A DNA stretch of 64,000 nucleotides from an uncultured Pseudomonadota bacterium (GTDB taxonomy: Bacteria > Pseudomonadota > Gammaproteobacteria > Steroidobacterales > Woeseiaceae). Under the pieces are notes generated by a model, which did not search any database, had not been told where the DNA came from, and was given only the letters and a program-made list of their open reading frames with translations. This document shows positions 1 through 64,000 of the stretch, piece after piece. Within the stretch, counting starts at the first letter, position 1. Every line of letters starts with the position of its first letter. The stretch is from assembly GCA_913055625.1 (NCBI GenBank), contig CAJXJW010000009.1:62001-126000 (forward strand). The letters are read 5' to 3'. A program made the translations under genes and the position numbers.

Positions 1-346
1 CCAGGACGACCGTGCGTTCCGCGAGCATCTCGACGATCGCGGCGCGGCACTCCTCGAGCTGCTGTTGCGGCGTGCGGCCGTCCACGGTCGGCGTGGTCAT
101 GCCGGCGCCGAACTGCTGCTTCAGCCCGCCAATGCGCTTCATGAAGAACTCGTCGAGGTTCGAGTCGAAGATCGCGAGGAACTTGACGCGCTCGAGGAGC
201 GGGTTCGACGCGTCTTCGGCTTCCGCCAGCACGCGACGGTTGAACGCGAGCCAGGTCAGCTCGCGGTTCAGGTACAGCGCCGGGTCTCCCAGGTCCCATT
301 CGGGCCGGAGGCTGGCGGTGTCGTCGAGTGGCGGAACGCTGGACAT
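1..346 (-). CDS. ppk: Polyphosphate kinase 1, N-terminal part (cut by window edge)
   Basis: The first 115 codons of a minus-strand gene whose remainder lies before base 1. Reading from the ATG at 344-346, the protein contains [19 protein letters not shown] followed by [21 protein letters not shown] and then [10 protein letters not shown], which is the classic N-domain start of Ppk1. In the family this enzyme reversibly transfers the gamma phosphate of ATP onto inorganic polyphosphate chains, and the N domain helps form the dimer. The two catalytic histidines lie in the missing part and cannot be checked. The start is supported by its usual distance (about 25 residues) from the YLNRELSW-like motif. 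Confidence 0.95.
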
Positions 347-517
347 CGGGGGCCCTGTGAGTTCAACGGGACCCCCTACGATACGGAGGCGGGGTGTCCG
401 CCGCAATCGACTCCGTCTCATCATTACGGGGAGGTTGCGAAGCGGGGCGGCCGGCGCCGGTTTTCGGCCACGATGCGTGCGATACTGCGCGGACCCGGAC
501 TGATCTCGAGGGCGCCG

Positions 518-997
518 ATGACCGATTCGACAGAGGCCTGCGAGGGCCGGTGCACGTGCGGAAACGTGCGCTATCGCATTTCATCGAGGCCGCTGGTCGT
601 GCATTGCTGCCATTGCCGGTGGTGCCAGCGGGAATCCGGCGCGTCCTACGCGCTCAATGCACTGATCGAGACCGACCGCCTGACCGTCGTCGACGGCATG
701 CCCGAGAAGGTGATGCTGCCGTCCAACAGCGGCAAGGGGCAGGCGGTGCTGCGCTGCCCGGACTGCAGGGTCGCGCTGTGGAGTCACTACGGCGGGGGCG
801 GCGACCGGCTCGCGTTCATTCGCGTCGGCACGCTGGATGCACCGGACGACTATCCGCCCGACGTGCACATCTACACCGAGTCGAAGCAGCCCTGGGTGGT
901 CATCCCCGACAAGGTGCCTGCCTTCCCGCAGTACTACCGTGGCAGCGACGTCTGGTCCGCCGAGAGCCTCGAGCGCCGGAAGCGCCTGTTCGACTGA
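518..997 (+). CDS. GFA/CENP-V fold zinc protein
   Basis: 159-residue protein of the glutathione-dependent formaldehyde-activating (GFA)/CENP-V family. The zinc-binding cysteines are visible as [10 protein letters not shown] near the N-terminus, [12 protein letters not shown] at about residues 29-40, and a later CPDC. The fold is a small beta-rich zinc domain. Members are often annotated as glutathione-linked aldehyde-handling enzymes, but most have no proven substrate and none can be assigned here. I chose the ATG at 518 because family similarity begins about ten residues after it and the reading frame upstream looks like unrelated GC-rich shadow. It ends one base before the stop of the convergent exporter gene. 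Confidence 0.85.
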
Positions 998-998
998 A

Positions 999-2012
999 TC
1001 ACGCGCGGCGTCGCGCCGCCCGGCGAGTGCCGATCTCGAACAGGTAGTGGAACACGACGTTCATGGCCAGTACGCCGCCGATCGCGAGCATGAGCCCCCA
1101 GCCGCCGACGCGGTCGTTGACCATCGTCCACACGAACTGGCCGATGCACAGCGCGGACACGATCAGCAGCGTGGGCGTGCGCGGCAGTCGATTCACGACC
1201 CAGGCGCCGAATGGCGCGCCGACCGCGACGACCGGCGCCGCCGCGAGCCAGTTGTAGAACACCTCGGCCGGCACGTCGTAGACGTCCGGCCAGGCGGCGG
1301 ACAGCGCCAGGTTCGTGACGATGCCGACCAGCGACGTGAATGCCATGATCAACACGGACGTCGGTATCGCGATACGCAGGTCGGCGCGATAAAGCAGCAC
1401 GAGCATCGCGTACAGCAGCATGTCGACGCCGACCCCCGTCATCGACGACACGATGCCACCGAAAAAGCCCACCGCCAGGCCGAGCGGGACGTCGACGCCG
1501 TGCCATTCGGCGGCGTTGCCGTTCGCGGCGACGATCGGGCGGATGCGAACGAAATGCATGACACCGAAGCTCGCCCAGATTACGGCGAACATCAGCTTCA
1601 CGGCGAGGTCCGGCACGTGCGGCGCCACGAAGGCGCAACCAAGCGGGGTGCCCAGCAGCGCGCCCGTGAGCGCCGGCCGAAGCAGGTGCCAGTCGAGCGG
1701 CCTGCGCGTTGCGAGGATGTAGATGCTGGCCGAGACCATGCCGACGGACTGCACGGCCAAGGCGAAGTCGCGGCCGAGCGACGCGGGCTGGTCGAACAGC
1801 AGGACGAGCACCGGGAACCCGACCGTGCCGCCGCCCATCGGGGTCGATCCGGCGAAGTAGGAGCCCAGCGCCATCGCCAGCGCGATCGGCCAGTGCGCAA
1901 CGGTCTCGCCGATGTAATCGCCGAAGACGACGATCGCGAACCAGGCGACGTAAAAGACGCCGAGCCAGGCGAAGAACAGGCGAACGCGGGAAGGCGGTGG
2001 CAGGGGACTCAC
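999..2012 (-). CDS. TauE/SafE family membrane transporter (sulfite/anion export type)
   Basis: About 337 residues with roughly eight hydrophobic segments arranged as two similar halves, each carrying the glycine-rich loop of this family (GSTPMGGGTVGFPVLVLL in the first half, GFFGGIVSSMTGVGVDML in the second). TauE/SafE proteins are inner-membrane exporters linked to sulfite, sulfoacetate or related anions. The substrate of this one is not indicated by its neighbours. The start is uncertain: I use the GTG at 2010-2012, which leaves a short charged N-terminus before the first membrane segment. The open frame runs further upstream towards the divergent sstT gene with low-complexity sequence and is unlikely to be translated. 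Confidence 0.85.
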   Translation of the reverse strand: MSPLPPPSRVRLFFAWLGVFYVAWFAIVVFGDYIGETVAHWPIALAMALGSYFAGSTPMGGGTVGFPVLVLLFDQPASLGRDFALAVQSVGMVSASIYILATRRPLDWHLLRPALTGALLGTPLGCAFVAPHVPDLAVKLMFAVIWASFGVMHFVRIRPIVAANGNAAEWHGVDVPLGLAVGFFGGIVSSMTGVGVDMLLYAMLVLLYRADLRIAIPTSVLIMAFTSLVGIVTNLALSAAWPDVYDVPAEVFYNWLAAAPVVAVGAPFGAWVVNRLPRTPTLLIVSALCIGQFVWTMVNDRVGGWGLMLAIGGVLAMNVVFHYLFEIGTRRAARRRA

Positions 2013-2140
2013 GGGGTTCGGGCGCGGGGCGCAGTCAAAAATTCGGTGGACTATATCAGGAGTCGCGGCCTCGGCGGGCGATTGACAAGGCGCGCGGCTT
2101 CGCGGAGGCTCCCTGACGGTAGCGATCGGGGGAAGACGTG

Positions 2141-3325
2141 ATGCAGTGGCTTCGAGGCAGCCTCGTGCTGCAGATACTGATTGGCATCGTCGCGGGCGTC
2201 GCCCTGGCGTTCGCGTCACCGTCGGCCGCGGACAGCGCGATGTTGCTCGGCAACCTGTTCGTCCAGGCGCTGAAGGCGGTCGCGCCGGTGCTCGTACTGG
2301 TGCTCGTGGCGTCTGCCGTCGCGAACCGGCGGGCGAGCCACACGGCGCAGCTGCGCCCGATCCTGCTCATGTACCTCGCCGGCACCGTCGCGGCCGCGCT
2401 GCTGGCAGTGGTCATGAGCACGCTGTTCCCGACCTCGCTGTCGCTGACGGTGACCGACATCGACGCGAGCGCACCGCAGGGGATTGCCGAGGTGCTCGGC
2501 GGCCTGTTGTTCAAGCTGGTCGACAACCCGGTGAGCGCCGTGATGAACGGCAACTACATCGGCATCGTCGTCTGGGGACTGCTGCTCGGCCTGTTCCTGC
2601 ACCGTGCCGCGGAGTCGACGCGCGCGATGCTGGCCGACGTCGCCGACGCCGTGACCGGCATCGTCCGCATCGTCATCCGCCTCGCGCCGATCGGCATCTT
2701 CGGCCTCGTCGCCGGCAGCCTCGCGGCCGGCGGCCTGGACGTGCTTGGCGGCTACGCGCGGCTGCTGACGGTCCTATTGTCCGCGATGCTGATCATGGCG
2801 CTCGTCGTGAACCCGCTCATCGTCTGGGTGAAGACGCAGCGGAACCCGTACCCGATCGTGCTGACTGCGCTGCGTGAAAGCGGCGTCACGGCGTTCTTCA
2901 CGCGCAGCTCGGCGGCAAACATCCCGGTCAACCTGGCGCTGTGCGAGCGGCTGAACCTCGAGCGCGACACCTACGCCGTGTCGATCCCGCTCGGCGCGAC
3001 GATCAACATGGGCGGCGCGGCGATCACGATCACGGTGCTGACGCTCGCCGCGACGCACACACTCGGCATCGTCGTGGACCTGCCGACCGCGCTCTTGCTG
3101 TCGGTCGTCGCGGCGCTGTCCGCGTGCGGCGCGTCCGGCGTTGCCGGCGGTTCGTTGCTGCTGATCCCGCTGAGCTGTGGCCTGTTCGGCATCTCAGAGG
3201 ATGTCGCGATGCAGGTCGTCGCCGTCGGCTTCGTGATCAGCATCCTGCAGGATTCCGCCGAGACAGCGCTGAACAGCTCCACGGACGTGGTGTTCACCGC
3301 AGCCGTGGCAACCAAAGGCGACTGA
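2141..3325 (+). CDS. sstT: Serine/threonine:Na+ symporter
   Basis: 394-residue DAACS-family symporter, near the E. coli SstT length. The signature region is very close to Sst[20 protein letters not shown], then [20 protein letters not shown], and a C-terminal [19 protein letters not shown]. The SSAANIP hairpin and NMGG motif form the substrate and sodium sites in this fold. It imports L-serine and L-threonine with sodium through the inner membrane. ATG 2141 follows a GGGGGAAG ribosome site; a GTG three bases earlier is also possible. The following gene starts three bases after the stop, so the two are probably co-transcribed. Confidence 0.96.
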
Positions 3326-3328
3326 GCC

Positions 3329-5425
3329 GTGCGCCGCGCCGGGCTGTGGCTCGCTGTGGCCGCCGCCGCCGGTCTCGCCGCGGGAGTGACGCTGATGCGC
3401 TGGCTCGGCAAGCCGGAGCTCGCCGCCGGTCATCCGGTGCCGGTGCGCGATATCGTCGCGCGCGATGGCGTCGCCGACACCGTGACAGACAGCCTGCGGG
3501 AGACCGGCTACGCCGCTCTCTCTTCGGTCGAGGCCGTCTTCGAGCTGCCGACGCCGTTCGTCCGCCGCGAAGCGCTGTACGCGCTGGCGGGGCGCGCCGA
3601 CGCGGCCGCGCTGCAGCGGCACATCGCCGCCGCCGCGCGCATTGCGGACGATCGCGAGCGCGAACTCGCGCTCGGCATCCTGTTCTCGCGCCTGGCCGAG
3701 ATCGACCCGGCGTCCGCGCTGGCGCTGGCACAAAGCGAGCAGTTTGGCGGCCATCCGGGCCTCGAGGGCACGGTCTGGGGTGCCTGGGCGCGCGCGGACC
3801 TGGATGACGCGCTGTTCGCTGCGAAGACCCTGACGCGCGCCGAGGACCAGCGGCGTGCCGCGCAGGCGCTGTACCTCGAGTTCGGCGGCATGGGCAACCC
3901 GGTCACGGACCGCATACAAGCGGAGCTCGGCGTGGCACCGGACGCACTCGCGCGCGAGGCCTACCTGGAGCGCCTCGCCGACACGTCGCCCGCCGAGGCC
4001 GTGGACTGGATCGAGCGGGTGACGAACACGGTCGAACGCCAGGTGTTCATGCGGCAGCTCGCGGAATACCTTGCGCGGGCACGGCCGGATATCGCGTCAT
4101 CCGTCGTCGCCGAATTTCAGCGCGCTGACGACCGGCAATACTTTGAGACGGCACTCAGCATGGGGCGCGCGCAGGTGGACCCGCACGCCGCGATCGAGGC
4201 AGCACTGTCCAGCGGCGCCATGGATGGTCGCACCGGGTTTTTTCAGGCCATCCAGGTGCTGGGCTCGACCGACCCGGCGGCGCTGGAGGCGTACTTCCAC
4301 CGCGCCACGTCGGCGGAGATGAAGCGCTACCTTGCAATGACGTACCTGCAGGCGACGGCTGCCGACGACCCGGCCGCGGCGCTCGCATGGTTCGAGCGCT
4401 ATGGCCAGGGTGACATGTACCCGGACATGCTGCGAACCACGTTGCTGACGCAGATCGCGACCGTCGATCCGGAGCTCGCGCTGCGGGAGGCACAGGCGCT
4501 GACGGGCAGCGTGCGCACGGCGGAAATCGTCGGGCAGATCATGTCGCAGGTCGCTCAGCAGGATCCGCAGCGCTCGCTGGCGCTCCGCGACCTGATCACG
4601 AGCCCGTCAGTGCGCGAGCAGGCGACGACGATGGCCGTCATGACCTGGCTGCAGGCGGATCCCGACGCGGCGCTGGCGTGGATTGATGGCTCCGGTGGCG
4701 AGGCGACAGGACGCCTGCTCACCCAGGCGATGTGGCCGCTCATGCACACGGACCTCGATGCCGCGCTCAGGCTCTACGGGCGGCTGGACGCCGGCGCAAA
4801 GGAGGCGGTCGGCCAGAACCTCGTGTTCCAGGTCGCGCAGCACCGGTCCATCGACGAGGCGCTCGCGTTCGCGGAGCAGTTCGCCGGCCAACCCGGCCAC
4901 GGCCAGATGGTCGCCTCCGTCGTCGGCATGCTCGCGATGACGGATCCCGCCCGCGCGCGGCAGATCGCGGACCGCCTGACAGAACCGGCGGCGCGCAGCG
5001 GCGCCTACATGGGCATCGCGACACAGGTCGCGCAGCGTGATCCGCACGCGGCCGCCGGGATGCTGCCGCTGATCGACAACACGCCACAGCGACAGCAGGC
5101 GGTCTGGTCGGTCGTCGACAGCTGGTACCGGAGCGACCCGTCCGCGTTTGCGTCGTGGCTGGACACGGCGGACCCGGCCGACCGGGACCCGGCGCTGGCG
5201 CGGGCGGCCGAGGTCTGGGAGCAGGACACGGCACTTGCGCAGGACATGATCGGCCGCATCCAGGACGATACGATGCGGGTCAACGCGACGATCGGCCTCG
5301 CCCGCCGCGTGGCGCAGACCGACCGTGAGGCGGCGCGGCGGCTGCTCGACGGGCCGGACATCCCGGACTACGCGCGCGAGGAAGTCATGCGGGACTTCGG
5401 GCCCGGCTTCTGGCACATCGACTGA
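3329..5425 (+). CDS. Large alpha-helical repeat protein of unknown function
   Basis: 698-residue protein with one N-terminal membrane anchor (about residues 5-24, LWLAVAAAAGLAAGVTL), so most of it probably faces the periplasm. The rest is built from loosely repeated helical pairs of 35-45 residues. Many units contain a 'DP..AL..A' core (EIDPASALALA, ADDPAAALAWF, TVDPELALREA, QADPDAALAWI, TDPARARQIA, QRDPHAAAGML), which suggests an alpha-solenoid scaffold. No catalytic motif is visible. The GTG start at 3329 lies three bases after the sstT stop. I do not recognise the family and assign no function. A role in protein-protein contact at the inner membrane is only an inference from the repeat architecture. 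Confidence 0.8.
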   Translation: MRRAGLWLAVAAAAGLAAGVTLMRWLGKPELAAGHPVPVRDIVARDGVADTVTDSLRETGYAALSSVEAVFELPTPFVRREALYALAGRADAAALQRHIAAAARIADDRERELALGILFSRLAEIDPASALALAQSEQFGGHPGLEGTVWGAWARADLDDALFAAKTLTRAEDQRRAAQALYLEFGGMGNPVTDRIQAELGVAPDALAREAYLERLADTSPAEAVDWIERVTNTVERQVFMRQLAEYLARARPDIASSVVAEFQRADDRQYFETALSMGRAQVDPHAAIEAALSSGAMDGRTGFFQAIQVLGSTDPAALEAYFHRATSAEMKRYLAMTYLQATAADDPAAALAWFERYGQGDMYPDMLRTTLLTQIATVDPELALREAQALTGSVRTAEIVGQIMSQVAQQDPQRSLALRDLITSPSVREQATTMAVMTWLQADPDAALAWIDGSGGEATGRLLTQAMWPLMHTDLDAALRLYGRLDAGAKEAVGQNLVFQVAQHRSIDEALAFAEQFAGQPGHGQMVASVVGMLAMTDPARARQIADRLTEPAARSGAYMGIATQVAQRDPHAAAGMLPLIDNTPQRQQAVWSVVDSWYRSDPSAFASWLDTADPADRDPALARAAEVWEQDTALAQDMIGRIQDDTMRVNATIGLARRVAQTDREAARRLLDGPDIPDYAREEVMRDFGPGFWHID

Positions 5426-5426
5426 G

Positions 5427-6416
5427 CTAGCCGGGCCTCCCGCCGAAGCGCTCCCGGTACTCGCTCGGGCTCACCTGGAGCTCGCCCGCGAACGCGTAGC
5501 GCATCGCATCCGGCGACGAAAAACCGCAGCGGCGCGAGATATCGGCCACCGTCAGCGAGGTCGTCTCCAGTAGCGCCTGTGCCTTCGTTACGCGCGCCTG
5601 CGCCAGGTAGCGTCGCAACGGCACCCCCATCTCGGCCTCGAAGCGCCGCCGGAAGTTGCGCTCGCTCATGCACGCCTGCTCGGCAAGCCGCGCCGTGTCG
5701 AGGGTCTCGTGCAGATGCTCCGTGATCCAGTCGAGCGTCGCTTCGAAGCGCGTCGGGCGCGACTGCGCGGCGATGAACGTGTTGAACTGGAGCTGGTCTC
5801 CGGGCCGCTTGAGGAACACGAGCAGGCGCTTCGCCACCTTCAGCGCGAGGCGCCGCGAGTGGTCCTGCTCGATCAGCGCCAGGGCGAGGTCGATGCCGGC
5901 GGTGATGCCGCCGGACGTGTACACGCCGTTGTCCTCCACGAAGATGCGGTCCGGCTCGACCCGCACGTCGGGAAAACGCGCCTGCAATTCCGCGGCATCC
6001 ATCCAGTGCGTCGTCGCGCGCCGCCCGTCCAGCGCGCCGCTGGCCGCGAGCAGCAGCGCCCCGGAGCACACCGAGCACAGGCGCCGCACCGTGCCGCGCG
6101 CACGCTGCACGTACGCGACGTTCACCGGGTCGTCGAAGAAGCGCGTGTCGCCCGTGAGTGCGCCCGGCACCAGCAGCGTGTCGATATCATCGAGCGGGTC
6201 GTCGACACTCCGGTGGGGTGTGACCTCGACGCCGGACATCGACACCACCGGTTCGCGGGTCGCTCCGACGATGATGACGCGGTAGGCGCGATCGCTGCGC
6301 TCCGCGTCGTCGATCAGCTGCCGTGCCGCCATGTTGAACGTCTCCAGCGGGCCGGCGACGTCCAGCATCTGGAATCCGGGGTAGGCCAGCGCGGCGATCG
6401 TGCGCGTACCGGTCAT
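5427..6416 (-). CDS. GlxA-type transcriptional regulator (DJ-1/PfpI plus AraC HTH)
   Basis: 329 residues with two domains. Residues 5-200 form a DJ-1/PfpI-like domain with the conserved elbow RRLCSVCSGALLLAASG (Cys117 in the nucleophile position) and GGITAGIDLALALIEQ. Residues 225-325 form an AraC/XylS double helix-turn-helix (TARLAEQACMSERNFRRRF, then VADISRRCGFSSPDAMRYAF). The family includes regulators of carnitine, arginine and glycine-betaine use; the N-domain is normally a sensor rather than an enzyme. The neighbours (a P460-like protein behind it on the same strand, and unknowns) do not reveal the ligand. Its stop lies one base beyond the convergent repeat-protein stop. Confidence 0.92.
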   Translation of the reverse strand: MTGTRTIAALAYPGFQMLDVAGPLETFNMAARQLIDDAERSDRAYRVIIVGATREPVVSMSGVEVTPHRSVDDPLDDIDTLLVPGALTGDTRFFDDPVNVAYVQRARGTVRRLCSVCSGALLLAASGALDGRRATTHWMDAAELQARFPDVRVEPDRIFVEDNGVYTSGGITAGIDLALALIEQDHSRRLALKVAKRLLVFLKRPGDQLQFNTFIAAQSRPTRFEATLDWITEHLHETLDTARLAEQACMSERNFRRRFEAEMGVPLRRYLAQARVTKAQALLETTSLTVADISRRCGFSSPDAMRYAFAGELQVSPSEYRERFGGRPG

Positions 6417-6431
6417 GGCGGCGCGGTCCCT

Positions 6432-7046
6432 TCAGCGATGCCCGGACTCGTCCGCCGACGCGAGGCGCTCACGGACTCCGGCGGGGAGGTAGCGCTGAAT
6501 GTCCGGGTAGAACTGCACGAAGACGCCGTCATAGGCGCCGTCGCGCTTGTGGCAGTCCACGCACTCGTTCGGCAGCGGGATTTCGCGGGCGGTCTCGGCA
6601 TCGTTTTCGATATTGTAGAAATTGAAGCCGTCGGGAAAGCGCCGGCTGTCCTTGTAGTGAATCTCGGCGAAGTGCAGGTTGTCCATCACGAAGCCGGAAC
6701 GATTGATCGAGATCTCGTTCTGCGAGCCGTAGAAGTGCAGCGCGATCATCGTGCCGTCGACGAAGCGGCCGGTCGCCTTGAATGCGGCGTAGGCCTCGGG
6801 CTCCATCCGCGCGACCTGGAACATGCCCGGGCTGTCCGGGTCGAAATCCGCCTGCGAGTATCCCATGCCGAGCGAGCTGCCGATGAAGATCCACTCGTCG
6901 AGGTTCCCGGGGACGCGCAGGTTGCCGTCGGCGTCGAAGCGGGCGACGTCGACCGCGAGGTCCCCGTCGTCGGCGGCTGGCAAGCCGGCAGCGCCCAGGA
7001 GCGCGCAAAGTACGAGAAATGCCGGCAGGGTCTTCAGCTTGGTCAT
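6432..7046 (-). CDS. Cytochrome P460-like periplasmic haem protein
   Basis: 204 residues with a signal peptide (MTKLKTLPAFLVLCALLGAA, cleavage near LPA-A) and a single c-type haem site CVDCH at residues 162-166, followed by KRDGAYDGVFVQFYP. This layout fits the cytochrome P460 family, in which a near C-terminal CxxCH binds a haem sometimes cross-linked to lysine. Some relatives oxidise hydroxylamine or handle c'-beta-type gas ligands, while many are uncharacterised. The cross-linking lysine cannot be assigned by eye. The gene lies just upstream of the GlxA-like regulator on the same strand (15 bases apart), so the two may be co-transcribed. The start at 7046 follows GGAGG-like sequence. Confidence 0.85.
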   Translation of the reverse strand: MTKLKTLPAFLVLCALLGAAGLPAADDGDLAVDVARFDADGNLRVPGNLDEWIFIGSSLGMGYSQADFDPDSPGMFQVARMEPEAYAAFKATGRFVDGTMIALHFYGSQNEISINRSGFVMDNLHFAEIHYKDSRRFPDGFNFYNIENDAETAREIPLPNECVDCHKRDGAYDGVFVQFYPDIQRYLPAGVRERLASADESGHR

Positions 7047-7214
7047 CGTCTGTTCCTCCGTGTCACCCCGGGGTATAGCAGCGGCAGGCGGCGGCGGACC
7101 AGCGGTCGCGCGACGGTTGGCCGGCAATCCCGGCAGGCTGGCCGCCGGTCCCGGTTGGCCCGCGGCCGGCGGCTTCGGTATCGTTGGCCGCCGAACGAGG
7201 AACCCCGCCGCGAC

Positions 7215-7775
7215 ATGACGAACCCTCCCGTACCGAAGGTCTTCAGGCTCCGGAAGAAGCACGATCCCGGGCTGCCCGAGCGCCCCACCGCGGCCGAGGG
7301 CGAGCGCCTGGTGAACGGGCAGTCCGTGCTGCACGGCTTCGTCGCGGGCCTGGTTGCCGTCGTGCTGTTTGCCGTGCTCTGGTCGATGGCGACCCGGCTG
7401 CTCGACCAGTTCTTCCCGTGGCTGTCGCTGCTCCAGGGTGCGCTGGTCGGCCTCGCGGTCCGGCGCGGCGGGCAGGGGTTCGACTGGCGCTTTCCGCTCG
7501 TCGCCGCGTTGCTCGCGTTTGCCGGCGCGTTCGCCGGCATCATCGTCATCTCGGCGGGCACCACGGCCGCGGAGTTCGACACGAACACGCTCGTCATCCT
7601 GCGGAACGTGACGACGATGACATGGCCCGTGTTCTTCGACGAGGTGCTGACGGCGGCGGACGGAGTCTACGCCGGGTTCGCGGCGTTGATCGCGGGCGCG
7701 TTGTCGTTGCGCCGGCTGGACCGGCGCGAGTTCCAGGCAGTCAGGCTGTGGGAGGAGTCCCGGCGCGGCGACTGA
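7215..7775 (+). CDS. Small multi-pass membrane protein, TIGR-type unknown
   Basis: 186 residues. A polar N-terminus of about 40 residues (VPKVFRLRKKHDPGLPERPTA) precedes four hydrophobic segments: GFVAGLVAVVLFAVLWSMA, LSLLQGALVGLAV, FPLVAALLAFAGAFAGIIVI and VYAGFAALIAGALSL. The end is cytosolic and charged (RRLDRREFQAVRLWEESRR). No known family is recognised. It is divergent from the P460-like gene, with 168 bases between them, and convergent with the HD-type phosphohydrolase. The ATG at 7215 was chosen because the conserved-looking charged leader begins there and the upstream frame is antisense shadow of the neighbouring genes. Confidence 0.72.
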   Translation: MTNPPVPKVFRLRKKHDPGLPERPTAAEGERLVNGQSVLHGFVAGLVAVVLFAVLWSMATRLLDQFFPWLSLLQGALVGLAVRRGGQGFDWRFPLVAALLAFAGAFAGIIVISAGTTAAEFDTNTLVILRNVTTMTWPVFFDEVLTAADGVYAGFAALIAGALSLRRLDRREFQAVRLWEESRRGD

Positions 7776-7787
7776 GCGCCGCGGCGA

Positions 7788-8837
7788 TCAGGCGGACGCG
7801 GCCACCGGCGCCAGCGAGCGCCCGGTGAAAGTCTCGATATGGTGTGTCGCGAGTCGCTCCACGTCATCCGCAGCATCGATTACGCCGAGGAAGTACGGCG
7901 GTTGTCGCCGCAGCAACGTCCAGTTGCCCGTCGAAATCACCTTCACGAGGTGGCGGATATTGTTCGTGATCGCCTCGATGTACGGGTTGTGCCCGTCGAA
8001 CAGCACCTCGACGTAGCGGTACACCTTGTTGAACTTGTTGTTCAGGCGCTCGCGCATGACCTGCTGGTAGAAGGACGGCGTCTTCTCGAGCAGATCCTGC
8101 CCCGACTCGTAGCGCACCATGTACTCGCCCGGCTTCGCGTTCTCAATCGCAATGCCGCCGATGACGAACTCCTTGTAGAGCCGGTCGCGGCACTTCTCGA
8201 GATAACAGCGGTCCGCCATTTGCGCGATCATGTCGGCCGTGCCGATCAGGTGCCCGCAAATGATGTCGCGCGGGTCCTCGAGTTCGATCGTGTCGAGGTC
8301 AAGCTCATAGCCGGTAAAGTGCACGATCATGCTCGCGACGCCCACCTCTCGCGCCATGCCCAGCTCGGGCAGGTAACGGCGCAGGAAATCCGCGCTGCGC
8401 GAGACGTGCTGTAGCGTGAACTCGGCGCCGTTCCTGAACGCGTCGTCGCGGTCGCGGTGGCGGATGTAGCCGGCATCGTGAAACAGCGACACGATGACCG
8501 CCATCAGCGCGCGCCGGGCCCCGAGACGCTCGGAAGGCTCGACGCTCCTCTCGTAGCCCGCCACGAGCCGGGCAAGTGCCAGCGTCATGTCCAGCGAGTG
8601 CTGCATGTCGTGGTAGGTGGTGTCGCAGCCCAGGTAGCCGGGAAACCGGCCCGTGAACAGGCGCTCGAAATCGTAGAACGCGAGCCAGAGCTTGTCGAAG
8701 GGCGCGCCGGGAAACGTTGCCGTGAACAGCTCGTGGACGGCATTTCGGACAGCGGCGGGGCTGCTGACCTGTACCGTATTGGTCACGTCGAAATCGTTTC
8801 GACGGTCCGGGCTGATGACGCTTACGTGCGACGGCAT
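7788..8837 (-). CDS. HD-superfamily phosphohydrolase resembling class I cyclic-nucleotide phosphodiesterases
   Basis: 349 residues. The metal-site pattern is that of the HD/PDEase_I superfamily: TTYHDMQHSLD at about 74-83 (His76, His80, Asp83) and SLFHDAGY at 118-124 (His120, Asp121), followed by a helical bundle with HFTGYELDLD and HLIGTADMIAQMADR. Class I phosphodiesterases use YHNxxHxxD plus HDxxHxG, so the second motif here is shortened. The real substrate may be a cyclic nucleotide or another phosphoester. I use the ATG at 8835-8837. A TTG at 8879 would add 14 residues and is not excluded. It is probably cytosolic, because no signal or membrane segment is seen. Confidence 0.78.
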   Translation of the reverse strand: MPSHVSVISPDRRNDFDVTNTVQVSSPAAVRNAVHELFTATFPGAPFDKLWLAFYDFERLFTGRFPGYLGCDTTYHDMQHSLDMTLALARLVAGYERSVEPSERLGARRALMAVIVSLFHDAGYIRHRDRDDAFRNGAEFTLQHVSRSADFLRRYLPELGMAREVGVASMIVHFTGYELDLDTIELEDPRDIICGHLIGTADMIAQMADRCYLEKCRDRLYKEFVIGGIAIENAKPGEYMVRYESGQDLLEKTPSFYQQVMRERLNNKFNKVYRYVEVLFDGHNPYIEAITNNIRHLVKVISTGNWTLLRRQPPYFLGVIDAADDVERLATHHIETFTGRSLAPVAASA

Positions 8838-8921
8838 GGAATGCAAGTCTACCCTGTTGCCGGCAGGCGTTCGCGGCAATTTAAGGCCTTATGTCAACGA
8901 ATTGGCGCGGGAAACCCGGGC

Positions 8922-9689
8922 TCAGACGTCGAATTCCGCAACGACCGGCGCGTGATCCGACGGACGGTCCCAGCCCCGCGGCTCGCGATCGATGTGGCTG
9001 GCCGTGCAGGCCCGGGCGAGCGCGTCGCTCGCGAGGATCAGGTCGATGCGCAGGCCCGCATTGCGCCGGAACATCGCGGCACGGTAGTCCCACCAGCTGT
9101 AGGACTTCTCCGGCTGCTCGAAACGCCGGAACACGTCGGTGAGCCCCAGGTCGAGCACGGCATTGAGCGCCGCGCGTTCCGCCGGGCTGCAGAGTATCCC
9201 CTCGCCCCACTTCTCCGGGTCGTAGACGTCCTCGTCATGCGGCGCAATATTGAAGTCGCCGAGCACGACGAGCTTCGGGTGTGCCTGCATCTCGCCTTTC
9301 AGGAACTCGCGCAGCGCCGCGAGCCAGGCGAGCTTGTAGTCGAACTTCTCGGAGCCGACCTCGGAGCCGTTCGGCACGTACAGGTTGACGACGCGGACGC
9401 CGCCGATCGTCGTCGCCAGGATGCGCCGCTGCGGGTCCTCGAAGCCGGGAAAGTCGGTAACCGGGTCGGCCGGCTCCTGCCGCGAAAGCACCGCGACGCC
9501 GTTGTAGGTCTTCTGGCCGCTGGCCAGCGCCGCGTAGCCGGCATCGCGGAACGTCTGCGCCGGGAAGGCCTCGGTCACCTGCTTGATTTCCTGCAGGACC
9601 AGCACGTCCGGTCCGTTGGCCGCGAGCCATTCGAGAACGTGCGGCTCGCGCACCTTCAGCGAATTGACGTTCCAGGTGGCGATCTTCAC
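8922..9689 (-). CDS. xth: Exodeoxyribonuclease III (AP endonuclease)
   Basis: 255-residue EEP-family nuclease. Visible motifs are KIATWNVNSLKVR at the N-terminus, LVLQEIKQ (metal-binding Glu34), VNLYVPNGSEVGSEKF, VVLGDFNIAPHDEDVYDP, RRNAGLRIDLILAS and the terminal SDHAPVVAEF catalytic Asp-His. In the family it cuts DNA at abasic sites and removes 3' blocking groups in base-excision repair. The GTG start at 9687-9689 overlaps the TGA of the upstream oligopeptidase gene (GTGA), which implies translational coupling and settles the start. Confidence 0.95.
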   Translation of the reverse strand: MKIATWNVNSLKVREPHVLEWLAANGPDVLVLQEIKQVTEAFPAQTFRDAGYAALASGQKTYNGVAVLSRQEPADPVTDFPGFEDPQRRILATTIGGVRVVNLYVPNGSEVGSEKFDYKLAWLAALREFLKGEMQAHPKLVVLGDFNIAPHDEDVYDPEKWGEGILCSPAERAALNAVLDLGLTDVFRRFEQPEKSYSWWDYRAAMFRRNAGLRIDLILASDALARACTASHIDREPRGWDRPSDHAPVVAEFDV

Positions 9690-11707
9690 GCGTCGGTGAT
9701 GCCGTGGTGACGGAGGAGGGCGTCGATCTCCGGCTTGCGGCCGCGGAACGCGACGTAGGCCTCCATGAAGTCGCGGCTGCCGCCGATCTCCAGGATCTCG
9801 TGCCGGAAGCGGTCCGCGGTGGCGCGGTCGAAGATGCCGGCCTCCTCGAACGCGCCGAACGCGTCGGCCGCCAGCACCTCGGCCCACTTGTAGCTGTAGT
9901 AGCCCGCCGCGTAGCCGCCGGCGAAGACGTGTGCGAACGCGTGCGGCAGTCGGTTGTACGACGGGTGCTTCAGCATCGCGACTTCCGCGCGGACCTCGGC
10001 GAGCAGCGCGAGGACGTCGGTGCCGCCCGCCGGTTCGTACTCGCTGTGCAGCCGGAAGTCGAACAGGCCGAATTCGAGCTGGCGTAGCATGGCGAGCCCC
10101 GCCCCGAGGTGCCGGGACTCCTGCAGCCGCTCGAACAGGTCGTGCGGAAGCTGCTCACCGCTGTCGACGTGGCCGCTGCAACGCACGAGCACGTCGTAGT
10201 GCCACGCGAAGTTCTCCATGAACTGGCTGGGCAGCTCGACCGCATCCCACGGGACGCCGTTGATGCCGGCAATGCTCGGCACGTCGATGCGTGTCAGCAG
10301 GTGGTGCAGCATGTGCCCGAACTCGTGGAACAGCGTGACTACGTCGTCGTGCGTCAGCAGCGACGGGTGCCCGTCCTCCGGCGGCGCGAAATTGCAGACC
10401 AGGAAACCGACCGGCAGCGTCGCGTGGCCGTTCAGGTTCTTGCGGTTGATGCAGTCGTCGATCCAGGCGCCGGTGCGTTTGCCGCTGCGGGCGAACAGGT
10501 CCGTGTAGAAACCGCCGATCGTGTCCCCGGCCGGGTTCCGTATTTCGTAGTAACGCGCGTCCGGGTGCCAGGTGGCGACGTCGTGATTCGTCGTTATCGT
10601 CACGTCGTACAGGCGTCCCGCCAGGTCGAAGAGCCCTTCGACGGCGCGGTCCGCCGGGAAGTACTGGCGCAGGACCTCGTTCGAGATCGCGTACTTCGAC
10701 TGCTTCAGCTGCTCGAGCCAGTACGCGAGATCCCACGGCTCGATCGCGGTACCGGCCAGCTCGCCGATCTCGGCGATCTCGCGCTCGGCCGCACCGCGCG
10801 AGCGCTCTGCCAGTTCGCGGAGGAACGCGATGACCTCTTCCGTGGACGCCGCCATCTTCGTTGCGAGCGAGTAGGCTGCGTAGTGCGGGTAGCCGACGAG
10901 GTTCGCTGCCTCGTGGCGCAGCCGGAGTATCGTCTCGATGTTCGCGCTGTTGTCGAACGACGGGTCGGCCGCCTGGTCGGAGCCGCGCGTCACCCACGCA
11001 CGGTAGAAGCGCTCCCGCAGCGCCCGGTTCTCGCAGTGCGTCATCACCGCGTCGTAGGTCGGGTAGTCGAGCGTCAGCACCCAGCCTTCAACGTCGCGCT
11101 TGCGTGCCTCGGCCCCGGCCCGCTTGCGATTGCTGGCCGGCAGGCCCGCGAGTTCGGCTTCGTCCCGCACCGCGTAGTGCCAGGCGTCCGCCGAGTCCTG
11201 CACGTTCTGCTCGAACGTCGCCTGCGTTGCCGCGAGCTCGCGCATGATGTCGCGGAAGCGGCTCTTGTGAACCTCGTCGAGGTCCACGCCCGCCAGGCGG
11301 AACTCCCGCAACGCATGCTCCACGGCGCTGCGCCGGGCGCGGTCGGCATCTTCCGGCAGCGCGTCGTCGACGAGGGCGTAGGCCTCCTGGAGCCGCGCGT
11401 TCTGTGAAAGCTCGGTGCCGTACTCGGTCAGGATCGGCAGGGCCGCGTTGTAGGCGTCACGCCACTCCCGCGATCCGAGCACGCTCTGCAGGTGGCTGAC
11501 CGGCGACCAGATGCGCGCCAGTTCGTGTTCCATGTCCTCCAGGGGCACGACGATCGATTCGAAGTCCGGCGTGGCGACATTCGACAGAATATCGTCGAGC
11601 CGCTGCCGATGTGACGCGATGATCGCAGTGAGCGCCGGCACGACGTGGTCGGGCGTAATGTCCGCGAACCGCGGCAACGCCGTCGTATCGAGTAACGGGT
11701 TTGTCAT
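9686..11707 (-). CDS. prlC: Oligopeptidase A (M3 metallopeptidase)
   Basis: 673 residues, close to the 680 of E. coli OpdA/PrlC. The zinc site is FHEFGHMLHHLL with His461, Glu462 and His465, and the third ligand lies in the following helix (AVELPSQFMENFAW). An N-terminal helical lid (residues 1-170) and the late YYSYKWAEVLAADAF substrate region are typical of M3A peptidases. It degrades cytosolic oligopeptides, including cleaved signal peptides. In E. coli prlC is associated with heat-shock regulation, but no such promoter is claimed here. The ATG at 11707 follows GAAAGGA and gives MTNPLLDTTALPRFADI, the normal family N-terminus. It is divergent from gor with a 99-base spacer. Confidence 0.96.
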   Translation of the reverse strand: MTNPLLDTTALPRFADITPDHVVPALTAIIASHRQRLDDILSNVATPDFESIVVPLEDMEHELARIWSPVSHLQSVLGSREWRDAYNAALPILTEYGTELSQNARLQEAYALVDDALPEDADRARRSAVEHALREFRLAGVDLDEVHKSRFRDIMRELAATQATFEQNVQDSADAWHYAVRDEAELAGLPASNRKRAGAEARKRDVEGWVLTLDYPTYDAVMTHCENRALRERFYRAWVTRGSDQAADPSFDNSANIETILRLRHEAANLVGYPHYAAYSLATKMAASTEEVIAFLRELAERSRGAAEREIAEIGELAGTAIEPWDLAYWLEQLKQSKYAISNEVLRQYFPADRAVEGLFDLAGRLYDVTITTNHDVATWHPDARYYEIRNPAGDTIGGFYTDLFARSGKRTGAWIDDCINRKNLNGHATLPVGFLVCNFAPPEDGHPSLLTHDDVVTLFHEFGHMLHHLLTRIDVPSIAGINGVPWDAVELPSQFMENFAWHYDVLVRCSGHVDSGEQLPHDLFERLQESRHLGAGLAMLRQLEFGLFDFRLHSEYEPAGGTDVLALLAEVRAEVAMLKHPSYNRLPHAFAHVFAGGYAAGYYSYKWAEVLAADAFGAFEEAGIFDRATADRFRHEILEIGGSRDFMEAYVAFRGRKPEIDALLRHHGITDA

Positions 11708-11806
11708 CGACGATGCTGATATCCTTTCGAGGCGCAGGATTTTAGCACAGGACCCGCGCACTCCCCTGCGGGAAGTTCGCCGCAGGGACCGGAAACAGGA
11801 GTCTTC

Positions 11807-13156
11807 ATGAACAGCGATTTCGACCTGCTGGTAATTGGCGGCGGGAGTGGCGGCCTCGCGCACGCGCAACGCGCGGCCGAGTACGGCGCGAAGGCCGCGG
11901 TCGTCGAATCCGGGCCGCTCGGCGGCACCTGCGTGAACGTCGGCTGCGTGCCGAAGAAGGTGATGTGGTACGCGGCCGATCACGCCCACCATCTCGCGCA
12001 TGCTGCGGACTACGGGTTCGACGTCGGCGTGAACGGGCACGACTGGGGCGCGCTGAAATCGCGGCGCGATGCCTACGTCCGGCGGCTGAACGGCATCTAC
12101 GCGGCAAATCTCGACAAGCGGAATGTCGCGTTCATCGCCGGCCCGGCCGCGTTCGTGGACGCGCACACCGTCGACGTCGGCGGCCGCCAGGTTCGCGCCG
12201 ATCGCATCGTCATCGCGACCGGGGGCTACCCGGCGCTGCCGGACATCCCGGGCGCCGGGCTCGGCATCACGTCCGACGGCTTCTTCGAGCTCGAGGAGCG
12301 GCCCGAGCGCGTCATCGTGGCGGGCAGCGGCTACATCGCCGTGGAGCTGGCCGGCGTGTTCGCACTGCTCGGCAGCCAGGTTACGCACCTCGTCCGCAAG
12401 GGCGGCATCCTGCGAGACTTCGACGTCATGCTCGGGACAGAATTGGCGGAGGCGATGCGCGCCTCGGGCGTCGACCTGCACACGCGTGCGGTGCCGTCGG
12501 CCGTCGAGCAGACCGACGAGGGCCTCGTCGTGACGACCGACGACGAGCGTCGCTTCGGTCCCGTCGACTGCGTCCTCTGGGCCGTCGGCCGCGAGCCGAA
12601 CACGCGGGGCCTGGCGCTCGACAAGGCCGGCGTGCACACGGACGCACGCGGCTTCGTCACGACGGACGCCTACCAGAAAACGAACGTCGAGCACATCTTC
12701 GCGCTCGGCGACGTCACCGGCCGTGCCGCCCTGACGCCGGTGGCCATCGCCGCGGGCCGGCGCCTGGCAGACCGGCTGTACGGCGGCATGGATGGCCGTC
12801 ACCTCGACTACGGGCTCGTCCCGACCGTGGTGTTCAGCCACCCGACGATCGGCACGGTGGGCCTTACCGAGGCCGAAGCACGACTCGAATTCGGCGACGA
12901 CGCGGTGCACGTGTACTCCGCCCGGTTCACGCCGATGTACTACGCGCTCGGCGACATCAAGCAGCGCAGCTCGATGAAGCTCGTCACGGTTGGCGACGAC
13001 GAGCGCGTCGTCGGCTGCCACGTCATCGGCGAGGGCGCGGACGAGATGCTGCAGGGCTTCGCGGTCGCGATCCGCATGGGCGCGACCAAGAAGGATTTCG
13101 ACGACACGATCGCGATTCACCCGACGAGCGCGGAAGAGCTCGTGACTATGCGCTGA
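11807..13156 (+). CDS. gor: Glutathione-disulfide reductase
   Basis: 449-residue class I flavoprotein disulfide reductase. The FAD-binding GGGSGG is at 11-16, and the redox pair is [13 protein letters not shown] with Cys42 and Cys47, the spacing of glutathione reductase. The NADPH-binding [15 protein letters not shown] precedes the arginine-bearing loop [11 protein letters not shown]. The C-terminal AIHPTSAEE supplies the catalytic His438 to the partner subunit. It keeps glutathione reduced using NADPH in the cytosol. The start has a good CAGGAG site seven bases upstream. The end overlaps the convergent aroE by 11 bases. Confidence 0.95.
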
Positions 13157-13982
13157 TCGCGATCTGCTTCAGAACAGGCGCGGTGTCGGGCCGTACTCCG
13201 CGCCAGAGGTGAAAGGATTCCGCCGCCTGCTCGACGAGCATGCCCCAACCCATCACCGATCGTGCCGCGCCGGCCTCGCGGGCCCACTCGCTGAACGGCG
13301 TCGGCTTCAGCCCGTAGGACAGGTCGTAACACAGCGTCTTGCCGGCGACCGCGGTGGCCGGGTACGGCGGCGTCTCGCCATGCACGCCCGCCGACGTCGC
13401 GTTAATGACGAGGTCGAACTCACCGTCCGGCACCGTATCGAATGCGCAGGCGGACAGCGCCAGCGCTTCGTCGAAACGCTCGACGATGGCTTCCGCACGC
13501 GACAGCGTGCGGTTTGCGATGACCAGTTCCGACGGCAGGCGCCGCAACAGGGGGCCGGTGATCCCGAGCGTCGCACCGCCGGCACCGAGCACGAGGATGC
13601 GCGCGCCCTTGAGGCGTATGCCGAGATTGGTTTCCAGGTCTCGAATCAGCCCGACGCCGTCCGTGTTGTCGCCGAACACGTCCCCGTCCTGGAATGCGAG
13701 CGTGTTGACCGCGCCCGCCTCGCGCGCGCGTTCGCTGAGCTGGTCACAGAGCCTGGCGACCGCCGCCTTGTGCGGCACCGTGACGTTCAGGCCCTTGCCG
13801 CCGGTGCGCTGGAACTGCCGTACCGCCTGCTCCAGTTTCTCCGGCGCGACGTGCAGCAGTTCGTACTGGAGGCGCTGGCCGGTTTGCAGCGCGAAGAGGC
13901 GGTGGATGACCGGCGAACGACTGTGCGAGATCGGGTAGCCCATGACGCCGTAGCGATCGATGCTGGCCGGGTCTTCACTCAA
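13146..13982 (-). CDS. aroE: Shikimate dehydrogenase
   Basis: 278 residues, typical AroE length. The shikimate-binding motif [13 protein letters not shown] opens the protein, with [11 protein letters not shown] (catalytic Lys) and [14 protein letters not shown] following. The NADP-binding Rossmann loop is [15 protein letters not shown] with ANRTLSRAE, the Asn-Arg-Thr of NADPH-specific AroE. It reduces 3-dehydroshikimate to shikimate in aromatic amino-acid synthesis. The start is unusual: a TTG at 13980-13982 preceded by AGGAG at a normal spacing. The only in-frame ATG lies inside the conserved VMGYPISHS motif and would cut the first strand. Confidence 0.95.
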
Positions 13983-14043
13983 TCTCGCCGTCTCCTGTTG
14001 TCGCTATTGTGCAGCCCGTCGGCGCGGCTTTGTCCGAGTATAC

Positions 14044-15165
<1,122 letters not shown>

Positions 15166-15174
15166 TCATCTCGC

Positions 15175-15693
15175 ATGAACAGCAGCCAGGCCGGAACAGA
15201 CCGGCGCAGGAGATTCGACCAGCTCGTGGCCGTCTTCCACCAGGACATGTACCGCTACGCCCTGTGGTTGTGCCGCGACCGGGCGGTCGCCGAGGACGTG
15301 GTGCAGGAATCACTTCTGCGCGCCTGGAAGTCGCTCGATGCGCTCCGCGACGCCGATGCGGCGAAATCCTGGCTGCTGACGATCGTGCGCCGCGAGAATG
15401 CGCGCTGGTTCGAACGCCGCCGGCTCGAGACCGTCGACGTCGACGACCTGACGCCGGCCCAGCAGGCCGAGATCGCCGGGGACGGCGACGACACGATCGA
15501 CGAGCTGCGTGCGGCCATCTTCTCGCTGGAGGATGACTACCGCGAACCGCTGGTGCTGCAGGTCCTCATGGGTTACAGCACGAACGAGATCGCGGAGCAC
15601 ATGGGGCTGAAACAGGGCGCGGTGCTGACGCGACTGCACCGCGCGAGACTGAAACTGAAAGCGTCGGTGCACGACCGGGAGGTCGTGCAATGA
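15175..15693 (+). CDS. ECF-type RNA polymerase sigma factor
   Basis: 172 residues with the two sigma regions of extracytoplasmic-function sigma factors. Region 2 spans about 18-85 (MYRYALWLCRDRAVAEDVVQ, ESLLRAWKSLDAL, AKSWLLTIVRREN). Region 4 spans about 115-165 (YREPLVLQVLMGYSTNEIAE, HMGLKQGAVLTRLHRARL). Such factors redirect RNA polymerase in response to an envelope or metal signal relayed by an anti-sigma partner. The next gene overlaps by four bases (ATGA) and encodes a zinc-motif membrane protein that fits that role. ATG 15175 gives the normal N-terminal length. Confidence 0.92.
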   Translation: MNSSQAGTDRRRRFDQLVAVFHQDMYRYALWLCRDRAVAEDVVQESLLRAWKSLDALRDADAAKSWLLTIVRRENARWFERRRLETVDVDDLTPAQQAEIAGDGDDTIDELRAAIFSLEDDYREPLVLQVLMGYSTNEIAEHMGLKQGAVLTRLHRARLKLKASVHDREVVQ

Positions 15694-16418
15694 CGGAACG
15701 AACGATGATCGAGACGTGTGAACAATACCGGGAGGCCGTGGGCGGCGATCCCGCCTTCGACGGCGGTGCGCAGCACCTGGTCGGCTGCGCGGAATGCCGG
15801 GCCTACCGTGACGAGATGCTGGCGCTCGACGCGCGCATCGCGAAGGCGCTCGCCGTGCCGGTGCCGGCCCTCGACCTGCCCGAGCTCCCGGACATCGATG
15901 CCGCGAATGTGACTCCGCTGCGCGCCCGGAAGCCGTCGAGGGTGTGGTACGCAATGGCCGCGAGCGTGCTCGTCGCCGCGCTGATCGGTTTCCGTATTCT
16001 CGGCAGCAATCCGGTGGCCACCACGACGCTGGCGGACGAGGTGCTCGCGCACCTCGATCACGAGATGTTCTCGATGCGTGTGTCGACGGACGGCGTGAGT
16101 GAGGCGCGCCTCGCGCGCGTCGTGCCCGCGAACATCGCGCAGCTCGACCCGGCCGACGGCCTCGTCACGTATGCGCAGAGCTGCGTCATCAATGGGCACG
16201 CCGTGCCGCACCTCGTGATCCAGGGCCGGAACGGGCCTGTCACGGTGCTGCTGATGCCGCACGAAAAAGTCGACGGGCCGCAGTCGTTCAGCGACGGCGA
16301 GCTCGGGGGCGTGATCCTGCCGGTCGGCAACGGCAGCATCGCGATCGTGGGCCACGACCCCGACGACCTCGAGCACTACCAGAAGGCCCTCAGGAATTCG
16401 GTGACCTGGAGCACCTGA
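15690..16418 (+). CDS. DUF3379-type membrane anti-sigma factor
   Basis: 242 residues. The cytosolic N-terminus carries HLVGCAEC, the His-x3-Cys-x2-Cys zinc motif of anti-sigma (ZAS) domains. One transmembrane helix follows at about 87-105 (VWYAMAASVLVAALIGFRIL). The C-terminal half would face the periplasm and resembles DUF3379 proteins. The gene starts inside the sigma-factor stop (ATGA), so it is translationally coupled to the ECF factor and most likely restrains it at the membrane. The downstream HvfA-like peptide gene begins 61 bases later and may be the output of this pair; that link is inferred from context only. Confidence 0.83.
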   Translation: MTERTMIETCEQYREAVGGDPAFDGGAQHLVGCAECRAYRDEMLALDARIAKALAVPVPALDLPELPDIDAANVTPLRARKPSRVWYAMAASVLVAALIGFRILGSNPVATTTLADEVLAHLDHEMFSMRVSTDGVSEARLARVVPANIAQLDPADGLVTYAQSCVINGHAVPHLVIQGRNGPVTVLLMPHEKVDGPQSFSDGELGGVILPVGNGSIAIVGHDPDDLEHYQKALRNSVTWST

Positions 16419-16479
16419 CGCTCCCGGCTTCGAAGAAGAACCCGGTGACGGGGGATCCATTCAACAGGAGAGAAACACC

Positions 16480-16869
16480 ATGGCAGACAAGACATCGAAA
16501 AAGCCCGTTGCACTGGCGGTCGGGGCCGCCATCGCGGGTACGTTCGCACTCGGCTCGACGGCATTCGCCGGCTCGGACGCCAGCCCGTTCGGCATGACGA
16601 AGCTGAGCTCCGGCTACATGCTGGGCATCGTGGGCGAAGGTTCCTGCGGCGGTGACAAGGAAGGCAAGGACGAGGCTGAAGGTTCGTGCGGCGAAGGCTC
16701 CTGCGGCGGCGACAAGGACAAGGCTGAGGGTGCTTGCGGCGAAGGTTCCTGCGGCGGCGACAAGGACAAGGCCGAGGGTTCCTGCGGCGAGGGTTCCTGC
16801 GGCGGCGACAAGGACAAGGCCGAAGGTTCCTGCGGTGAAGGTTCCTGCGGCGGCGACACGACCGAGTAA
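16480..16869 (+). CDS. HvfA/bufferin-like EGxCG-repeat precursor peptide
   Basis: 129 residues. It has a clear signal peptide ending STAFA-GSDA near residue 30, then a linker (PFGMTKLSSGYMLGIVGEG), then a repeat array with nine cysteines, all in EGSCG or EGACG motifs and mostly paired as EGSCGEGSCGGDKDKA. HvfA-family and bufferin precursors carry EGKCG-type motifs whose cysteines are converted to oxazolone/thioamide copper-binding groups by an MNIO (DUF692) enzyme and a partner. No such enzyme is encoded next to this gene; it is followed directly by a terminator. It has a strong AGGAGAG ribosome site. The context behind a sigma/anti-sigma pair suggests metal- or envelope-stress induction. Metal binding and modification are inferred from the motif. 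Confidence 0.82.
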   Translation: MADKTSKKPVALAVGAAIAGTFALGSTAFAGSDASPFGMTKLSSGYMLGIVGEGSCGGDKEGKDEAEGSCGEGSCGGDKDKAEGACGEGSCGGDKDKAEGSCGEGSCGGDKDKAEGSCGEGSCGGDTTE

Positions 16870-16920
16870 CGCGTCGCCGGCGTCGGTGACCGCCGACGCA
16901 TAGCGACGAGGAAGCAGGGA

Positions 16921-16953
16921 AAAGCCCGCGCCAGTCCGGCGCGGGCTTTTTTT
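16921..16953 (+). terminator. Rho-independent terminator after the EGxCG-repeat gene
   Basis: A perfect 12-bp stem, AAAGCCCGCGCC (16921-16932) and GGCGCGGGCTTT (16938-16949), with loop AGTCC is followed by a run of seven T residues ending at 16953. It lies 51 bases after the stop and ends the sigma/anti-sigma/peptide transcript. Confidence 0.93.
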
Positions 16954-17170
16954 GCAGGAAATTTTCACCGGGTTTACCTTGCGCGCATCGGCCTACGCAG
17001 CGATTGGCTGCCTCGGTGGCAACCTGTTCGCGCTCGTCATGAGGGCTGCGTGATCAAGCGGCGTCTCGTCGTTCGAGTTGTTGCGTTCCAACTCTCCCGG
17101 CGACCTCGTCAACTGGCCGATTGCCGCTCCTCGCCAGTCCGCGATTTCTACTCATCAACAGGCTGCTTCG

Positions 17171-17199
17171 AAAAAAACCGGCCGCTACACCGGCTCCGG
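17171..17199 (-). terminator. Rho-independent terminator after the HNH gene
   Basis: Read on the minus strand, CCG-GA-GCCG / CGGC-CGG forms a bulged stem around the loop GTGTAG and is followed by seven T residues (the A run at 17171-17177). It starts five bases beyond the HNH stop. Confidence 0.78.
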
Positions 17200-17203
17200 A
17201 CGG

Positions 17204-18466
17204 TTAACCGCTGGGCCTGGCATCACCGGGCACGGAATCCATCCTGTTTTTCCCCATCGGTCCAAAACCCCTCGCGGAGGGGTGAGCCGACGCGCGTATC
17301 AATGCGGCCAGTGACAGGCCCGTCCTGCCGCTGCCGTCGTCGCCGGCAACGTAGCCGCACTCCGGCACGGCGATGCCGTCCGGGCGGAAGAAGCGCCAGT
17401 GGTCCTGGAAGTCCCTGCGGATCGTGAAGCCGCCCTCGTGTACCGCGCGGTGGTGCCGGGTGCAAAGCAGCATGAGATTGTCGAGGCTCGTCTCGCCGCC
17501 GTTGGCCCAGCGCTCGACGTGATGTGCGTTCACGAACCGCGTGCGATTGCAGCCGGGGAAGCGGCAGCACTTGTCCCGTGCCCACAGTGCCTGCGTGATC
17601 CGCGCGGGCACCGTTCGGGATTGTCGCCCGACCGAAAGCGGCGCTTCCTGCTCGTCCTCGACAACTGTCACCGTGCGCGTGTCGCAGGCGAGACGGCGGA
17701 CCGTCTCTAGCGGCAACCCGGAGCGCCCGCGGCCGTCATCGAGCGCCGAGCGATCAACGTGCACCGTGACGAGGTACCGCGGCGATGGTTGCGACGACGT
17801 TGGCCCGCCGTCGAGGAACGCTTTCACCATCGACACGAACGCGTCTGCCCGTTGCGCGCTCCACGCCTCGCCGGAGAGTTCGGGGTCGTCCGCCGACAGC
17901 CCTTCGTGCGCGGCGTCCAGCGCCTTCTCAACCATCTCGCCGTCCTCGAGCGGTACTTCCAGCGTGATTGAGACACTGCCTCTCGCTATATTCCGCCGCA
18001 ACGACAGGTAACGCCGTTCGTGCGCGCGAACGGCCTCGTCGGTCGATGCCACCGTGCCGCACCGCAGTTCCCGGCAGCGTTCTTCGACCTGCGCTGCCGT
18101 GTGCTTGAGGGCAAAGCCGAGCAGCTCCGACTCGTCCTGCAGGTGCGCGACGCGCGTCAGCGCACGCACTTTCGTGTACGACAACCGTCCTTCAGCGAAC
18201 GCCTGTGAGAGATTCGGCAACGGCAACAACGCGTGCGCGACACGCACTTTCTCGCGTGCCGCGCTCAGCGAAATGTCGCAGCGCCAGGCGAGCCAGTCGC
18301 TGCAGTTGTCGAAAGACCATTGCAGCCAACCGGCCCGCTCGTCGAACTCGCGGATCAGCACGAGCTGCTCGTAACAGGCGGCGTCCATCCGCGCCGCGAG
18401 CCGGCCGATCGCGGCGTCCAGGGCGTCGACCGATTGCCGGCGTGGCACCGTGCTTTCCCGGGGCAT
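17204..18466 (-). CDS. DUF222 / HNH endonuclease (13E12-like)
   Basis: 420 residues. Residues 10-300 are a DUF222-type helical domain (RRQSVDALDAAIGRLAARMD, GWLQWSFDNCSDWLAWRCDI, RLSYTKVRALTRVA). The C-terminal HNH nuclease runs through CCRFPGCNRTRFVNAHHVER, WANGGETSLDNLMLLC and TRHHRAVHEGGF, with Cys ligands, the His-His pair and Asn-His all present. Relatives include the actinobacterial 13E12 repeat proteins, several of which are known SOS-regulated genes. The ATG at 18466 follows GGGAG. Upstream, a LexA-like operator and the -10 box are interrupted by the transposon at 18507-21032, which removed the native -35. The protein itself looks intact. Its target DNA is unknown. Confidence 0.88.
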   Translation of the reverse strand: MPRESTVPRRQSVDALDAAIGRLAARMDAACYEQLVLIREFDERAGWLQWSFDNCSDWLAWRCDISLSAAREKVRVAHALLPLPNLSQAFAEGRLSYTKVRALTRVAHLQDESELLGFALKHTAAQVEERCRELRCGTVASTDEAVRAHERRYLSLRRNIARGSVSITLEVPLEDGEMVEKALDAAHEGLSADDPELSGEAWSAQRADAFVSMVKAFLDGGPTSSQPSPRYLVTVHVDRSALDDGRGRSGLPLETVRRLACDTRTVTVVEDEQEAPLSVGRQSRTVPARITQALWARDKCCRFPGCNRTRFVNAHHVERWANGGETSLDNLMLLCTRHHRAVHEGGFTIRRDFQDHWRFFRPDGIAVPECGYVAGDDGSGRTGLSLAALIRASAHPSARGFGPMGKNRMDSVPGDARPSG

Positions 18467-18492
18467 GACACTCTCCCTGTGCTCTGTTAGGA

Positions 18493-18512
18493 TACTGTGA
18501 TTATATCCAGTA
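18493..18512. promoter_or_regulatory. LexA-like box at the left transposon junction, upstream of the HNH gene
   Basis: TACTGT-GATTATAT-CCAGTA. The left half-site and spacer are host sequence; the right half-site is the tip of the transposon. It differs from the gammaproteobacterial CTGT-N8-ACAG core by a single base (CCAG for ACAG). On the minus strand the spacer includes TATAAT (18500-18505), the -10 element of the HNH gene, so a repressor bound here would block that promoter. Confidence 0.7.
18499..18506. repeat. Left copy of the 8-bp target-site duplication (GATTATAT)
   Basis: GATTATAT directly abuts the left element end and is repeated exactly at 21033-21040 beyond the right end. Eight bases is the duplication length known for the IS1595 family. 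Confidence 0.88.
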
Positions 18513-18554
18513 TATATACTTGACGAACCCACTGGATATGGATACAGTAGATTC
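18508..18554 (+). repeat. Left terminal inverted repeat
   Basis: Starts CAGTATATATACTTGAC and matches the right end in 25 of the first 27 bases and 38 of 47 overall. It contains an inward promoter-like pair (TTGACG at 18520-18525, 17-base spacer, TACAGT at 18543-18548). Mismatches with the right repeat concentrate in the spacer of the embedded LexA-like palindrome. Confidence 0.88.
18530..18549. promoter_or_regulatory. LexA-like palindrome inside the left inverted repeat
   Basis: CACTGG-ATATGGAT-ACAGTA: one base off the CTGT-N8-ACAG core. It lies over the -10-like TACAGT and aligns exactly with the perfect-core copy in the right repeat. Confidence 0.5.
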
Positions 18555-18604
18555 CGGTTATGAGTCCGACAATTTTTGGCTGGAAGTGACGCCCGAGGTA
18601 TTGG

Positions 18605-19294
18605 CTAAGGGTGGGGCTTACCTTTCTTCTTCCGGTCTTCTGGGAGATCCCGAAATGGGAGGCCCGGACGAAGTAACATGCGAGTTGTATCTCGCAGAAG
18701 CGCTTCATTTTCTTCGTACTGCTGCCGCAGCTTGTTAACAAGCTCAATGGCAATTGGTACTGCATCTTCGACTTTCGCGGCGTTCTCTGTGAGCGTGTCA
18801 ATGTCCCACTGTATAGGGGTCTTGACCGCGCTTGGGTGTTTGCCATGCATTTCCAGGAGCCCCTTTTGGCGGTAACTGATCGCGTGCATATAGAACGGAT
18901 GAAACAGGAACTCACCGGATTCGGTGTTGGAGAATGCCGCTCCGTGGGCGATCTTATTTCTAATCTGAGAGAGCTTTAGCAGGCTGTTAAGCTCCTTCTT
19001 GCACGCCTTACGAAACTCATTGAACGGGTCTGGATACAAGACCTGATCTAGACAATTGATAATCAGATTCCGCCTATCCTCAAATGAGCGTAGGTTGGCA
19101 AATGTGGTGACCGCGCCCTCTGATGGGGAATACTCGCCGCAGACGAGCATGCAATAGAACTCAGAAAGTTTGTTTTCGGTCAATGCCCATGCTGTTAGAG
19201 CGCGGCCAACTTGGCAGTAGAACCGGGCCGATTCGACGGCGCTTGATTCCCCTGTAAACTCAATCTTTGATTTTTTGCCGGTTGTCTTAGACAT
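18605..19294 (-). CDS. Transposon passenger protein with a HEPN-type RNxxxH motif
   Basis: 229 residues and probably cytosolic, with no membrane segment. After a basic N-terminus (MSKTTGKKSKIEF) it is predicted to be mostly helical (YCQVGRALTAWALTENKLSEF, SFEDRRNLIINCLDQVL) and contains SQIRNKIAHGAAF at about 110-122. Arg112-Asn113 to His117 fits the Rx4-6H motif of HEPN ribonucleases, including the favoured polar residue after Arg. HEPN proteins are common toxins and RNases in defence systems; activity here is inferred from one motif. The C-terminus is charged (RDLPEDRKKKGKPHP). Base use is distinctly less GC-rich than the chromosome, fitting transfer with the element. The ATG 19292-19294 overlaps the divergent ATG of the next ORF (shared CATG). 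A longer start at 19423 would run through that ORF. Confidence 0.72.
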   Translation of the reverse strand: MSKTTGKKSKIEFTGESSAVESARFYCQVGRALTAWALTENKLSEFYCMLVCGEYSPSEGAVTTFANLRSFEDRRNLIINCLDQVLYPDPFNEFRKACKKELNSLLKLSQIRNKIAHGAAFSNTESGEFLFHPFYMHAISYRQKGLLEMHGKHPSAVKTPIQWDIDTLTENAAKVEDAVPIAIELVNKLRQQYEENEALLRDTTRMLLRPGLPFRDLPEDRKKKGKPHP

Positions 19295-19430
19295 GAGCGA
19301 TAAGCCTTCGAAAAAAACAGACGAAAAGAAGCGCGACAAAGTGCTTGAGCGGATGTTGAAGACGCCGCCTGAACCGCGCAAGCGGCCTGAATCGGACGCG
19401 AAGAAACCCAAGAAATCCAGCAATAAATAG
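19293..19430 (+). CDS. Small lysine-rich ORF (45 residues)
   Basis: Encodes a strongly basic, disordered-looking peptide, MSDKPSKKTDEKKRDKVLER followed by MLKTPPEPRKRPESDAKKPK and KSSNK. Its start codon overlaps that of the divergent HEPN-motif gene by two bases, so expression of the two may be linked. No clear ribosome site is visible and no family is recognised. It may be a DNA- or RNA-binding accessory, or not a gene at all. Confidence 0.42.
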   Translation: MSDKPSKKTDEKKRDKVLERMLKTPPEPRKRPESDAKKPKKSSNK

Positions 19431-19520
19431 ACAATAAATTCTAGAATCAGCAGGTTAGCTTGTCGATCGACAGGGTGCTAATATTCGTGCGGACCTCTGA
19501 TGCATTGAGGATTGCGCGCC

Positions 19521-19766
19521 ATGAATGTAGTTAGCGTCAAGTATCGCCAAGTGTCGGGGTGGCACGTGTTCACGTCAGAAGACGTGCCGGGCCTTTACGT
19601 AGCAAGTCCGGACGCGATCCGCGCGTACAATGATGTTGGCCCATCCATTCAACGACTCTTGCATAGCTATGGCGCAGAATATTTGCCGCGCATGTCGGCA
19701 GAGGACTTTTTCGAGTTAGGGCCTGAGGCCACCGAAGAGAGGGTCATAGATTACTCTGCCGCATGA
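19521..19766 (+). CDS. Small protein resembling DUF1902/HicB-like antitoxins
   Basis: 81 residues. The beginning, VVSVKYRQVSGWHVFTSEDV followed by PGLYVASPD, resembles the short beta-rich HicB/DUF1902 partial RNase-H-like fold. A helix (DVGPSIQRLLHSYG) follows. In HicAB systems that fold is the antitoxin. The ATG at 19521 has TGAGGA upstream. The next gene begins inside its stop (ATGA, 19763-19766), so the two are co-translated. The assignment rests on weak resemblance; the gene could also be an unrelated accessory protein of the element. Confidence 0.6.
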   Translation: MNVVSVKYRQVSGWHVFTSEDVPGLYVASPDAIRAYNDVGPSIQRLLHSYGAEYLPRMSAEDFFELGPEATEERVIDYSAA

Positions 19767-19975
19767 ACGACTCAAGCCTTGTGCCCGATTACGAGTTGTT
19801 CGATCGTTTGGATCGGCTTGGGTACAAGATAACGGGCGAAGACATGCAACTATCCACGATCTGGAAGCACGTGGATAGCGGCCAAGAAATCTTGGTCCCA
19901 AAGGCGGAGGGTGGTCTGTATCCGGCCAATCTGGTCGATGATCTAGAGCGGCACATACAGTCAATCACCGTCTAG
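19763..19975 (+). CDS. Small protein coupled to the HicB-like gene
   Basis: 70 residues (YELFDRLDRLGYKITGEDMQ, STIWKHVDSGQEILVPKAEG, LYPANLVDDLERHI). The helix, then strand pair with IWKHVDSGQEILVP, then helix order loosely recalls HicA-type double-stranded RNA-binding toxins, but the catalytic 'GSHH' motif is missing. It starts within the previous stop codon (ATGA). The pair may be a degenerate or unusual toxin-antitoxin-like module. The function is unknown. Confidence 0.55.
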   Translation: MNDSSLVPDYELFDRLDRLGYKITGEDMQLSTIWKHVDSGQEILVPKAEGGLYPANLVDDLERHIQSITV

Positions 19976-20039
19976 AAACCACTCGCTGTCAATTTCGCGA
20001 AGGACGCTAAGCGCCCATTCGTATGCCTCGCGAGACTTG

Positions 20040-20966
20040 CTAGCTGGCGTATGCGCCGTCAGGCCGCCGATAGGTCAGGCGCTTACCTTCGATAGCCTTG
20101 AGGGCTGCGTCACAACGGGCAGCATCGTCAATCTTGAGCGCTGCACGGTTGTTGTAGCGGAAGGCGAACTCACCGATATAGCGGTGAAGATGCTCGGGGC
20201 TCATGTGCTGATAGACGCCCTTGAGGCCGCGGCTAAAGATGCCGAAGAAGCCTTCAACGGTGTTTGTCGTGATGTCACCGCGAACGTATTCGCCAGCGTA
20301 GTGATTGACTGACTCGTGGCTCTTAAAGCCCTTGCCGATCTTCGTATACAGACCGGCACCGTCCGTCATCAAGCGAGCGTCCTTGTGAATCTGCGATTCC
20401 AGGATGGGCTTGATGTTCTCTACGGTGACTTTGGGAACGTGGAAAGCACGCACGCGGCCCTTGCGCTCTACCAGAGCGACAACCGGCTGCTTGGCCTTGA
20501 TGTGCGAGCCCTGTCCCTTACCGCGAGTACGGCCAAGGTACATTTCGTCAGCCTCTACGATGCCGCTGGAACCGGGACCGCCTAACTGGTCGGTTGTGGT
20601 ATCGGTCATGGCCTCACGGATGCGGTGGGTCATAAACCACGCCGTCTTGTACGTGACGCCCAAAGAGCGATGAATCTGGTGGCTGCTGATGCCTTTCTTT
20701 GAGGAAGTCATCAGGTGCACCGCCAGCAGCCACTTATTCAGAGGGACTTTGGAGCGCTCGAAAACCGTACCCACAGTGACGGAGAACTGCTTGCGGCAGT
20801 CCTTGCACTTCCAGAGGCCGGGGCGGGCAGTCTTGCCCTTGATCGAGTAGTGATCGCCTACGACGCCGCAATGAGGGCAAACCGGGCCGTTGGGCCAGCG
20901 GATCGCCTCAAGGTGCTGACGTGCCTTGTCTGCGTCGTGGTAAATCGGGTTTGAAAGGTTACACAT
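20040..20966 (-). CDS. IS1595-family transposase
   Basis: 308 residues. An N-terminal zinc ribbon (VCPHCGVVGDHYS, then LWKCKDCRKQFSVTVGTVFE) is followed by a helix-turn-helix-like region (SSHQIHRSLGVTYKTAWFMT). The ISXO2/IS1595 catalytic domain has VEADEMYLG (Asp140), LMTDGAGLY (Asp202) and TNTVEGFFGIFSRGLKG (Glu238). The zinc ribbon plus DDE/N core is the hallmark of the family. The protein appears full length and free of frameshifts. Its ATG follows GAGGGAAG, which overlaps the palindrome CCTCAATTGAGG (20975-20986). A LexA-like operator overlaps its promoter. Confidence 0.95.
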   Translation of the reverse strand: MCNLSNPIYHDADKARQHLEAIRWPNGPVCPHCGVVGDHYSIKGKTARPGLWKCKDCRKQFSVTVGTVFERSKVPLNKWLLAVHLMTSSKKGISSHQIHRSLGVTYKTAWFMTHRIREAMTDTTTDQLGGPGSSGIVEADEMYLGRTRGKGQGSHIKAKQPVVALVERKGRVRAFHVPKVTVENIKPILESQIHKDARLMTDGAGLYTKIGKGFKSHESVNHYAGEYVRGDITTNTVEGFFGIFSRGLKGVYQHMSPEHLHRYIGEFAFRYNNRAALKIDDAARCDAALKAIEGKRLTYRRPDGAYAS

Positions 20967-20974
20967 GACACTTC

Positions 20975-20986
20975 CCTCAATTGAGG
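20975..20986. promoter_or_regulatory. 12-bp perfect palindrome at the transposase ribosome site
   Basis: CCTCAATTGAGG lies eight bases before the transposase ATG and contains part of its Shine-Dalgarno sequence. It could be an operator for an unknown repressor or a fold affecting translation. Function is not shown. Confidence 0.4.
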
Positions 20987-20989
20987 TTC

Positions 20990-21009
20990 TACTGTACCAA
21001 CGTACAGTG
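20990..21009. promoter_or_regulatory. LexA-like SOS box overlapping the transposase promoter
   Basis: TACTGTACCAACGTACAGTG: perfect CTGT-N8-ACAG core, with the inverted repeat extending to ACTGTAC / GTACAGT. It covers the -10 hexamer (20991-20996), the usual arrangement for LexA repression. Confidence 0.65.
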
Positions 21010-21019
21010 GGTGTGTCAA
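20991..21019 (-). promoter_or_regulatory. Transposase promoter within the right inverted repeat
   Basis: On the minus strand, TTGACA (21014-21019) is followed by a 17-base spacer and TACAGT (20991-20996), 25 bases before the transposase ATG. The -35 is a perfect sigma-70 match and the -10 matches four of six. Confidence 0.7.
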
Positions 21020-21026
21020 GTATATA

Positions 21027-21046
21027 TACTGCGATTATATACAGTT
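21027..21046. promoter_or_regulatory. LexA-like box at the right transposon junction
   Basis: TACTGC-GATTATAT-ACAGTT. The first half-site is transposon tip; spacer and second half-site are host sequence. The core has one mismatch (CTGC for CTGT). It overlaps the displaced host promoter that now points into the element. Confidence 0.65.
21033..21040. repeat. Right copy of the 8-bp target-site duplication
   Basis: GATTATAT immediately outside the right end, identical to 18499-18506. Confidence 0.88.
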
Positions 21047-21062
21047 AACGACCATTAACCAA
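21034..21062 (-). promoter_or_regulatory. Captured host promoter reading into the transposase
   Basis: On the minus strand, TTGGTT (21057-21062), a 17-base spacer and TATAAT (21034-21039). Before insertion this would have been the HNH-gene promoter. The insertion duplicated the -10 and left the complete promoter at the right edge, aimed at the transposase gene. Confidence 0.6.
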
Positions 21063-21198
21063 TGCATAATCAATCATTTATCGAAAGTTTCAGGGTGCCG
21101 GATCCGACCGGCTCCATTCTCGGCCGACCGCGCCGATTCGCCCGTTTCGCAACACGCGACGCGGTGCTAGCGTAGTCGGCCACCAGCGGAGAAATCGC

Positions 21199-21804
21199 AT
21201 GCCGAAAAGTCCGAATCGATGCGCCTGGGCCGCGGGCGGCGGCCCGAACTACATCACCTATCACGACGAGGAGTGGGGTGTGCCGGTGTACGACGATCAC
21301 GTGCAGTACGAGTTCCTCGTGCTCGAGGGAGCACAGGCCGGACTGAGCTGGTCGACGATCCTGAACAAGCGCGATGGCTACCGGAAGGCGTTTGCCGGCT
21401 TCGATCCGGCGAGGGTGGCGCGATTTACGGCGCGGCGTGTCGAGAAGCTGCTGGAAGACCCGTCCATCGTGCGCAACCGGCTGAAGGTGGAGTCCGCCGT
21501 GGGCAACGCGAAGGCGTTCCTGAAAGTCCAGAAGGAATTCGGCACGTTCAGCGACTATATCTGGAGCTTCGTCGGCGGCAAGCCGATCCAGAACCGGCGC
21601 CAGAAGGACAGCGACATTCCGGCGACGTCGCCGGAGTCCGACGCGCTCAGCAAGGATCTGAAGAGGCGCGGCTTCCGCTTCGTCGGCAGCACCATCATCT
21701 ACGCCCACATGCAGGCGACCGGCATGGTCAACGACCACGTCGTCGGCTGCTTCCGGCACGGGCCCTGCGCGCGCCTCGGCAAGCGGGGGCGTCCGGCGGC
21801 TTGA
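21199..21804 (+). CDS. tag: DNA-3-methyladenine glycosylase I
   Basis: 201 residues, near the E. coli Tag length. The zinc-snap residues are present: an N-terminal Cys in NRCAWA, His in YHDEEWGVPV, and His/Cys in NDHVVGCFRH near the C-terminus. The substrate pocket YEFLVLEGAQAGLSW and the KDLKRRGFRFVGSTIIYAHM helix are typical. It removes 3-methyladenine from alkylated DNA in base-excision repair. The transposon and its flanking LexA-like box lie upstream, and the gene's own promoter was not identified. Its position beyond an SOS-type operator is suggestive, but the box points towards the HNH gene. Confidence 0.95.
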   Translation: MPKSPNRCAWAAGGGPNYITYHDEEWGVPVYDDHVQYEFLVLEGAQAGLSWSTILNKRDGYRKAFAGFDPARVARFTARRVEKLLEDPSIVRNRLKVESAVGNAKAFLKVQKEFGTFSDYIWSFVGGKPIQNRRQKDSDIPATSPESDALSKDLKRRGFRFVGSTIIYAHMQATGMVNDHVVGCFRHGPCARLGKRGRPAA

Positions 21805-21863
21805 ATTTCCGGCGGACCGGCCGGATCATGGCCTCCCTACAATAAGAAGAACGGGAGGGGGAC

Positions 21864-22301
21864 ATGTCCGAGGGAAGCAACGCGCCCGGCACGGGCTTCT
21901 GGGTCATCGGCGTGCTGGCGCTGCTGTGGTATTTGATCGGCTTCGCGATGTACTACGGCTTCGTCACGGCAACGCCGGAGCAACTGGCCGGGCAGCTCAC
22001 CGACGCACAACTCGCGGTGATCACCGCGACACCGACGTGGGTGACGGCGGCCAACGCCACGGCTGTCACGTTCGGCGTCCTCGCCTGCGTACTGTTGCTG
22101 CTGCGGCAGAAGCTCGCCGTGCCGGCATTCGCGGTTTCGCTGGCTGCCGCCGTCGTCCAGGACGTTTACGTGTTCGGCATGTCCGACTCGGTGGCCGCGT
22201 TCGGCATGCAGCCCGTCATCATCCAGGGACTGGTGCTGCTGTTCGGTGCCGCGCTGCTCTGGTACGCGCTGCGGAAAAAGAACGACGGCATCATCGCCTA
22301 G
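21864..22301 (+). CDS. Small four-helix membrane protein, unknown function
   Basis: 145 residues with four membrane segments (about 12-32, 63-82, 87-107 and 117-136: FWVIGVLALLWYLIGFAMYY, VTFGVLACVLLLL, VPAFAVSLAAAVVQDVYVFG, VIIQGLVLLFGAALLWYAL). The end is short, basic and cytosolic (RKKNDGIIA). A strong GGGAGGGGG ribosome site precedes ATG 21864. Similar small proteins are annotated in many marine gammaproteobacteria without function. It is 59 bases after tag and convergent with the subtilase gene. Confidence 0.78.
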   Translation: MSEGSNAPGTGFWVIGVLALLWYLIGFAMYYGFVTATPEQLAGQLTDAQLAVITATPTWVTAANATAVTFGVLACVLLLLRQKLAVPAFAVSLAAAVVQDVYVFGMSDSVAAFGMQPVIIQGLVLLFGAALLWYALRKKNDGIIA

Positions 22302-22310
22302 CCGGGCAGC

Positions 22311-25300
22311 CTACGGGTCGGCGTCGGACGCAACGATGATCGTCACCAGCGTCAGGGCGGCGAGGCCGGACGGCGTGTTGTGCGAAATCGCGCCCAGGTA
22401 AACCGTGTCGGATGAGAGCCCCGACCAGTCGATCGTGACGGGCTCGACGCTGCCGGCATTGACGAAGTCGGCGGCGTCGACGGTCATATTGCCGCGGTCG
22501 TCGACTTCGCCGACCGACCACGCGAGCAAATTGTAGTTCGCACCCGGTCCGCCGGCGACCTGGTCCGTCTCGTAGCCGTGCACGAGCACGGCATAGCGTC
22601 CGGCCGCGGGCCGGAAATAGTCGAAACGCTCCTGCGACGTGGGCTCGCCGCTCTCGCCGATCTTCGTGCAGGTGGCGTTGTCGGCGCAGTAGTAGACGTA
22701 CATGTCGAGGTCGTCGTTGCCGTCGGTGAGTGCGTCGTAGAGTGCGAAACGCAGGTAGAGCTCCCCGGCCGGCACGTCGATCAGGTGCGCGGTGACGCCG
22801 TCGGTCGAGCGGAACGTGAACGTCTTGGTCGGGTCGCTGTCGACGAAGCCGTCGATGACCAGCGGCAGTCGCAGGCCGTGCACGCGCGGGTCATACACGC
22901 CCGTGTAGCCAAACGTCACGTCGAACGCGCCGGAGCCTTCCGCACCGACGCCCGTGATCTCGCGCGGCGCGTCGATCGTCACCGGCTTCACGGCGATGGT
23001 GCTGTGCACGTCGTGCTCGCCATCGCTCCACGTCAGCGCGCCGAAGCGCCACAGGTCTAGCGCTCCGGACACGTAGCGCAGCGTGACGTCGAATGTCGCG
23101 GATGCGCCGGGGGCGAGTGACAGGACGGGCGGGTCGACGGTAACCTGGACGCCGGACGGCGGTTCGACCGAAACCGTGTAGTTGCCAGCCTCATCGCTCA
23201 CGTTCGTGACCGTGCGCCGGACCGTTGTCTCGCTCGCCAGGCGCGGTATGGCAATCGACGCCAGGTTCATGTCCTGCGGCATGAACGAATAGCCCGCCGC
23301 CGCGAGTTCGGCGCAGCGCTCGTTCGTCACGGTTTCGAAGTCGAAGCCGCAGGCGAACGCATCGTAGTCGTCGGCTCCGGCGTCGAAGACGAGCCCCGGG
23401 TCGGCGGCGGCGTTGGGCACGATGTGGCCGGCGCCGAAGTCGAACGGAATAGCGGCGGTTTCGCCATCGTCGCGTGTCAGGTCGCGACGGGCCGTCGTCA
23501 TCAGCGCGGACTTGATCGCGGCCGGCGACCAGTCGGGATGCCGCTGTTTCAGCAGCGCAGCGACGCCGGACGCGTGCGGGGTCGCCATCGACGTTCCGCT
23601 CAGGTAGCCGTAGGTCTCGTCGGGCGCGGCGGTCGCTGCCTCGGGCGTCACGCCGGCGAGGATGTTGACGCCCGGCGCGGTCACGTCCGGTTTCAGGATT
23701 CCCTGCACCGGTCCCGGGCCGCGCGCGGAGAAGGCCGGCATCACGTTGCCGGTCTCGGCCTGCGTGAGGAACAGGCTGCTGTCGAGGGTGGCCCTGATCG
23801 TGTTGCCGGCATCGATCTCGGCAAGGAACAGGCTGGCATCGGCCTGGCCGATCATGACGGCGGGGATGTCGGACAGGTCTGCCGTGCCCTGCATGACGAT
23901 CGGGTCGCCGGCGGTGCTGTAGACAACTGCGGCGATTGCGCCGGCATCCTCGGCATTGCTCACCTTGACGTCGAAGTCGCAGCCGCCGCGCTGGACCAGT
24001 GCGATGTTGCCGTTCAGCGCGTCGTCGTTGACGAGGGCTTCGCAGCCGTCGCTCGTCGTTCCCTCGCTCCCGCTCGCGAGCACGTCGTCATCGTCGTCGA
24101 CGAGCACGAGATCGGCTTCGATCGGGCCGGTTTCCGACAACGGCGGCGTGAATGCGGCCTCGCGAACCCGGTAGCGCCCGGCGATCGTCGACGGTGCGTC
24201 GATCTCCATCGCCTGCAGCGAGGTCTCGCCGTCGCGCGTGGAAGCCGCGGTAGTCAGTACCCACGGGCCGCCGGCGGGCGAGCCGATGGTGCCGAGGTTC
24301 GGGCCTTCGTTGCCGGCGGCGACGACCGTGAACACACCCGCCTTCGCCGCGGCGTGCAGCGCCACGTCATCCGGCGCGGAGATGCGCAGCATCGAGCTTC
24401 CGACGGAGTAGTTGATGATGTCGACGCCGTCCGCGACGGCGGCATCGATCGCGCTCGCGAGGTCCGACGTGTTGCAACTCGCGCGCTGGTCGCCGGGGCG
24501 CAGCCAGCAGGCCTTGTACACGGCGATGCGGGCGCGCGGCGCCATGCCCTGCACGGTGCCGATCTGCGCACCGCGTATCGACGCGGTGACGCGATTGCCG
24601 GCGGCGGTCGTTGCGGTGTGCGTGCCGTGGCCATCGACGTCGCGGGGCGAGAATATCTCGTCCTCGTCGATGGGTCCGCTGTTCTCCGCTCCGTCGGAGA
24701 ACCAGCGCGCGCCGATCAGCTTGTTGTTGCAGTTCCCCGCCGTGAAGTCCTCGCCGGCCTGGCAGACGCCGTTCCAGTCGGCCGGTGCCTCGTAGACGAG
24801 GCGGTCCTCGGCTCGGCGGTAACGCCGGCACAGCCAGCGCCCGAGCAACGAATTCTCCGCCCAGCTTCCGCGACAGGCGCGCGGACGGTCCGCTTCCTGC
24901 GTGTCCGAGAGCGCCGGGTGCTCCGGATAGATGCCGCTGTCGATGAACGCGATGACGATGTCTTCGCCGTCGAGGCCGAGTGCACCGCGCAGACCGTCCT
25001 CGCCGTCATACAGCTCGAGGAATTCGGCGCTGTAGTTCGTGGCCAGCGGCCGGATCTCGTCTTCCCAGACCTCCAACACGTCCGGCAGCGCGGCGAGCTT
25101 GTGCGCGGCGGCGGGCGTCATTCGCGCGGCAAAGCCGTTCAGGCCGTAGCGGTAGCTGTAGATCTTCCTGGCGCCCGGGCCGGCCTCGGCCAGCACGCGG
25201 TCCTGGGCTGCCTCGAGCTTCGCAACGTAGTCGCTCACGCCCGGCGCGGACTTGTCGAAGCGCCGAATGGCGCCCGGGCCGACGGCTTTCGCGCCGCCGG

Positions 25301-25499
25301 CCGACAGTGCCGGGACCTCGGCGGCCGCGGGCTCGCGCAGCCGGACGATGTAGACCTGCCGGGCACCCGGTGTCTCGGTGCCGGCGAGCCGGATGTTCGC
25401 GGCCGAACCGCCGTCGCGCAGCACGCTGGCCTCGTTGCCCGCGGCAACCAGCGGTATCGCGAGCAGCCCCGCGCAGGCCAGGTATCGGAGTGGTTTCAC
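22311..25499 (-). CDS. Secreted S8 subtilisin-like serine protease with PA insert
   Basis: 1062 residues. A signal peptide (about 1-20, RYLACAGLLAIPLVAAG) is followed by an I9-like propeptide (VYIVRLREPA, YRYGLNGFAARMTPAAAHKL). The peptidase S8 domain has catalytic Asp187 (IAFIDSGIYPEHP), His291 (DGHGTHTA) and Ser637 (GYLSGTSMATPHASG), with oxyanion Asn397 in AAGNEGPN. A protease-associated domain is inserted at about 440-575. The C-terminus has Fn3-like and pre-peptidase-C-like beta domains (TVTNVSDEAGNYTVSVEPPSG; DDLDMYVYYCADNATCTKIG). It is probably secreted to digest protein. The GTG at 25497-25499 gives an intact signal peptide; no good ribosome site is seen. The TonB-like gene lies 77 bases upstream. 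Confidence 0.9.
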   Translation of the reverse strand: MKPLRYLACAGLLAIPLVAAGNEASVLRDGGSAANIRLAGTETPGARQVYIVRLREPAAAEVPALSAGGAKAVGPGAIRRFDKSAPGVSDYVAKLEAAQDRVLAEAGPGARKIYSYRYGLNGFAARMTPAAAHKLAALPDVLEVWEDEIRPLATNYSAEFLELYDGEDGLRGALGLDGEDIVIAFIDSGIYPEHPALSDTQEADRPRACRGSWAENSLLGRWLCRRYRRAEDRLVYEAPADWNGVCQAGEDFTAGNCNNKLIGARWFSDGAENSGPIDEDEIFSPRDVDGHGTHTATTAAGNRVTASIRGAQIGTVQGMAPRARIAVYKACWLRPGDQRASCNTSDLASAIDAAVADGVDIINYSVGSSMLRISAPDDVALHAAAKAGVFTVVAAGNEGPNLGTIGSPAGGPWVLTTAASTRDGETSLQAMEIDAPSTIAGRYRVREAAFTPPLSETGPIEADLVLVDDDDDVLASGSEGTTSDGCEALVNDDALNGNIALVQRGGCDFDVKVSNAEDAGAIAAVVYSTAGDPIVMQGTADLSDIPAVMIGQADASLFLAEIDAGNTIRATLDSSLFLTQAETGNVMPAFSARGPGPVQGILKPDVTAPGVNILAGVTPEAATAAPDETYGYLSGTSMATPHASGVAALLKQRHPDWSPAAIKSALMTTARRDLTRDDGETAAIPFDFGAGHIVPNAAADPGLVFDAGADDYDAFACGFDFETVTNERCAELAAAGYSFMPQDMNLASIAIPRLASETTVRRTVTNVSDEAGNYTVSVEPPSGVQVTVDPPVLSLAPGASATFDVTLRYVSGALDLWRFGALTWSDGEHDVHSTIAVKPVTIDAPREITGVGAEGSGAFDVTFGYTGVYDPRVHGLRLPLVIDGFVDSDPTKTFTFRSTDGVTAHLIDVPAGELYLRFALYDALTDGNDDLDMYVYYCADNATCTKIGESGEPTSQERFDYFRPAAGRYAVLVHGYETDQVAGGPGANYNLLAWSVGEVDDRGNMTVDAADFVNAGSVEPVTIDWSGLSSDTVYLGAISHNTPSGLAALTLVTIIVASDADP

Positions 25500-25576
25500 A
25501 AATCGCCACAAGTCGTGGTTTTTGCGGCAATCTAGCACACGGTCGCCGACAGCGACCAGCGCGCGGGGCCTCGGGC

Positions 25577-26671
25577 CTAGCGCACGGCGACCGCCCGTCG
25601 CGCGCTGGTCTCCTCGTCCGGGCGGGGTTCGCCCGGCTCGACCAGTTCGAACGTGGTGCCCGCCGTGCCGAACAGGAACACGCGGCAGTGCGCGCCGTCG
25701 GCGGGAAGCGGAACGGTCTGCCCCGCTTCGACGGGGCCGCCGCTGCGCTGTGCATTGCAGCGGGCTTCGTAGCGGGTGAGCTCGCCCACCGTGTTCCGCA
25801 CCTGGAACGACGACCGCGCCGGGCGGTAATGCCAGAGCGGTTCGCCGGCGTCGCAGTCGCACGCGTTGGCCAGCGCCCCGGACACGACGAGGTCGTCGCT
25901 GCCGGCCAGCGCGGCCTCGATCGTTGCGAGGTTCTCCGCGAGCGTCGCCATGTCGGCCTCGCTGTTCGGCTGGGCGGACAGCATCTTCGCCGTGGCGAGC
26001 GCCGAGCCGTACTGGCCGGTGGCGAACTCCGCCTCGAAGATCCGTTTGATCACGTCGCGGCGGTCCTCGCCGCGCAACGCGGCGCGATCGCCGACGCCCA
26101 ACGCCCGGCGGTAGTACTCGAGCTTGCCGTTCAGGTCGCCCTCCTGCGCTTCGACCCGGCCGAGCATGAGGTTCAGCATCGTCGCCTCGTAAAGGTTCCA
26201 GCCGCCGAGCTGCGCGGTCTGGTCGGCCTGCTCGCGCGCGGCCGCGGTTTCCTCGTTGTGGAGGTGGGTGACGATGCGCCGGTAGCGGCGCATGAAGTTC
26301 GACGTTGCGAGGTTCCGGCCGACGCGAATCTCGAAGCGCATGTCCACGACGTTGTTGCCGATCTCGTCGCCGTCCGCCGGCGGCTCGAAACGCCATTCGG
26401 CCAGCGTCTCCAGCGCCGACTGCTCGAACGCGGGGCCGCCGAACGAGTCGACGACGATAGGGTCCACCGCGCGTCCGTCGCCGGAAACGACGAAGTGCAG
26501 CCGCACCCAGCCTTCCGCGCCGGAGCGGTCGACGCCGCCGGGATAAGGCGGCGATGGCTGGGCGACCGGAACGGCGCGGACCTGGCTCGTGTCCGAGTCG
26601 GTGGTGAAATTCTGGGCGGCGGCGGCCTGCGCGATCAGGCAGGCGGCGGCAGCGATCAGGCAGCGGCGCAT
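25577..26671 (-). CDS. Exported protein with TonB-like C-terminal domain near its N-terminus
   Basis: 364 residues with a signal peptide (MRRCLIAAAACLIAQAAAAQ, cleavage at AAA-Q). Residues 35-120 resemble the TonB C-terminal domain: PSPPYPGGVDRSGAEGWVRL, FVVSGDGRAVDPIVVDS, FEQSALETLAEWRFEPPADG. The remainder is helical and TPR-like (LNLMLGRVEAQEGDLNGKLE, YYRRALGVGDRAALRG) and ends in a beta region with cysteines. It lacks the Pro-rich spacer and membrane anchor of true TonB, so it is more likely a periplasmic protein using the fold. It lies just upstream of the subtilase on the same strand; a functional link is possible but unproven. Confidence 0.75.
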   Translation of the reverse strand: MRRCLIAAAACLIAQAAAAQNFTTDSDTSQVRAVPVAQPSPPYPGGVDRSGAEGWVRLHFVVSGDGRAVDPIVVDSFGGPAFEQSALETLAEWRFEPPADGDEIGNNVVDMRFEIRVGRNLATSNFMRRYRRIVTHLHNEETAAAREQADQTAQLGGWNLYEATMLNLMLGRVEAQEGDLNGKLEYYRRALGVGDRAALRGEDRRDVIKRIFEAEFATGQYGSALATAKMLSAQPNSEADMATLAENLATIEAALAGSDDLVVSGALANACDCDAGEPLWHYRPARSSFQVRNTVGELTRYEARCNAQRSGGPVEAGQTVPLPADGAHCRVFLFGTAGTTFELVEPGEPRPDEETSARRAVAVR

Positions 26672-26732
26672 GTCGATTCCCCGTCGGTCTCTGGTGCCGC
26701 TCTTGGCGAGGCGGCTTATCCGTATGATGCAC

Positions 26733-27164
26733 TCAGTGCGCGAAAAGTTGCGTCGGATCCGTAAAGCTCTTGAATTCCAGCGCGTTGCCGGAGGGATCGT
26801 ACAGGAACATCGTGGCTTGTTCGCCGATTTCTCCGGCGAAACGCACGCGCGGCGAGATCAGGAACTCGCAGCCGGCGGCCTGCAGCCGATCCGCCAGCGA
26901 CTGCCAGTCGTCCCGGTCCAGGATAACGCCGAAGTGCCGGCTCGGCACCGCGTCGCCGTCGACCGGGTTGGTTGCGGCGCCGGCATCGGCGGCATCGGCG
27001 AGATGCAGCGTCACCTGGTGACCGAAGAAGTCGAGGTCGATCCAGCGGCTGGCCGTGCGCCCGGTGGGACAGCCGATGAGGTCGCAGTAGAACGCGCGAG
27101 CCCGTTCGAGGTCGCCGACCGGGATGGCGAGGTGAAACGGCGCGAGGGTCGTCCGGATCGTCAT
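26733..27164 (-). CDS. VOC-fold (glyoxalase-like) protein
   Basis: 143 residues in two beta-alpha-beta-beta-beta halves: [50 protein letters not shown] and a terminal [13 protein letters not shown]. His and Glu residues at the usual metal positions (HLAIPV, HFGVIL, LEFKSF) are present. VOC proteins cover lyases, dioxygenases and resistance proteins, so the substrate is open. It starts four bases after the hemF stop and is almost certainly in the same transcript. Confidence 0.87.
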
Positions 27165-27168
27165 GTCG

Positions 27169-28092
27169 TCAGCGTGCGGCCTTCGGGTCGGCGAGCCAGT
27201 CGCGCGGCCGCAGGTAGTCGCGGTACAGCCGGTTCTCGTCGGAGTCCGGGTCGGGAGACCAGTCGTAGGCCCAGCGGACGAGCGGCGGCAGCGACATCAG
27301 GATCGACTCGGTGCGCCCGCCGGACTGCAGGCCGAACAGCGTGCCTCGGTCGTACAGCAGGTTGAACTCGACGTAGCGGCCGCGGCGATAGAGCTGGAAA
27401 TCCCGCTGACGCGCCCCGAATCGGTGCTTGCGGCGGCGCTCGACAATCGGGCGGTACGCCTTCATGAAACTGTCGCCGGCGTCGCGGACGAACGCGAAGC
27501 AGGTGTCGAAGTCGGGTTCATTCAGGTCGTCGAAGAAAATGCCGCCGACGCCGCGCGTCTCGTTGCGGTGCTTCAGGAAGAAGTACTCGTCGCACCAGGC
27601 CTTGTAGCGCTCGTAGGCGTCGTCGCCGAGCGCCGCGCAGGCCGAGCGGGCGGTTTCGTGCCAATGCACGACGTCGTCCATGAACGGGTAGAACGGCGTG
27701 AGGTCGTAGCCGCCGCCAAACCACCACACCGGCTTCGCGGAATCGGCGCCGGCGCTGAAGAAGCGGAAGTTCGCATGCGTCGTCGGCACGTACGGGTTGT
27801 GCGGGTGCAGCACGAGCGACACGCCGACCGCACGAAACGCCTTGCCGGCGAGCTCCGGGCGATGCTTCGTCGCGGACGGCGGCATCTCGGTGCCGTGCAC
27901 ATCGGAGAAGTTCACGCCGGCCTGCTCGAAGACGCCGCCGTCGTGCAGCACGCGGCTGCGGCCGCCGCCGCCCCCGGGGCGGTCCCACTGGTCCTCGGCG
28001 AAGCGCGCCTTGCCGTCGAGGAATTCGAGCTCCGCGACGATGCGGTTTTGCAGGGAGAGCAGGTAATCCTTGACGTCGTCCGTGGGGCTCAT
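27169..28092 (-). CDS. hemF: Oxygen-dependent coproporphyrinogen III oxidase
   Basis: 307 residues, as in other HemF proteins. Conserved stretches are [99 protein letters not shown] and [13 protein letters not shown]. The histidines in [13 protein letters not shown] are the proposed active-site residues. It decarboxylates coproporphyrinogen III to protoporphyrinogen IX using oxygen. The ATG at 28090-28092 overlaps the tsaC stop by four bases (28089-28092), showing translational coupling. Confidence 0.97.
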
Positions 28093-28646
28093 GCCGATCC
28101 GCCCCGAAGTGTTTGTCCCGTGGCGAGCACGCGTATCTCCGATGGTCCGTGCGCCGGGCCACAGGGGCCCGGCACGATGAAGTCTACAAGATGCGAAAAT
28201 TGCCGCCGGAGCAAATACGCATTCGCCGCAACGGGCCGCCCGGAGAGGTTCGCGCTGGTCGACGTCAGCGGCGAGCGGGCCGCGATACACAGCGCGCGTG
28301 CGACCGGGTTGCCGGCCAGCCGCACGGCGATGCCGCGGTGCGCGCCGGTGACGAGCACGGACGCGCGCGGGCCGGGCGCCGCAATCCAGGTGACCGGTGC
28401 GTGGGCATCCGGCGGCGGCAGCCGCCGAAGGTCCGACTCCGCAACCCAGGCCTCGAGTTGCGCGGGTTCTGCGGCGAGCAGTATCAGTCCCTTCGCGACG
28501 TCACGCCGCTTGATCGCGAGCAGCCGGAGCAGGGCGGCGGGTTCATCCGGAAGGCAGCCGAGCCCGTAGACGCCCTCGGTGGGGTAAGCGACGACGCCGC
28601 CGGCCAGCAACGCATCTGTGGCAAGGCGTACCGGCAATCGCGTCAT
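28089..28646 (-). CDS. tsaC: Threonylcarbamoyl-AMP synthase
   Basis: 185-residue YrdC-domain protein, the short TsaC type. Motifs are [20 protein letters not shown] near the N-terminus, [33 protein letters not shown] and [13 protein letters not shown]. It makes threonylcarbamoyl-AMP from threonine, bicarbonate and ATP for the t6A37 modification of tRNAs reading ANN codons. It heads the tsaC-hemF-VOC operon. E. coli-type genomes place tsaC near dprA/smg/topA, and here it sits next to topA. Confidence 0.94.
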
Positions 28647-28655
28647 GTCGCCCCG

Positions 28656-31106
28656 TCAGTCGTCGCCGGGGGAGGATTTCTTCCGGGCCGCCGGTTTTTT
28701 CTTTGCTGCTTTTTTCTTCTTCTTGGCTTTCTTCTTTGCCGGGGCCTTCTTCTTCGTGGCCGTCTCACTGGCGGCCGTGGTCTTCTTCTTCGCGGCTTTC
28801 TTGCCGCGGCGACCGCGCACCGGGGCAGCCGCGAGCAGCTCGCGGCACTCGTCCAACGTGAGCGACTTCGGCTCGCGGTCCTTCGGGACGCGCGCGTTCT
28901 TCGTCTTGTCGGTGATGTACGGACCGTAGCGGCCGTTCAGCACCTGGATGCCGGCATCCTCGAAGTCGAGGATGATGCGGTTCGCGTCGGCGATCTTCTT
29001 CTCCGCGATCAGCTCGAGCGCGCGCGGCAATTCGATCGTGTACGGGTCGTCCTCGCCGCGGATCGATACGTACTTGTCGCCGTAGCGCACGTACGGGCCG
29101 AAGCGGCCGATGCTGGCCGAGACGGCCTCACCGTCCGGCGTCTCCCCGAGCTTGCGCGGCAGCTTGAACAGCTCCATCGCATCCTCGAGCGTGATGTCGT
29201 TCATTTTCTGGCCCGGGCGGAGCCCGGCGAACTTCGGCTTTTCCTCGTCGTCTTTCGTGCCGATCTGCACGAACGGCCCGAACCGGCCCATGCGCACCGT
29301 GACCGGCTTGCCCGACTTCGGGTCGGTGCCGAGCTCGCGGGCCTGGGCGACCTGCTCGCGAGTGACGGAGGACTCTTTCTCTTCGACCAGCTCGTGGAAC
29401 GGCTGCCAGAAGTTCTCCAGCAGCGGCACCCAGTCCTTCTCCCCGAGCGAGATCGCGTCGAGGTCGTCCTCGAGGCGCGCGGTGAAGTCGTAGTCGACGT
29501 ATTGCGTGAAGTGATCGGTCAGGAAGCCATTGACGATGCGCCCGATGTCCGTCGGCAGGAAGCGCTTGCCGTCCATCTCGACGTACTCGCGGTTCTTCAG
29601 CGTCGCGATGATGCTCGCGTAGGTCGACGGCCGGCCGATGCCGTATTCCTCCAGCGTCTTGACGAGGCTCGCCTCCGTGAATCGCGGCGGCGGCTCCGTG
29701 AAGTGCTGCTCGGGACGGAGCTTCTCGAGCGTGATGATGTCGCCCTCGGCGACCTCGGGCAGCAGCTTGTCGGTATCGTCGACGGCGCTGTCATCCTGGT
29801 CTTCCTGGTACACGGCGATGAAGCCCGGCTCGACCAGCACGGAGCCGTTCGCCCGGAACGTGTTGCCGTCCGCCGCGGGGCCGGCCGCCATGTCGATCGC
29901 GACCGTGTCGAACACGGCCGGCACCATCTGGCAGGCCATCGTGCGCTTCCAGATCAGCGAGTAGAGCTTCATCTGGTCGCTGTCGAGCGCGCCCTCGATC
30001 GACTCGGGCGTGTACGCGACCGAGGTCGGCCGTACCGCCTCGTGCGCTTCCTGGGCGTTCTTCGACTTGTTCTTGAACTGGCGCGGCTCGTCCGGCACGT
30101 TCTCCTTGCCGTAGCGTTCCGCGATGAGCGAGCGGATTTCGTCCAGCGCCACCTGCGCGAGCGTGACCGAGTCGGTACGCATGTAGGTGATGAGGCCGAC
30201 GTTGCCTTCGCCGGGCAGCTCGATGCCTTCGTACAGGCGCTGCGCCACGCGCATCGTGCGCTGCGTGTTGAATCCGAGTTTGCGCGAGGCTTCCTGCTGC
30301 AGCGTGGACGTCGTGAACGGCGCCGCCGGGTTGCGCTTGCGCTGCTTCTTGCTGACGCTGATCGTCGTCAGGTCGCCGTTCGCGGCGGCGAGCAGCGTAC
30401 GCTCGACGTCGCGTGCCGCGTCTTCGTTCTCGAAGCTGAATTGCTCGACCTTGTCGCCCTTGTAGGACACGAGGCGCGAGGGGAATCCCTGGCCGGCCTT
30501 GCTGAGGTCCGCCTCGATCGACCAGTACTCGCGCGCCTTGAACGCCTCGATTTCCAGCTCGCGCTCGACGATGAGCCGCAGCGCCGGGCTCTGCACGCGG
30601 CCCGCCGACAGGCCGGGCTGCACTTTCTTCCAGAGCAGCGGCGACAGGTTGAAGCCGACGAGGTAATCGAGTGCGCGACGTGCCTGCTGCGCGCCGACGA
30701 GGTCGTCGGAGATCGACCGCGGGTGTTCCACGGCCTCGCGCACGGCGTTCTTCGTAATCTCGTGGAACACGACGCGGTGCACGTCCTTGCCGGCGAGCGC
30801 GCCCTTCTCCTTCAGGAGCTCGACGAGATGCCACGAGATTGCCTCGCCCTCGCGGTCCGGGTCAGTTGCGAGGTACAGCGCTTCGGATTTCTTGAGCGCA
30901 CGGATGATCGCGTTCACGTGCTTCTGGTTCCGGTCGATGATCGTGTACTTCATCGAGAAGCGATTGTCGGGGTCGACTGCCCCTTCCTTCGGCACCAGGT
31001 CGCGCACGTGGCCGTAGGACGCCAGCACGTCGAAGTCCTTCCCGAGGTACTTGCTGATGGTTTTGGCCTTGGCAGGCGATTCGACGATGACGAGGTTACG
31101 GGACAT
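28656..31106 (-). CDS. topA: DNA topoisomerase I (type IA)
   Basis: 816 residues. The Toprim domain is at the N-terminus (LVIVESPAKAKTISKYLG, YLATDPDREGEAISWHL). The catalytic tyrosine is Tyr308 in NVGLITYMRTDSV. It relaxes negative supercoils. The C-terminal region has three Topo_C repeats (GRFGPFVQIG, GRFGPYVRYG, GRYGPYITDK) without the CxxC zinc fingers of E. coli TopA, then a tail of about 40 residues rich in Lys/Ala that probably binds DNA. A promoter-like TTGACA-17-TATTTC lies upstream. The smg stop is 141 bases upstream. Confidence 0.96.
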   Translation of the reverse strand: MSRNLVIVESPAKAKTISKYLGKDFDVLASYGHVRDLVPKEGAVDPDNRFSMKYTIIDRNQKHVNAIIRALKKSEALYLATDPDREGEAISWHLVELLKEKGALAGKDVHRVVFHEITKNAVREAVEHPRSISDDLVGAQQARRALDYLVGFNLSPLLWKKVQPGLSAGRVQSPALRLIVERELEIEAFKAREYWSIEADLSKAGQGFPSRLVSYKGDKVEQFSFENEDAARDVERTLLAAANGDLTTISVSKKQRKRNPAAPFTTSTLQQEASRKLGFNTQRTMRVAQRLYEGIELPGEGNVGLITYMRTDSVTLAQVALDEIRSLIAERYGKENVPDEPRQFKNKSKNAQEAHEAVRPTSVAYTPESIEGALDSDQMKLYSLIWKRTMACQMVPAVFDTVAIDMAAGPAADGNTFRANGSVLVEPGFIAVYQEDQDDSAVDDTDKLLPEVAEGDIITLEKLRPEQHFTEPPPRFTEASLVKTLEEYGIGRPSTYASIIATLKNREYVEMDGKRFLPTDIGRIVNGFLTDHFTQYVDYDFTARLEDDLDAISLGEKDWVPLLENFWQPFHELVEEKESSVTREQVAQARELGTDPKSGKPVTVRMGRFGPFVQIGTKDDEEKPKFAGLRPGQKMNDITLEDAMELFKLPRKLGETPDGEAVSASIGRFGPYVRYGDKYVSIRGEDDPYTIELPRALELIAEKKIADANRIILDFEDAGIQVLNGRYGPYITDKTKNARVPKDREPKSLTLDECRELLAAAPVRGRRGKKAAKKKTTAASETATKKKAPAKKKAKKKKKAAKKKPAARKKSSPGDD

Positions 31107-31174
31107 GGATGGTTTGTGTCTGGAAGACCTTTGGTGTGCGCAAAAAGAAAGAATGCACGGACAGTGCCGCGCCT

Positions 31175-31203
31175 GAAATACATGCTCGACACCGGTGTGT
31201 CAA
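31175..31203 (-). promoter_or_regulatory. Probable topA promoter
   Basis: Minus strand TTGACA (31198-31203), 17-base spacer, TATTTC (31175-31180). The -35 is perfect and the -10 matches three of six. It lies about 70 bases before the topA ATG in the smg-topA spacer. Confidence 0.5.
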
Positions 31204-31246
31204 GAAATCGGGTTTGCGAAGGGCGCGGGGAGGTGGCTCCCCGGGA

Positions 31247-31723
31247 TCAGTGGACCAGGCCCGTATTCTCTTCGAAAACAAGGTCTTCCATCCGGGCATA
31301 GGCGACCTCCTGCCCGGGCTGGCTGAAGAGCACCATCAGCACGACCCACTTGATCTGTTCGACGTCGATGTCCGGCGTTTCGAGCGCCAGCAGCCGGTCC
31401 ACGAGGATTTCGCGTTGCGGCGGCGACAGGATGCCGATCTGCTCGAGATACAGGATGAATCCGCGGCAGCTCGCGTCGAGGCGCTCGAATTCGAACGCAT
31501 TGTAGATGCGGGTGCCGTGCGCGGTCTGCGCGCTGAGCGCGAGGCTGTCCTGGTGCTCGGTGAGGCCGTCCAGCCAGTCGAGGGCCCGGTCGATCTCGAC
31601 GTCCGCGAAGCCCGCCTTCGAGAGTTCGATGCGCAGCTCGTTCTGGTCCGCCTCGGGTTCTTCCTCGGTGTCGACGTAGGTCTCGAAGAGGTACATGAGC
31701 ACGTCGAGTACGTTTTCTTTCAT
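31247..31723 (-). CDS. smg: Smg protein (DUF494)
   Basis: 158 residues, matching the Smg family length: MKENVLDVLMYLFETYVDTE, LSKAGFADVEIDRALDWLDG, RIYNAFEFERLDASCRGFIL, EQIGILSPPQREILVDRLLA, QIKWVVLMVLFSQPG. It is a helical cytosolic protein. It is conserved next to dprA in gammaproteobacteria and its biochemical role is not established. Order dprA-smg-topA is kept here. Confidence 0.95.
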   Translation of the reverse strand: MKENVLDVLMYLFETYVDTEEEPEADQNELRIELSKAGFADVEIDRALDWLDGLTEHQDSLALSAQTAHGTRIYNAFEFERLDASCRGFILYLEQIGILSPPQREILVDRLLALETPDIDVEQIKWVVLMVLFSQPGQEVAYARMEDLVFEENTGLVH

Positions 31724-31780
31724 GCCTGGAGCGGCTCCCTTTCCATGGGTACGAGGACCCTTGCGCTGGACTGCGGTGCG

Positions 31781-32707
31781 TCAGGACAGCAATGCATAGC
31801 GTCCGCCGGACAATTTTTCGACGATTCCGCCTAGCTCCAGGATCAGAAGCATGGAGGAAACCTGATCGATCGTCAATCCGGAGCGCCGGGCCAGTTCGTC
31901 GACGCTGACGGGGTCGTGGCCCAGGTGTTCGCGGAGTTTTACATACTCCTCGTCTTCCGGTTCCGCGGCCGGGGCGGCGGTTTCCGCGCCGGCCGTGTCG
32001 AGCACGTGTCCGGCGAGAGCGCCGAGCTCGACGGCGATGTCGGCCGCCGATTCGACGAGCTGCGCGCCGTCGCGAATGAGCCGGTGACAGCCCCGTGCCA
32101 TCGGGTTGTGGATCGATCCCGGGATCGCGAAGACCTCGCGGCCCTGCTCGCCGGCGAAGCGCGCAGTGATCAGGGAGCCGGACTGCCGCGCCGCCTCGAC
32201 GACGAGCGTGCCGAGCGACAGGCCGCTGATGAGCCGGTTGCGTTGTGGAAACAACGATCGCATCGGCGGCGTGCCGAGCGGGAACTCGCTGACGAGTGCG
32301 CCGCTCGCGGCGACCGCGTCGGCGAGCGCCCGGTTCGCGGCCGGGTACACCCGATCCACGCCGTGGCCGAGGAACGCGACGGTCCGTCCGCCGCCGTCGA
32401 GCGCCCCGCGGTGCGCGGCGGCGTCGATGCCGGCCGCGAGGCCGCTCACGATGCAGAAGCCGTGTTGCGCGAGGAACCGCGCGAACTCGTACGCGTTGCG
32501 CTCGCCGCCGCGCGTCGGGTTGCGGCTGCCGACGATCGCGAGGCACGGCAGGTGCAGGGCCGACACGTCGCCACTGACGAAGAGCTGCGGCGGCGGGTCC
32601 GGGATGCCGGCGAGCAGGCCCGGGTAGTCGTCGTCACCGAGCGCGACGCAGGCGTGGCCGGCGTCCGCGAGCCAGCGGGCCAGTTCCGGGTCGGTGTCGT
32701 CGTTCAC
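31781..32707 (-). CDS. dprA: DNA-processing protein DprA
   Basis: 308 residues. The Rossmann-like core carries LAIVGSRNPTRGGERNAYEF, CIVSGLAAGIDAAAHRGAL, LGHGVDRVYPAANRALADAV, SEFPLGTPPMRSLFPQRNRL, and ITARFAGEQGREVFAIPGSI. A C-terminal winged-helix domain (DPVSVDELARRSGLTIDQVS) follows at about 250-305. DprA loads RecA on incoming single-stranded DNA during transformation. The usual N-terminal SAM/HhH segment of about 60 residues is absent if the GTG at 32705-32707 is the start; the frame stays open upstream, so the start may be misplaced. The protein is otherwise complete. Confidence 0.92.
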   Translation of the reverse strand: MNDDTDPELARWLADAGHACVALGDDDYPGLLAGIPDPPPQLFVSGDVSALHLPCLAIVGSRNPTRGGERNAYEFARFLAQHGFCIVSGLAAGIDAAAHRGALDGGGRTVAFLGHGVDRVYPAANRALADAVAASGALVSEFPLGTPPMRSLFPQRNRLISGLSLGTLVVEAARQSGSLITARFAGEQGREVFAIPGSIHNPMARGCHRLIRDGAQLVESAADIAVELGALAGHVLDTAGAETAAPAAEPEDEEYVKLREHLGHDPVSVDELARRSGLTIDQVSSMLLILELGGIVEKLSGGRYALLS

Positions 32708-32780
32708 GCGATCCAGTGTAGCGGATCGCCGAAGCGGCCCGGTGCCGGAATCTGGCCGGCGGCCGGGGAAACGGATCCGT

Positions 32781-32811
32781 GCAAAAGAAAACGGCGCCCG
32801 AAGGCGCCGTT
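32781..32811 (-). terminator. Rho-independent terminator after the LysM gene
   Basis: Minus strand AACGGCGCC-TTCG-GGCGCCGTT (32790-32811), a nine-bp stem with a UUCG tetraloop, followed by TTCTTTTGC. It separates the LysM transcript from dprA. Confidence 0.88.
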
Positions 32812-32838
32812 CGAGGGTTCGTCGCGATCGCCTCGCGA

Positions 32839-34032
32839 TCAGGTCGGGTTGCGTACCGCGTCGCGCACGTGGATGGCCTGCGTGGCTTCCATGACCAGGC
32901 CATAGGCGATGCCCTGGTAGACCTTGAACACCATTACGGTGCCCGCGGGTTCGTCCGGCAGCATGACCTTGCCGCCGCCGAAGCGGTCGTCGACTTCTTC
33001 GCCGGCACGGTACACGGTCAGCACGTCGCCGACGGACAGGCCGTCACCGGCGCCCCGGTTGACCACGACGACCTGGTACTGGCCGATCTGCGTGACACCG
33101 CCGACGACGGCCATGATGCTGCCCTCGATCTGGGTTGAAGGTGCCTTCGGGAAGAAGTTGAGCGGGATGTCGCTGGCCTCGGCGATGAGCCGGTCGCCCG
33201 GGATCGCTTCGCGGCTCGTCTCGGTGAGCCACACGGTGCCCGGGTCGCCGCCGCGGCGCAGCGTACCGCTGCCGACCTCGATACCCTGGTAACCGACGAC
33301 GCTGTCGTCATCCGGGTCGATGAGCGGGTCGCCGACGTGAACGACGTTGAAGCGGCTGCCCGCCACGTCGTTCTCGACCCCGCGGACGTAGATTTCGTTG
33401 CCGGCGGCAGCGATCAGGTGGTCGCCTTTCGACCGCAGCATGTACGGCAGCGCGTCGGCCTCGTCCTTTTCGAGGACGACACCGGAGCTCAGGAATGCCG
33501 AGATCGCCTCGTAGGAGATGCTGTTCACCGCCTCGCTGAGCGGGGTGACGCGGGCTTGCGGCGACAGCCGGTACGTCGATGCGCGAACGTTCGTGATGCG
33601 CGGCTGGCCGTCGATGTAGACGAGGCCCAGCACGTCACCGGGGTATATAAGGTGCGGGTTCTCGATTTCCGGGTTCACGTACCAGATCTCCGGCCAGAAC
33701 CACGGGTCCTTCAGGAACATCGCCGCGATGTCCCAGAGCGTGTCGCCGACCTGGACCACGTACTCATCAGGATGGCCGTCGGCGAGGCGCGTCGTCTCGA
33801 CGCGCGTCAGGGCGGGCTCATAGGGCGCGGGTTCCGCGACGCCGCTGGTCGTGGCCGACCCGGCGGACGAGCTGGGTGCCGGGTAGCCGGACTGGGCGTT
33901 GCCCGGGGCGGGCGCCGTGGCCGCGACCTCGTCGTCCGCGAAGGGATTCAGGGAGCAGCCGGCCAGCGACGCGGCGAGGGCAAGCGCCGTCAGCCGGAGT
34001 GTCGAGGTCGGAAAAACAGAATTCGGGAACAT
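32839..34032 (-). CDS. LysM-domain lipoprotein
   Basis: 397 residues. Lipobox LAGC at about residue 26 (ALALAASLAGCSLNPFADDE) marks a lipoprotein, with an Asp after Cys+6 giving no clear sorting clue. A disordered Ser/Ala/Pro linker leads to a LysM domain at about 90-140 (DEYVVQVGDTLWDIAAMFLK, DPWFWPEIWYVNPEIENPH, LIYPGDVLGLVYIDG). A long beta-rich C-terminus follows (NVVHVGDPLIDPDD, GDRLIAEASDIPLNFFPKAP). LysM binds peptidoglycan. Such a gene sits between dprA and the divergent def-fmt genes in many gammaproteobacteria. Confidence 0.92.
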   Translation of the reverse strand: MFPNSVFPTSTLRLTALALAASLAGCSLNPFADDEVAATAPAPGNAQSGYPAPSSSAGSATTSGVAEPAPYEPALTRVETTRLADGHPDEYVVQVGDTLWDIAAMFLKDPWFWPEIWYVNPEIENPHLIYPGDVLGLVYIDGQPRITNVRASTYRLSPQARVTPLSEAVNSISYEAISAFLSSGVVLEKDEADALPYMLRSKGDHLIAAAGNEIYVRGVENDVAGSRFNVVHVGDPLIDPDDDSVVGYQGIEVGSGTLRRGGDPGTVWLTETSREAIPGDRLIAEASDIPLNFFPKAPSTQIEGSIMAVVGGVTQIGQYQVVVVNRGAGDGLSVGDVLTVYRAGEEVDDRFGGGKVMLPDEPAGTVMVFKVYQGIAYGLVMEATQAIHVRDAVRNPT

Positions 34033-34131
34033 GAGTCTGGGGTGCTCCAGGTCGTCGGATAATGGATGCTTCGCGGCGTTGCTATAATATGTCGAGCCCT
34101 CTGGGCCGGGGCTGCCAAGTACGTCACATTT

Positions 34132-34161
34132 CCGACCCCGGAGACGCGGTTTCGGGGTCGG
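34132..34161 (+). other. Hairpin in the leader region upstream of def
   Basis: CCGACCCCG (34132-34140) and CGGGGTCGG (34153-34161) pair perfectly around a 12-base loop, in the 277-base gap between the LysM gene and def. Only three T residues follow, so it is not a convincing terminator; a 5' leader structure or attenuator is possible. A TATAAT at 34083-34088 could be a -10 element for def, with no strong -35. Confidence 0.4.
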
Positions 34162-34309
34162 TTTCAGGCGGCATTGTGAGTCACCTTATTCAATGAAGTC
34201 AAACGTTTAGACGTACCTGGTGGTAAAGCACGCGAGAAAGTGGCGCTTTAAATCTGGCCAACCGGCATTATTCTGTCCCGACTGACCCGTTGGAATCCCG
34301 CTCGATATT

Positions 34310-34825
34310 ATGACAAAACTCAGGATTTTGGAGTTTCCGGACCCCCGGCTGCGGACGAAGGCCGCACCGGTCGAGGTCGTCGACGACGCGTTGCGCGCCC
34401 TGATCGACGACATGTTCGAAACGATGTACGCGGCACCCGGCATCGGGCTCGCGGCCACGCAGGTGGACGTGCACAAGCGGCTGCTCGTTGCCGACGTGTC
34501 GGCGGAGAAGACCGACCCGCACGTCCTGATCAACCCGCGCATCCTCGAGAAAGACGGCGTCGCCGTCACGGAGGAAGGCTGCCTGTCGGTGCCGGGCTAC
34601 TACGAGGAAGTCGAGCGCGCGAACCACATCCGCGTGGCGTTCCTCGACCGGGACGGCAAAGAGACCGAGATGGAGGCCGAGGGCCTGCTCGCCGTGTGCA
34701 TCCAGCACGAGATGGATCACCTCGAGGGCAAGCTGTTCGTCGACTACCTCTCGGAAGCGAAACGCAGCCGCATCCGGAAGCGTCTCGAACGGGATCGCCG
34801 CCAGCAGGCGGTGTCCGTCGCATGA
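34310..34825 (+). CDS. def: Peptide deformylase
   Basis: 171 residues. All three family motifs are intact: GIGLAATQ (44-51), EGCLSVPG with metal ligand Cys91, and QHEMDHLEG with His133, Glu134 and His137. It removes the formyl group from new N-terminal methionines. It begins the def-fmt-rsmB-DUF4390-ntrYX run, in which fmt (36 bases later) makes the formyl donor product and def removes it. Confidence 0.98.
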
Positions 34826-34861
34826 ACTGACGGGCCGGGTGCCCGCCCGGCCGGCATCGCC

Positions 34862-35806
34862 ATGACCTCCCCGCGCCTCCTGTTTGCCGGTACGCCGGAT
34901 TTTGCGCTCGCCTCGCTGGCGGCGCTCATCGACGGCGGCATCCGGCCGCTCGCCGTGCTCACGCAGCCTGACCGCCCCGCCGGCCGCGGCAAGCGGCTGA
35001 CCGCGAGCCCGGTCAAGCGGCGCGCAACGGACGAAGGCATCCCGGTCCTGCAGCCGACGACGCTCAGGGAAGCCGGCGCGGTCGAGGACATCCGTTCCTT
35101 CGGCGCGGACCTGCTGGTGGTCGCGGCCTACGGCCTGCTGCTGCCGCAGGCCGTGCTCGACGTGCCGGCCCGAGGTTGTCTCAACGTGCACGCTTCGCTG
35201 CTGCCGCGCTGGCGCGGCGCGGCGCCGATCCAGGCGGCCATACTGGCGGGCGACGCGGAAACCGGCATCAGCCTGATGGCGATGACGGCGGGCCTGGACT
35301 GCGGGCCCGTGTACGGCACGCGGGCGATCGATATCGGTGACGCGGAGACCGCGGGCGAGTTGCACGACCGACTGGCGGCACTCGGTGGCGAGTTCCTCGT
35401 GGAAAAACTGCCGGCGATCCTCGCCGGCGACCTGCCGGCCGTTCCCCAGGACGAGGCGCTCGCGACGCACGCGGGCAAGATACGCACGGCCGACGCCGAG
35501 CTCGACTGGTCACGCCCGGCGGCGGAGCTGGCGCGGCAGGTCCGGGCGTACAACCCGGCGCCCGGCGCCTGGTTCGACTGGTCGGGCGAACGCGTCAAGT
35601 GCTGGAAGGCGACTGCGCAGGCGGACGGTGCGTCGGCGCCCGGCGCCGTGACGATCGACGCCGGCGTGCCCGTCGTGGCCTGCGGTGACGGCACCCTGCG
35701 TCTCGAACTCCTGCAACGGCCCGGCCGGCGGCCGGTGACCGGTGCGGAGTTCGCGCGCCTGGACGGTGTCGGCGGCGCCCGCCTGTCACTGCCGGCCGCT
35801 TCGTGA
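34862..35806 (+). CDS. fmt: Methionyl-tRNA formyltransferase
   Basis: 314 residues, normal length. Recognisable motifs are LLFAGTPDFALASLAALIDG, VLTQPDRPAGRGKRL, NVHASLLPRWRGAAPIQAAI with the catalytic Asn-His pair, GLDCGPVY and the C-terminal OB domain (VRAYNPAPGAWFDWSGERVK). It formylates initiator Met-tRNA. Its TGA overlaps the GTG start of rsmB (GTGA, 35803-35806), so the two are translationally coupled. Confidence 0.97.
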   Translation: MTSPRLLFAGTPDFALASLAALIDGGIRPLAVLTQPDRPAGRGKRLTASPVKRRATDEGIPVLQPTTLREAGAVEDIRSFGADLLVVAAYGLLLPQAVLDVPARGCLNVHASLLPRWRGAAPIQAAILAGDAETGISLMAMTAGLDCGPVYGTRAIDIGDAETAGELHDRLAALGGEFLVEKLPAILAGDLPAVPQDEALATHAGKIRTADAELDWSRPAAELARQVRAYNPAPGAWFDWSGERVKCWKATAQADGASAPGAVTIDAGVPVVACGDGTLRLELLQRPGRRPVTGAEFARLDGVGGARLSLPAAS

Positions 35807-37131
35807 ACGCGCCGCCGCCGGGAGCGCCGGTTCGCGCCGCGAGCGCGCGCGCCGTGCACGACGTCGTGCACGGCGGCCGCTCGCTCGACGATGCGCTTGC
35901 GCAGGCCGAGACGGGGCTGCCGGCCGCGGACCGCTCGCTCGCGCGCATGCTGACGTTCGGCACGCTGCGGCGCTTCTGGCAGCTCGACGAATGGATCGCG
36001 TTGCTGACGGACCGGCCCGCCAGGAAGCTTGATGGCATGGTACGCGCCCTGCTCGCGGTCGGTCTCTACCAGTTCGTCGACACGCGCATTCCCGATCACG
36101 CCGTCGTGTCGCCGACCGTCGACGCCGCGCGGCTCCTGAAGCGGCCGCGCGCGGCGGGACTCGTGAACGCGGTGCTGCGCCGATTCCTGCGCGAGTCGGT
36201 CGCGGAGCGCGCGCCCGCCGGCGAGGAAGCCGCGTTCAATCACCCGCAGTGGCTGATCGACGGGCTTAAGCGCGACTGGCCGGACGACTGGCGCAACATC
36301 CTCGCCGCGAACGACGAACGCGCGCCGATGTGGCTGCGCGTCAACGCGTGTCGAACGACCACGGAGGGGTACCGCGCGCGCCTGGAGGCGGCCGGCTACC
36401 GCGCAACGGCCGCGCCGGGCCTGCCGTGGGCGCTCTGCCTCGAGGAGCCCGTCGCGGTACAGGACCTGCCGGGCTTCGCCGACGGCGACGTGTCGGTGCA
36501 GGATGCCGCGGCGCAGATCGCGGCGCCGTGGCTGCTGGACGGCTTGCGCGGCGACATCCTGGACGCCTGCGCTGCGCCGGGCGGCAAGGGCGCACACCTG
36601 GCGGAACTCGGCGGGGACGGTGTCCGGCTGACCGCGATCGACGCGGATGCCGGCCGGTTGCGGGCCGTCGTCGAGACGTTTGCCCGGCTCGGGCTCCGTG
36701 CAACGATCGTGGCCGGGGACGCATCCAAACCGGGAGAGTGGGCCGAACAACAGGCCTTCGACGGCATCCTCGTGGATGCGCCCTGTTCGGCCACGGGCGT
36801 GATCCGGCGGCACCCGGACATCAAGCACCTGCGGCGCCCCGGCGACATCGACGCACTGGCCGCGGTCCAGGCGCGCATCCTGGATGCGCTCTGGCTGCGG
36901 CTGCGCCCGGGCGGCCGACTGCTGTACGTGACCTGCTCCGTCATGGCCCGGGAGAACGACGCGGTGGTCGCGGATTTCCTCGGGCGGCATCTCGACGCGA
37001 GGGAAAACCGTATGTTGCAAAATAACAACATCCGCGATGTAATGCGGCCGAAGGCGTGTGGATTCCAGCTGTTGCCCGGCACCGCGGGCATGGACGGGTT
37101 CTTCTTCGCCAGCCTCGAAAAGGTCGCCTGA
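35803..37131 (+). CDS. rsmB: 16S rRNA m5C967 methyltransferase
   Basis: 442 residues. An N-terminal NusB-like RNA-binding domain (AARAVHDVVHGG-type start, LLAVGLYQFVDTRIPDHAVV) is followed by a SAM-binding fold: DACAAPGGKGAHLAELGG (SAM loop), LVDAPCSATGVIRRHPDIK (Pro-Cys catalytic motif) and LLYVTCSVMARENDAVV (second Cys). It methylates C967 of 16S rRNA. The GTG start lies within the fmt stop. The DUF4390 gene starts three bases after its end. Confidence 0.96.
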   Translation: MNAPPPGAPVRAASARAVHDVVHGGRSLDDALAQAETGLPAADRSLARMLTFGTLRRFWQLDEWIALLTDRPARKLDGMVRALLAVGLYQFVDTRIPDHAVVSPTVDAARLLKRPRAAGLVNAVLRRFLRESVAERAPAGEEAAFNHPQWLIDGLKRDWPDDWRNILAANDERAPMWLRVNACRTTTEGYRARLEAAGYRATAAPGLPWALCLEEPVAVQDLPGFADGDVSVQDAAAQIAAPWLLDGLRGDILDACAAPGGKGAHLAELGGDGVRLTAIDADAGRLRAVVETFARLGLRATIVAGDASKPGEWAEQQAFDGILVDAPCSATGVIRRHPDIKHLRRPGDIDALAAVQARILDALWLRLRPGGRLLYVTCSVMARENDAVVADFLGRHLDARENRMLQNNNIRDVMRPKACGFQLLPGTAGMDGFFFASLEKVA

Positions 37132-37134
37132 GCA

Positions 37135-37737
37135 ATGACGCCAATCGTTTCACAGCGAGGACTCGCCCGAGCGGCCGTCGTGCTGCTCGCCGCGCTCGCG
37201 ACCGTGATGACGGCGACCGTGTTCGCACAGAACCAGATCGAGCGGCAGGGCTATTTCGAAGTGCGCTCGGCGTCTTCCCGTCTCGTCGACGGCGTCTACC
37301 GCCTGGACTCGCGCCTGCAGCTCGTCCTGTCGAGCGAGGCCCTCGAGGCGTTGAACAGCGGCGTGCCGCTGACCATCGAGCTGCAGATGCAGTTCGTCCG
37401 CGTGCGTCGCCTGTACCTGGACGCGGTTGATGCGGAACTCGCCGTCCGTTTCGAACTGGAATACCGGCCGCTCAGCCAGCGCTATATCGTGCGCAACCTG
37501 AACAGCGGCGACCAGGCGTCGTTCGCCACGCTTTTCTCGGCCTTGAACAACCTCGGCCGCGTGTCGGGGCTCCCGGTGATCGACGAAGCGCTGCTCGAGG
37601 ACGACGCGACCTACCGTGTCCGCGTGCGCGCCATGTTGCAGACACAGCAGTATCCCGCGCCGCTCCGGCTCCTGTTCTTCTGGCGCAGCGAGTGGCACCT
37701 GCAAAGCGAATGGTATGAATGGATCTTAGAACGGTAA
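37135..37737 (+). CDS. DUF4390 exported protein
   Basis: 200 residues with a signal peptide (ARAAVVLLAALATVMTATVFAQ). The remainder is beta-rich (FEVRSASSRLVDGVYRLDSR, ELQMQFVRVRRLYLDAVDAE, YRPLSQRYIVRNLNSGDQAS) and ends in SEWHLQSEWYEWILER, the usual DUF4390 tail. The family is conserved just before ntrY in gammaproteobacteria and has no known role; a periplasmic accessory of the sensor is an inference from this conserved order. Its end overlaps ntrY by 19 bases. Confidence 0.9.
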   Translation: MTPIVSQRGLARAAVVLLAALATVMTATVFAQNQIERQGYFEVRSASSRLVDGVYRLDSRLQLVLSSEALEALNSGVPLTIELQMQFVRVRRLYLDAVDAELAVRFELEYRPLSQRYIVRNLNSGDQASFATLFSALNNLGRVSGLPVIDEALLEDDATYRVRVRAMLQTQQYPAPLRLLFFWRSEWHLQSEWYEWILER

Positions 37738-39953
37738 AACGAGCCGTCATCACGCTGTTTGCGCTGACCGGCGTCGGCCTGGCGCTCGTCGCACTGTTCC
37801 TGCTGAGCCGTACCGCGCAGAACTCGGACGACTTCAACCGCCTCTACATCGTCATCCTGTCGGTCAACATCGTCGGCGTGCTGGTGCTGTTCGTGCTGAT
37901 GGCCGGCAACATCGTCCGGCTGGTGCGCGAGTTCCACGCGAACGTGCCGGGCTCGCGACTGAAGGCGCGCATCGTCGCAATGTTCGTCGGGCTTGCCGTG
38001 CTGCCGCTGCTGGTCGTGTTCTACTTTTCCTACCAGTTCCTGAACCGCGGCATCGACACCTGGTTCGACGTCGAGGTGGAGGAGGGTCTCAACAACGCAC
38101 TGCGCCTGAGCCAGGCCGTGCTGGAGATCCAGAAGCGCGAACACCTGCTCGATACGCAGCGTGCCGCAAAACGTCTTGGCGAGGTCAGCGAACGGCAGCT
38201 CATATTCGAGCTGTCGATGCTGCGCCGCGAAAGCGGCGCGCGTGAGATGACGTTGTACGGAGACAACGCACGCATCCTGGCGACGAGTTCCGACAGCTCG
38301 TCGGCGCGATTGCCCGAGCCGCTGACCGAGGAGGTGCTGCTGCAGACGCAACAGAATCGCCCGTTCGTCAGCCTCGACCCGCTCGAGGACGGCCGCTACG
38401 AGATACGCACGGCGACCGTCTTCGGCATCCGCGGCCGGGCTGAACCGGTCGGCATCATCCAGGCGCACTTTCCGGTCACGGAGCGGCTCGGCCGCATGAC
38501 CAGCAGCGTCGAAACCTCGCTGAAGGAGTACCAGCAGCTCCTGTACCTGCGGGAACCGCTGAAGAGCACGTTGACCCTGACGCTCACGGTCGTGCTGATG
38601 TTGAGCCTGCTCGCCGCGATCTACGGCGCGCTGATCCTGTCGCGCCGGCTCGTGCAGCCTATCCAGGACCTCGTCGCCGGCACGCGCGCCGTAGCGAAGG
38701 GCGACTTCGACACGCGACTGCCGACGCCGTCGCGCGACGAGATCGGCTTCCTGATCAGCTCGTTCAACGACATGACGCAGCGCCTCGCCTCCGCGCGGCG
38801 CGAGGCGAGCCAGTCGCAGGCGCTGGTGGAAGCCGAGCGCAGCAACCTCGAGGTCATTCTCGCGCGACTGTCGACCGGCGTCGTCGCGGTCAACAACGAC
38901 CTGACGATTCGGACCGCGAACGAAGCGTCCGGCGCGATTCTCAACGTGCACCTCGAAAACCGGATCGGTGAGAGCCTGGTCGACATCGCGAAGAACGAGC
39001 CACTGCTCGACCAGTTCGTCGACGTGGCGCGCGTGCACCTCGACGCGGGCGAGACGGACTGGCGGGAGCAGATCGTCCTGCGCGGCGAAGTCGGTCGCCG
39101 CGTCCTCACCTGCGCGTGCACTACGCTGCCGTTCGAGGAAAACGTGGCGCCGGGCTATGTCATCGTGTTCGACGACATCACCGCGCTGCTGCAGGCGCAG
39201 CGCGATGCGGCCTGGGGCGAGGTCGCGCGGCGGCTCGCGCACGAAATCAAGAACCCGCTGACGCCGATCCAGCTATCGGCGGAGCGGCTCCGGCGCAAGT
39301 ACCTCGCGAGCATGGACGAGGAGGAGGCGCAGATCCTGGACCGCGCGACGCACACGATCGTGCAGCAGGTCGAGGCGATGAAGGAAATGGTCAATGCGTT
39401 CAGCGACTACGCGCGCGCGCCGGACATGGAGATTGGCCGCTTCGACCTGGACAAGCTCGTGCACGAAGTCGTCGACCTGTACCGCGCGCAGGAGAGCAAC
39501 GTGAAGATCGTCGTCACGTCCGACCCGACGATGCCGCTGATCGACGCCGATGTCGGGCGCGTGCGCCAGATCCTGCACAACCTGATTCGCAATTCGATCG
39601 AGGCGCTCGAGAACACGACCGACGGGCAGGTCGACGTGCAGGTCTGCGCGGCCGAGGTCGACGGCATCGACATGGTGCAGATACGGGTGGAAGACAACGG
39701 GCCGGGCTTCGATACCGGCAGCATGAGCCAGGTCTTCGATCCCTACGTCACCACGAAACCAAAGGGAACCGGACTGGGCCTCGCGATCGTCAAGAAGCTC
39801 GTCGAGGAACACATGGGAACGATCCGCGCGGACAACCGCAAGGGCGGCGGCGCGATGATCAGCATTCGCCTGCCGCGCACGGAAGCGGCGCGTGAGGCAC
39901 AAATCGCCAAAGGCTCCGGGACAAGGAGCGAACCGCGGAGGGAGAGAGCGTGA
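37719..39953 (+). CDS. ntrY: NtrY-type sensor histidine kinase
   Basis: 744 residues. Membrane segments at about 8-30 and 36-57, another near 85-105 and one near 285-305 bracket a sensory loop. A HAMP domain (ARRLVQP-type, QDLVAGTRAVAKGDFDTRLP) and a PAS domain (NLEVILARLSTGVVAVNNDL) precede the H-box AHEIKNPLTPIQLSAERLRR and the ATPase boxes (NLIRNSIEALENT, VEDNGPGFD, GTGLGLAIVKKLVEEHMG). It phosphorylates NtrX; the signal is unclear, with nitrogen, redox and envelope links proposed for the family. It overlaps DUF4390 by 19 bases and ntrX by four. Confidence 0.94.
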   Translation: MDLRTVKRAVITLFALTGVGLALVALFLLSRTAQNSDDFNRLYIVILSVNIVGVLVLFVLMAGNIVRLVREFHANVPGSRLKARIVAMFVGLAVLPLLVVFYFSYQFLNRGIDTWFDVEVEEGLNNALRLSQAVLEIQKREHLLDTQRAAKRLGEVSERQLIFELSMLRRESGAREMTLYGDNARILATSSDSSSARLPEPLTEEVLLQTQQNRPFVSLDPLEDGRYEIRTATVFGIRGRAEPVGIIQAHFPVTERLGRMTSSVETSLKEYQQLLYLREPLKSTLTLTLTVVLMLSLLAAIYGALILSRRLVQPIQDLVAGTRAVAKGDFDTRLPTPSRDEIGFLISSFNDMTQRLASARREASQSQALVEAERSNLEVILARLSTGVVAVNNDLTIRTANEASGAILNVHLENRIGESLVDIAKNEPLLDQFVDVARVHLDAGETDWREQIVLRGEVGRRVLTCACTTLPFEENVAPGYVIVFDDITALLQAQRDAAWGEVARRLAHEIKNPLTPIQLSAERLRRKYLASMDEEEAQILDRATHTIVQQVEAMKEMVNAFSDYARAPDMEIGRFDLDKLVHEVVDLYRAQESNVKIVVTSDPTMPLIDADVGRVRQILHNLIRNSIEALENTTDGQVDVQVCAAEVDGIDMVQIRVEDNGPGFDTGSMSQVFDPYVTTKPKGTGLGLAIVKKLVEEHMGTIRADNRKGGGAMISIRLPRTEAAREAQIAKGSGTRSEPRRERA

Positions 39954-41314
39954 CAGACTCACAGGTACTCGTCGTCGACGACGAGGAAGATATCCGGGCG
40001 CTGATTTCGGAGATTCTCGGCGAAGAGGGCTACGGCGTGACCGTCGCCGCGAATGCGCAGGAGGCGCGGGACGCGAAATCATCGTCCCGTTTCGACCTGG
40101 TCCTGCTGGACATCTGGATGCCGGACACCGACGGCATCACGCTGCTGCGCGAGTGGTCCGACGCCGACGAGTTGAATTGCCCCGTCGTCGTGATGTCCGG
40201 TCACGGGACGGTGGACACCGCTGTCGAGGCGACGCGGCTCGGGGCTTACGACTTCGTCGAGAAACCGCTGTCGCTCGCGAAGCTGCTGCGCACGGTGGAG
40301 GGCGCACTGCGCTCCTCCGGCAGCACGGGTGGCAAGGCGCGCGGCACGCTGCCGGCGCTGCTGACGCCGGTCGGCCGCAGCGAGCGCATGCAGCGCCTGC
40401 GCGAGAAGGCACAACAGTATGCGCGCCACGATGCGAGCGTCCTGCTGTCCGGCGAACCCGGCACCGGGCGCGGCGCGTTCGCGCGCTACATGCACGCGCT
40501 GAGCCGCCGCGCGGACGAGCCGCTGATCAGCGTCACCGCCGCATCGCTCACCGCCAGCAACGTCGAGGAGCAGTTGCTGGGCAGCGAAGATGACGACGGC
40601 ATCAACGCAGGCGCGTTCGAACGCGCCGGCCAGGGCACGCTGATCATCGACGAGCTCGGTGACCTGAATGAAACGGGCCAGAAGATCCTGCTCGGCGTGC
40701 TCGAGGACGGAAAATTCCTGCGCGTGGGCGGCAAGACGCCGGTCCGGCTGGATGCGCGCGTCATCGCGACCGTTGCAGCGGACTTCGAGGCACGCGTGGC
40801 CGCCGGCAGCCTGCGGCGCGACCTTTTGTCGCACCTGCAGATCCTGACGCTGAACGTGCCGCCGCTGCGGGAGTACGCGGAGGACGTCCCCGAGCTGCTC
40901 AGCTACTACGTCGACAAGTTCGTCGATGCCGACGGTCTCGCGTTTCGCCGCTTCAGCGTCGCCGCGCAGAACCGCCTGCGCAACTACCCGTGGCCCGACA
41001 ACGTGCGCGAGCTGAAGAACCTGGTCCGGCGCTTGCTGCTCACGGGCCGCGAGGACGACATCTCGCTCGCCGAGGTGGAGGCCGAGATCAACGAATCGCC
41101 GTCGTCGGACGAACCGCTCGTGAAACAGGATCTGCTCGCACTGCCGCTGCGCGAGGCGCGCGAGCAGTTCGAGCGTGCGTACCTCCAGCAGCAGCTCGTC
41201 CTCTGCGACGGCAAGGTCGGTCAGCTCGCGAAACGCGTCGGCATGGAGCGCACCCACCTGTACCGCAAGCTGCGCTCGCTCGGTGTGGACTTCAAGTCGA
41301 TCGGGGACGACTGA
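39950..41314 (+). CDS. ntrX: NtrX-type response regulator with degenerate AAA+ domain
   Basis: 454 residues. The receiver domain is intact (VDDEEDIR; Asp54 in VLLDIWMPDTDG). The AAA+ domain spans about 142-380 and the FIS-type helix-turn-helix is at the end (QLAKRVGMERTHLYRKLRSL). Two key motifs are altered: Walker A reads GEPGTGRG (168-175), with Arg174 in place of the ATP-binding Lys, and the sigma-54-binding GAFTGA loop is replaced by an Asp-rich segment ending in INAGAFERA. Walker B (GTLIIDELGDL) is retained. It probably does not drive sigma-54 remodelling and acts as a conventional DNA-binding regulator. It overlaps ntrY by four bases (ATGA type). Confidence 0.92.
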   Translation: MTDSQVLVVDDEEDIRALISEILGEEGYGVTVAANAQEARDAKSSSRFDLVLLDIWMPDTDGITLLREWSDADELNCPVVVMSGHGTVDTAVEATRLGAYDFVEKPLSLAKLLRTVEGALRSSGSTGGKARGTLPALLTPVGRSERMQRLREKAQQYARHDASVLLSGEPGTGRGAFARYMHALSRRADEPLISVTAASLTASNVEEQLLGSEDDDGINAGAFERAGQGTLIIDELGDLNETGQKILLGVLEDGKFLRVGGKTPVRLDARVIATVAADFEARVAAGSLRRDLLSHLQILTLNVPPLREYAEDVPELLSYYVDKFVDADGLAFRRFSVAAQNRLRNYPWPDNVRELKNLVRRLLLTGREDDISLAEVEAEINESPSSDEPLVKQDLLALPLREAREQFERAYLQQQLVLCDGKVGQLAKRVGMERTHLYRKLRSLGVDFKSIGDD

Positions 41315-42224
41315 CCGGGGGAGAACGGCGTCGGCGGAAGACGCGGCCGTCGATGACAACGAGCGCCAGCGCGATCAGCAGCATGCCGCCGATTTCGGAC
41401 GTGTGCAGGACCTCGCCGAGCAGCGTCGTGCCGAGCAGGATGGCCGTGACCGGAATCAGGAAGGTGACGAGCATCAGGTTCGTCGCGCCGGCCGTGGCCA
41501 GCAGCCGGAAGTACAGCAGGTAGGCCAGCGCGGTCGACAGCACGGCCAGCGACAGCAACGCGGCCCAGCTCGACGGTGTGGCGGCGGCAAGTTCTGCGAT
41601 GCCGCCCTCGGCGATGGCGAACGGCAGCAGCATGCAGGCCGACATCGAGACCTGGCAGGCCGAGTTGACGGAGGGCGGCACGCCGGCCGCCAGGTAGCGG
41701 CGTCCGTACACGCTCGCGCACGCGTACGACAGGCCGGCCAGCACGACGGCGAACTGCGCCAGGACGTTTCGCCCGAGGTCGTGCAACGCGTCCGGGCCGA
41801 CCATGACGATGACGCCCGCGAAGCCGATCAGCACGGCGACCACGCGCAGGCGCGTGATCGGCTCGTCGCGCAGGACGAGCGCCGCGACGACCACGGCGAA
41901 GATCGGCGTGGTCGCGTTCAGGATCGACGCGAGGCTCGACGTGATCTCGGTCTGGCCCCAGACGATCAGCAGGAACGGCGCCACGTTGTTCAGCAGCCCC
42001 ATGATGGCGAACACGCCCCAGGCGCGCAGCGAGCGCGGAACCTTGCCCGCATTGCCGGTCGCGGCGACGACGAGCCACAGGACGAGCGCCGCCAGCACGA
42101 GGCGGAAGGCGACGATCGTCATGACCGGCAGGTCGCGGAGCGCGATCTCGATGACGAAGTAGGAGGAGCCCCACAGGCAGGACAACGCCAGCAACAGGGC
42201 CCACGCCAGCAGTGACATCTGCAC
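41292..42224 (-). CDS. EamA-family (DMT) membrane transporter
   Basis: 310 residues with ten membrane segments in two EamA halves, opening ALLLALSCLWGSSYFVIEIA (WGSSF-like motif) and later LVTFLIPVTAILLGTTLLGE in the second half. The drug/metabolite transporters of this family export amino acids or other metabolites; substrate is not predictable. The start is GTG 42222-42224 or ATG 42216-42218, two codons apart. It converges on ntrX and overlaps its end by 23 bases. Confidence 0.92.
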   Translation of the reverse strand: MQMSLLAWALLLALSCLWGSSYFVIEIALRDLPVMTIVAFRLVLAALVLWLVVAATGNAGKVPRSLRAWGVFAIMGLLNNVAPFLLIVWGQTEITSSLASILNATTPIFAVVVAALVLRDEPITRLRVVAVLIGFAGVIVMVGPDALHDLGRNVLAQFAVVLAGLSYACASVYGRRYLAAGVPPSVNSACQVSMSACMLLPFAIAEGGIAELAAATPSSWAALLSLAVLSTALAYLLYFRLLATAGATNLMLVTFLIPVTAILLGTTLLGEVLHTSEIGGMLLIALALVVIDGRVFRRRRSPPVSRPRST

Positions 42225-42233
42225 GCGCGGCGC

Positions 42234-43526
42234 CTAGTCGCCCGGGTACCGGTACGGCGACACGCGCCGGTCGATGCGTTCGCACCAGGCGGGGCTCACC
42301 GGCTCGCGGACGTCGGCCGCCGGAACGCCGAGCTTTTCGCCGACGAGCCGTTGCCATGCCGCGGAGCCGGGCTCGGGACCGAGCGCGGCCGCACCCGGAG
42401 CCTTCACCGTCGACTCGACGAGCCACAGCCAGTCTTCCTTGCAGACGATCGGCCCGTCGTCGCCCGGGTTGTCGTCCGGCCCGAAGTCGGTCCGGCGCGC
42501 GACGGGCGCGCGTTCCGCCGGCAGCAGGCGGCCATCGTCCAGGAACGCGAGGCCCGGCTCGCCGAAGTCCGCCATGCTCAGCCGCCGGATCTCGCGCAGG
42601 GCCCGCCCGCCGGCATCCGGCAGGACGTGGTGCGGCCGCCGCTGCACCGTCGAGACGATCTCGCCCTCGACGAAGCGGCCGTCCGCGTCCAGCGTCGCGA
42701 CGAGGATCGGTGCGACGCCCTTCAGGCCGCTGATGCTGATGCCGAATGCCGTTGCGAAGTTGCCGAGGCTGTAGGCGATGAGCCGGTCGTTGTAGCGTTC
42801 CATCGCGCGGACGACGTGCGGCCCGTGACCGAGGACGAGGTCCGCGCCGGCGTCGACCGCCATTCGAGAGAAACGCACGACGTCGCCGCGCGGCTCGCCG
42901 TAGTACTCCTCCTCGCCGAAACTTACATGCGTGTAATCCGCGCCCTCGGCGCCGCCGTGGAAGGCGACGATGACGATGTCGTGGTCTGCGGACAGCCCGC
43001 GAATCGTGCGCTCGGCGAACCGGTAATCGAGCATCATGTTCGAGTTGCGCGTGACCGCGTAGCCGATGACCGCGATCGTGAGGCCGTTCTTTTCGAAGGA
43101 CGCGACGGTGCCGACACGGCCGGTGTGCAGGATGCCGGCCCCGTTCAGAACGCGCATCGTCGTCGTGCGCCCTTCCTCGCCGAAGTCACGGGCGTGGTTG
43201 TTCGCAAGGCTCAGCACGTCGAAGCCTGCGTCGACGAAGCGCTGCGCGTAACGGGTCGGCATGCGGAAACGGTAGCAGGCGGCCGGGTTCGAACACTTCT
43301 TGCCGGGCTCGCCCTCGTCGGCCAGCACGCCCTCGAGATTGCCGAACGTGACATCCGCGTCAACGAGCCAGGGCCTGACGTCCGCGAAGTAGTTCGCCGC
43401 GTCGTCCGACGGCAGCCGGTTCTCGGGGTACTCGGTGCCGATCATGATGTCGCCGACGGCGGCGATCGTCAGCCGGCCGGGCGATGCCTCATCCGCCCAG
43501 GCCGCGGGCCCGGCGGCGAACAGCAA
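42234..43526 (-). CDS. CapA-family (poly-gamma-glutamate-type) metallophosphoesterase-like protein
   Basis: 430 residues or more. The PGA_cap fold shows AAVGDIMIGTEYPENRLPSD, GNLEGVLADEG, LSLANNHARDFGEEG, IVAFHGGAEGAD, VLGHGPHVVRAMERYNDRLI and AYSLGNFATAF, the Asp, Asn and His residues of the metallophosphoesterase-like core. CapA proteins act in capsule or polymer release, but many homologues are of unknown role. The start is odd: the first usual codon is TTG 43524-43526, which gives a truncated signal peptide (LFAAGPAAWADEA). Extending to a CTG at 43545-43547 would give MRWLRLLLLFAAGPAAWA, a better signal sequence, one base after the upstream stop. Confidence 0.83.
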   Translation of the reverse strand: MLFAAGPAAWADEASPGRLTIAAVGDIMIGTEYPENRLPSDDAANYFADVRPWLVDADVTFGNLEGVLADEGEPGKKCSNPAACYRFRMPTRYAQRFVDAGFDVLSLANNHARDFGEEGRTTTMRVLNGAGILHTGRVGTVASFEKNGLTIAVIGYAVTRNSNMMLDYRFAERTIRGLSADHDIVIVAFHGGAEGADYTHVSFGEEEYYGEPRGDVVRFSRMAVDAGADLVLGHGPHVVRAMERYNDRLIAYSLGNFATAFGISISGLKGVAPILVATLDADGRFVEGEIVSTVQRRPHHVLPDAGGRALREIRRLSMADFGEPGLAFLDDGRLLPAERAPVARRTDFGPDDNPGDDGPIVCKEDWLWLVESTVKAPGAAALGPEPGSAAWQRLVGEKLGVPAADVREPVSPAWCERIDRRVSPYRYPGD

Positions 43527-43548
43527 CAGGAGCCGCAGCCAGCGCAGC

Positions 43549-44160
43549 TCAGTCTCCGAGACGAATCCGCAGCACGTCGATCTTCGCGGCGCGCAGGCGG
43601 CTTCGCAGCAGGTTCAGTTCGTCCAGATCGGTGATCGGGCCGATGCGGACACGGTGGTAGGTCTTGTCGTCGATCGCGACCTTCTGAATGCTCGACTCGA
43701 TGCCCTGCAGCCCGAGCTCGGCGCGTCGCCGGTCGGCGTCGGCCCAGGCCGAGAACGAGCCGGCCTGGAGCATGTAGACGCCGGGTTCCACGACCGCCTG
43801 CGGCTCCGTGTCGCGGGACACGTTCGCCTCCTCCTCAGTCACGACCACCTCGAAGACCGGCAGCATCTCGTAGAAGTCGAAGCGGCCCTTCTTCGGCTCG
43901 GCGTCATCGACCGGCGCGGGCTTCGCGGCCGCGGTACTCGCTGCGGCTTCGCCGTTCTCGTCGAGGGCCGACTCGAGGCTCGCGGGCGCCCGCCGGGCTG
44001 CCACGGGCTCCGCCGGGGTCGCGCGGCGGTCGCTGAACCAGATCGCGGCCGCGACCGAAAGGCCGACGGCAAGGCCGAACACGCCGTACAGCCAGCCCGG
44101 GTATGCCGGGTCGCTCCTGCGGTTCTGGCGGCTCGAGCGCCGTTTTCGCTTCGCTGCCAC
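43549..44160 (-). CDS. SPOR-domain cell-division-type protein
   Basis: 203 residues: a basic cytosolic start (AAKRKRRSSRQNRRSD), one membrane segment at about 24-43 (WLYGVFGLAVGLSVAAAIWF), an acidic/Ala-rich linker, and a C-terminal SPOR domain at about 125-203 (YMLQAGSFSAWADADRRRAE, YHRVRIGPITDLDELNLLRS). SPOR binds denuded glycan at the septum, as in FtsN and DedD. FtsN is typically encoded beside argS in gammaproteobacteria, so this may be a short FtsN-like protein. Its GTG start shares its first base with the argS stop (TAGTG), indicating coupling. Confidence 0.88.
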   Translation of the reverse strand: MAAKRKRRSSRQNRRSDPAYPGWLYGVFGLAVGLSVAAAIWFSDRRATPAEPVAARRAPASLESALDENGEAAASTAAAKPAPVDDAEPKKGRFDFYEMLPVFEVVVTEEEANVSRDTEPQAVVEPGVYMLQAGSFSAWADADRRRAELGLQGIESSIQKVAIDDKTYHRVRIGPITDLDELNLLRSRLRAAKIDVLRIRLGD

Positions 44161-45953
44161 TACATCGCCTCCGGCGCGTTGACGCCGATGATGTCGAGGC
44201 CGTTCGCGATGACGACCTGCGTCGCGCGGCAGAGCACCAGGCGCGCGTCGCGGAGGTCCGCGTCGTCGACCAGGAACACGCAGGCGTTGTACCAGCTGTG
44301 GAAGTCGTTCGCGAGGTCGCGCAGGTAGTGCACGAGGTGCTGTGGCGCCCGGTTCGCGGCCGCGAGCTCGATGATCTCGGGATAGCGTGACAGCGCCGTC
44401 ATCAGCGGGCGGACCTGGGGCTCGTCGAGCAGGCCGAGCTTCGCCAGGCCGTTCGCCGTATCGTGCGCGAGCGCCTTCTCGCCGAGCTGGCGGAATACGC
44501 TCGCGATGCGCGCGTGCGCGTACTGGATGTAGTAGACCGGGTTGTCGTTCGACTGCGATTTCGCAATGTCGAGGTCGAAGTCGAGGTGCTGGTCGTTCGA
44601 GCGCGACACGTAGAAGAAACGCGCGGCGTCGTTGCCGACCTCGGCTCGCAGCTGGCGCAGCGTGTCGAACTCGCCGCTGCGCGTCGACATCTGCATTTTC
44701 TCGCCGCCGCGGTACAGCGCGACGAACTGCACGAGCTCGACGTCGAGGTCGGCGCCATCGTAGCCCATGGCCTCGAGTCCCGCGCGCACGCGCGCGACGT
44801 AGCCGTGGTGGTCCGCGCCGAGGATGTCGATGAGGCGGTCGAAACCGCGCTCGCGCTTGTCGAAGTGGTACGCGATGTCCGATGCGAAATAGGTCTTCAC
44901 GCCGTTGTCGCGCACGACGACACGGTCCTTTTCGTCGCCGTACCGCGTGGCAGGGAACCAGGTCGCGCCGTCCTTCTCGTACAGGACGCCGCGCTCGCGC
45001 AGCACGTCGAGCGCGTCGTCGATGCGGCCCGTCTTCGTGAGGCTCTGCTCGGAGTACCAGTTGTCGAAGACCACGCCGAACTCCGCGAGGTCGTCCTTGA
45101 TGTCGTCGAGGATGGCATCGAGCGACTGCTGGCGGACGTGGTCGAAGCCCTCCTCGCCGAGCAACGCCTTCGCCTTCGCGATGATCGCCTCGACGTAGGC
45201 CTCGCGCTGCGCCCGGTTCGCTTCGCGCTGCTCCGCCGTCGCGTCTTTCGCATCCTTCGGTCCGTCCTCCGGCAGGCCGGCCAGCACGTCCGCCGTCGCG
45301 ACCTCCGCGACGCCGGTGGTGTCGATGGCGGCGGCGATGTCGCGGATGTAAGCGCCGCGGTAGCCGGCGCGCGGGAACGGCACCTCGACGCCGCGGAGCT
45401 CCAGGTGCCGCAGCCACACGCTGGCGCCCAGGATATCCATCTGCCGGCCGGCATCGTTCACGTAGTACTCGCGCGTCACCGGGTAGCCGGCGGCTTCGAG
45501 CAGGTTGCCGACGGACGCGCCGTAGGCCGCGTGACGGCCGTGGCCGACGTGCAGCGGGCCCGTGGGATTCGCGGACACGAACTCGAGCAGGATCTTCGGC
45601 GCCTCGCGGGCAGGCTGCCGCCCGTAGTCCGCGCCCTGCGCCAGGATCGCGGCCACCTCCGCGTGGAACGCGGCGCCGCCCAGGTGGAAGTTGATGAAGC
45701 CCGGCCCGGCGATCTCGACGCGGGTGACCGACGGGTGGTCCGGAAGCGCGCCGATCAACGCCCCGGCGATGTCGCGGGGCTTCGCCCGGGCCGGCTTCGC
45801 GAGGCGCATCGCGACGTTTGTCGCGAAATCGCCGTGCGCAGGATCGCGCGTGCGCTCGATCGAGCCGGCTACGTCGATGCCGGCCGCGGCTTCGGCAAGG
45901 TCTGGAAGCGACGACAGGGCGTCGGCAACGAGTTGTGCAACGAGTGACTTCAT
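44160..45953 (-). CDS. argS: Arginyl-tRNA synthetase
   Basis: 597 residues. The HIGH motif is HVGHGR in NPTGPLHVGHGRHAAYG; the KMSKS equivalent is KMQMSTRSGEF. The N-terminal Add-1 domain (SIERTRDPAHGDFATNVAMR) and the C-terminal DALR anticodon domain (QYAHARIASVFRQLGE) are both present. It charges tRNA-Arg. A charged insertion at about 210-250 (PEDGPKDAKDATAEQREANR) lengthens the protein slightly. Start at ATG 45953; the SPOR gene follows with a one-base overlap. Confidence 0.97.
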   Translation of the reverse strand: MKSLVAQLVADALSSLPDLAEAAAGIDVAGSIERTRDPAHGDFATNVAMRLAKPARAKPRDIAGALIGALPDHPSVTRVEIAGPGFINFHLGGAAFHAEVAAILAQGADYGRQPAREAPKILLEFVSANPTGPLHVGHGRHAAYGASVGNLLEAAGYPVTREYYVNDAGRQMDILGASVWLRHLELRGVEVPFPRAGYRGAYIRDIAAAIDTTGVAEVATADVLAGLPEDGPKDAKDATAEQREANRAQREAYVEAIIAKAKALLGEEGFDHVRQQSLDAILDDIKDDLAEFGVVFDNWYSEQSLTKTGRIDDALDVLRERGVLYEKDGATWFPATRYGDEKDRVVVRDNGVKTYFASDIAYHFDKRERGFDRLIDILGADHHGYVARVRAGLEAMGYDGADLDVELVQFVALYRGGEKMQMSTRSGEFDTLRQLRAEVGNDAARFFYVSRSNDQHLDFDLDIAKSQSNDNPVYYIQYAHARIASVFRQLGEKALAHDTANGLAKLGLLDEPQVRPLMTALSRYPEIIELAAANRAPQHLVHYLRDLANDFHSWYNACVFLVDDADLRDARLVLCRATQVVIANGLDIIGVNAPEAM

Positions 45954-46033
45954 GTGTGGTGTTGTCGGTGGGGCGCCGGTAGCGAGCCGCGATTCTACGG
46001 GAATTAACGCAAGAATGGGCTTCCGATGCCGGC

Positions 46034-48241
46034 CTAGTACAGCTCGATCGGGTCGACGTCGACGGACCATCGTACCCGTCGCGCCGCCGGGTCGTCTTCG
46101 AGCGCCGGACGCAGTGCTCGAAGCGCCGTGTGCAATGCCGCGCGGTCCCCGCTGCGCAGCAGCAACTGGGCGCGGTAGCGGCCCGCCTTGCGGGCCATGA
46201 CGGCGTCGACCGGCCCGAGCACGTCGAGCCGGTCGCCGCCGAGCCCGGCCGCGAGCCCGCGGGCGACGACGAGAAACGCGTGCGCGTCCTGCCGCCGGTG
46301 CGCGGACGCGCGAATCAGCGCCAGGCGCGAAAACGGCGGCCAGTGCGTGGCCTCGCGCTCGGCCAGCGCGTCGGCGGAGACGCCGACGTAGCCGCCGTCC
46401 AGCAGCCGCCGCCAGAACGGGTGCGCGGGAAACGCCGTCTGGATCAGTACCTCGCCACGGCGCTGCTCGCGTCCGGCGCGTCCGGCCACCTGGATGATCG
46501 ACTGTGCCATGCGTTCGTCGGCACGGAAGTCCGTGCCGAACAGGCCCTGGTCCGCGTTGACGACGCAGACGAGCGTTAGCTGCGGGAAGTGGTGCCCTTT
46601 CGACAGCATCTGCGTGCCGACGAGGATCTCCGCCGACCCGGCCGTTGCGGCCGCGAGCGCGTCGTCCATCGCGCCGCGGCGCTGCACGCTGTCGCTGTCG
46701 ATGCGCGTGACGGTGCGCGCCGGGAATGCGGCGCGCAGCGTGTCTTCGAGGCGCTCGGTGCCGGCGCCGAGCGGGCGCACCGCCTCGCCGCACTCCTCGC
46801 AGTGCGGGTCGAGCGGGCGCTGGGCGCCGCAATGGTGGCAGCGCAACTGCCCGGCGCTCGCGTGCACGGTGAGCCGGGCGTCGCAGCGACGGCAGCCGGC
46901 GACGTGGCCGCAGGCGGAGCAGATCAGCGTCGGGGCGAAGCCGCGCCGGTTCAGGAACACGAGCACCTGTCCGCCGGCGTCGAGGTGCGAGCGCATGGCC
47001 TGCCGCACCGGGTCGCTCAGGCCGTCGTCCGCCGCGTGCCGGACCGTGTCGACGAGCCGGATCACCGGGGCCTCGGCGCCGCCGGCCCGCGCGGGCAGGC
47101 GCAGGTGCCGGTAATTGTCGTCTCGGCAATGCTTAAGCATCTCCAACGTCGGCGTCGCGGACCCGAGAACCGCGGGCACGCCGGCGCGCTTCGCACGCGC
47201 GATGGCCAGGTCGCGCGCCGAGTAGCGCAGCCCGTCCTGCTGCTTGAACGACGGGTCGTGCTCCTCGTCGACGACCACGAGACCCGGGCACGCAAGCGGC
47301 ACGAAGACCGCGGACCGCGTGCCGACGACGACGGTCGCCTGGCCGCTGCGCGCGCGGCGCCACGCGGCCAGCCGGGCCGTGTCGGTCAGCCCTGAGTGCA
47401 GCAGCTCCGGGTCCACCCCGAGACGCTCGCGGAAGCGGGCAACGAGTTGCGGCGTGAGCCCGATCTCGGGGACGAGCACCAGCGCCTGCTCGCCGCGCGC
47501 GATGCAGTCGGCGATCAAGTGCAGGTAGACCTCCGTCTTGCCGCTGCCGGTCACGCCGTCGAGCACGAAGGCGCCGAACCCGTCGGCGGCGCGCACCGCG
47601 TCGACGGCGTCGCGCTGCGCGTCGTTCAGGTCGGGGCCGGGCGTCGCGTCGAGTTCGACCGGCGGACGCCGATCACTCGCGCGACGCTCTTCCGACGTGG
47701 CGAGACCCTTGTCGCGCAGCGCCGCGTACGCGCGCCGCCAGTTCGCGAGCATGTCGTCGAGCTGTGCGTGCAGGACGCCGTCGTCGCCGGCATCGAGGAG
47801 ATGCCGGAGCAGTTCCGCCTGCTTCGGCGCGCGACGCTCGAGTGCATCGATGTCGGCATTCCCGCCGTCCGCCGTCGCGCGGCAAACCGTCGCCGTCGGG
47901 TGCAGCGCTTCGCCCTGCCGCAGCACGGCCGGCAGGGCGGTCGCGACAGATTCCCCGACCGGGTGGTGGTAGTAGTCCGCGGCGAACTGCACGAGCCACA
48001 GCGCGTCGTCGTCGAGGAGCGCGCGCTCGTCGAGCACCGCCTCCGCGCGTTTCAGGCGCTCCGGCGGCAGTTCGGAGCCCGCCGCGTGCGACATGACCAG
48101 CCCGGTCAGCCGGCGGCGGCCGAACGGCACCCGCACGCGGGCGCCTACCGCCGGCAGCGCCCCGCCGGCGGGAGGCCGGTAGTCGAACAGCCGCGACAGC
48201 GGCACCGGGAGCGCGACGCGCAGGATGGGCTCAGTACTCAA
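46034..48241 (-). CDS. priA: Primosomal replication restart helicase PriA
   Basis: 735 residues. The DNA-binding N-domain (RVALPVPLSRLFDYRPPAGG) is followed by the helicase with Walker A GVTGSGKTEVYLHLI, DEEHD in VVVDEEHDPSFKQQDGLRYS, and a zinc region with eight cysteines (ICSACGHVAGCRRCDARLTV, LRCHHCGAQRPLDPHCEECG). The motif LVGTQMLSKGHHFPQLTLV is typical. It restarts stalled replication forks. The start codon is TTG (48239-48241), with GGAA upstream and no earlier ATG in frame. It is divergent from the ECF sigma gene across 148 bases. Confidence 0.96.
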   Translation of the reverse strand: MSTEPILRVALPVPLSRLFDYRPPAGGALPAVGARVRVPFGRRRLTGLVMSHAAGSELPPERLKRAEAVLDERALLDDDALWLVQFAADYYHHPVGESVATALPAVLRQGEALHPTATVCRATADGGNADIDALERRAPKQAELLRHLLDAGDDGVLHAQLDDMLANWRRAYAALRDKGLATSEERRASDRRPPVELDATPGPDLNDAQRDAVDAVRAADGFGAFVLDGVTGSGKTEVYLHLIADCIARGEQALVLVPEIGLTPQLVARFRERLGVDPELLHSGLTDTARLAAWRRARSGQATVVVGTRSAVFVPLACPGLVVVDEEHDPSFKQQDGLRYSARDLAIARAKRAGVPAVLGSATPTLEMLKHCRDDNYRHLRLPARAGGAEAPVIRLVDTVRHAADDGLSDPVRQAMRSHLDAGGQVLVFLNRRGFAPTLICSACGHVAGCRRCDARLTVHASAGQLRCHHCGAQRPLDPHCEECGEAVRPLGAGTERLEDTLRAAFPARTVTRIDSDSVQRRGAMDDALAAATAGSAEILVGTQMLSKGHHFPQLTLVCVVNADQGLFGTDFRADERMAQSIIQVAGRAGREQRRGEVLIQTAFPAHPFWRRLLDGGYVGVSADALAEREATHWPPFSRLALIRASAHRRQDAHAFLVVARGLAAGLGGDRLDVLGPVDAVMARKAGRYRAQLLLRSGDRAALHTALRALRPALEDDPAARRVRWSVDVDPIELY

Positions 48242-48283
48242 AAACCGTTTCCAATCAATGGTGTATAGCGCCGCGGGGAGGCA

Positions 48284-48313
48284 CCGGGCCGCGTGTCAAC
48301 GCGCGCGGCCCGG
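48284..48313. other. GC-rich hairpin between priA and the sigma-factor gene
   Basis: CCGGGCCGCG and CGCGGCCCGG pair perfectly in ten bases around a 10-base loop. The location between divergent genes and lack of a T run make a terminator unlikely; a regulatory or protein-binding role is possible. Confidence 0.35.
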
Positions 48314-48389
48314 AATCGTTAGAAAGGGCAGGACACGTTAGAGGACGGCGTGACGGAGTCAAGTGGGCCAAGGCCATGGAAACGACCCG

Positions 48390-48998
48390 ATGAACAGCGG
48401 CGCCGTACCCTGTACGCTCGACCTCACGGACGCGGCGCGCAGCGGAGACGGGGCACTGCCTGACGAACGCGAACTGAACCGGTTCCTGGCCGGCGTCGAG
48501 GGGCGCGCGTTGCGCATTGCCGAGATCGCCGTGCGCGACCGGGACGAGGCGCTCGACCTGGTGCAGGATGCCGCGATCCGGCTGGCGAGGTCCTACCTTG
48601 CCCGGCCGATCGCGGAGTGGACGCCGATCTACTACCGCATCCTGCAGAATGGCATCCGCGACTGGCACCGGCGCCAGAAGGTTCGGCGGCGCGTCATGGT
48701 GTGGTTCGGTCGCCGGCCGGACGATGGCGAGGGGCGCGATGCAATAGCCGAGGCGCCGGACCCCGGCGGGCGCACGCCGGACGAGTTGCTCGCGTCCGGC
48801 GAGGCGATGGCGGCACTGGCGGAGGCGATCCGCCGGCTGCCGGAACGGCAACAGGAGGCGTTCATGTTGCGGACGTTCGAGGGCCTGGACGTCGCCGCGA
48901 CCGCGGCGGCGATGGGTTGCTCCGACGGCAGTGTGAAGACACATTACTCCCGGGCCGTGCACACGCTTCGGGACAGATTGGGAGAACACTGGTCATGA
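48390..48998 (+). CDS. ECF-like sigma factor (second sigma module)
   Basis: About 202 residues. Region 2 includes FLAGVEGRALRIAEIAVRDR, DEALDLVQDAAIRLARSYLA and IYYRILQNGIRDWHRRQKVR; region 4 includes LPERQQEAFMLRTFEGLDVA and GCSDGSVKTHYSRAVHTLRD. The helix sets are complete. The downstream gene starts in its stop codon (ATGA), and a DUF3106 protein follows. ATG 48390 has GGAAACG upstream; a GTG at 48363 would add nine residues. Confidence 0.86.
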   Translation: MNSGAVPCTLDLTDAARSGDGALPDERELNRFLAGVEGRALRIAEIAVRDRDEALDLVQDAAIRLARSYLARPIAEWTPIYYRILQNGIRDWHRRQKVRRRVMVWFGRRPDDGEGRDAIAEAPDPGGRTPDELLASGEAMAALAEAIRRLPERQQEAFMLRTFEGLDVAATAAAMGCSDGSVKTHYSRAVHTLRDRLGEHWS

Positions 48999-49360
48999 CA
49001 TCTCACCGCAACGAGGACGACGTCTTTGTCCGGGCGGCGAAGGCACGATTCGACGACAGTGTCCGGCAGCTCGATGCCGGCACGCGGTCGGCACTGGCGC
49101 GAGGCCGCCAGGCGGCGCTCGACGCCGCGGGCCCGGCGCGACGTCCGGCCTGGTTCCGGTGGATGCCGGCGGCCGGGCTCGCGACTGCGATCGCGGTCAC
49201 CGCGATCCTGCTGCGCGCGCCGGAGGTCGAGCCGACGCTGCCCGGTGATACCGACATCGAGATCCTGCTCGGCGGTGACAGCATCGAGATGCTGGAAGAT
49301 CTCGAGTTCTACGCCTGGATGGAACAGCAGGCGCTGGAAGAGGGCCATGACGCCGGCTGA
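48995..49360 (+). CDS. Small membrane protein of the sigma module (DUF3619-like)
   Basis: 121 residues. A cytosolic N-terminus of about 55 residues (VFVRAAKARFDDSVRQLDAG) precedes one membrane helix at about 60-77 (MPAAGLATAIAVTAILL), then a strongly acidic end (LPGDTDIEILLGGDSIEMLE, DLEFYAWMEQQALEEG). Size and placement match DUF3619-type partner proteins of such sigma factors, probably anti-sigma. It starts within the sigma stop and overlaps the next gene by 14 bases. Confidence 0.78.
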   Translation: MTSHRNEDDVFVRAAKARFDDSVRQLDAGTRSALARGRQAALDAAGPARRPAWFRWMPAAGLATAIAVTAILLRAPEVEPTLPGDTDIEILLGGDSIEMLEDLEFYAWMEQQALEEGHDAG

Positions 49361-49853
49361 CCGCACTCACGGCAGGCGCCGGGCGGTCGCGGTCGCCGTA
49401 CTGCTGATTGCGGGTCTCGCGCAGGCCGACGACGGACCTCGCTGGGTCGAGCTCGACACGCAGCAGCAGGAAGTGCTCGCGCGCTTCGCGGACGACTGGG
49501 AGCGTATCGCGCCGGAACGCCGCAAGCGGTTAGTCCAGTTCGCGGCGCGCTGGTCGGAGTTGACGCCGGAAGAACAGGAGCGGGCGCGCGAACGACTCGA
49601 CAACTGGCGTGCGCTGCCCGACGACCGGCGCGGCCGCATTCGGGACAAGCTGCAGACGTTCCAGGAGCTGCCGCCCGAGGAGCAGCAGCGCATACGGCGT
49701 CAGTTCCGTGAGTTCCAGTCCCTGAACCGCGAGCGTCGCGAGGCGCTGCGGGAACGCTGGCAGACGATGACGCCGGAGGAACGCGAGGCCGTGCTCGAAC
49801 GATTGCGGGAGCGCCGGCGGCCGCCACCGGGCGGTAGCGAGAAACGGCCCTGA
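49347..49853 (+). CDS. DUF3106 exported protein
   Basis: 168 residues with a signal peptide (RRRAVAVAVLLIAGLAQA-D) followed by Arg/Glu-rich helical repeats: RWSELTPEEQERARERLDNW, ALPDDRRGRIRDKLQTFQEL, FREFQSLNRERREALRERWQ, MTPEEREAVLERLRERRRPP. DUF3106 proteins have the same repeats of about 22 residues, each with 'LTPEER'-like turns. It may be a periplasmic sensor part of the sigma system, as the gene order implies. Its role is not known. Confidence 0.82.
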   Translation: MTPADRTHGRRRAVAVAVLLIAGLAQADDGPRWVELDTQQQEVLARFADDWERIAPERRKRLVQFAARWSELTPEEQERARERLDNWRALPDDRRGRIRDKLQTFQELPPEEQQRIRRQFREFQSLNRERREALRERWQTMTPEEREAVLERLRERRRPPPGGSEKRP

Positions 49854-49923
49854 CGCGAATTCGGGAGTGTGCGCGGCCGATTGAATTTGGATAGAGTACG
49901 CCCCTCGTGCTGGAGGGGCCCAG

Positions 49924-51456
49924 ATGAAGATCGGTGTACCAAGCGAAACTCACCCGGGTGAGAAACGCGTCGCGACGACGCCCGACGTCGCGAAGGAACT
50001 CGCGAAACTCGGTTTTTCGGTTGCAGTCGAAACCGGCGCCGGCGACGCGTCGAGTTACACGGACGACGCTTACCGCGCGGCCGGCTGCGATATCGTCAGC
50101 GCCGCCGACGTGTGGCGCGACTCGGACATCATCCTCAAGGTGCGTGCGCCGGAAGGCGGGGAAAGCGACGGCCTGCGTGCCGGCCAGACGCTGATCTCGT
50201 TCCTGTGGCCGGCGCAGAACCCGAAACTCCTCGACAAGCTCACGAAGACGGGCGCTACCGTCATGGCGATGGACAGCGTGCCACGCATCTCGCGGGCGCA
50301 GAAGATGGACGCGTTGAGTTCGATGGCGAACATCGGCGGCTACCGGGCCGTGGTCGAGGCCGCGCAGCACTTCGGCCGCTTCTTCACCGGCCAGATCACC
50401 GCTGCCGGCAAGGTGCCGCCGGCCAAGGTCCTGGTCATCGGTGCGGGCGTTGCCGGCCTTGCCGCGATTGGCGCCGCGAAGAGCATGGGCGCGATCGTCC
50501 GCTCGTTCGACACGCGGCCGGAAGTGAAGGAACAGGTCGAGAGCATGGACGCCGAGTTCCTGATGCTCGACTTCGCCGACGAGGACGGTTCCGGCGAGGG
50601 CGGCTACGCGAAAGTGATGAGCGAGGAGTTCATCGCGGCCGAGATGGCGCTGTTCGCCGAGCAGGCGAAGGACGTCGACATCGTCATCACGACCGCACTG
50701 ATTCCCGGCAAGCCGGCGCCGCGCCTGTGGACGGCCGAGATGGTCGCGTCGATGAAAGACGGCAGCGTCATCGTCGACCTGGCCGCGGAGACCGGTGGCA
50801 ACTGCGAGTTGACGCAGAAAGACAAGGTGATCGTCGAGCACGGCGTGACGATCATCGGCTACACGGACTTGCCGAGCCGGCTCGCCGCGCAGGCGAGCCA
50901 GCTGTACGCGACGAACCTGCGGCACCTGCTGACCGACCTCACGCCCGCGAAGGACGGCAACATCGTCGTCGACATGGAGGACGAGGTCATCCGCGGCGCG
51001 ACCGTCTGCAAGGACGGCGAAACCACCTGGCCGCCGCCCGCGCCGAAACTCTCGGCCGCGCCGAAGCAGGCCGCGGCCGCGCCGCCCCCACCCGCGCCCG
51101 AGCCGGCGAAGCCGTCGGTGTTCGGTCCGATCGCCGCGCTGGCCATCGGCGGCCTCGCGCTGTTCGGTCTCGGTGCCGTCGCGCCGCCGTCGTTCATGGC
51201 GCACTTCACGGTTTTCGTGCTGGCCTGCTTCGTGGGCTACATGGTCATCTGGAACGTCACGCCGGCGCTGCACACACCGCTCATGAGCGTGACGAACGCC
51301 ATCTCGTCGATCATCATCATCGGTGCGTTGCTGCAGGTGTCGTCCGCCAGTTCACTGATCATGTGGATCGCGGCCTTCACCGTACTCATCACGAGCATCA
51401 ACATCGCAGGCGGCTTCGCCGTCACGCGGCGCATGCTCGAAATGTTCCGGAAGTGA
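49924..51456 (+). CDS. pntA: NAD(P) transhydrogenase, alpha subunit
   Basis: 510 residues, the E. coli PntA length. The NAD(H)-binding domain I ([55 protein letters not shown]) is followed by an Ala/Pro linker and four membrane helices ([20 protein letters not shown] onwards). With PntB it moves hydride between NADH and NADP+ using the proton gradient. pntB begins eight bases later. The ribosome site GGAGGGGCCC is strong. Confidence 0.96.
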
Positions 51457-51463
51457 GGCCGTC

Positions 51464-52861
51464 ATGTTGAGCAGCGGAATCGTCACGGTCGCCTACATCG
51501 CGGCGACCATCCTGTTCATCCTGGCGCTCGGCGGATTGTCGAACCAGGAAACCGCGCGGCGCGGCAACTGGTACGGCATCACCGGCATGGCGATCGCGTT
51601 GCTGGCGACGGTGTTCGGTGTCGTCACGCAGCACTACGGCATCCTGGTCGCCGCGCTCGTCATTGGCGGCGGCATCGGCATGCTGCTCGCACGCCGCGTT
51701 CAGATGACGCAGATGCCGGAACTCGTCGCGATCCTGCACAGCCTCGTCGGCCTCGCGGCGGTCGCTGTCGGCTTCGCGAACTTCATGGATCACTCGACGG
51801 TGCTCACCGGCGTCGAAAAGACGATCCACGACATCGAGACCTACCTCGGCATCCTGATCGGTGCGGTCACGTTCTCCGGTTCCGTGATTGCGTTCGGCAA
51901 GTTGTCCGGCCGCATCGGCGGCAAGCCGCTGCTGCTGCCGGCGCGCCACTGGCTGAATCTCGGTCTGCTCATCGCGGCGATCTGGTTCGGCCGCGCGTTC
52001 GTCATCGAGTCGGCGGCGGGTGGCGGCATGACGCCGCTCATCGTCATGACCGTGATTGCGCTGCTGTTCGGCATTCACATGGTCATGGCCATCGGTGGCG
52101 CCGACATGCCGGTCGTGGTCTCGATGCTGAACAGCTACTCGGGTTGGGCGGCGTCGGCGACGGGATTCATGCTGTCCAACGACCTGCTGATCGTGACCGG
52201 TGCGCTGGTCGGCTCCAGCGGCGCGATCCTGTCCTACATCATGTGCCGCGCGATGAACCGCAAGTTCCTGAACGTCATCGCCGGGGGTTTCGGCACCGGG
52301 GGCGGAACGTCGGCGTCGAGCGGGGACGCCGAGCAGGGCGAAGTGGTGCCGATCGATGCGCAGGAGACGGCGGCGCTGCTTGCCGGCGCGAAGGAAGTGA
52401 TGATCATCCCGGGCTACGGCATGGCCGTCGCACAGGCGCAGCACACCGTCTTCGAGATCACGAAAGCGCTCCGGGCGAAGCGAGTCAACGTGCGTTTCGG
52501 CATCCACCCGGTCGCGGGCCGCATGCCGGGGCACATGAACGTCCTGCTGGCCGAGGCCAAGGTGCCGTACGACATCGTGTTCGAGATGGACGAGATCAAC
52601 GACGACTTCCCGGACGTCGATGTCTCCGTCGTGATCGGCGCGAACGACATCGTGAACCCGTCGGCCCAGGAAGTGCCGGACAGCCCTATCGCGGGCATGC
52701 CGGTGCTGGAGTGCTGGAAGGGCGACACCACGATCGTGCTGAAGCGCAGCATGGCGACCGGCTACGCCGGCGTGCAGAACCCGCTGTTCTTCAAGGAGAA
52801 CACCCGGATGCTGTTCGGCGACGCGAAGGACACGCTGGACGCGGTACTGAAGGCCCTCTGA
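51464..52861 (+). CDS. pntB: NAD(P) transhydrogenase, beta subunit
   Basis: 465 residues. About nine membrane segments in the first 270 residues carry the proton path ([40 protein letters not shown]). The NADP(H)-binding domain III is at the C-terminus ([60 protein letters not shown]). The subunit completes the proton-translocating transhydrogenase with pntA, giving NADPH for gor and biosynthesis. Confidence 0.97.
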
Positions 52862-53003
52862 CCGGCGGGTTTTCCGGCCCTAAGCCTTTCCCCCAGTTGC
52901 TTTTTCCGGCGGCTGCGGCACACTTCGTTTTAACAGCGTTGCAACATGGCTGTTGCACGCTGTGCAGGGACAATGAGTCTCGGCAGGAATGCGGAGTGTG
53001 CAT

Positions 53004-53657
53004 ATGCTCGCTGGAATGGCTTCCGACATCGCGCAGCAGGTCCTGCGCACCGACGTCGCCGGTATGCCACTGGAGTGGATCGATTACCGCGAGGCGGTGC
53101 GTCTGTACCATGCGGAGCAGGTCGCGTACGACTGCGGCACGCGCCTGTACACGGTCTTCGGCGGATTTCGTTCGTTCGATGGCCGGCGCAGCAAGATCGA
53201 CGTCAATTCGATCATCGCGACCCACGGCACCAGCCAGAGCCTGTCGAAGAACCGTGACAAGTACGTGCCGCCACTGAACAACCGCACGCTGTTCAAGCGC
53301 GATGCGAACATCTGCCTGTACTGCGCGATGCGTTTCCCGACGCGCGACCTGACGCGCGACCACATCACGCCGATTTCGCAGGGCGGCAGGGACCGGTGGA
53401 ACAACGTGGCGACCGCGTGCCGGCGCTGCAACAACTTCAAGGGCGGGCGCACGCCGGAGCAAGCGTCGATGGAGCTGATCGCCGTGCCGTTCACGCCGAC
53501 CTACGCGGAGTACATTTATCTCAAGGGCCGGCGCGTACTGGCCGACCAGATGCAGTACCTGCTGGCGCACATTCCGCGCTCGAGCCCGTTGCATGCCCGG
53601 CTGACGGACCACCTGTTCTCCGGCAAAGACGTCATCGATACGCACTTCCACGACTGA
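53004..53657 (+). CDS. HNH endonuclease-family protein
   Basis: 217 residues. The HNH core is FKRDANICLYCAMRFPTRDL, then TRDHITPISQGGRDRWNNVA, then TACRRCNNFKGGRTPEQASM: two CxxC pairs, the His in DHI, and Asn. The N-terminal part (GMPLEWIDYREAVRLYHAEQ) is characteristic of a widespread gammaproteobacterial group whose role is unknown. The start at ATG 53004 has GGAG eight bases upstream; an ATG at 52989 is also in frame. Confidence 0.88.
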   Translation: MLAGMASDIAQQVLRTDVAGMPLEWIDYREAVRLYHAEQVAYDCGTRLYTVFGGFRSFDGRRSKIDVNSIIATHGTSQSLSKNRDKYVPPLNNRTLFKRDANICLYCAMRFPTRDLTRDHITPISQGGRDRWNNVATACRRCNNFKGGRTPEQASMELIAVPFTPTYAEYIYLKGRRVLADQMQYLLAHIPRSSPLHARLTDHLFSGKDVIDTHFHD

Positions 53658-53691
53658 GCACCGGCACATTGAGTCTCTCGGGCAAGCCGGC

Positions 53692-54336
53692 ATGAGCGGA
53701 AGCCGGCCACCGGTTTTCTTCGATCTCGACGGCACGTTGACGGACTCGAGCGCCGGCATCGTGGGCTCGCTCCGGCACGCGATCGGTCGCGCCGGCATCC
53801 CGGTGCCCGACGACGACCTCAACTGGCTGATCGGTCCGCCGATCCGGAACTCGCTTGCGACGCTGGTCGGCCCGGAGCGCGAGGAGCAGGTCTTCGCGTA
53901 CTACCGCGAGCGCTACGACGAGCGCGGCTGGCGCGAGAACGAGCCCTACGAGGGCATCCGCGATCTCCTGGAGCAAATCACGGCACACGGCATCCCGGCC
54001 TACGTCGCGACCGCAAAGCCGACCGTGTTCGCGAAGCGCATCCTCGAGCACTTCGACCTCGGCCGCTACTTCATCGAGATCTTCGGCTCGGAACTCGACG
54101 GCACGCGCACGCGGAAAGACGAATTGCTGCGCTGGGCGCGCGCGAAGATGAAGATGGAAGGCCCGGGCGTGATGATCGGCGACCGCCGCTACGACATCGA
54201 GGCGGGCCGTGCGAACGGGCTGCACGCGGTTGGCGTCACCTGGGGCTTCGGCTCCCGCGATGAACTCGTCGACGCCGGCGCGCATGCCATCGTCGATGCC
54301 CCGGCGACGCTCGCAACGATGCTGGCAACGGCTTGA
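53692..54336 (+). CDS. HAD-family phosphatase (phosphoglycolate phosphatase-like)
   Basis: 214 residues. HAD motifs are FFDLDGTLTDS (nucleophile Asp), YVATAKPTVFAKRI (motif II Thr), Lys in TRTRKDELLRWA and GVMIGDRRYDIEAGRANG (motif IV). The helical cap with GPPIRNSL is as in Gph/5'-nucleotidase relatives. The substrate is a phosphomonoester, perhaps phosphoglycolate or a nucleotide; not resolvable here. Confidence 0.91.
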   Translation: MSGSRPPVFFDLDGTLTDSSAGIVGSLRHAIGRAGIPVPDDDLNWLIGPPIRNSLATLVGPEREEQVFAYYRERYDERGWRENEPYEGIRDLLEQITAHGIPAYVATAKPTVFAKRILEHFDLGRYFIEIFGSELDGTRTRKDELLRWARAKMKMEGPGVMIGDRRYDIEAGRANGLHAVGVTWGFGSRDELVDAGAHAIVDAPATLATMLATA

Positions 54337-54392
54337 CACGCCACGGCCTGGCGCATTAACTCGATGCATTCTCCCCGATGCGCGAGACAACT

Positions 54393-55274
54393 ATGAAAGT
54401 CACGGTCGCCGCAACGCAGATGCGCTGCACCTGGGACGTCGACGAGAACGTCGCGCGCGCGGAGTCGCTCGTGCACCGGGCGGCGGACGAAGGCGCGCAG
54501 GTTGTCCTGTTGCAGGAGCTGTTCGAGACGCCGTACTTCTGCATCGACGAACAGAACCGGCACTTCGACCTCGCGAAACCGCTGGAGGATCACCCGACCG
54601 TCGAGCGCCTGCGCTCGATCGCGAAGGCGCGATCGGTCGTGTTGCCGGTCTCGTTCTTCGAGAAGGCCGGTCTCACGCACTACAACACGGTGGCCATTAT
54701 CGACGCCGACGGGAGCGTGCTCGGCAGCTACCGCAAGAGCCACATCCCGGACTTCCCGCTGTACGAGGAGAAGTTTTACTTCAGTCCCGGCGACACGGGT
54801 TTCCGCGTGTTCGACACCCGCTACGGCACGATCGGCACCGGCATCTGCTGGGACCAGTGGTTCCCGGAAGCGGCGCGGGCCATGGTCCTGCGGGGTGCCG
54901 AGATCCTGCTGTACCCGACGGCGATCGGCAGCGAGGAATACGACCCGGAGCTCGACAGCAAGGACCATTGGCAGATGACGATGCGCGGTCACGCGGCGGC
55001 GAACATCGTGCCGGTCGTTGCGTCGAACCGCATCGGTACGGAGTCGAGCGACGGGAAGAGCATGGACTTCTACGGCTCGTCGTTCATTGCCGGGCCGCAG
55101 GGGCAGCTGTTGTGCGAGGCCGACCGCGAGTCGGAACAGGTGCTGACACACACGTTCGACCTGGACGCGATCCGCGAGTACCGGCGCAGCTGGGGCGTGT
55201 TCCGTGACCGCAGGCCCGATCTCTATTCGCCGTTGCTGACCCTCGACGGGCGCACGCGGGCCACGGCCGGCTGA
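54393..55274 (+). CDS. aguB: N-carbamoylputrescine amidase
   Basis: 293 residues. The nitrilase triad is Glu42 (LQELFETPYFC), Lys115 (YRKSHIPDFP) and Cys152 (GTGICWDQWFPEAAR). Sequence around NVVPVV-type NIVPVVASNRIGTE and the final YRRSWGVFRDRRPDLY is strongly AguB-like. It hydrolyses N-carbamoylputrescine to putrescine, CO2 and ammonia. The start at MKVTVAATQM fits homologues; ATG 54378, five codons upstream, is an alternative. The MFS gene begins immediately after its stop, then aguA follows. Confidence 0.95.
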   Translation: MKVTVAATQMRCTWDVDENVARAESLVHRAADEGAQVVLLQELFETPYFCIDEQNRHFDLAKPLEDHPTVERLRSIAKARSVVLPVSFFEKAGLTHYNTVAIIDADGSVLGSYRKSHIPDFPLYEEKFYFSPGDTGFRVFDTRYGTIGTGICWDQWFPEAARAMVLRGAEILLYPTAIGSEEYDPELDSKDHWQMTMRGHAAANIVPVVASNRIGTESSDGKSMDFYGSSFIAGPQGQLLCEADRESEQVLTHTFDLDAIREYRRSWGVFRDRRPDLYSPLLTLDGRTRATAG

Positions 55275-56438
55275 GTGCGATCGGCGCCTGACTACGGGCG
55301 GTTCGCCGTCTTCTCGCTCATTGGCACGGTAACCCTGATGCCGCTGCTGGTGCTGCCGGCGATGGTCGGGGTGCTGGTCGACCAGGCCGGCATGTCCGAT
55401 TCGATCGCCGGGTGGTCCGCGTCACTGAATTTTTTCGGTGCCGCAGCCATCGGGCTCGCGATGGCGTTCCGGATGCATCACCTGAGCCTGCGGCAGGTCG
55501 CCGTCGCGGGACTCGTGATTGCGGTCGTCGCGGACCTCGCATCGGCGGCTCTCGTCGGGTCCGGAACGGCCTTCCTGGCCGCACGGCTCGTGGCCGGCGT
55601 CGGGCTGGGTGCCGCGTACGTCTGCGCGGCGTCGGCATTCCCGCGCTACGAGGATTACGACCGCGGCTACGGGCTGTTCGTCACCCTGCAGTTCATCGTC
55701 AGCGGCGTCGGCTTGTACCTGGTTCCCGTCTTTTCGGACGAGCTCGGTGCGCGCGGCCTGTTCGTCGTCTTCGCGCTGCTGGACCTGCTGGCCCTGTCCT
55801 TCGCGCGAGGCCTGCCGGGCAAGGCGGGCGCGAGCGGCGATGCGGCCCGCAAGCGCACTGAGATGGGCATCCTGCTGACGCTGGCCGCCATTGCCGGCAT
55901 CGCAGGCTTCACGTTGTTCGAGGCAGCGAACAACGCCCAGTTCACCTACATCGAGCGCTTCGGTGTCGCGCAGGGGCTGGACGAGCACCGGATCGGGATC
56001 GCGCTGCTCTTTGCGTCGCTGATCGGCATTCCCGGTGCATTCGCAATCGTCCTGCTCGGGCATCGATTCGGCACGCTGCGGCCGCTGATTGCGGGGATCA
56101 GCCTCGCGATCGCAGGCCTTCTCGTCCTGATGGCGGCGCCGTCCTATGCCGGCTACGTGGCGGGCGGCTGCTGCCTCGGGTTTTCGTGGGCGTTCTGCCT
56201 GCCGTACATCCAGTCGCTGCTGGCGGACCTCGATCGTCGCGGCAGCGTCATCGCCGCCGGCACGTCGCTGTCGACGCTGGGGAGTGCCGTCGGGCCGGGT
56301 CTCGCGGCCACCGCCGTGGCCGGCGGGCACTACGCGCGGGTGTTCATGCTGGCTATCCTGATATTCGTCCTCGCACTCATCGGCTTCGTGATCTCGGCCC
56401 GGTACCGGCCCGTCCCCGGCGTGGCGGCGGCGCCGTGA
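55275..56438 (+). CDS. MFS transporter in the agmatine cluster
   Basis: 387 residues, about twelve membrane helices of the major facilitator type (FAVFSLIGTVTLMPLLVLPA, AASLNFFGAAAIG-like, AYVCAASAFPRYEDYDRGYG, LGFSWAFCLPYIQSLLADLD). The gene starts one base after aguB (GTG 55275) and its stop overlaps aguA (GATG, 56438). Placement between the two agmatine-to-putrescine enzymes suggests uptake of agmatine or export of putrescine; this is an inference from context only. Confidence 0.87.
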   Translation: MRSAPDYGRFAVFSLIGTVTLMPLLVLPAMVGVLVDQAGMSDSIAGWSASLNFFGAAAIGLAMAFRMHHLSLRQVAVAGLVIAVVADLASAALVGSGTAFLAARLVAGVGLGAAYVCAASAFPRYEDYDRGYGLFVTLQFIVSGVGLYLVPVFSDELGARGLFVVFALLDLLALSFARGLPGKAGASGDAARKRTEMGILLTLAAIAGIAGFTLFEAANNAQFTYIERFGVAQGLDEHRIGIALLFASLIGIPGAFAIVLLGHRFGTLRPLIAGISLAIAGLLVLMAAPSYAGYVAGGCCLGFSWAFCLPYIQSLLADLDRRGSVIAAGTSLSTLGSAVGPGLAATAVAGGHYARVFMLAILIFVLALIGFVISARYRPVPGVAAAP

Positions 56439-57451
56439 TGGCACGCGACGATCCCCGCGACGACGGCTACCGCATGCCGGCGGAATGGGCGCATCACGAT
56501 GCCTGCTGGATGGCCTGGCCCTGCCGGAAGGGATTGTGGGCCGACAGCGAGAGCGTCCGGCAGGACTACGCGGCGGTCGCGAACACGATTGCACGATTCG
56601 AGCCCGTCAAGATGCTGGCGCCGCCGGACCGCGTGGAGCAGGCACGCGCGCTGTTGCACGACAACGTCGACGTGATCGAGATGCCGATCGACGACTCCTG
56701 GGCGCGCGACTCGGGGCCGAATTTCCTGACCGGCGAGGCCGGCCTCGCGGGCTCGACGTTCACGTTCAATGCCTGGGGCGGCAAGTACGAACCTTACGAC
56801 CAGGATGCGCTGATGGGTCGTCGGATCCTCGATCTCGTCGGTGTGCGCCGCTACGCGAGCGACCTCGTCGCCGAAGGCGGCGGTGTCACGGTCGATGGCG
56901 AAGGCACGGTCATCACCACCGAGACCTGTTTCCTGAACCGGAACCGGAATCCGGACCTGTCGAAGCGCGAGGTGGAGGCCGAACTGTGCCGTACGCTCGG
57001 CGCGGAGAAGGTCATCTGGATTCCGGGCGACCCGAGCGACCCCGAGACCGACGGTCACGTCGACGGCATCGCCGCGTTCATCGAACCCGGGCGCCTGCTC
57101 GTCGAGATCAACCGCGACCGCGGCGACCCGCACCACCCGATCTGCGAGCGCAATCGCGAAGCGCTCACGCGGGTCCGGGATGCCCGCGGCCGCGTGATCG
57201 AACTCGAGTTCATCCAGGAGGGCAGCTACCGGCCGGAGCGCTGGAACGGCGGCTGCAGTTCCTACGTGAATTCCTACCTCGCCAATGGCGCGGTCATCGT
57301 GCCCGGCTACGGCTACGACCAGGATGCGGAAGCCGTCGAAACCTACGCGCGGCTGTACCCCGACCGCGAGATCGTGCAGGTGCCCATCCACCACCTGTCC
57401 CTCGGCGGTGGCGGCGTTCACTGCGTCACGCAGCAGCAGCCGTCGGCCTGA
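56438..57451 (+). CDS. aguA: Agmatine deiminase
   Basis: 337 residues of the peptidyl-arginine-deiminase-like family. Motifs are YRMPAEWAHHDACWMAWPCR, IDDSWARDSGPNFLTGE, AEGGGVTVDGEGTVITTETC, ETDGHVDGIAAF and the C-terminal LGGGGVHCVTQQ with nucleophile Cys329. It converts agmatine to N-carbamoylputrescine, the substrate of AguB three genes earlier. A GTG three bases upstream is also in frame. The stop/start with the MFS gene overlaps. Confidence 0.96.
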   Translation: MARDDPRDDGYRMPAEWAHHDACWMAWPCRKGLWADSESVRQDYAAVANTIARFEPVKMLAPPDRVEQARALLHDNVDVIEMPIDDSWARDSGPNFLTGEAGLAGSTFTFNAWGGKYEPYDQDALMGRRILDLVGVRRYASDLVAEGGGVTVDGEGTVITTETCFLNRNRNPDLSKREVEAELCRTLGAEKVIWIPGDPSDPETDGHVDGIAAFIEPGRLLVEINRDRGDPHHPICERNREALTRVRDARGRVIELEFIQEGSYRPERWNGGCSSYVNSYLANGAVIVPGYGYDQDAEAVETYARLYPDREIVQVPIHHLSLGGGGVHCVTQQQPSA

Positions 57452-57486
57452 GGCCGACGCGACCCGCAGCAGGTTATACTGCCGCG

Positions 57487-58377
57487 ATGCAGTACCTCAT
57501 CGACGCGAGCGTCTACGTCTTCCGGGCGTACTACTCCATGCCGGATGACATGGTCGATGGCGACGGGAACCCGGTCAACGCGCTGTACGGCTACTGCCGC
57601 TTCCTCGGCGATTTCCTCGAGCAGGTGCGGCCGGATCACGTCGCCGTCGCATTCGACGAATCGCTGACGACGTCGTTTCGCACGTCGATTTACCCGGCGT
57701 ACAAGGCGAACCGGGAACCCGCCCCTGAGGAACTCAAGCGGCAGTTCGCGCAGTGCCGGCGCTTCACCGCCGCGCTCGGCATCATGTCCTGCGCCGACCC
57801 GCTGTACGAGGCCGACGACCTGATCGGCACGCTGGTCATGCACGGCCGGCGCCTCGAGCGCCCGTCGACGATCGTCAGCCGCGACAAGGACCTGACGCAG
57901 TTGCTGTCGAAGGCGGACGTGTTCTGGGACTTCGCCGGCAAGGGCAAGCTCCAGTACGACGCCATTCCGGATTCCTTCGGCGTCTGGCCGGAACAGATCG
58001 CGGACTTCCTCGCGCTCGCGGGCGACAGCGTCGACAACATCCCGGGCGTGCCCGGCGTCGGCAAGAAGACGGCCGAGGCCCTGCTGAAGCACTTCGACTC
58101 GCTCGAAAACGTGTACGCGAACCTCGATCGCGTGCACGAGGTCAACTGCCGTGGCGCGAAGACGCTCGGCGCGAAGCTCGAGCAGCACCGGGACGCCGCG
58201 ATGCTCGCGCGCAGGCTGACCGGCATCGCCTGCGACGCGCCGATCGACGATCCGGAAAGCGTCCTGGCTCCGCGGCGGCCGGACCTCGGCGCGATCAACG
58301 CGTTGTTCGACGAGGCGAATATCGGACCGGCGCTCAGGCGGCAGGCCGAACGGATCGCCGACCTGCACGCGACCTGA
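57487..58377 (+). CDS. 5'-3' exonuclease of the PIN/FEN family
   Basis: 296 residues. The N-domain carries YLIDASVYVFRAYYSMPDDM, VAVAFDESLTTSFRTSIYPA with KANREPAPEELKRQF, and YEADDLIGTLV; the metal Asps are in VSRDKDLTQLLSKADVFWDF. The helix-3-turn-helix motif is LAGDSVDNIPGVPGVGKKTA. It is a stand-alone version of the DNA polymerase I 5' nuclease domain (ExoIX/Xni-like), probably acting on flaps. The ATG at 57487 starts 35 bases after aguA. Confidence 0.92.
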   Translation: MQYLIDASVYVFRAYYSMPDDMVDGDGNPVNALYGYCRFLGDFLEQVRPDHVAVAFDESLTTSFRTSIYPAYKANREPAPEELKRQFAQCRRFTAALGIMSCADPLYEADDLIGTLVMHGRRLERPSTIVSRDKDLTQLLSKADVFWDFAGKGKLQYDAIPDSFGVWPEQIADFLALAGDSVDNIPGVPGVGKKTAEALLKHFDSLENVYANLDRVHEVNCRGAKTLGAKLEQHRDAAMLARRLTGIACDAPIDDPESVLAPRRPDLGAINALFDEANIGPALRRQAERIADLHAT

Positions 58378-58379
58378 CC

Positions 58380-59138
58380 ATGCCCGGTCGCGCGGTCTTC
58401 CGGAAGACCGGGCCGGCATCGGATGCACCGCTGTTCGACGCCGAAGCGGACGGACTCGCGGCGCTCGCGGCGACCGGCACGGTGCGCGTCCCCGAGGTCT
58501 ACGCCGTCGGCGTTCGCGGGGACGAGGCCTTCATCGAGATGGAGCGCTTTGCGCTCCGAGCCCCCGACGCGGACTGCCAGCGCCGTTTCGGCGCGGCCCT
58601 GGCCGCACTGCACCGCTCGACGGCAAGCGAACACGGCTGGCCGCGCGACAACTTCATCGGCCGGTCATCGCAGCCGAACCCGCCCACGGGCGACTGGGTT
58701 GCGTTCTTCGGCGAGCACCGGCTCGGGCATCAGCTGGAACTTGCCGGGCGCAACGGGTACGGCGGCGAGCTGCAGACGCGCGGGCGGCGTCTCATCGACG
58801 AGCTTGACGGCCTGTTCAACGGCTACGTCCCGGCCCCGTCGCTCCTGCACGGCGACCTGTGGGGCGGCAACTGGGGCATGGCCGGCGGCGGGCCCGTGAC
58901 TTACGATCCGGCCGTGTACTACGGCGACCGGGAAACGGACCTCGCGATGTCGCGGCTGTTCGGCGGCTTCGGCCCGCCGTTCTACGAAGCCTACGATGCC
59001 GCGTGGCCGCCGGCGCCCGGCCGCGACCGCCGCGTGGCGCTGTACCAGCTCTACCACGTGCTGAATCACCTCAACCTGTTCGGGGCCGGCTACCTCGGCA
59101 GCGCGATGGACCTGTTGCGCGGGCTGACCGGCCGATGA
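58380..59138 (+). CDS. Fructosamine-kinase-family protein
   Basis: 252 residues. The phosphotransferase core has VPEVYAVGVRGDEAFIEMER, LHRSTASEHGWPRDNFIGRS, LLHGDLWGGNWGMA (catalytic Asp) and YDPAVYYGDRETDLAMSRLF. The family includes ketosamine 3-kinases that deglycate proteins; bacterial members are mostly of inferred function. The start is two bases after the exonuclease stop (TGACCATG), and the end overlaps the zinc-ribbon gene by four bases. Confidence 0.93.
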   Translation: MPGRAVFRKTGPASDAPLFDAEADGLAALAATGTVRVPEVYAVGVRGDEAFIEMERFALRAPDADCQRRFGAALAALHRSTASEHGWPRDNFIGRSSQPNPPTGDWVAFFGEHRLGHQLELAGRNGYGGELQTRGRRLIDELDGLFNGYVPAPSLLHGDLWGGNWGMAGGGPVTYDPAVYYGDRETDLAMSRLFGGFGPPFYEAYDAAWPPAPGRDRRVALYQLYHVLNHLNLFGAGYLGSAMDLLRGLTGR

Positions 59139-59320
59139 TGGCGCTCAACCGTTGCAGCCGCTGTGGGCACGAATGGCGGGATCGGCCGGCCGGTTACGCG
59201 GTTCACCAGGCCTGCCCGGCCTGCGACTCGGCGTACTGGGAATGGACGAACTTCGACGAGACGGCCGAAGCCCGCCCGGGGCCGACGAGCGTGTCACTGC
59301 TCAGGGAGCGAAAGGACTGA
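59135..59320 (+). CDS. Small zinc-ribbon protein
   Basis: 61 residues. NRCSRCGHEWRDRP and HQACPACDSAYWEWTNFDE give two CxxC knuckles, a zinc ribbon. No catalytic motif is seen; a role in RNA or protein binding is possible. The ATG sits in the kinase stop codon (ATGA), so it is co-translated. It converges with the VOC gene and overlaps its end by 20 bases. Confidence 0.7.
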   Translation: MMALNRCSRCGHEWRDRPAGYAVHQACPACDSAYWEWTNFDETAEARPGPTSVSLLRERKD

Positions 59321-60068
59321 AGTCATCGGATTCGCCGACCTCGATGCCCTCGCCCAGGAAGTCCTCGTCGAACAGGTAGAGCATCGTGCCCTCGGGCGCG
59401 CGCAAGGCACCAAACGCGCCTTCGAAACCGGGGAATTTCTGCTGGCGAAAGCCGTGCTGCTCGCAGATCGCCGCGAGCGTCGATCGGTCGTGGCACTTGA
59501 AGCACAGCGACGGCCCGTTTAGCGCGATGCTCTCAGACAAGCCGAGCGCGATGCCGCCCGCATCGAAGCGCATGTGCAGCGTGGGTTCCTCGCGCATATC
59601 GGTGACGACGGGCGCGATGGGCGCCCAGAAGCGCGCCGAGCGCATCGCGTCCCTGACCGGCAGTGTGAGCTCGAACCACGTGCCGCAGGCCGAGTCGTTC
59701 GCACCCTCGTCGGCCCCGTAGTGTGTGCGGGCCTCGACCATCATGATCGTGTGGCCGTCGTAGTCGTTGAGGTGCAGTTCGTTGAAGACGTCCTCGCCGA
59801 GCTGCATGCGCGAGAACTCGAATCCGTGATCGGCCATGGAGCGGGCGTGCCGGGCGAGTTCCGGTTGCACGAAAGTGACGGCCGGCGCGTCGAACTCCCT
59901 GTCGTGCAAGCCGATGTTCAGAACGCCGTCGCTGACGACGGCGTACTTGTGCGTCCACGCCTCGCCGCTCTGCAGCTCCTCGAAGCCGAGCAGCTTGTAG
60001 AAACCGAGTGACTCGATGATGTCCGGCGTGCGGACGCTGAACTCCAGGAAGCGGCCGATGCCGCTCAT
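59301..60068 (-). CDS. VOC-fold protein coupled to hemH
   Basis: 255 residues in two VOC modules: RFLEFSVRTPDIIESLGFYK, DGVLNIGLHDREFDAPAVTF, HTIMMVEARTHYG; and WFELTLPVRDAMRSARFWAP, HMRFDAGGIALGL, GTMLYLFDEDFLGEG. The fold is clear but the substrate is unknown. Its start overlaps the hemH stop by four bases (60065-60068), so it is translated with ferrochelatase. Confidence 0.83.
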   Translation of the reverse strand: MSGIGRFLEFSVRTPDIIESLGFYKLLGFEELQSGEAWTHKYAVVSDGVLNIGLHDREFDAPAVTFVQPELARHARSMADHGFEFSRMQLGEDVFNELHLNDYDGHTIMMVEARTHYGADEGANDSACGTWFELTLPVRDAMRSARFWAPIAPVVTDMREEPTLHMRFDAGGIALGLSESIALNGPSLCFKCHDRSTLAAICEQHGFRQQKFPGFEGAFGALRAPEGTMLYLFDEDFLGEGIEVGESDDFSPFAP

Positions 60069-61177
60069 TGCGATGCGCCCATTGCCAGTGCGCGCCGGCG
60101 CGACGCTTCCCGGTCGTCGGCGGACGGGCGCAGCGCGGGGTCGGCCGACGTCTCCGGCCAGCCGGCCGCATGCCGTTCGACGAGACCGGCCAGTGCGTCG
60201 ACGTGCGCGTCGTCGGCATTCAGTGCCGGCACGTAGGCGAGACGACGGCCGCCGGCCTCTTCGAAGAATTCGCGGTTCTGCATGACGATCTCCTCGAGCG
60301 TCTCGAGGCAATCCGCCGCGAAGCCGGGGCAAACGACGTCGAGGCTTTCGACGCCCTGTCGCCCGAGTTCGCGTACCGTTTCATCGGTGTACGGCCGCAG
60401 CCACTCGTCGCGCCCGACGCGCGACTGGAACGTCACGAGCCAGTCGTCGTCGCCGAGGCCGGCGGCCGCCGCGACGAGGCGGGCCGTCTTCCGGCAGTGA
60501 CAGTGATACGGGTCGCCGTCCAGCAGCGTCTGCTTCGGCACGCCGTGAAACGAGAACAGGAGTTTCTGCCCGGCACCGTTCGCCGAGCGATGGTCACGGA
60601 TTTTCGCGGCAACCGCTTCGATGTATGCGGGCAGGTCGTGGTAGTGGTTGATGAAGCGCAGCTCCGGCACCCAGCGGCGTCGCGACAGCGACGCGGTGAC
60701 GGCGTCGAACACCGAGCCGGTGGTCGTTCCGGAGTACTGCGGGTACAGCGGCAGTACGACGATCCGGCGCGCGCCTGCCGCGTGCAACTCGTCGAGTGCG
60801 GCGTCGATGGACGGGTTGCCGTAGGACATGCCGAGCGCGACGTGCACGTCGCCGGCAAGGCGCGTGGCGAGCGTCGTGCGCAGCTTGCCCGCCAGGCCGC
60901 GGGAATGCACGAGCAGCGGCGAGCCCTCGTCCGTCCAGATCTTCCGGTAGGCCTCGGCGGACCGGGCGGGCCGGATTCGCAGTATTACGCCATGCAGGAT
61001 CAGCCACCACAGCCAGCGCGGCTTTTCCACGATGCGCGGGTCCCAGAGGAATTGCGCGAGATAGCGGCGCACAGCGCCCGGCGTCGGAGCGTCCGGGGTG
61101 CCGAGGTTCACGAGCAGGACCCCGAGGCTCTCCCCGGAACCGTGTGCGTAGTTCGGCGTTGACTGGTACGACGGCAT
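60065..61177 (-). CDS. hemH: Ferrochelatase
   Basis: 370 residues. Conserved stretches are LLVNLGTPDAPTPGAVRRYL, ALGMSYGNPSIDAALDELHA, PLYPQYSGTTTGSVFDAVTA, FSFHGVPKQTLLDGDPYHCH (active-site His), TFQSRVGRDEWLRPYTDETV and CPGFAADCLETLEEIVMQNR (catalytic Glu). It inserts ferrous iron into protoporphyrin IX, the last step of haem synthesis. The C-terminus is about 40 residues longer than usual (LVERHAAGWPETSADPALRP) and may be disordered. Confidence 0.97.
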   Translation of the reverse strand: MPSYQSTPNYAHGSGESLGVLLVNLGTPDAPTPGAVRRYLAQFLWDPRIVEKPRWLWWLILHGVILRIRPARSAEAYRKIWTDEGSPLLVHSRGLAGKLRTTLATRLAGDVHVALGMSYGNPSIDAALDELHAAGARRIVVLPLYPQYSGTTTGSVFDAVTASLSRRRWVPELRFINHYHDLPAYIEAVAAKIRDHRSANGAGQKLLFSFHGVPKQTLLDGDPYHCHCRKTARLVAAAAGLGDDDWLVTFQSRVGRDEWLRPYTDETVRELGRQGVESLDVVCPGFAADCLETLEEIVMQNREFFEEAGGRRLAYVPALNADDAHVDALAGLVERHAAGWPETSADPALRPSADDREASRRRALAMGASQ

Positions 61178-61260
61178 GGTGATCCGGACACCGAAGGTGC
61201 GCTAACGTTACTCGAAAGCGCCGTCGCACGCCAGCGAGCGACGATATAATGCCTTGTCTT

Positions 61261-62970
61261 CTAAGGCTTTTGTTGGACGTCGCGCCCGGACAGCAGGTCC
61301 TCGATCGACGGTGCGGGGTGGTCCGGGCCGATGCGACCCGCCTTGAGCCTCGCGATGTAGTCCCGGTACGCGCGCATCGCCTGGTAGGCGAACAGCCAGA
61401 TGATCGGGATGTTCGCGCAGACGACGATGCCGGTTCCCGTGCCGATCACGTTGTCGAGCGCCGTCGTCGTACGCACGAGGCCCAGCGTCGCGATGATGAT
61501 CAGCGCGCAATAGCCGAGCTTGTACGCGAGCACCGCGCGATCGCCGGTGACAAAGATGAACGCCTGTTCGCCGTAGTAGGCCCAGGAAATCATCGTTGAC
61601 AGGCCGAACAGCCATACCCCGATCGTGATGACCCACTTGCCGAGCCCGGGCGTCACAGCGTCGAAGGCCTTCGCCGTGAGCGTCGCGCCGACGTAATCGC
61701 GGAAGATGCCGTCGCTCGCGATCACTGGTTTGTCCCCGTCGAAGGGCGTCCACTGAGCCACGAAATTCCCGTCGGCCTGCGCGACGACGCCGGAGACGCG
61801 GTGCAAGCTGTTCTCCGTGACCGGGTTCGGGTGCGCCGACACAATGACGGACACACTGTCGCCGGCGTGCCAGTCGTTGCCGGGCAGCGCGGTATCGGGA
61901 AGGCGCCAGGCGTCGCCGGCCGCCTCGAACGCGACGCTGTCCGGCAACGGCAGGTCCGGCGCCCGGTTCCACACCCCGGTCGACAGGATGATCAGCGCGG
62001 TGAACGTGCAGACGACGATCGTGTCGATGAACGGCTCGAGCCCGGCGACGATGCCCTCGCGCACCGGCTCGTCGGTCTTGGCCGCCGCGTGCACGATCGG
62101 CGACGAGCCCTGGCCGGCCTCGTTGGAGAAGATCGCGCGTTTCATGCCGAACAGGAACGCCGAGCCGGCGGAGCCGCCGATGAACGCGCCGGCCGCCTCC
62201 GACGGCGAGAACGCCGATGCGAAGATCAGTTTGAACATGGCCGGGATGTCGCCGACGTTCGCGGCGAGCACCCACAGGCCGGCGACCAGGTAGGCGGCGA
62301 CCATGAGCGGGACGATCGTGCCGGCGACCCGGCCGATGCGGCGGACGCCGCCGATGATCACGGTGCCGACGAGGACGGCGAGCACCAGGCCGCAGGCCCA
62401 GGACGGGATGCCGAAATAGGCCTGCGTGATCTCGCCGACGTTCCAGGCCTGGAACATGTTGCCGCCGGTCGCCGTCGACGTGATCAGGCAGACGCAGAAC
62501 ACGACGCCCAGTACGCGCCCGGTGCGCGGCCAGCCCCGCCGCGCGAGTGCGCGCGACGCGACCCACATCGGCCCGCCGTGCGGGTTGTCCGGGTCGTCCG
62601 TGTTCCGGTACAGCATCGACAGCGTGACTTCGGTCAGCTTGATCGACATGCCGAGCAGGCCGACGACCCACATCCAGAACACCGCGCCGGGGCCTCCGAG
62701 TGCGATGGCGAGCGCGACGCCGCCGATGTTGCCGAGCCCGACGGTGCCGGACAACGCCGTCGACAGGGCCTGGAAGTGGTTCAGCGCGCCCGGGTCATCC
62801 GGGTCGTCGAAGCCGCCGCGGATGACGGCGGGCCCGTGGCGCAGCGCCCAGTACTGCGAGAAGCCGCTCCAGGCCGTGAGCACGATGCCGGTGCCCACGA
62901 TCGCGTACAGGACATAGTCGTGCCACAGGATCGTGTTGACCCAGGCGAGCGCCGCGTTGACCCGGTCCAT
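61261..62970 (-). CDS. Alanine/glycine:cation symporter (AGCS)
   Basis: 569 residues with about eleven membrane segments. Family signatures are LSGTVGLGNIGGVALAIALG, GGPMWVASRALARRG, KRAIFSNEAGQGSSPIVHAA and STMISWAYYGEQAFIFVTGD. These Na+/H+-coupled symporters import alanine, glycine or glutamine. It is about 100 residues longer than typical owing to a hydrophilic insertion at about 340-420 (SVSVIVSAHPNPVTENSLHR, VAQADGNFVAQWTPFDGD) between membrane segments. It lies 28 bases beyond the thiolase start-side on the same strand. Confidence 0.94.
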   Translation of the reverse strand: MDRVNAALAWVNTILWHDYVLYAIVGTGIVLTAWSGFSQYWALRHGPAVIRGGFDDPDDPGALNHFQALSTALSGTVGLGNIGGVALAIALGGPGAVFWMWVVGLLGMSIKLTEVTLSMLYRNTDDPDNPHGGPMWVASRALARRGWPRTGRVLGVVFCVCLITSTATGGNMFQAWNVGEITQAYFGIPSWACGLVLAVLVGTVIIGGVRRIGRVAGTIVPLMVAAYLVAGLWVLAANVGDIPAMFKLIFASAFSPSEAAGAFIGGSAGSAFLFGMKRAIFSNEAGQGSSPIVHAAAKTDEPVREGIVAGLEPFIDTIVVCTFTALIILSTGVWNRAPDLPLPDSVAFEAAGDAWRLPDTALPGNDWHAGDSVSVIVSAHPNPVTENSLHRVSGVVAQADGNFVAQWTPFDGDKPVIASDGIFRDYVGATLTAKAFDAVTPGLGKWVITIGVWLFGLSTMISWAYYGEQAFIFVTGDRAVLAYKLGYCALIIIATLGLVRTTTALDNVIGTGTGIVVCANIPIIWLFAYQAMRAYRDYIARLKAGRIGPDHPAPSIEDLLSGRDVQQKP

Positions 62971-62998
62971 TGCGTCGCCGCCCGGCTCGCCGCCGGGC

Positions 62999-64000
62999 CT
63001 ACGCGGCTTCCATGATGGCCGTGACGCCCATGCCGCCGGCAGTGCAGATCGAGATCAGCCCGCGACCCGATCCCTTCTGCGCGAGAAGCTTGGCCATCGT
63101 GGCCACGATGCGCGCGCCCGTCGCCGCGAACGGGTGGCCGATCGCGATGCTGCCGCCCTTGACGTTCAGGCGGTTCAGGTCGATCGGTCCCATCGCCTTG
63201 TTGCGGCCGAGACGGTTGCGGCAGAACTCCTCGGACTGCCACGCCTTGAGCGTCGCGATCGTCTGCGACGCGAAGGCTTCGTGGATCTCGTAGAAGTCGA
63301 AGTCCTGCAACGACAGGTCCGCCTGGTTCAGCATCTCCGAGACCGCGTAGGCCGGTGCCATCAGGAGTCCTTCGTCGTTGACGAAGTTGACGGCCGCGGC
63401 CTTCACGAACGTGAGGTAGGCCTGCACGGGCAGGTTTTTCTTGCGCGCCCAGTCTTCCGACGACAGCAACACGGCGGCGGCGCCGTCGGTCAGCGGCGTC
63501 GAGTTGCCCGCGGTCATCGTGCCGTCCTCGCCGCGGTCGAACACGGGCTTCAGCTTCTGCAGCTTCTCGAACGTCGTGTCGCGGCGGATGTTGTTGTCTT
63601 CCTCGACGTCGAGGAATGGCACGACGAGGTCGTCGTAAAAGCCCTCGTCGTAGGCGGCGGCGGCCTTGACGTGGCTCGCGAGCGCGAGCTGGTCCTGGTG
63701 CTCGCGCTGCACGTCCCATTTCTGCGCGGTGATCTCCATGCTCTCGCCCATCGAGAGCTTCGTGCGCGGCTCGACGACGCCTGGCGCGAGCGGCTTCAGG
63801 TAACTCGGCCGCAGCTTGAACCATGGCGTGATCTTGCCCATGAAGCCCTTCGCGACGTACGCGTCCATCATGATGCGGCGGAACTCGTCGCGGAACACGA
63901 TCGGCGCGTCGCTGATCGAGTCGACGCCGCCGGCGATGCCGGAATCGATCTGGCCGAGCGCGACCTTGTTCGCGATCATGGCGGCGGCCTCGAGGCTGGT
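62999..64000 (-). CDS. Acetyl-CoA C-acyltransferase (thiolase), partial
   Basis: The C-terminal 333 residues of a minus-strand gene whose start lies beyond base 64000. Motifs are DFYEIHEAFASQTIATL (catalytic His), NVKGGSIAIGHPFAATGARI (His) and ISICTAGGMGVTAIMEA (catalytic Cys). The N-terminal nucleophile Cys is outside the window. SMGESMEITAQKWDVQREHQ and the insertion FVNDEGLLMAPAYAVSEM fit the FadI/trifunctional-partner branch of beta-oxidation thiolases. It would split 3-oxoacyl-CoA into acetyl-CoA and a shortened acyl-CoA. Confidence 0.94.
   Translation of the reverse strand, partial: TSLEAAAMIANKVALGQIDSGIAGGVDSISDAPIVFRDEFRRIMMDAYVAKGFMGKITPWFKLRPSYLKPLAPGVVEPRTKLSMGESMEITAQKWDVQREHQDQLALASHVKAAAAYDEGFYDDLVVPFLDVEEDNNIRRDTTFEKLQKLKPVFDRGEDGTMTAGNSTPLTDGAAAVLLSSEDWARKKNLPVQAYLTFVKAAAVNFVNDEGLLMAPAYAVSEMLNQADLSLQDFDFYEIHEAFASQTIATLKAWQSEEFCRNRLGRNKAMGPIDLNRLNVKGGSIAIGHPFAATGARIVATMAKLLAQKGSGRGLISICTAGGMGVTAIMEAA

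Follow-up and report, generated by a model that had tools for sequence, protein, structure and literature searches.

The window, the whole stretch of 64,000 nucleotides that was analysed, carries a 2,526-bp IS1595-family element at positions 18507-21032, with its transposase on the minus strand. The element is bounded by inverted repeats (44 nt, 84% complementary), the left end (18507-18551, plus strand) having the tip CCAGTA and the right end (20988-21032) the tip GCAGTA as read on the minus strand. Its transposase (308 amino acids, 20040-20966, minus strand) comprises a zinc ribbon and an ISXO2-like DDE domain, and belongs to the IS1595 family by matches to PF12762 (2.7e-35), PF12760 (2.7e-17) and NF033547 (3.6e-59), all above cut-off. 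Three passenger ORFs accompany it: one of 272 amino acids (18605-19423, minus strand), with only a sub-threshold HEPN-like match, and two overlapping ORFs of 84 (19512-19766, plus strand) and 70 amino acids (19763-19975, plus strand), for which no family match was found. A likely transposase promoter, recognised by its sequence, lies on the minus strand at 20991-21019 (TTGACA at 21014-21019, a 17-bp spacer, TACAGT at 20991-20996), and is overlapped by a perfect CTGT-N8-ACAG in the right end (20992-21007), 25 bp from the tip. A one-mismatch counterpart, CTGG-N8-ACAG, occupies the left end at the same distance from its tip (18532-18547). The perfect internal box did not form part of the finding in the preliminary description. 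Among the ends listed, internal boxes occur at the same position in the window's element and in the relatives L163 and L369, two relatives have perfect boxes at this place in both ends, and the box is absent from L003, L002 and L368. The element is present as a single copy in the host genome, and a search for its ends in 73 genomes of the genus returned the window copy and weaker matches in two others.

On both sides the element is flanked by a perfect 8-bp duplication, GATTATAT, at 18499-18506 and 21033-21040. Removing the element and one copy yields TACTGT-GATTATAT-ACAGTT, in which CTGT (18495-18498) and ACAG (21041-21044) are perfect half-sites of the E. coli-type LexA operator motif CTGT-N8-ACAG and the N8 spacer is exactly the duplication. 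The insertion into the very spacer of a LexA-type operator and the 8-bp duplication of an IS1595-family element, both proposed in the preliminary description, are thus borne out, as is its remark that the tips resemble half-sites and leave each junction one base from the consensus: the left junction box reads CTGT-GATTATAT-CCAG (18495-18510) and the right one CTGC-GATTATAT-ACAG (21029-21044). A 16-bp duplication was considered as the source of the CAG tips and ruled out. The tips belong to the element itself: in L368 and L369, CCAG/ACAG tips occur together with 8-bp duplications at box-free sites elsewhere. At both junctions the CAG tips of the element complete an operator close to the consensus. 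The right junction box is identical over 16 bases to an operator of the host lexA, and the left-junction form, read on the other strand as CTGG-N8-ACAG, is found upstream of further DUF222 genes in the genus. Since each junction box has a counterpart among variants that occur naturally, it is plausible that repression would be kept after insertion.

The split box lies upstream of a DUF222-HNH gene (17204-18466, minus strand; Pfam DUF222 1.1e-20, HNH 4.3e-6), and a DNA-3-methyladenine glycosylase I gene, assigned by family matches, lies on the other side of the element (21199-21804, plus strand). The host genome encodes one LexA, which aligns with E. coli LexA over residues 1-201, recognition helix included, and is accordingly predicted to have E. 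coli-type specificity; two boxes lie before the host lexA gene. Homologues of the adjacent gene often carry the box as well: after leaving out 4 of the 29 other DUF222 loci of the genus, which lacked a located start, a LexA box with at most one mismatch was found upstream of 18 of the remaining 25. Comparison therefore supports the split box as a probable LexA operator, given the E. coli-type LexA, the boxes before lexA and those before DUF222 genes.

Our survey of related insertions started from 449 transposase matches in 433 loci, of which 242 had their ends called, and merging identical sites left 184 unique insertions. For the transposase tree, three of the 184 were dropped for short protein (L305, L442 and L432) and two one-sided rows were taken in, giving 183. 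Target-class labels drew on boxes and named neighbouring genes, with SOS given precedence (L071 also fits AGG), and L442, with a degenerate box and a flank homologous to that of L377, was left out of every SOS count. The AT-matched test could use 154 of the 184 insertions, 30 being unusable. The motifs were noticed before being counted, so the probabilities are descriptive. Plasmid and phage collections contributed 35 plasmid records (30 from one species; limit 1e-60) and four phage records, which were not carried further. Scanning viral contigs for the pattern of tip and end core gave 43 stretches; the far end could be called only in L552, identical to the contig of L368, and the remaining stretches look like coding coincidences.

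Boxes of the CTGT-N8-ACAG type centred on the duplication form a small class, four of the 184 insertions with at most one mismatch: the window's element and L003 are perfect, and L002 and L163 have one mismatch each. L163 comes from the genus of the host and likewise sits before a DUF222 gene; L002 sits in a repeated, unremarkable stretch. Perfect centred boxes were seen at two of the 184 insertions, the window's included, where the rate in the flanks themselves predicts 0.001, an excess over control that rests on small numbers. On the window's own branch three of five insertions are on the box (the window's element, L003 and L002, but not L368 and L369). With four of 184, the expectation of the preliminary description that most insertions would lie in CTGT-N8-ACAG spacers fails for the family.

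Some alphaproteobacterial relatives sit next to the kind of LexA box that their hosts' lexA carries, GTTC-N7-GTTC. This box was found near 12 of the 184 insertions (13 boxes) against 0.52 expected, and at exactly 4 bp in six of the 184 against 0.0066 expected; two further cases, L075 and L296, came from 89 one-sided junctions. Among the 154 insertions usable in the AT-matched control, nine were near the box against 1.7 expected and five at exactly 4 bp against 0.065, and for the centred CTGT-N8-ACAG box with at most one mismatch the figures were two against 0.015; AT-richness does not explain the excess. Alphaproteobacterial insertions also lie upstream of SOS genes, the neighbour being recA in L057, L067, L028 and L278, and by eye in L296; lexA in L066; and a dinB-type gene in L071 and L282. 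The recA-type cases lie at variable distance from the box, and no SOS gene was recognised by eye alongside the 4-bp cases L019, L038, L039, L040 and L377. The GTTC box precedes lexA in all 11 such hosts in which the lexA start was found. As a LexA box, GTTC-N7-GTTC is quite unlike CTGT-N8-ACAG.

Further targets among the relatives are AGG-N8-CCT palindromes or positions abutting dif-like sites, and target classes cluster on the transposase tree. Tips and targets go together in that elements with CC tips lie in AGG-N8-CCT in 28 of 43 cases, compared with six of 141 for other tips; a corresponding rule linking GGG tips to CCC-N8-GGG was weak (4/33 against 5/150) and was not adopted. At 13 of 184 insertions a flank resembles an element end, against 0.15 in the control, which indicates that junctions are reused. 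The duplications are 70% AT and the flanks 44%. Because 118 of the 183 labelled rows fit no target class, operator targeting is a trait of lineages, not a rule of the family. The proposal that the element selects or prefers LexA operators is supported in part: L003, L163 and L002 repeat the choice, as do alphaproteobacterial relatives with the box type of their hosts.

Taken together, the data suggest that insertion is targeted and coupled to the SOS response, and we consider it somewhat probable that the element belongs to a lineage of IS1595-family transposons with LexA operators as insertion targets. For the window's lineage we prefer a direct reading of the half-sites: the transposase, which handles its own CAG tips, would accept as a target a pair of such half-sites separated by 8 bp. 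The main rival is that operator-bound LexA recruits the transposase and that sequence counts only via LexA, a possibility that we regard as rather doubtful. Two unrelated LexA box types are used in hosts of matching kind, the alphaproteobacterial boxes are not centred but flank the insertion on one side at a constant 4 bp, and there is a published analogue in the dif-hunting IS1202 elements, whose transposase is proposed, in the passages on this point, to contact bound XerC (PMC10132070). Guidance by bound LexA accordingly fits the alphaproteobacterial cases better than direct reading does. Against it, the cut in the window's lineage falls inside the operator, between the half-sites, and tips match target half-sites in both the CC-tip and the CAG-tip groups, a match that would not be expected if a guide protein chose the site.

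A general taste for AT-rich DNA near promoters, now and then catching LexA operators in GC-rich genomes, would account for the composition of the duplications and agrees with the AT-rich 8-bp repeats described in the relevant passages for the IS1595-family ISApl4 (PMC12561309). We think it unlikely, as the excess persists against same-flank positions matched for AT (though not for promoter position), the geometry is fixed and target classes cluster by transposase lineage. Survivorship, in which elements insert widely and the insertions seen are those tolerated for restoring an operator, is compatible with junction boxes that resemble natural variants; it predicts neither the constant 4-bp distance from GTTC-N7-GTTC boxes, at which no operator is restored, nor the reuse of junctions, and appears quite improbable. 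That one insertion met one operator by coincidence could be argued from the single copy in the host genome and the smallness of the centred class, but the perfect box of L003, the location of L163 before another DUF222 gene in the same genus and the alphaproteobacterial cases make this very hard to credit.

The mechanism that we propose for the window's lineage also involves SOS control. LexA would repress the transposase through the box over its likely promoter; DNA damage, by removing LexA, would both switch on the transposase and vacate the target operators. After insertion both junctions would again resemble operators, so that neighbouring genes may keep near-normal control and a junction could be targeted again. 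In a wider, and more tentative, model of SOS-coupled homing, the tips would rebuild the operator such that LexA control returns on both sides after repair, and related lineages would have transferred this principle to the alphaproteobacterial LexA box, the AGG-N8-CCT palindrome and dif. We find this fuller scheme possible, though short of probable.

Our literature search found no report of a transposon targeting LexA operators. IS30 inserts into targets resembling its own ends, and the res-hunting Tn5053 group homes to the site of a recombinase; both differ from the window's element in transposase family and in targets. ISApl4 shares the transposase family and the AT-rich 8-bp duplications, and the passages describing it mention no LexA-operator target, a feature of the window's element (PMC12561309). 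The dif/pdif hunters of the IS1202-family ISAjo2 type likewise use a DDE transposase, and their insertions keep a fixed distance from the site bound by a protein (PMC10132070). The IS1202 family is described there with transposases of 441-457 amino acids, 5-bp duplications and XerC-site targets, LexA not appearing in those passages, whereas the 308-residue transposase and 8-bp duplication set the window's element outside it. Integration is also aimed at regulatory DNA, upstream of sigma-A promoters, in Mutator-like prokaryotic elements such as TnGBS2, which, as far as their description goes, have a transposase of another superfamily and use promoters generally, not the operators of one repressor (PMC3942029). 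ISCR elements have an SOS-induced transposase with a promoter under LexA, a control that in the window's element is suggested by the position of the box; operator targeting is not stated in the corresponding passages (PMC13393415).

Few transposons have a defined target, and those that do are instructive. If our reading is right, the element homes to the operators of one stress regulon, and its transposase apparently answers to that regulon's repressor; the timing of the jump would then be linked to the landing place, SOS-type control sites would be spread, and passenger genes would be brought next to them. The variety of targets in one transposase family offers a natural series for the evolution of target choice, and swaps of tips or half-sites make that choice directly testable.

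The IS1595-family element at 18507-21032 (2,526 bp) carries GATTATAT on either side, and its ends form inverted repeats of 44 nt that are 84% complementary. The preliminary description of a transposon with a flanking repeat in an operator spacer is correct at base level: the rejoined site reads TACTGT-GATTATAT-ACAGTT, in which the duplication is, as claimed, exactly the N8 spacer of CTGT-N8-ACAG, the E. coli-type LexA (SOS) box. The element encodes an IS1595-family transposase (open reading frame at 20040-20966, minus strand) and three further ORFs for which family searches gave no match above the cut-off. Among these passenger ORFs (18605-19975), one has a sub-threshold HEPN-like match, and a small overlapping pair, with no family match, could by eye be a toxin-antitoxin pair. 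Searched both by protein and by end pattern, the genome yielded only this copy each time. Elsewhere in the window, an ORF at 16480-16869 contains repeated EGSCGEGSCGGDKDKA-like units.

Judged by sequence comparison, the target is a genuine LexA operator and the local observation is sound. The genome has one LexA family match, which aligns across residues 1-201 with an entry that we take to be E. coli LexA, the recognition helices reading FRSANAAEEH and FRSPNAAEEH, respectively. Two boxes, CTGTACGGAATTACAG and CTGCGATTATATACAG, precede host lexA, the second being identical, letter for letter, to the element's right junction. A host LexA with another motif, the case named as refuting, was not what we found, as the protein appears to be of E. 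coli type with CTGT boxes before its own gene. The exact TACTGT-N8-ACAGT occurs at five genome sites, namely upstream of DUF222 genes on contigs C3 and C4, inside the element, and at two others. The insertion itself neighbours a DUF222-HNH gene. For 25 of the other DUF222 loci in the genus a start could be located; a perfect box occurs no more than 90 bp upstream in 13 of these, and a box with one mismatch in 5. Measured from the position that aligns with the start of the gene beside the insertion, these boxes end between 8 and 44 bp upstream (28 bp at the insertion), and many have ATATAATY-like spacers, as does the window's site. The uninterrupted counterparts sought in relatives are these boxes upstream of homologous genes, and not copies of the identical locus. 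DUF222-HNH genes are multicopy in the genus, and since many have an upstream LexA box (host C3:487866 and C4:12427, and genus loci), this suggests an SOS-controlled gene family.

LexA boxes are also found within the element. The right end, read on the minus strand, contains TTGACA, 17 bp and TACAGT, with the transposase start next, and a perfect CTGT-N8-ACAG at 20992-21007 covers the spacer and -10 of this candidate promoter. Its counterpart in the left end (18532-18547), equally far from the tip, has one mismatch. In the related insertions L163 and L369, both ends carry a perfect box at 25 bp from the tip; the displayed ends of L003, L002 and L368 have no internal box. Given the box over the candidate promoter and the end boxes in the element and its relatives, the transposase is likely under LexA control. 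The near end of another relative, L442, has three overlapping GAAC-N7-GAAC boxes immediately before the transposase start, as if it carried its own alphaproteobacterial LexA boxes.

Relatives were collected by transposase homology alone (433 loci, 449 transposase hits); the two ends and the duplication could be called in 242 cases, which gave 184 unique insertions; motifs were noticed first and counted afterwards. The expectation that most insertions lie in CTGT-N8-ACAG spacers did not hold: only 4 of 184 are centred on this box with at most one mismatch (the window's insertion, L003, L163 and L002). The window's branch accounts for three of these among its five insertions, and the sites of L368 and L369, on viral contigs, do not fit. 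L163, from the same genus, again lies upstream of a DUF222 gene, and L003 is followed by two ORFs, the second matching AbiEii.

GTTC-N7-GTTC is the LexA box of alphaproteobacteria. For 12 of the 184 insertions such a box has its centre no more than 40 bp away (13 boxes; 0.52 expected from the same flanks), and in six the box lies exactly 4 bp off the duplication (0.0066 expected); L075 and L296, among 89 additional one-sided junctions, share this spacing. RecA genes adjoin L057, L067, L028 and L278 (family confirmed for L278) and, by eye, L296; the distance to the box varies among these recA-type cases. L066 adjoins a lexA gene, L071 an impB/mucB/samB-type (dinB-like) gene, and L282 a gene sharing 34% identity with that beside L071, a 33-residue piece scoring just 0.017. 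L023 precedes a PHP-domain protein gene, read as DnaE, and no neighbouring SOS gene was recognised at L019, L038, L039, L040 and L377. lexA was sought in 16 hosts and matched in 15. Where the host LexA was of alphaproteobacterial type and its start could be placed (11 hosts), GTTC-N7-GTTC lies within 220 bp upstream in every case. CTGT boxes precede lexA in the hosts of the window's insertion and L163, and the L002 host has no clear box there; in the L066 host the lexA start was not found, the L003 host yielded just a fragment and the L296 host no match.

Other lineages have other targets. One inserts in AGG-N8-CCT, as do 28 of 43 elements with CC tips vs 6 of 141 with other tips. Ten AGG-N8-CCT insertions lie near a DnaA-type helix-turn-helix gene (L079, L050, L313, L041, L341, L337, L043, L054, L032, L042) and two (L061, L277) near an Xre-like one, read as an S24-type repressor; the palindrome may be an operator of such a regulator. 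Another lineage abuts dif-like sequences at 8 insertions by a strict pattern (L164, L168, L169, L300, L308, L350, L354, L362) and 12 by a looser one (adding L315, L318, L321, L352), mostly in one geometry, the duplication then TCGCATAATGTA. The 183 labelled rows comprise 118 with no class, 33 AGG, 20 SOS and 12 dif, and these classes cluster on the transposase tree (500 shuffles per class), with 13 changes for SOS (shuffled mean 19.3, minimum 16), 4 for dif (11.75, 9) and 12 for AGG (30.7, 25). The Bosea-type loci L006, L016 and L024 share a flanking gene pair with differing duplications, as if a single intergenic palindrome region were hit repeatedly, and the betaproteobacterial L020, L021 and L076 lie beside a common GCATAACCCCATGCAAGTTTTGCAT-like sequence.

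A general taste for AT-rich DNA is evident, as duplications are 70% AT vs 44% in flanks; the operator excess was not reproduced at AT-matched positions (154 of 184 insertions usable). Over the 184 insertions, the tip matches the flank at 3.33 of 8 base positions (2.28 permuted). Without the AGG class, the window's insertion, L003 and L002, the figure is 2.74 (2.40 permuted) over 147, still higher than any of 2,000 permutations gave (at most 2.72). Flanks resembling element ends occur at 13 of 184 insertions, tandem pairs among them, vs 0.15 in the control, so junctions can be hit again. Adjacent copies with the same or nearly the same duplication (L041, L278, L164/L351) look as if the second had entered the first one's junction.

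Among the matches listed for literature on IS1595, the LexA/SOS box, target sites and dif, none reports LexA-operator targeting by transposons. The nearest in behaviour, going by excerpts of these papers, are IS1202 elements inserting at dif (PMC10132070), Mutator-like elements inserting upstream of promoters (PMC3942029) and ISCR transposases induced by SOS (PMC13393415). The selection of LexA operators proposed for the element is borne out in certain lineages, whose hosts use one or the other of two LexA codes, but does not extend to the entire family; such targeting could operate either through half-sites read directly or through guidance by LexA.
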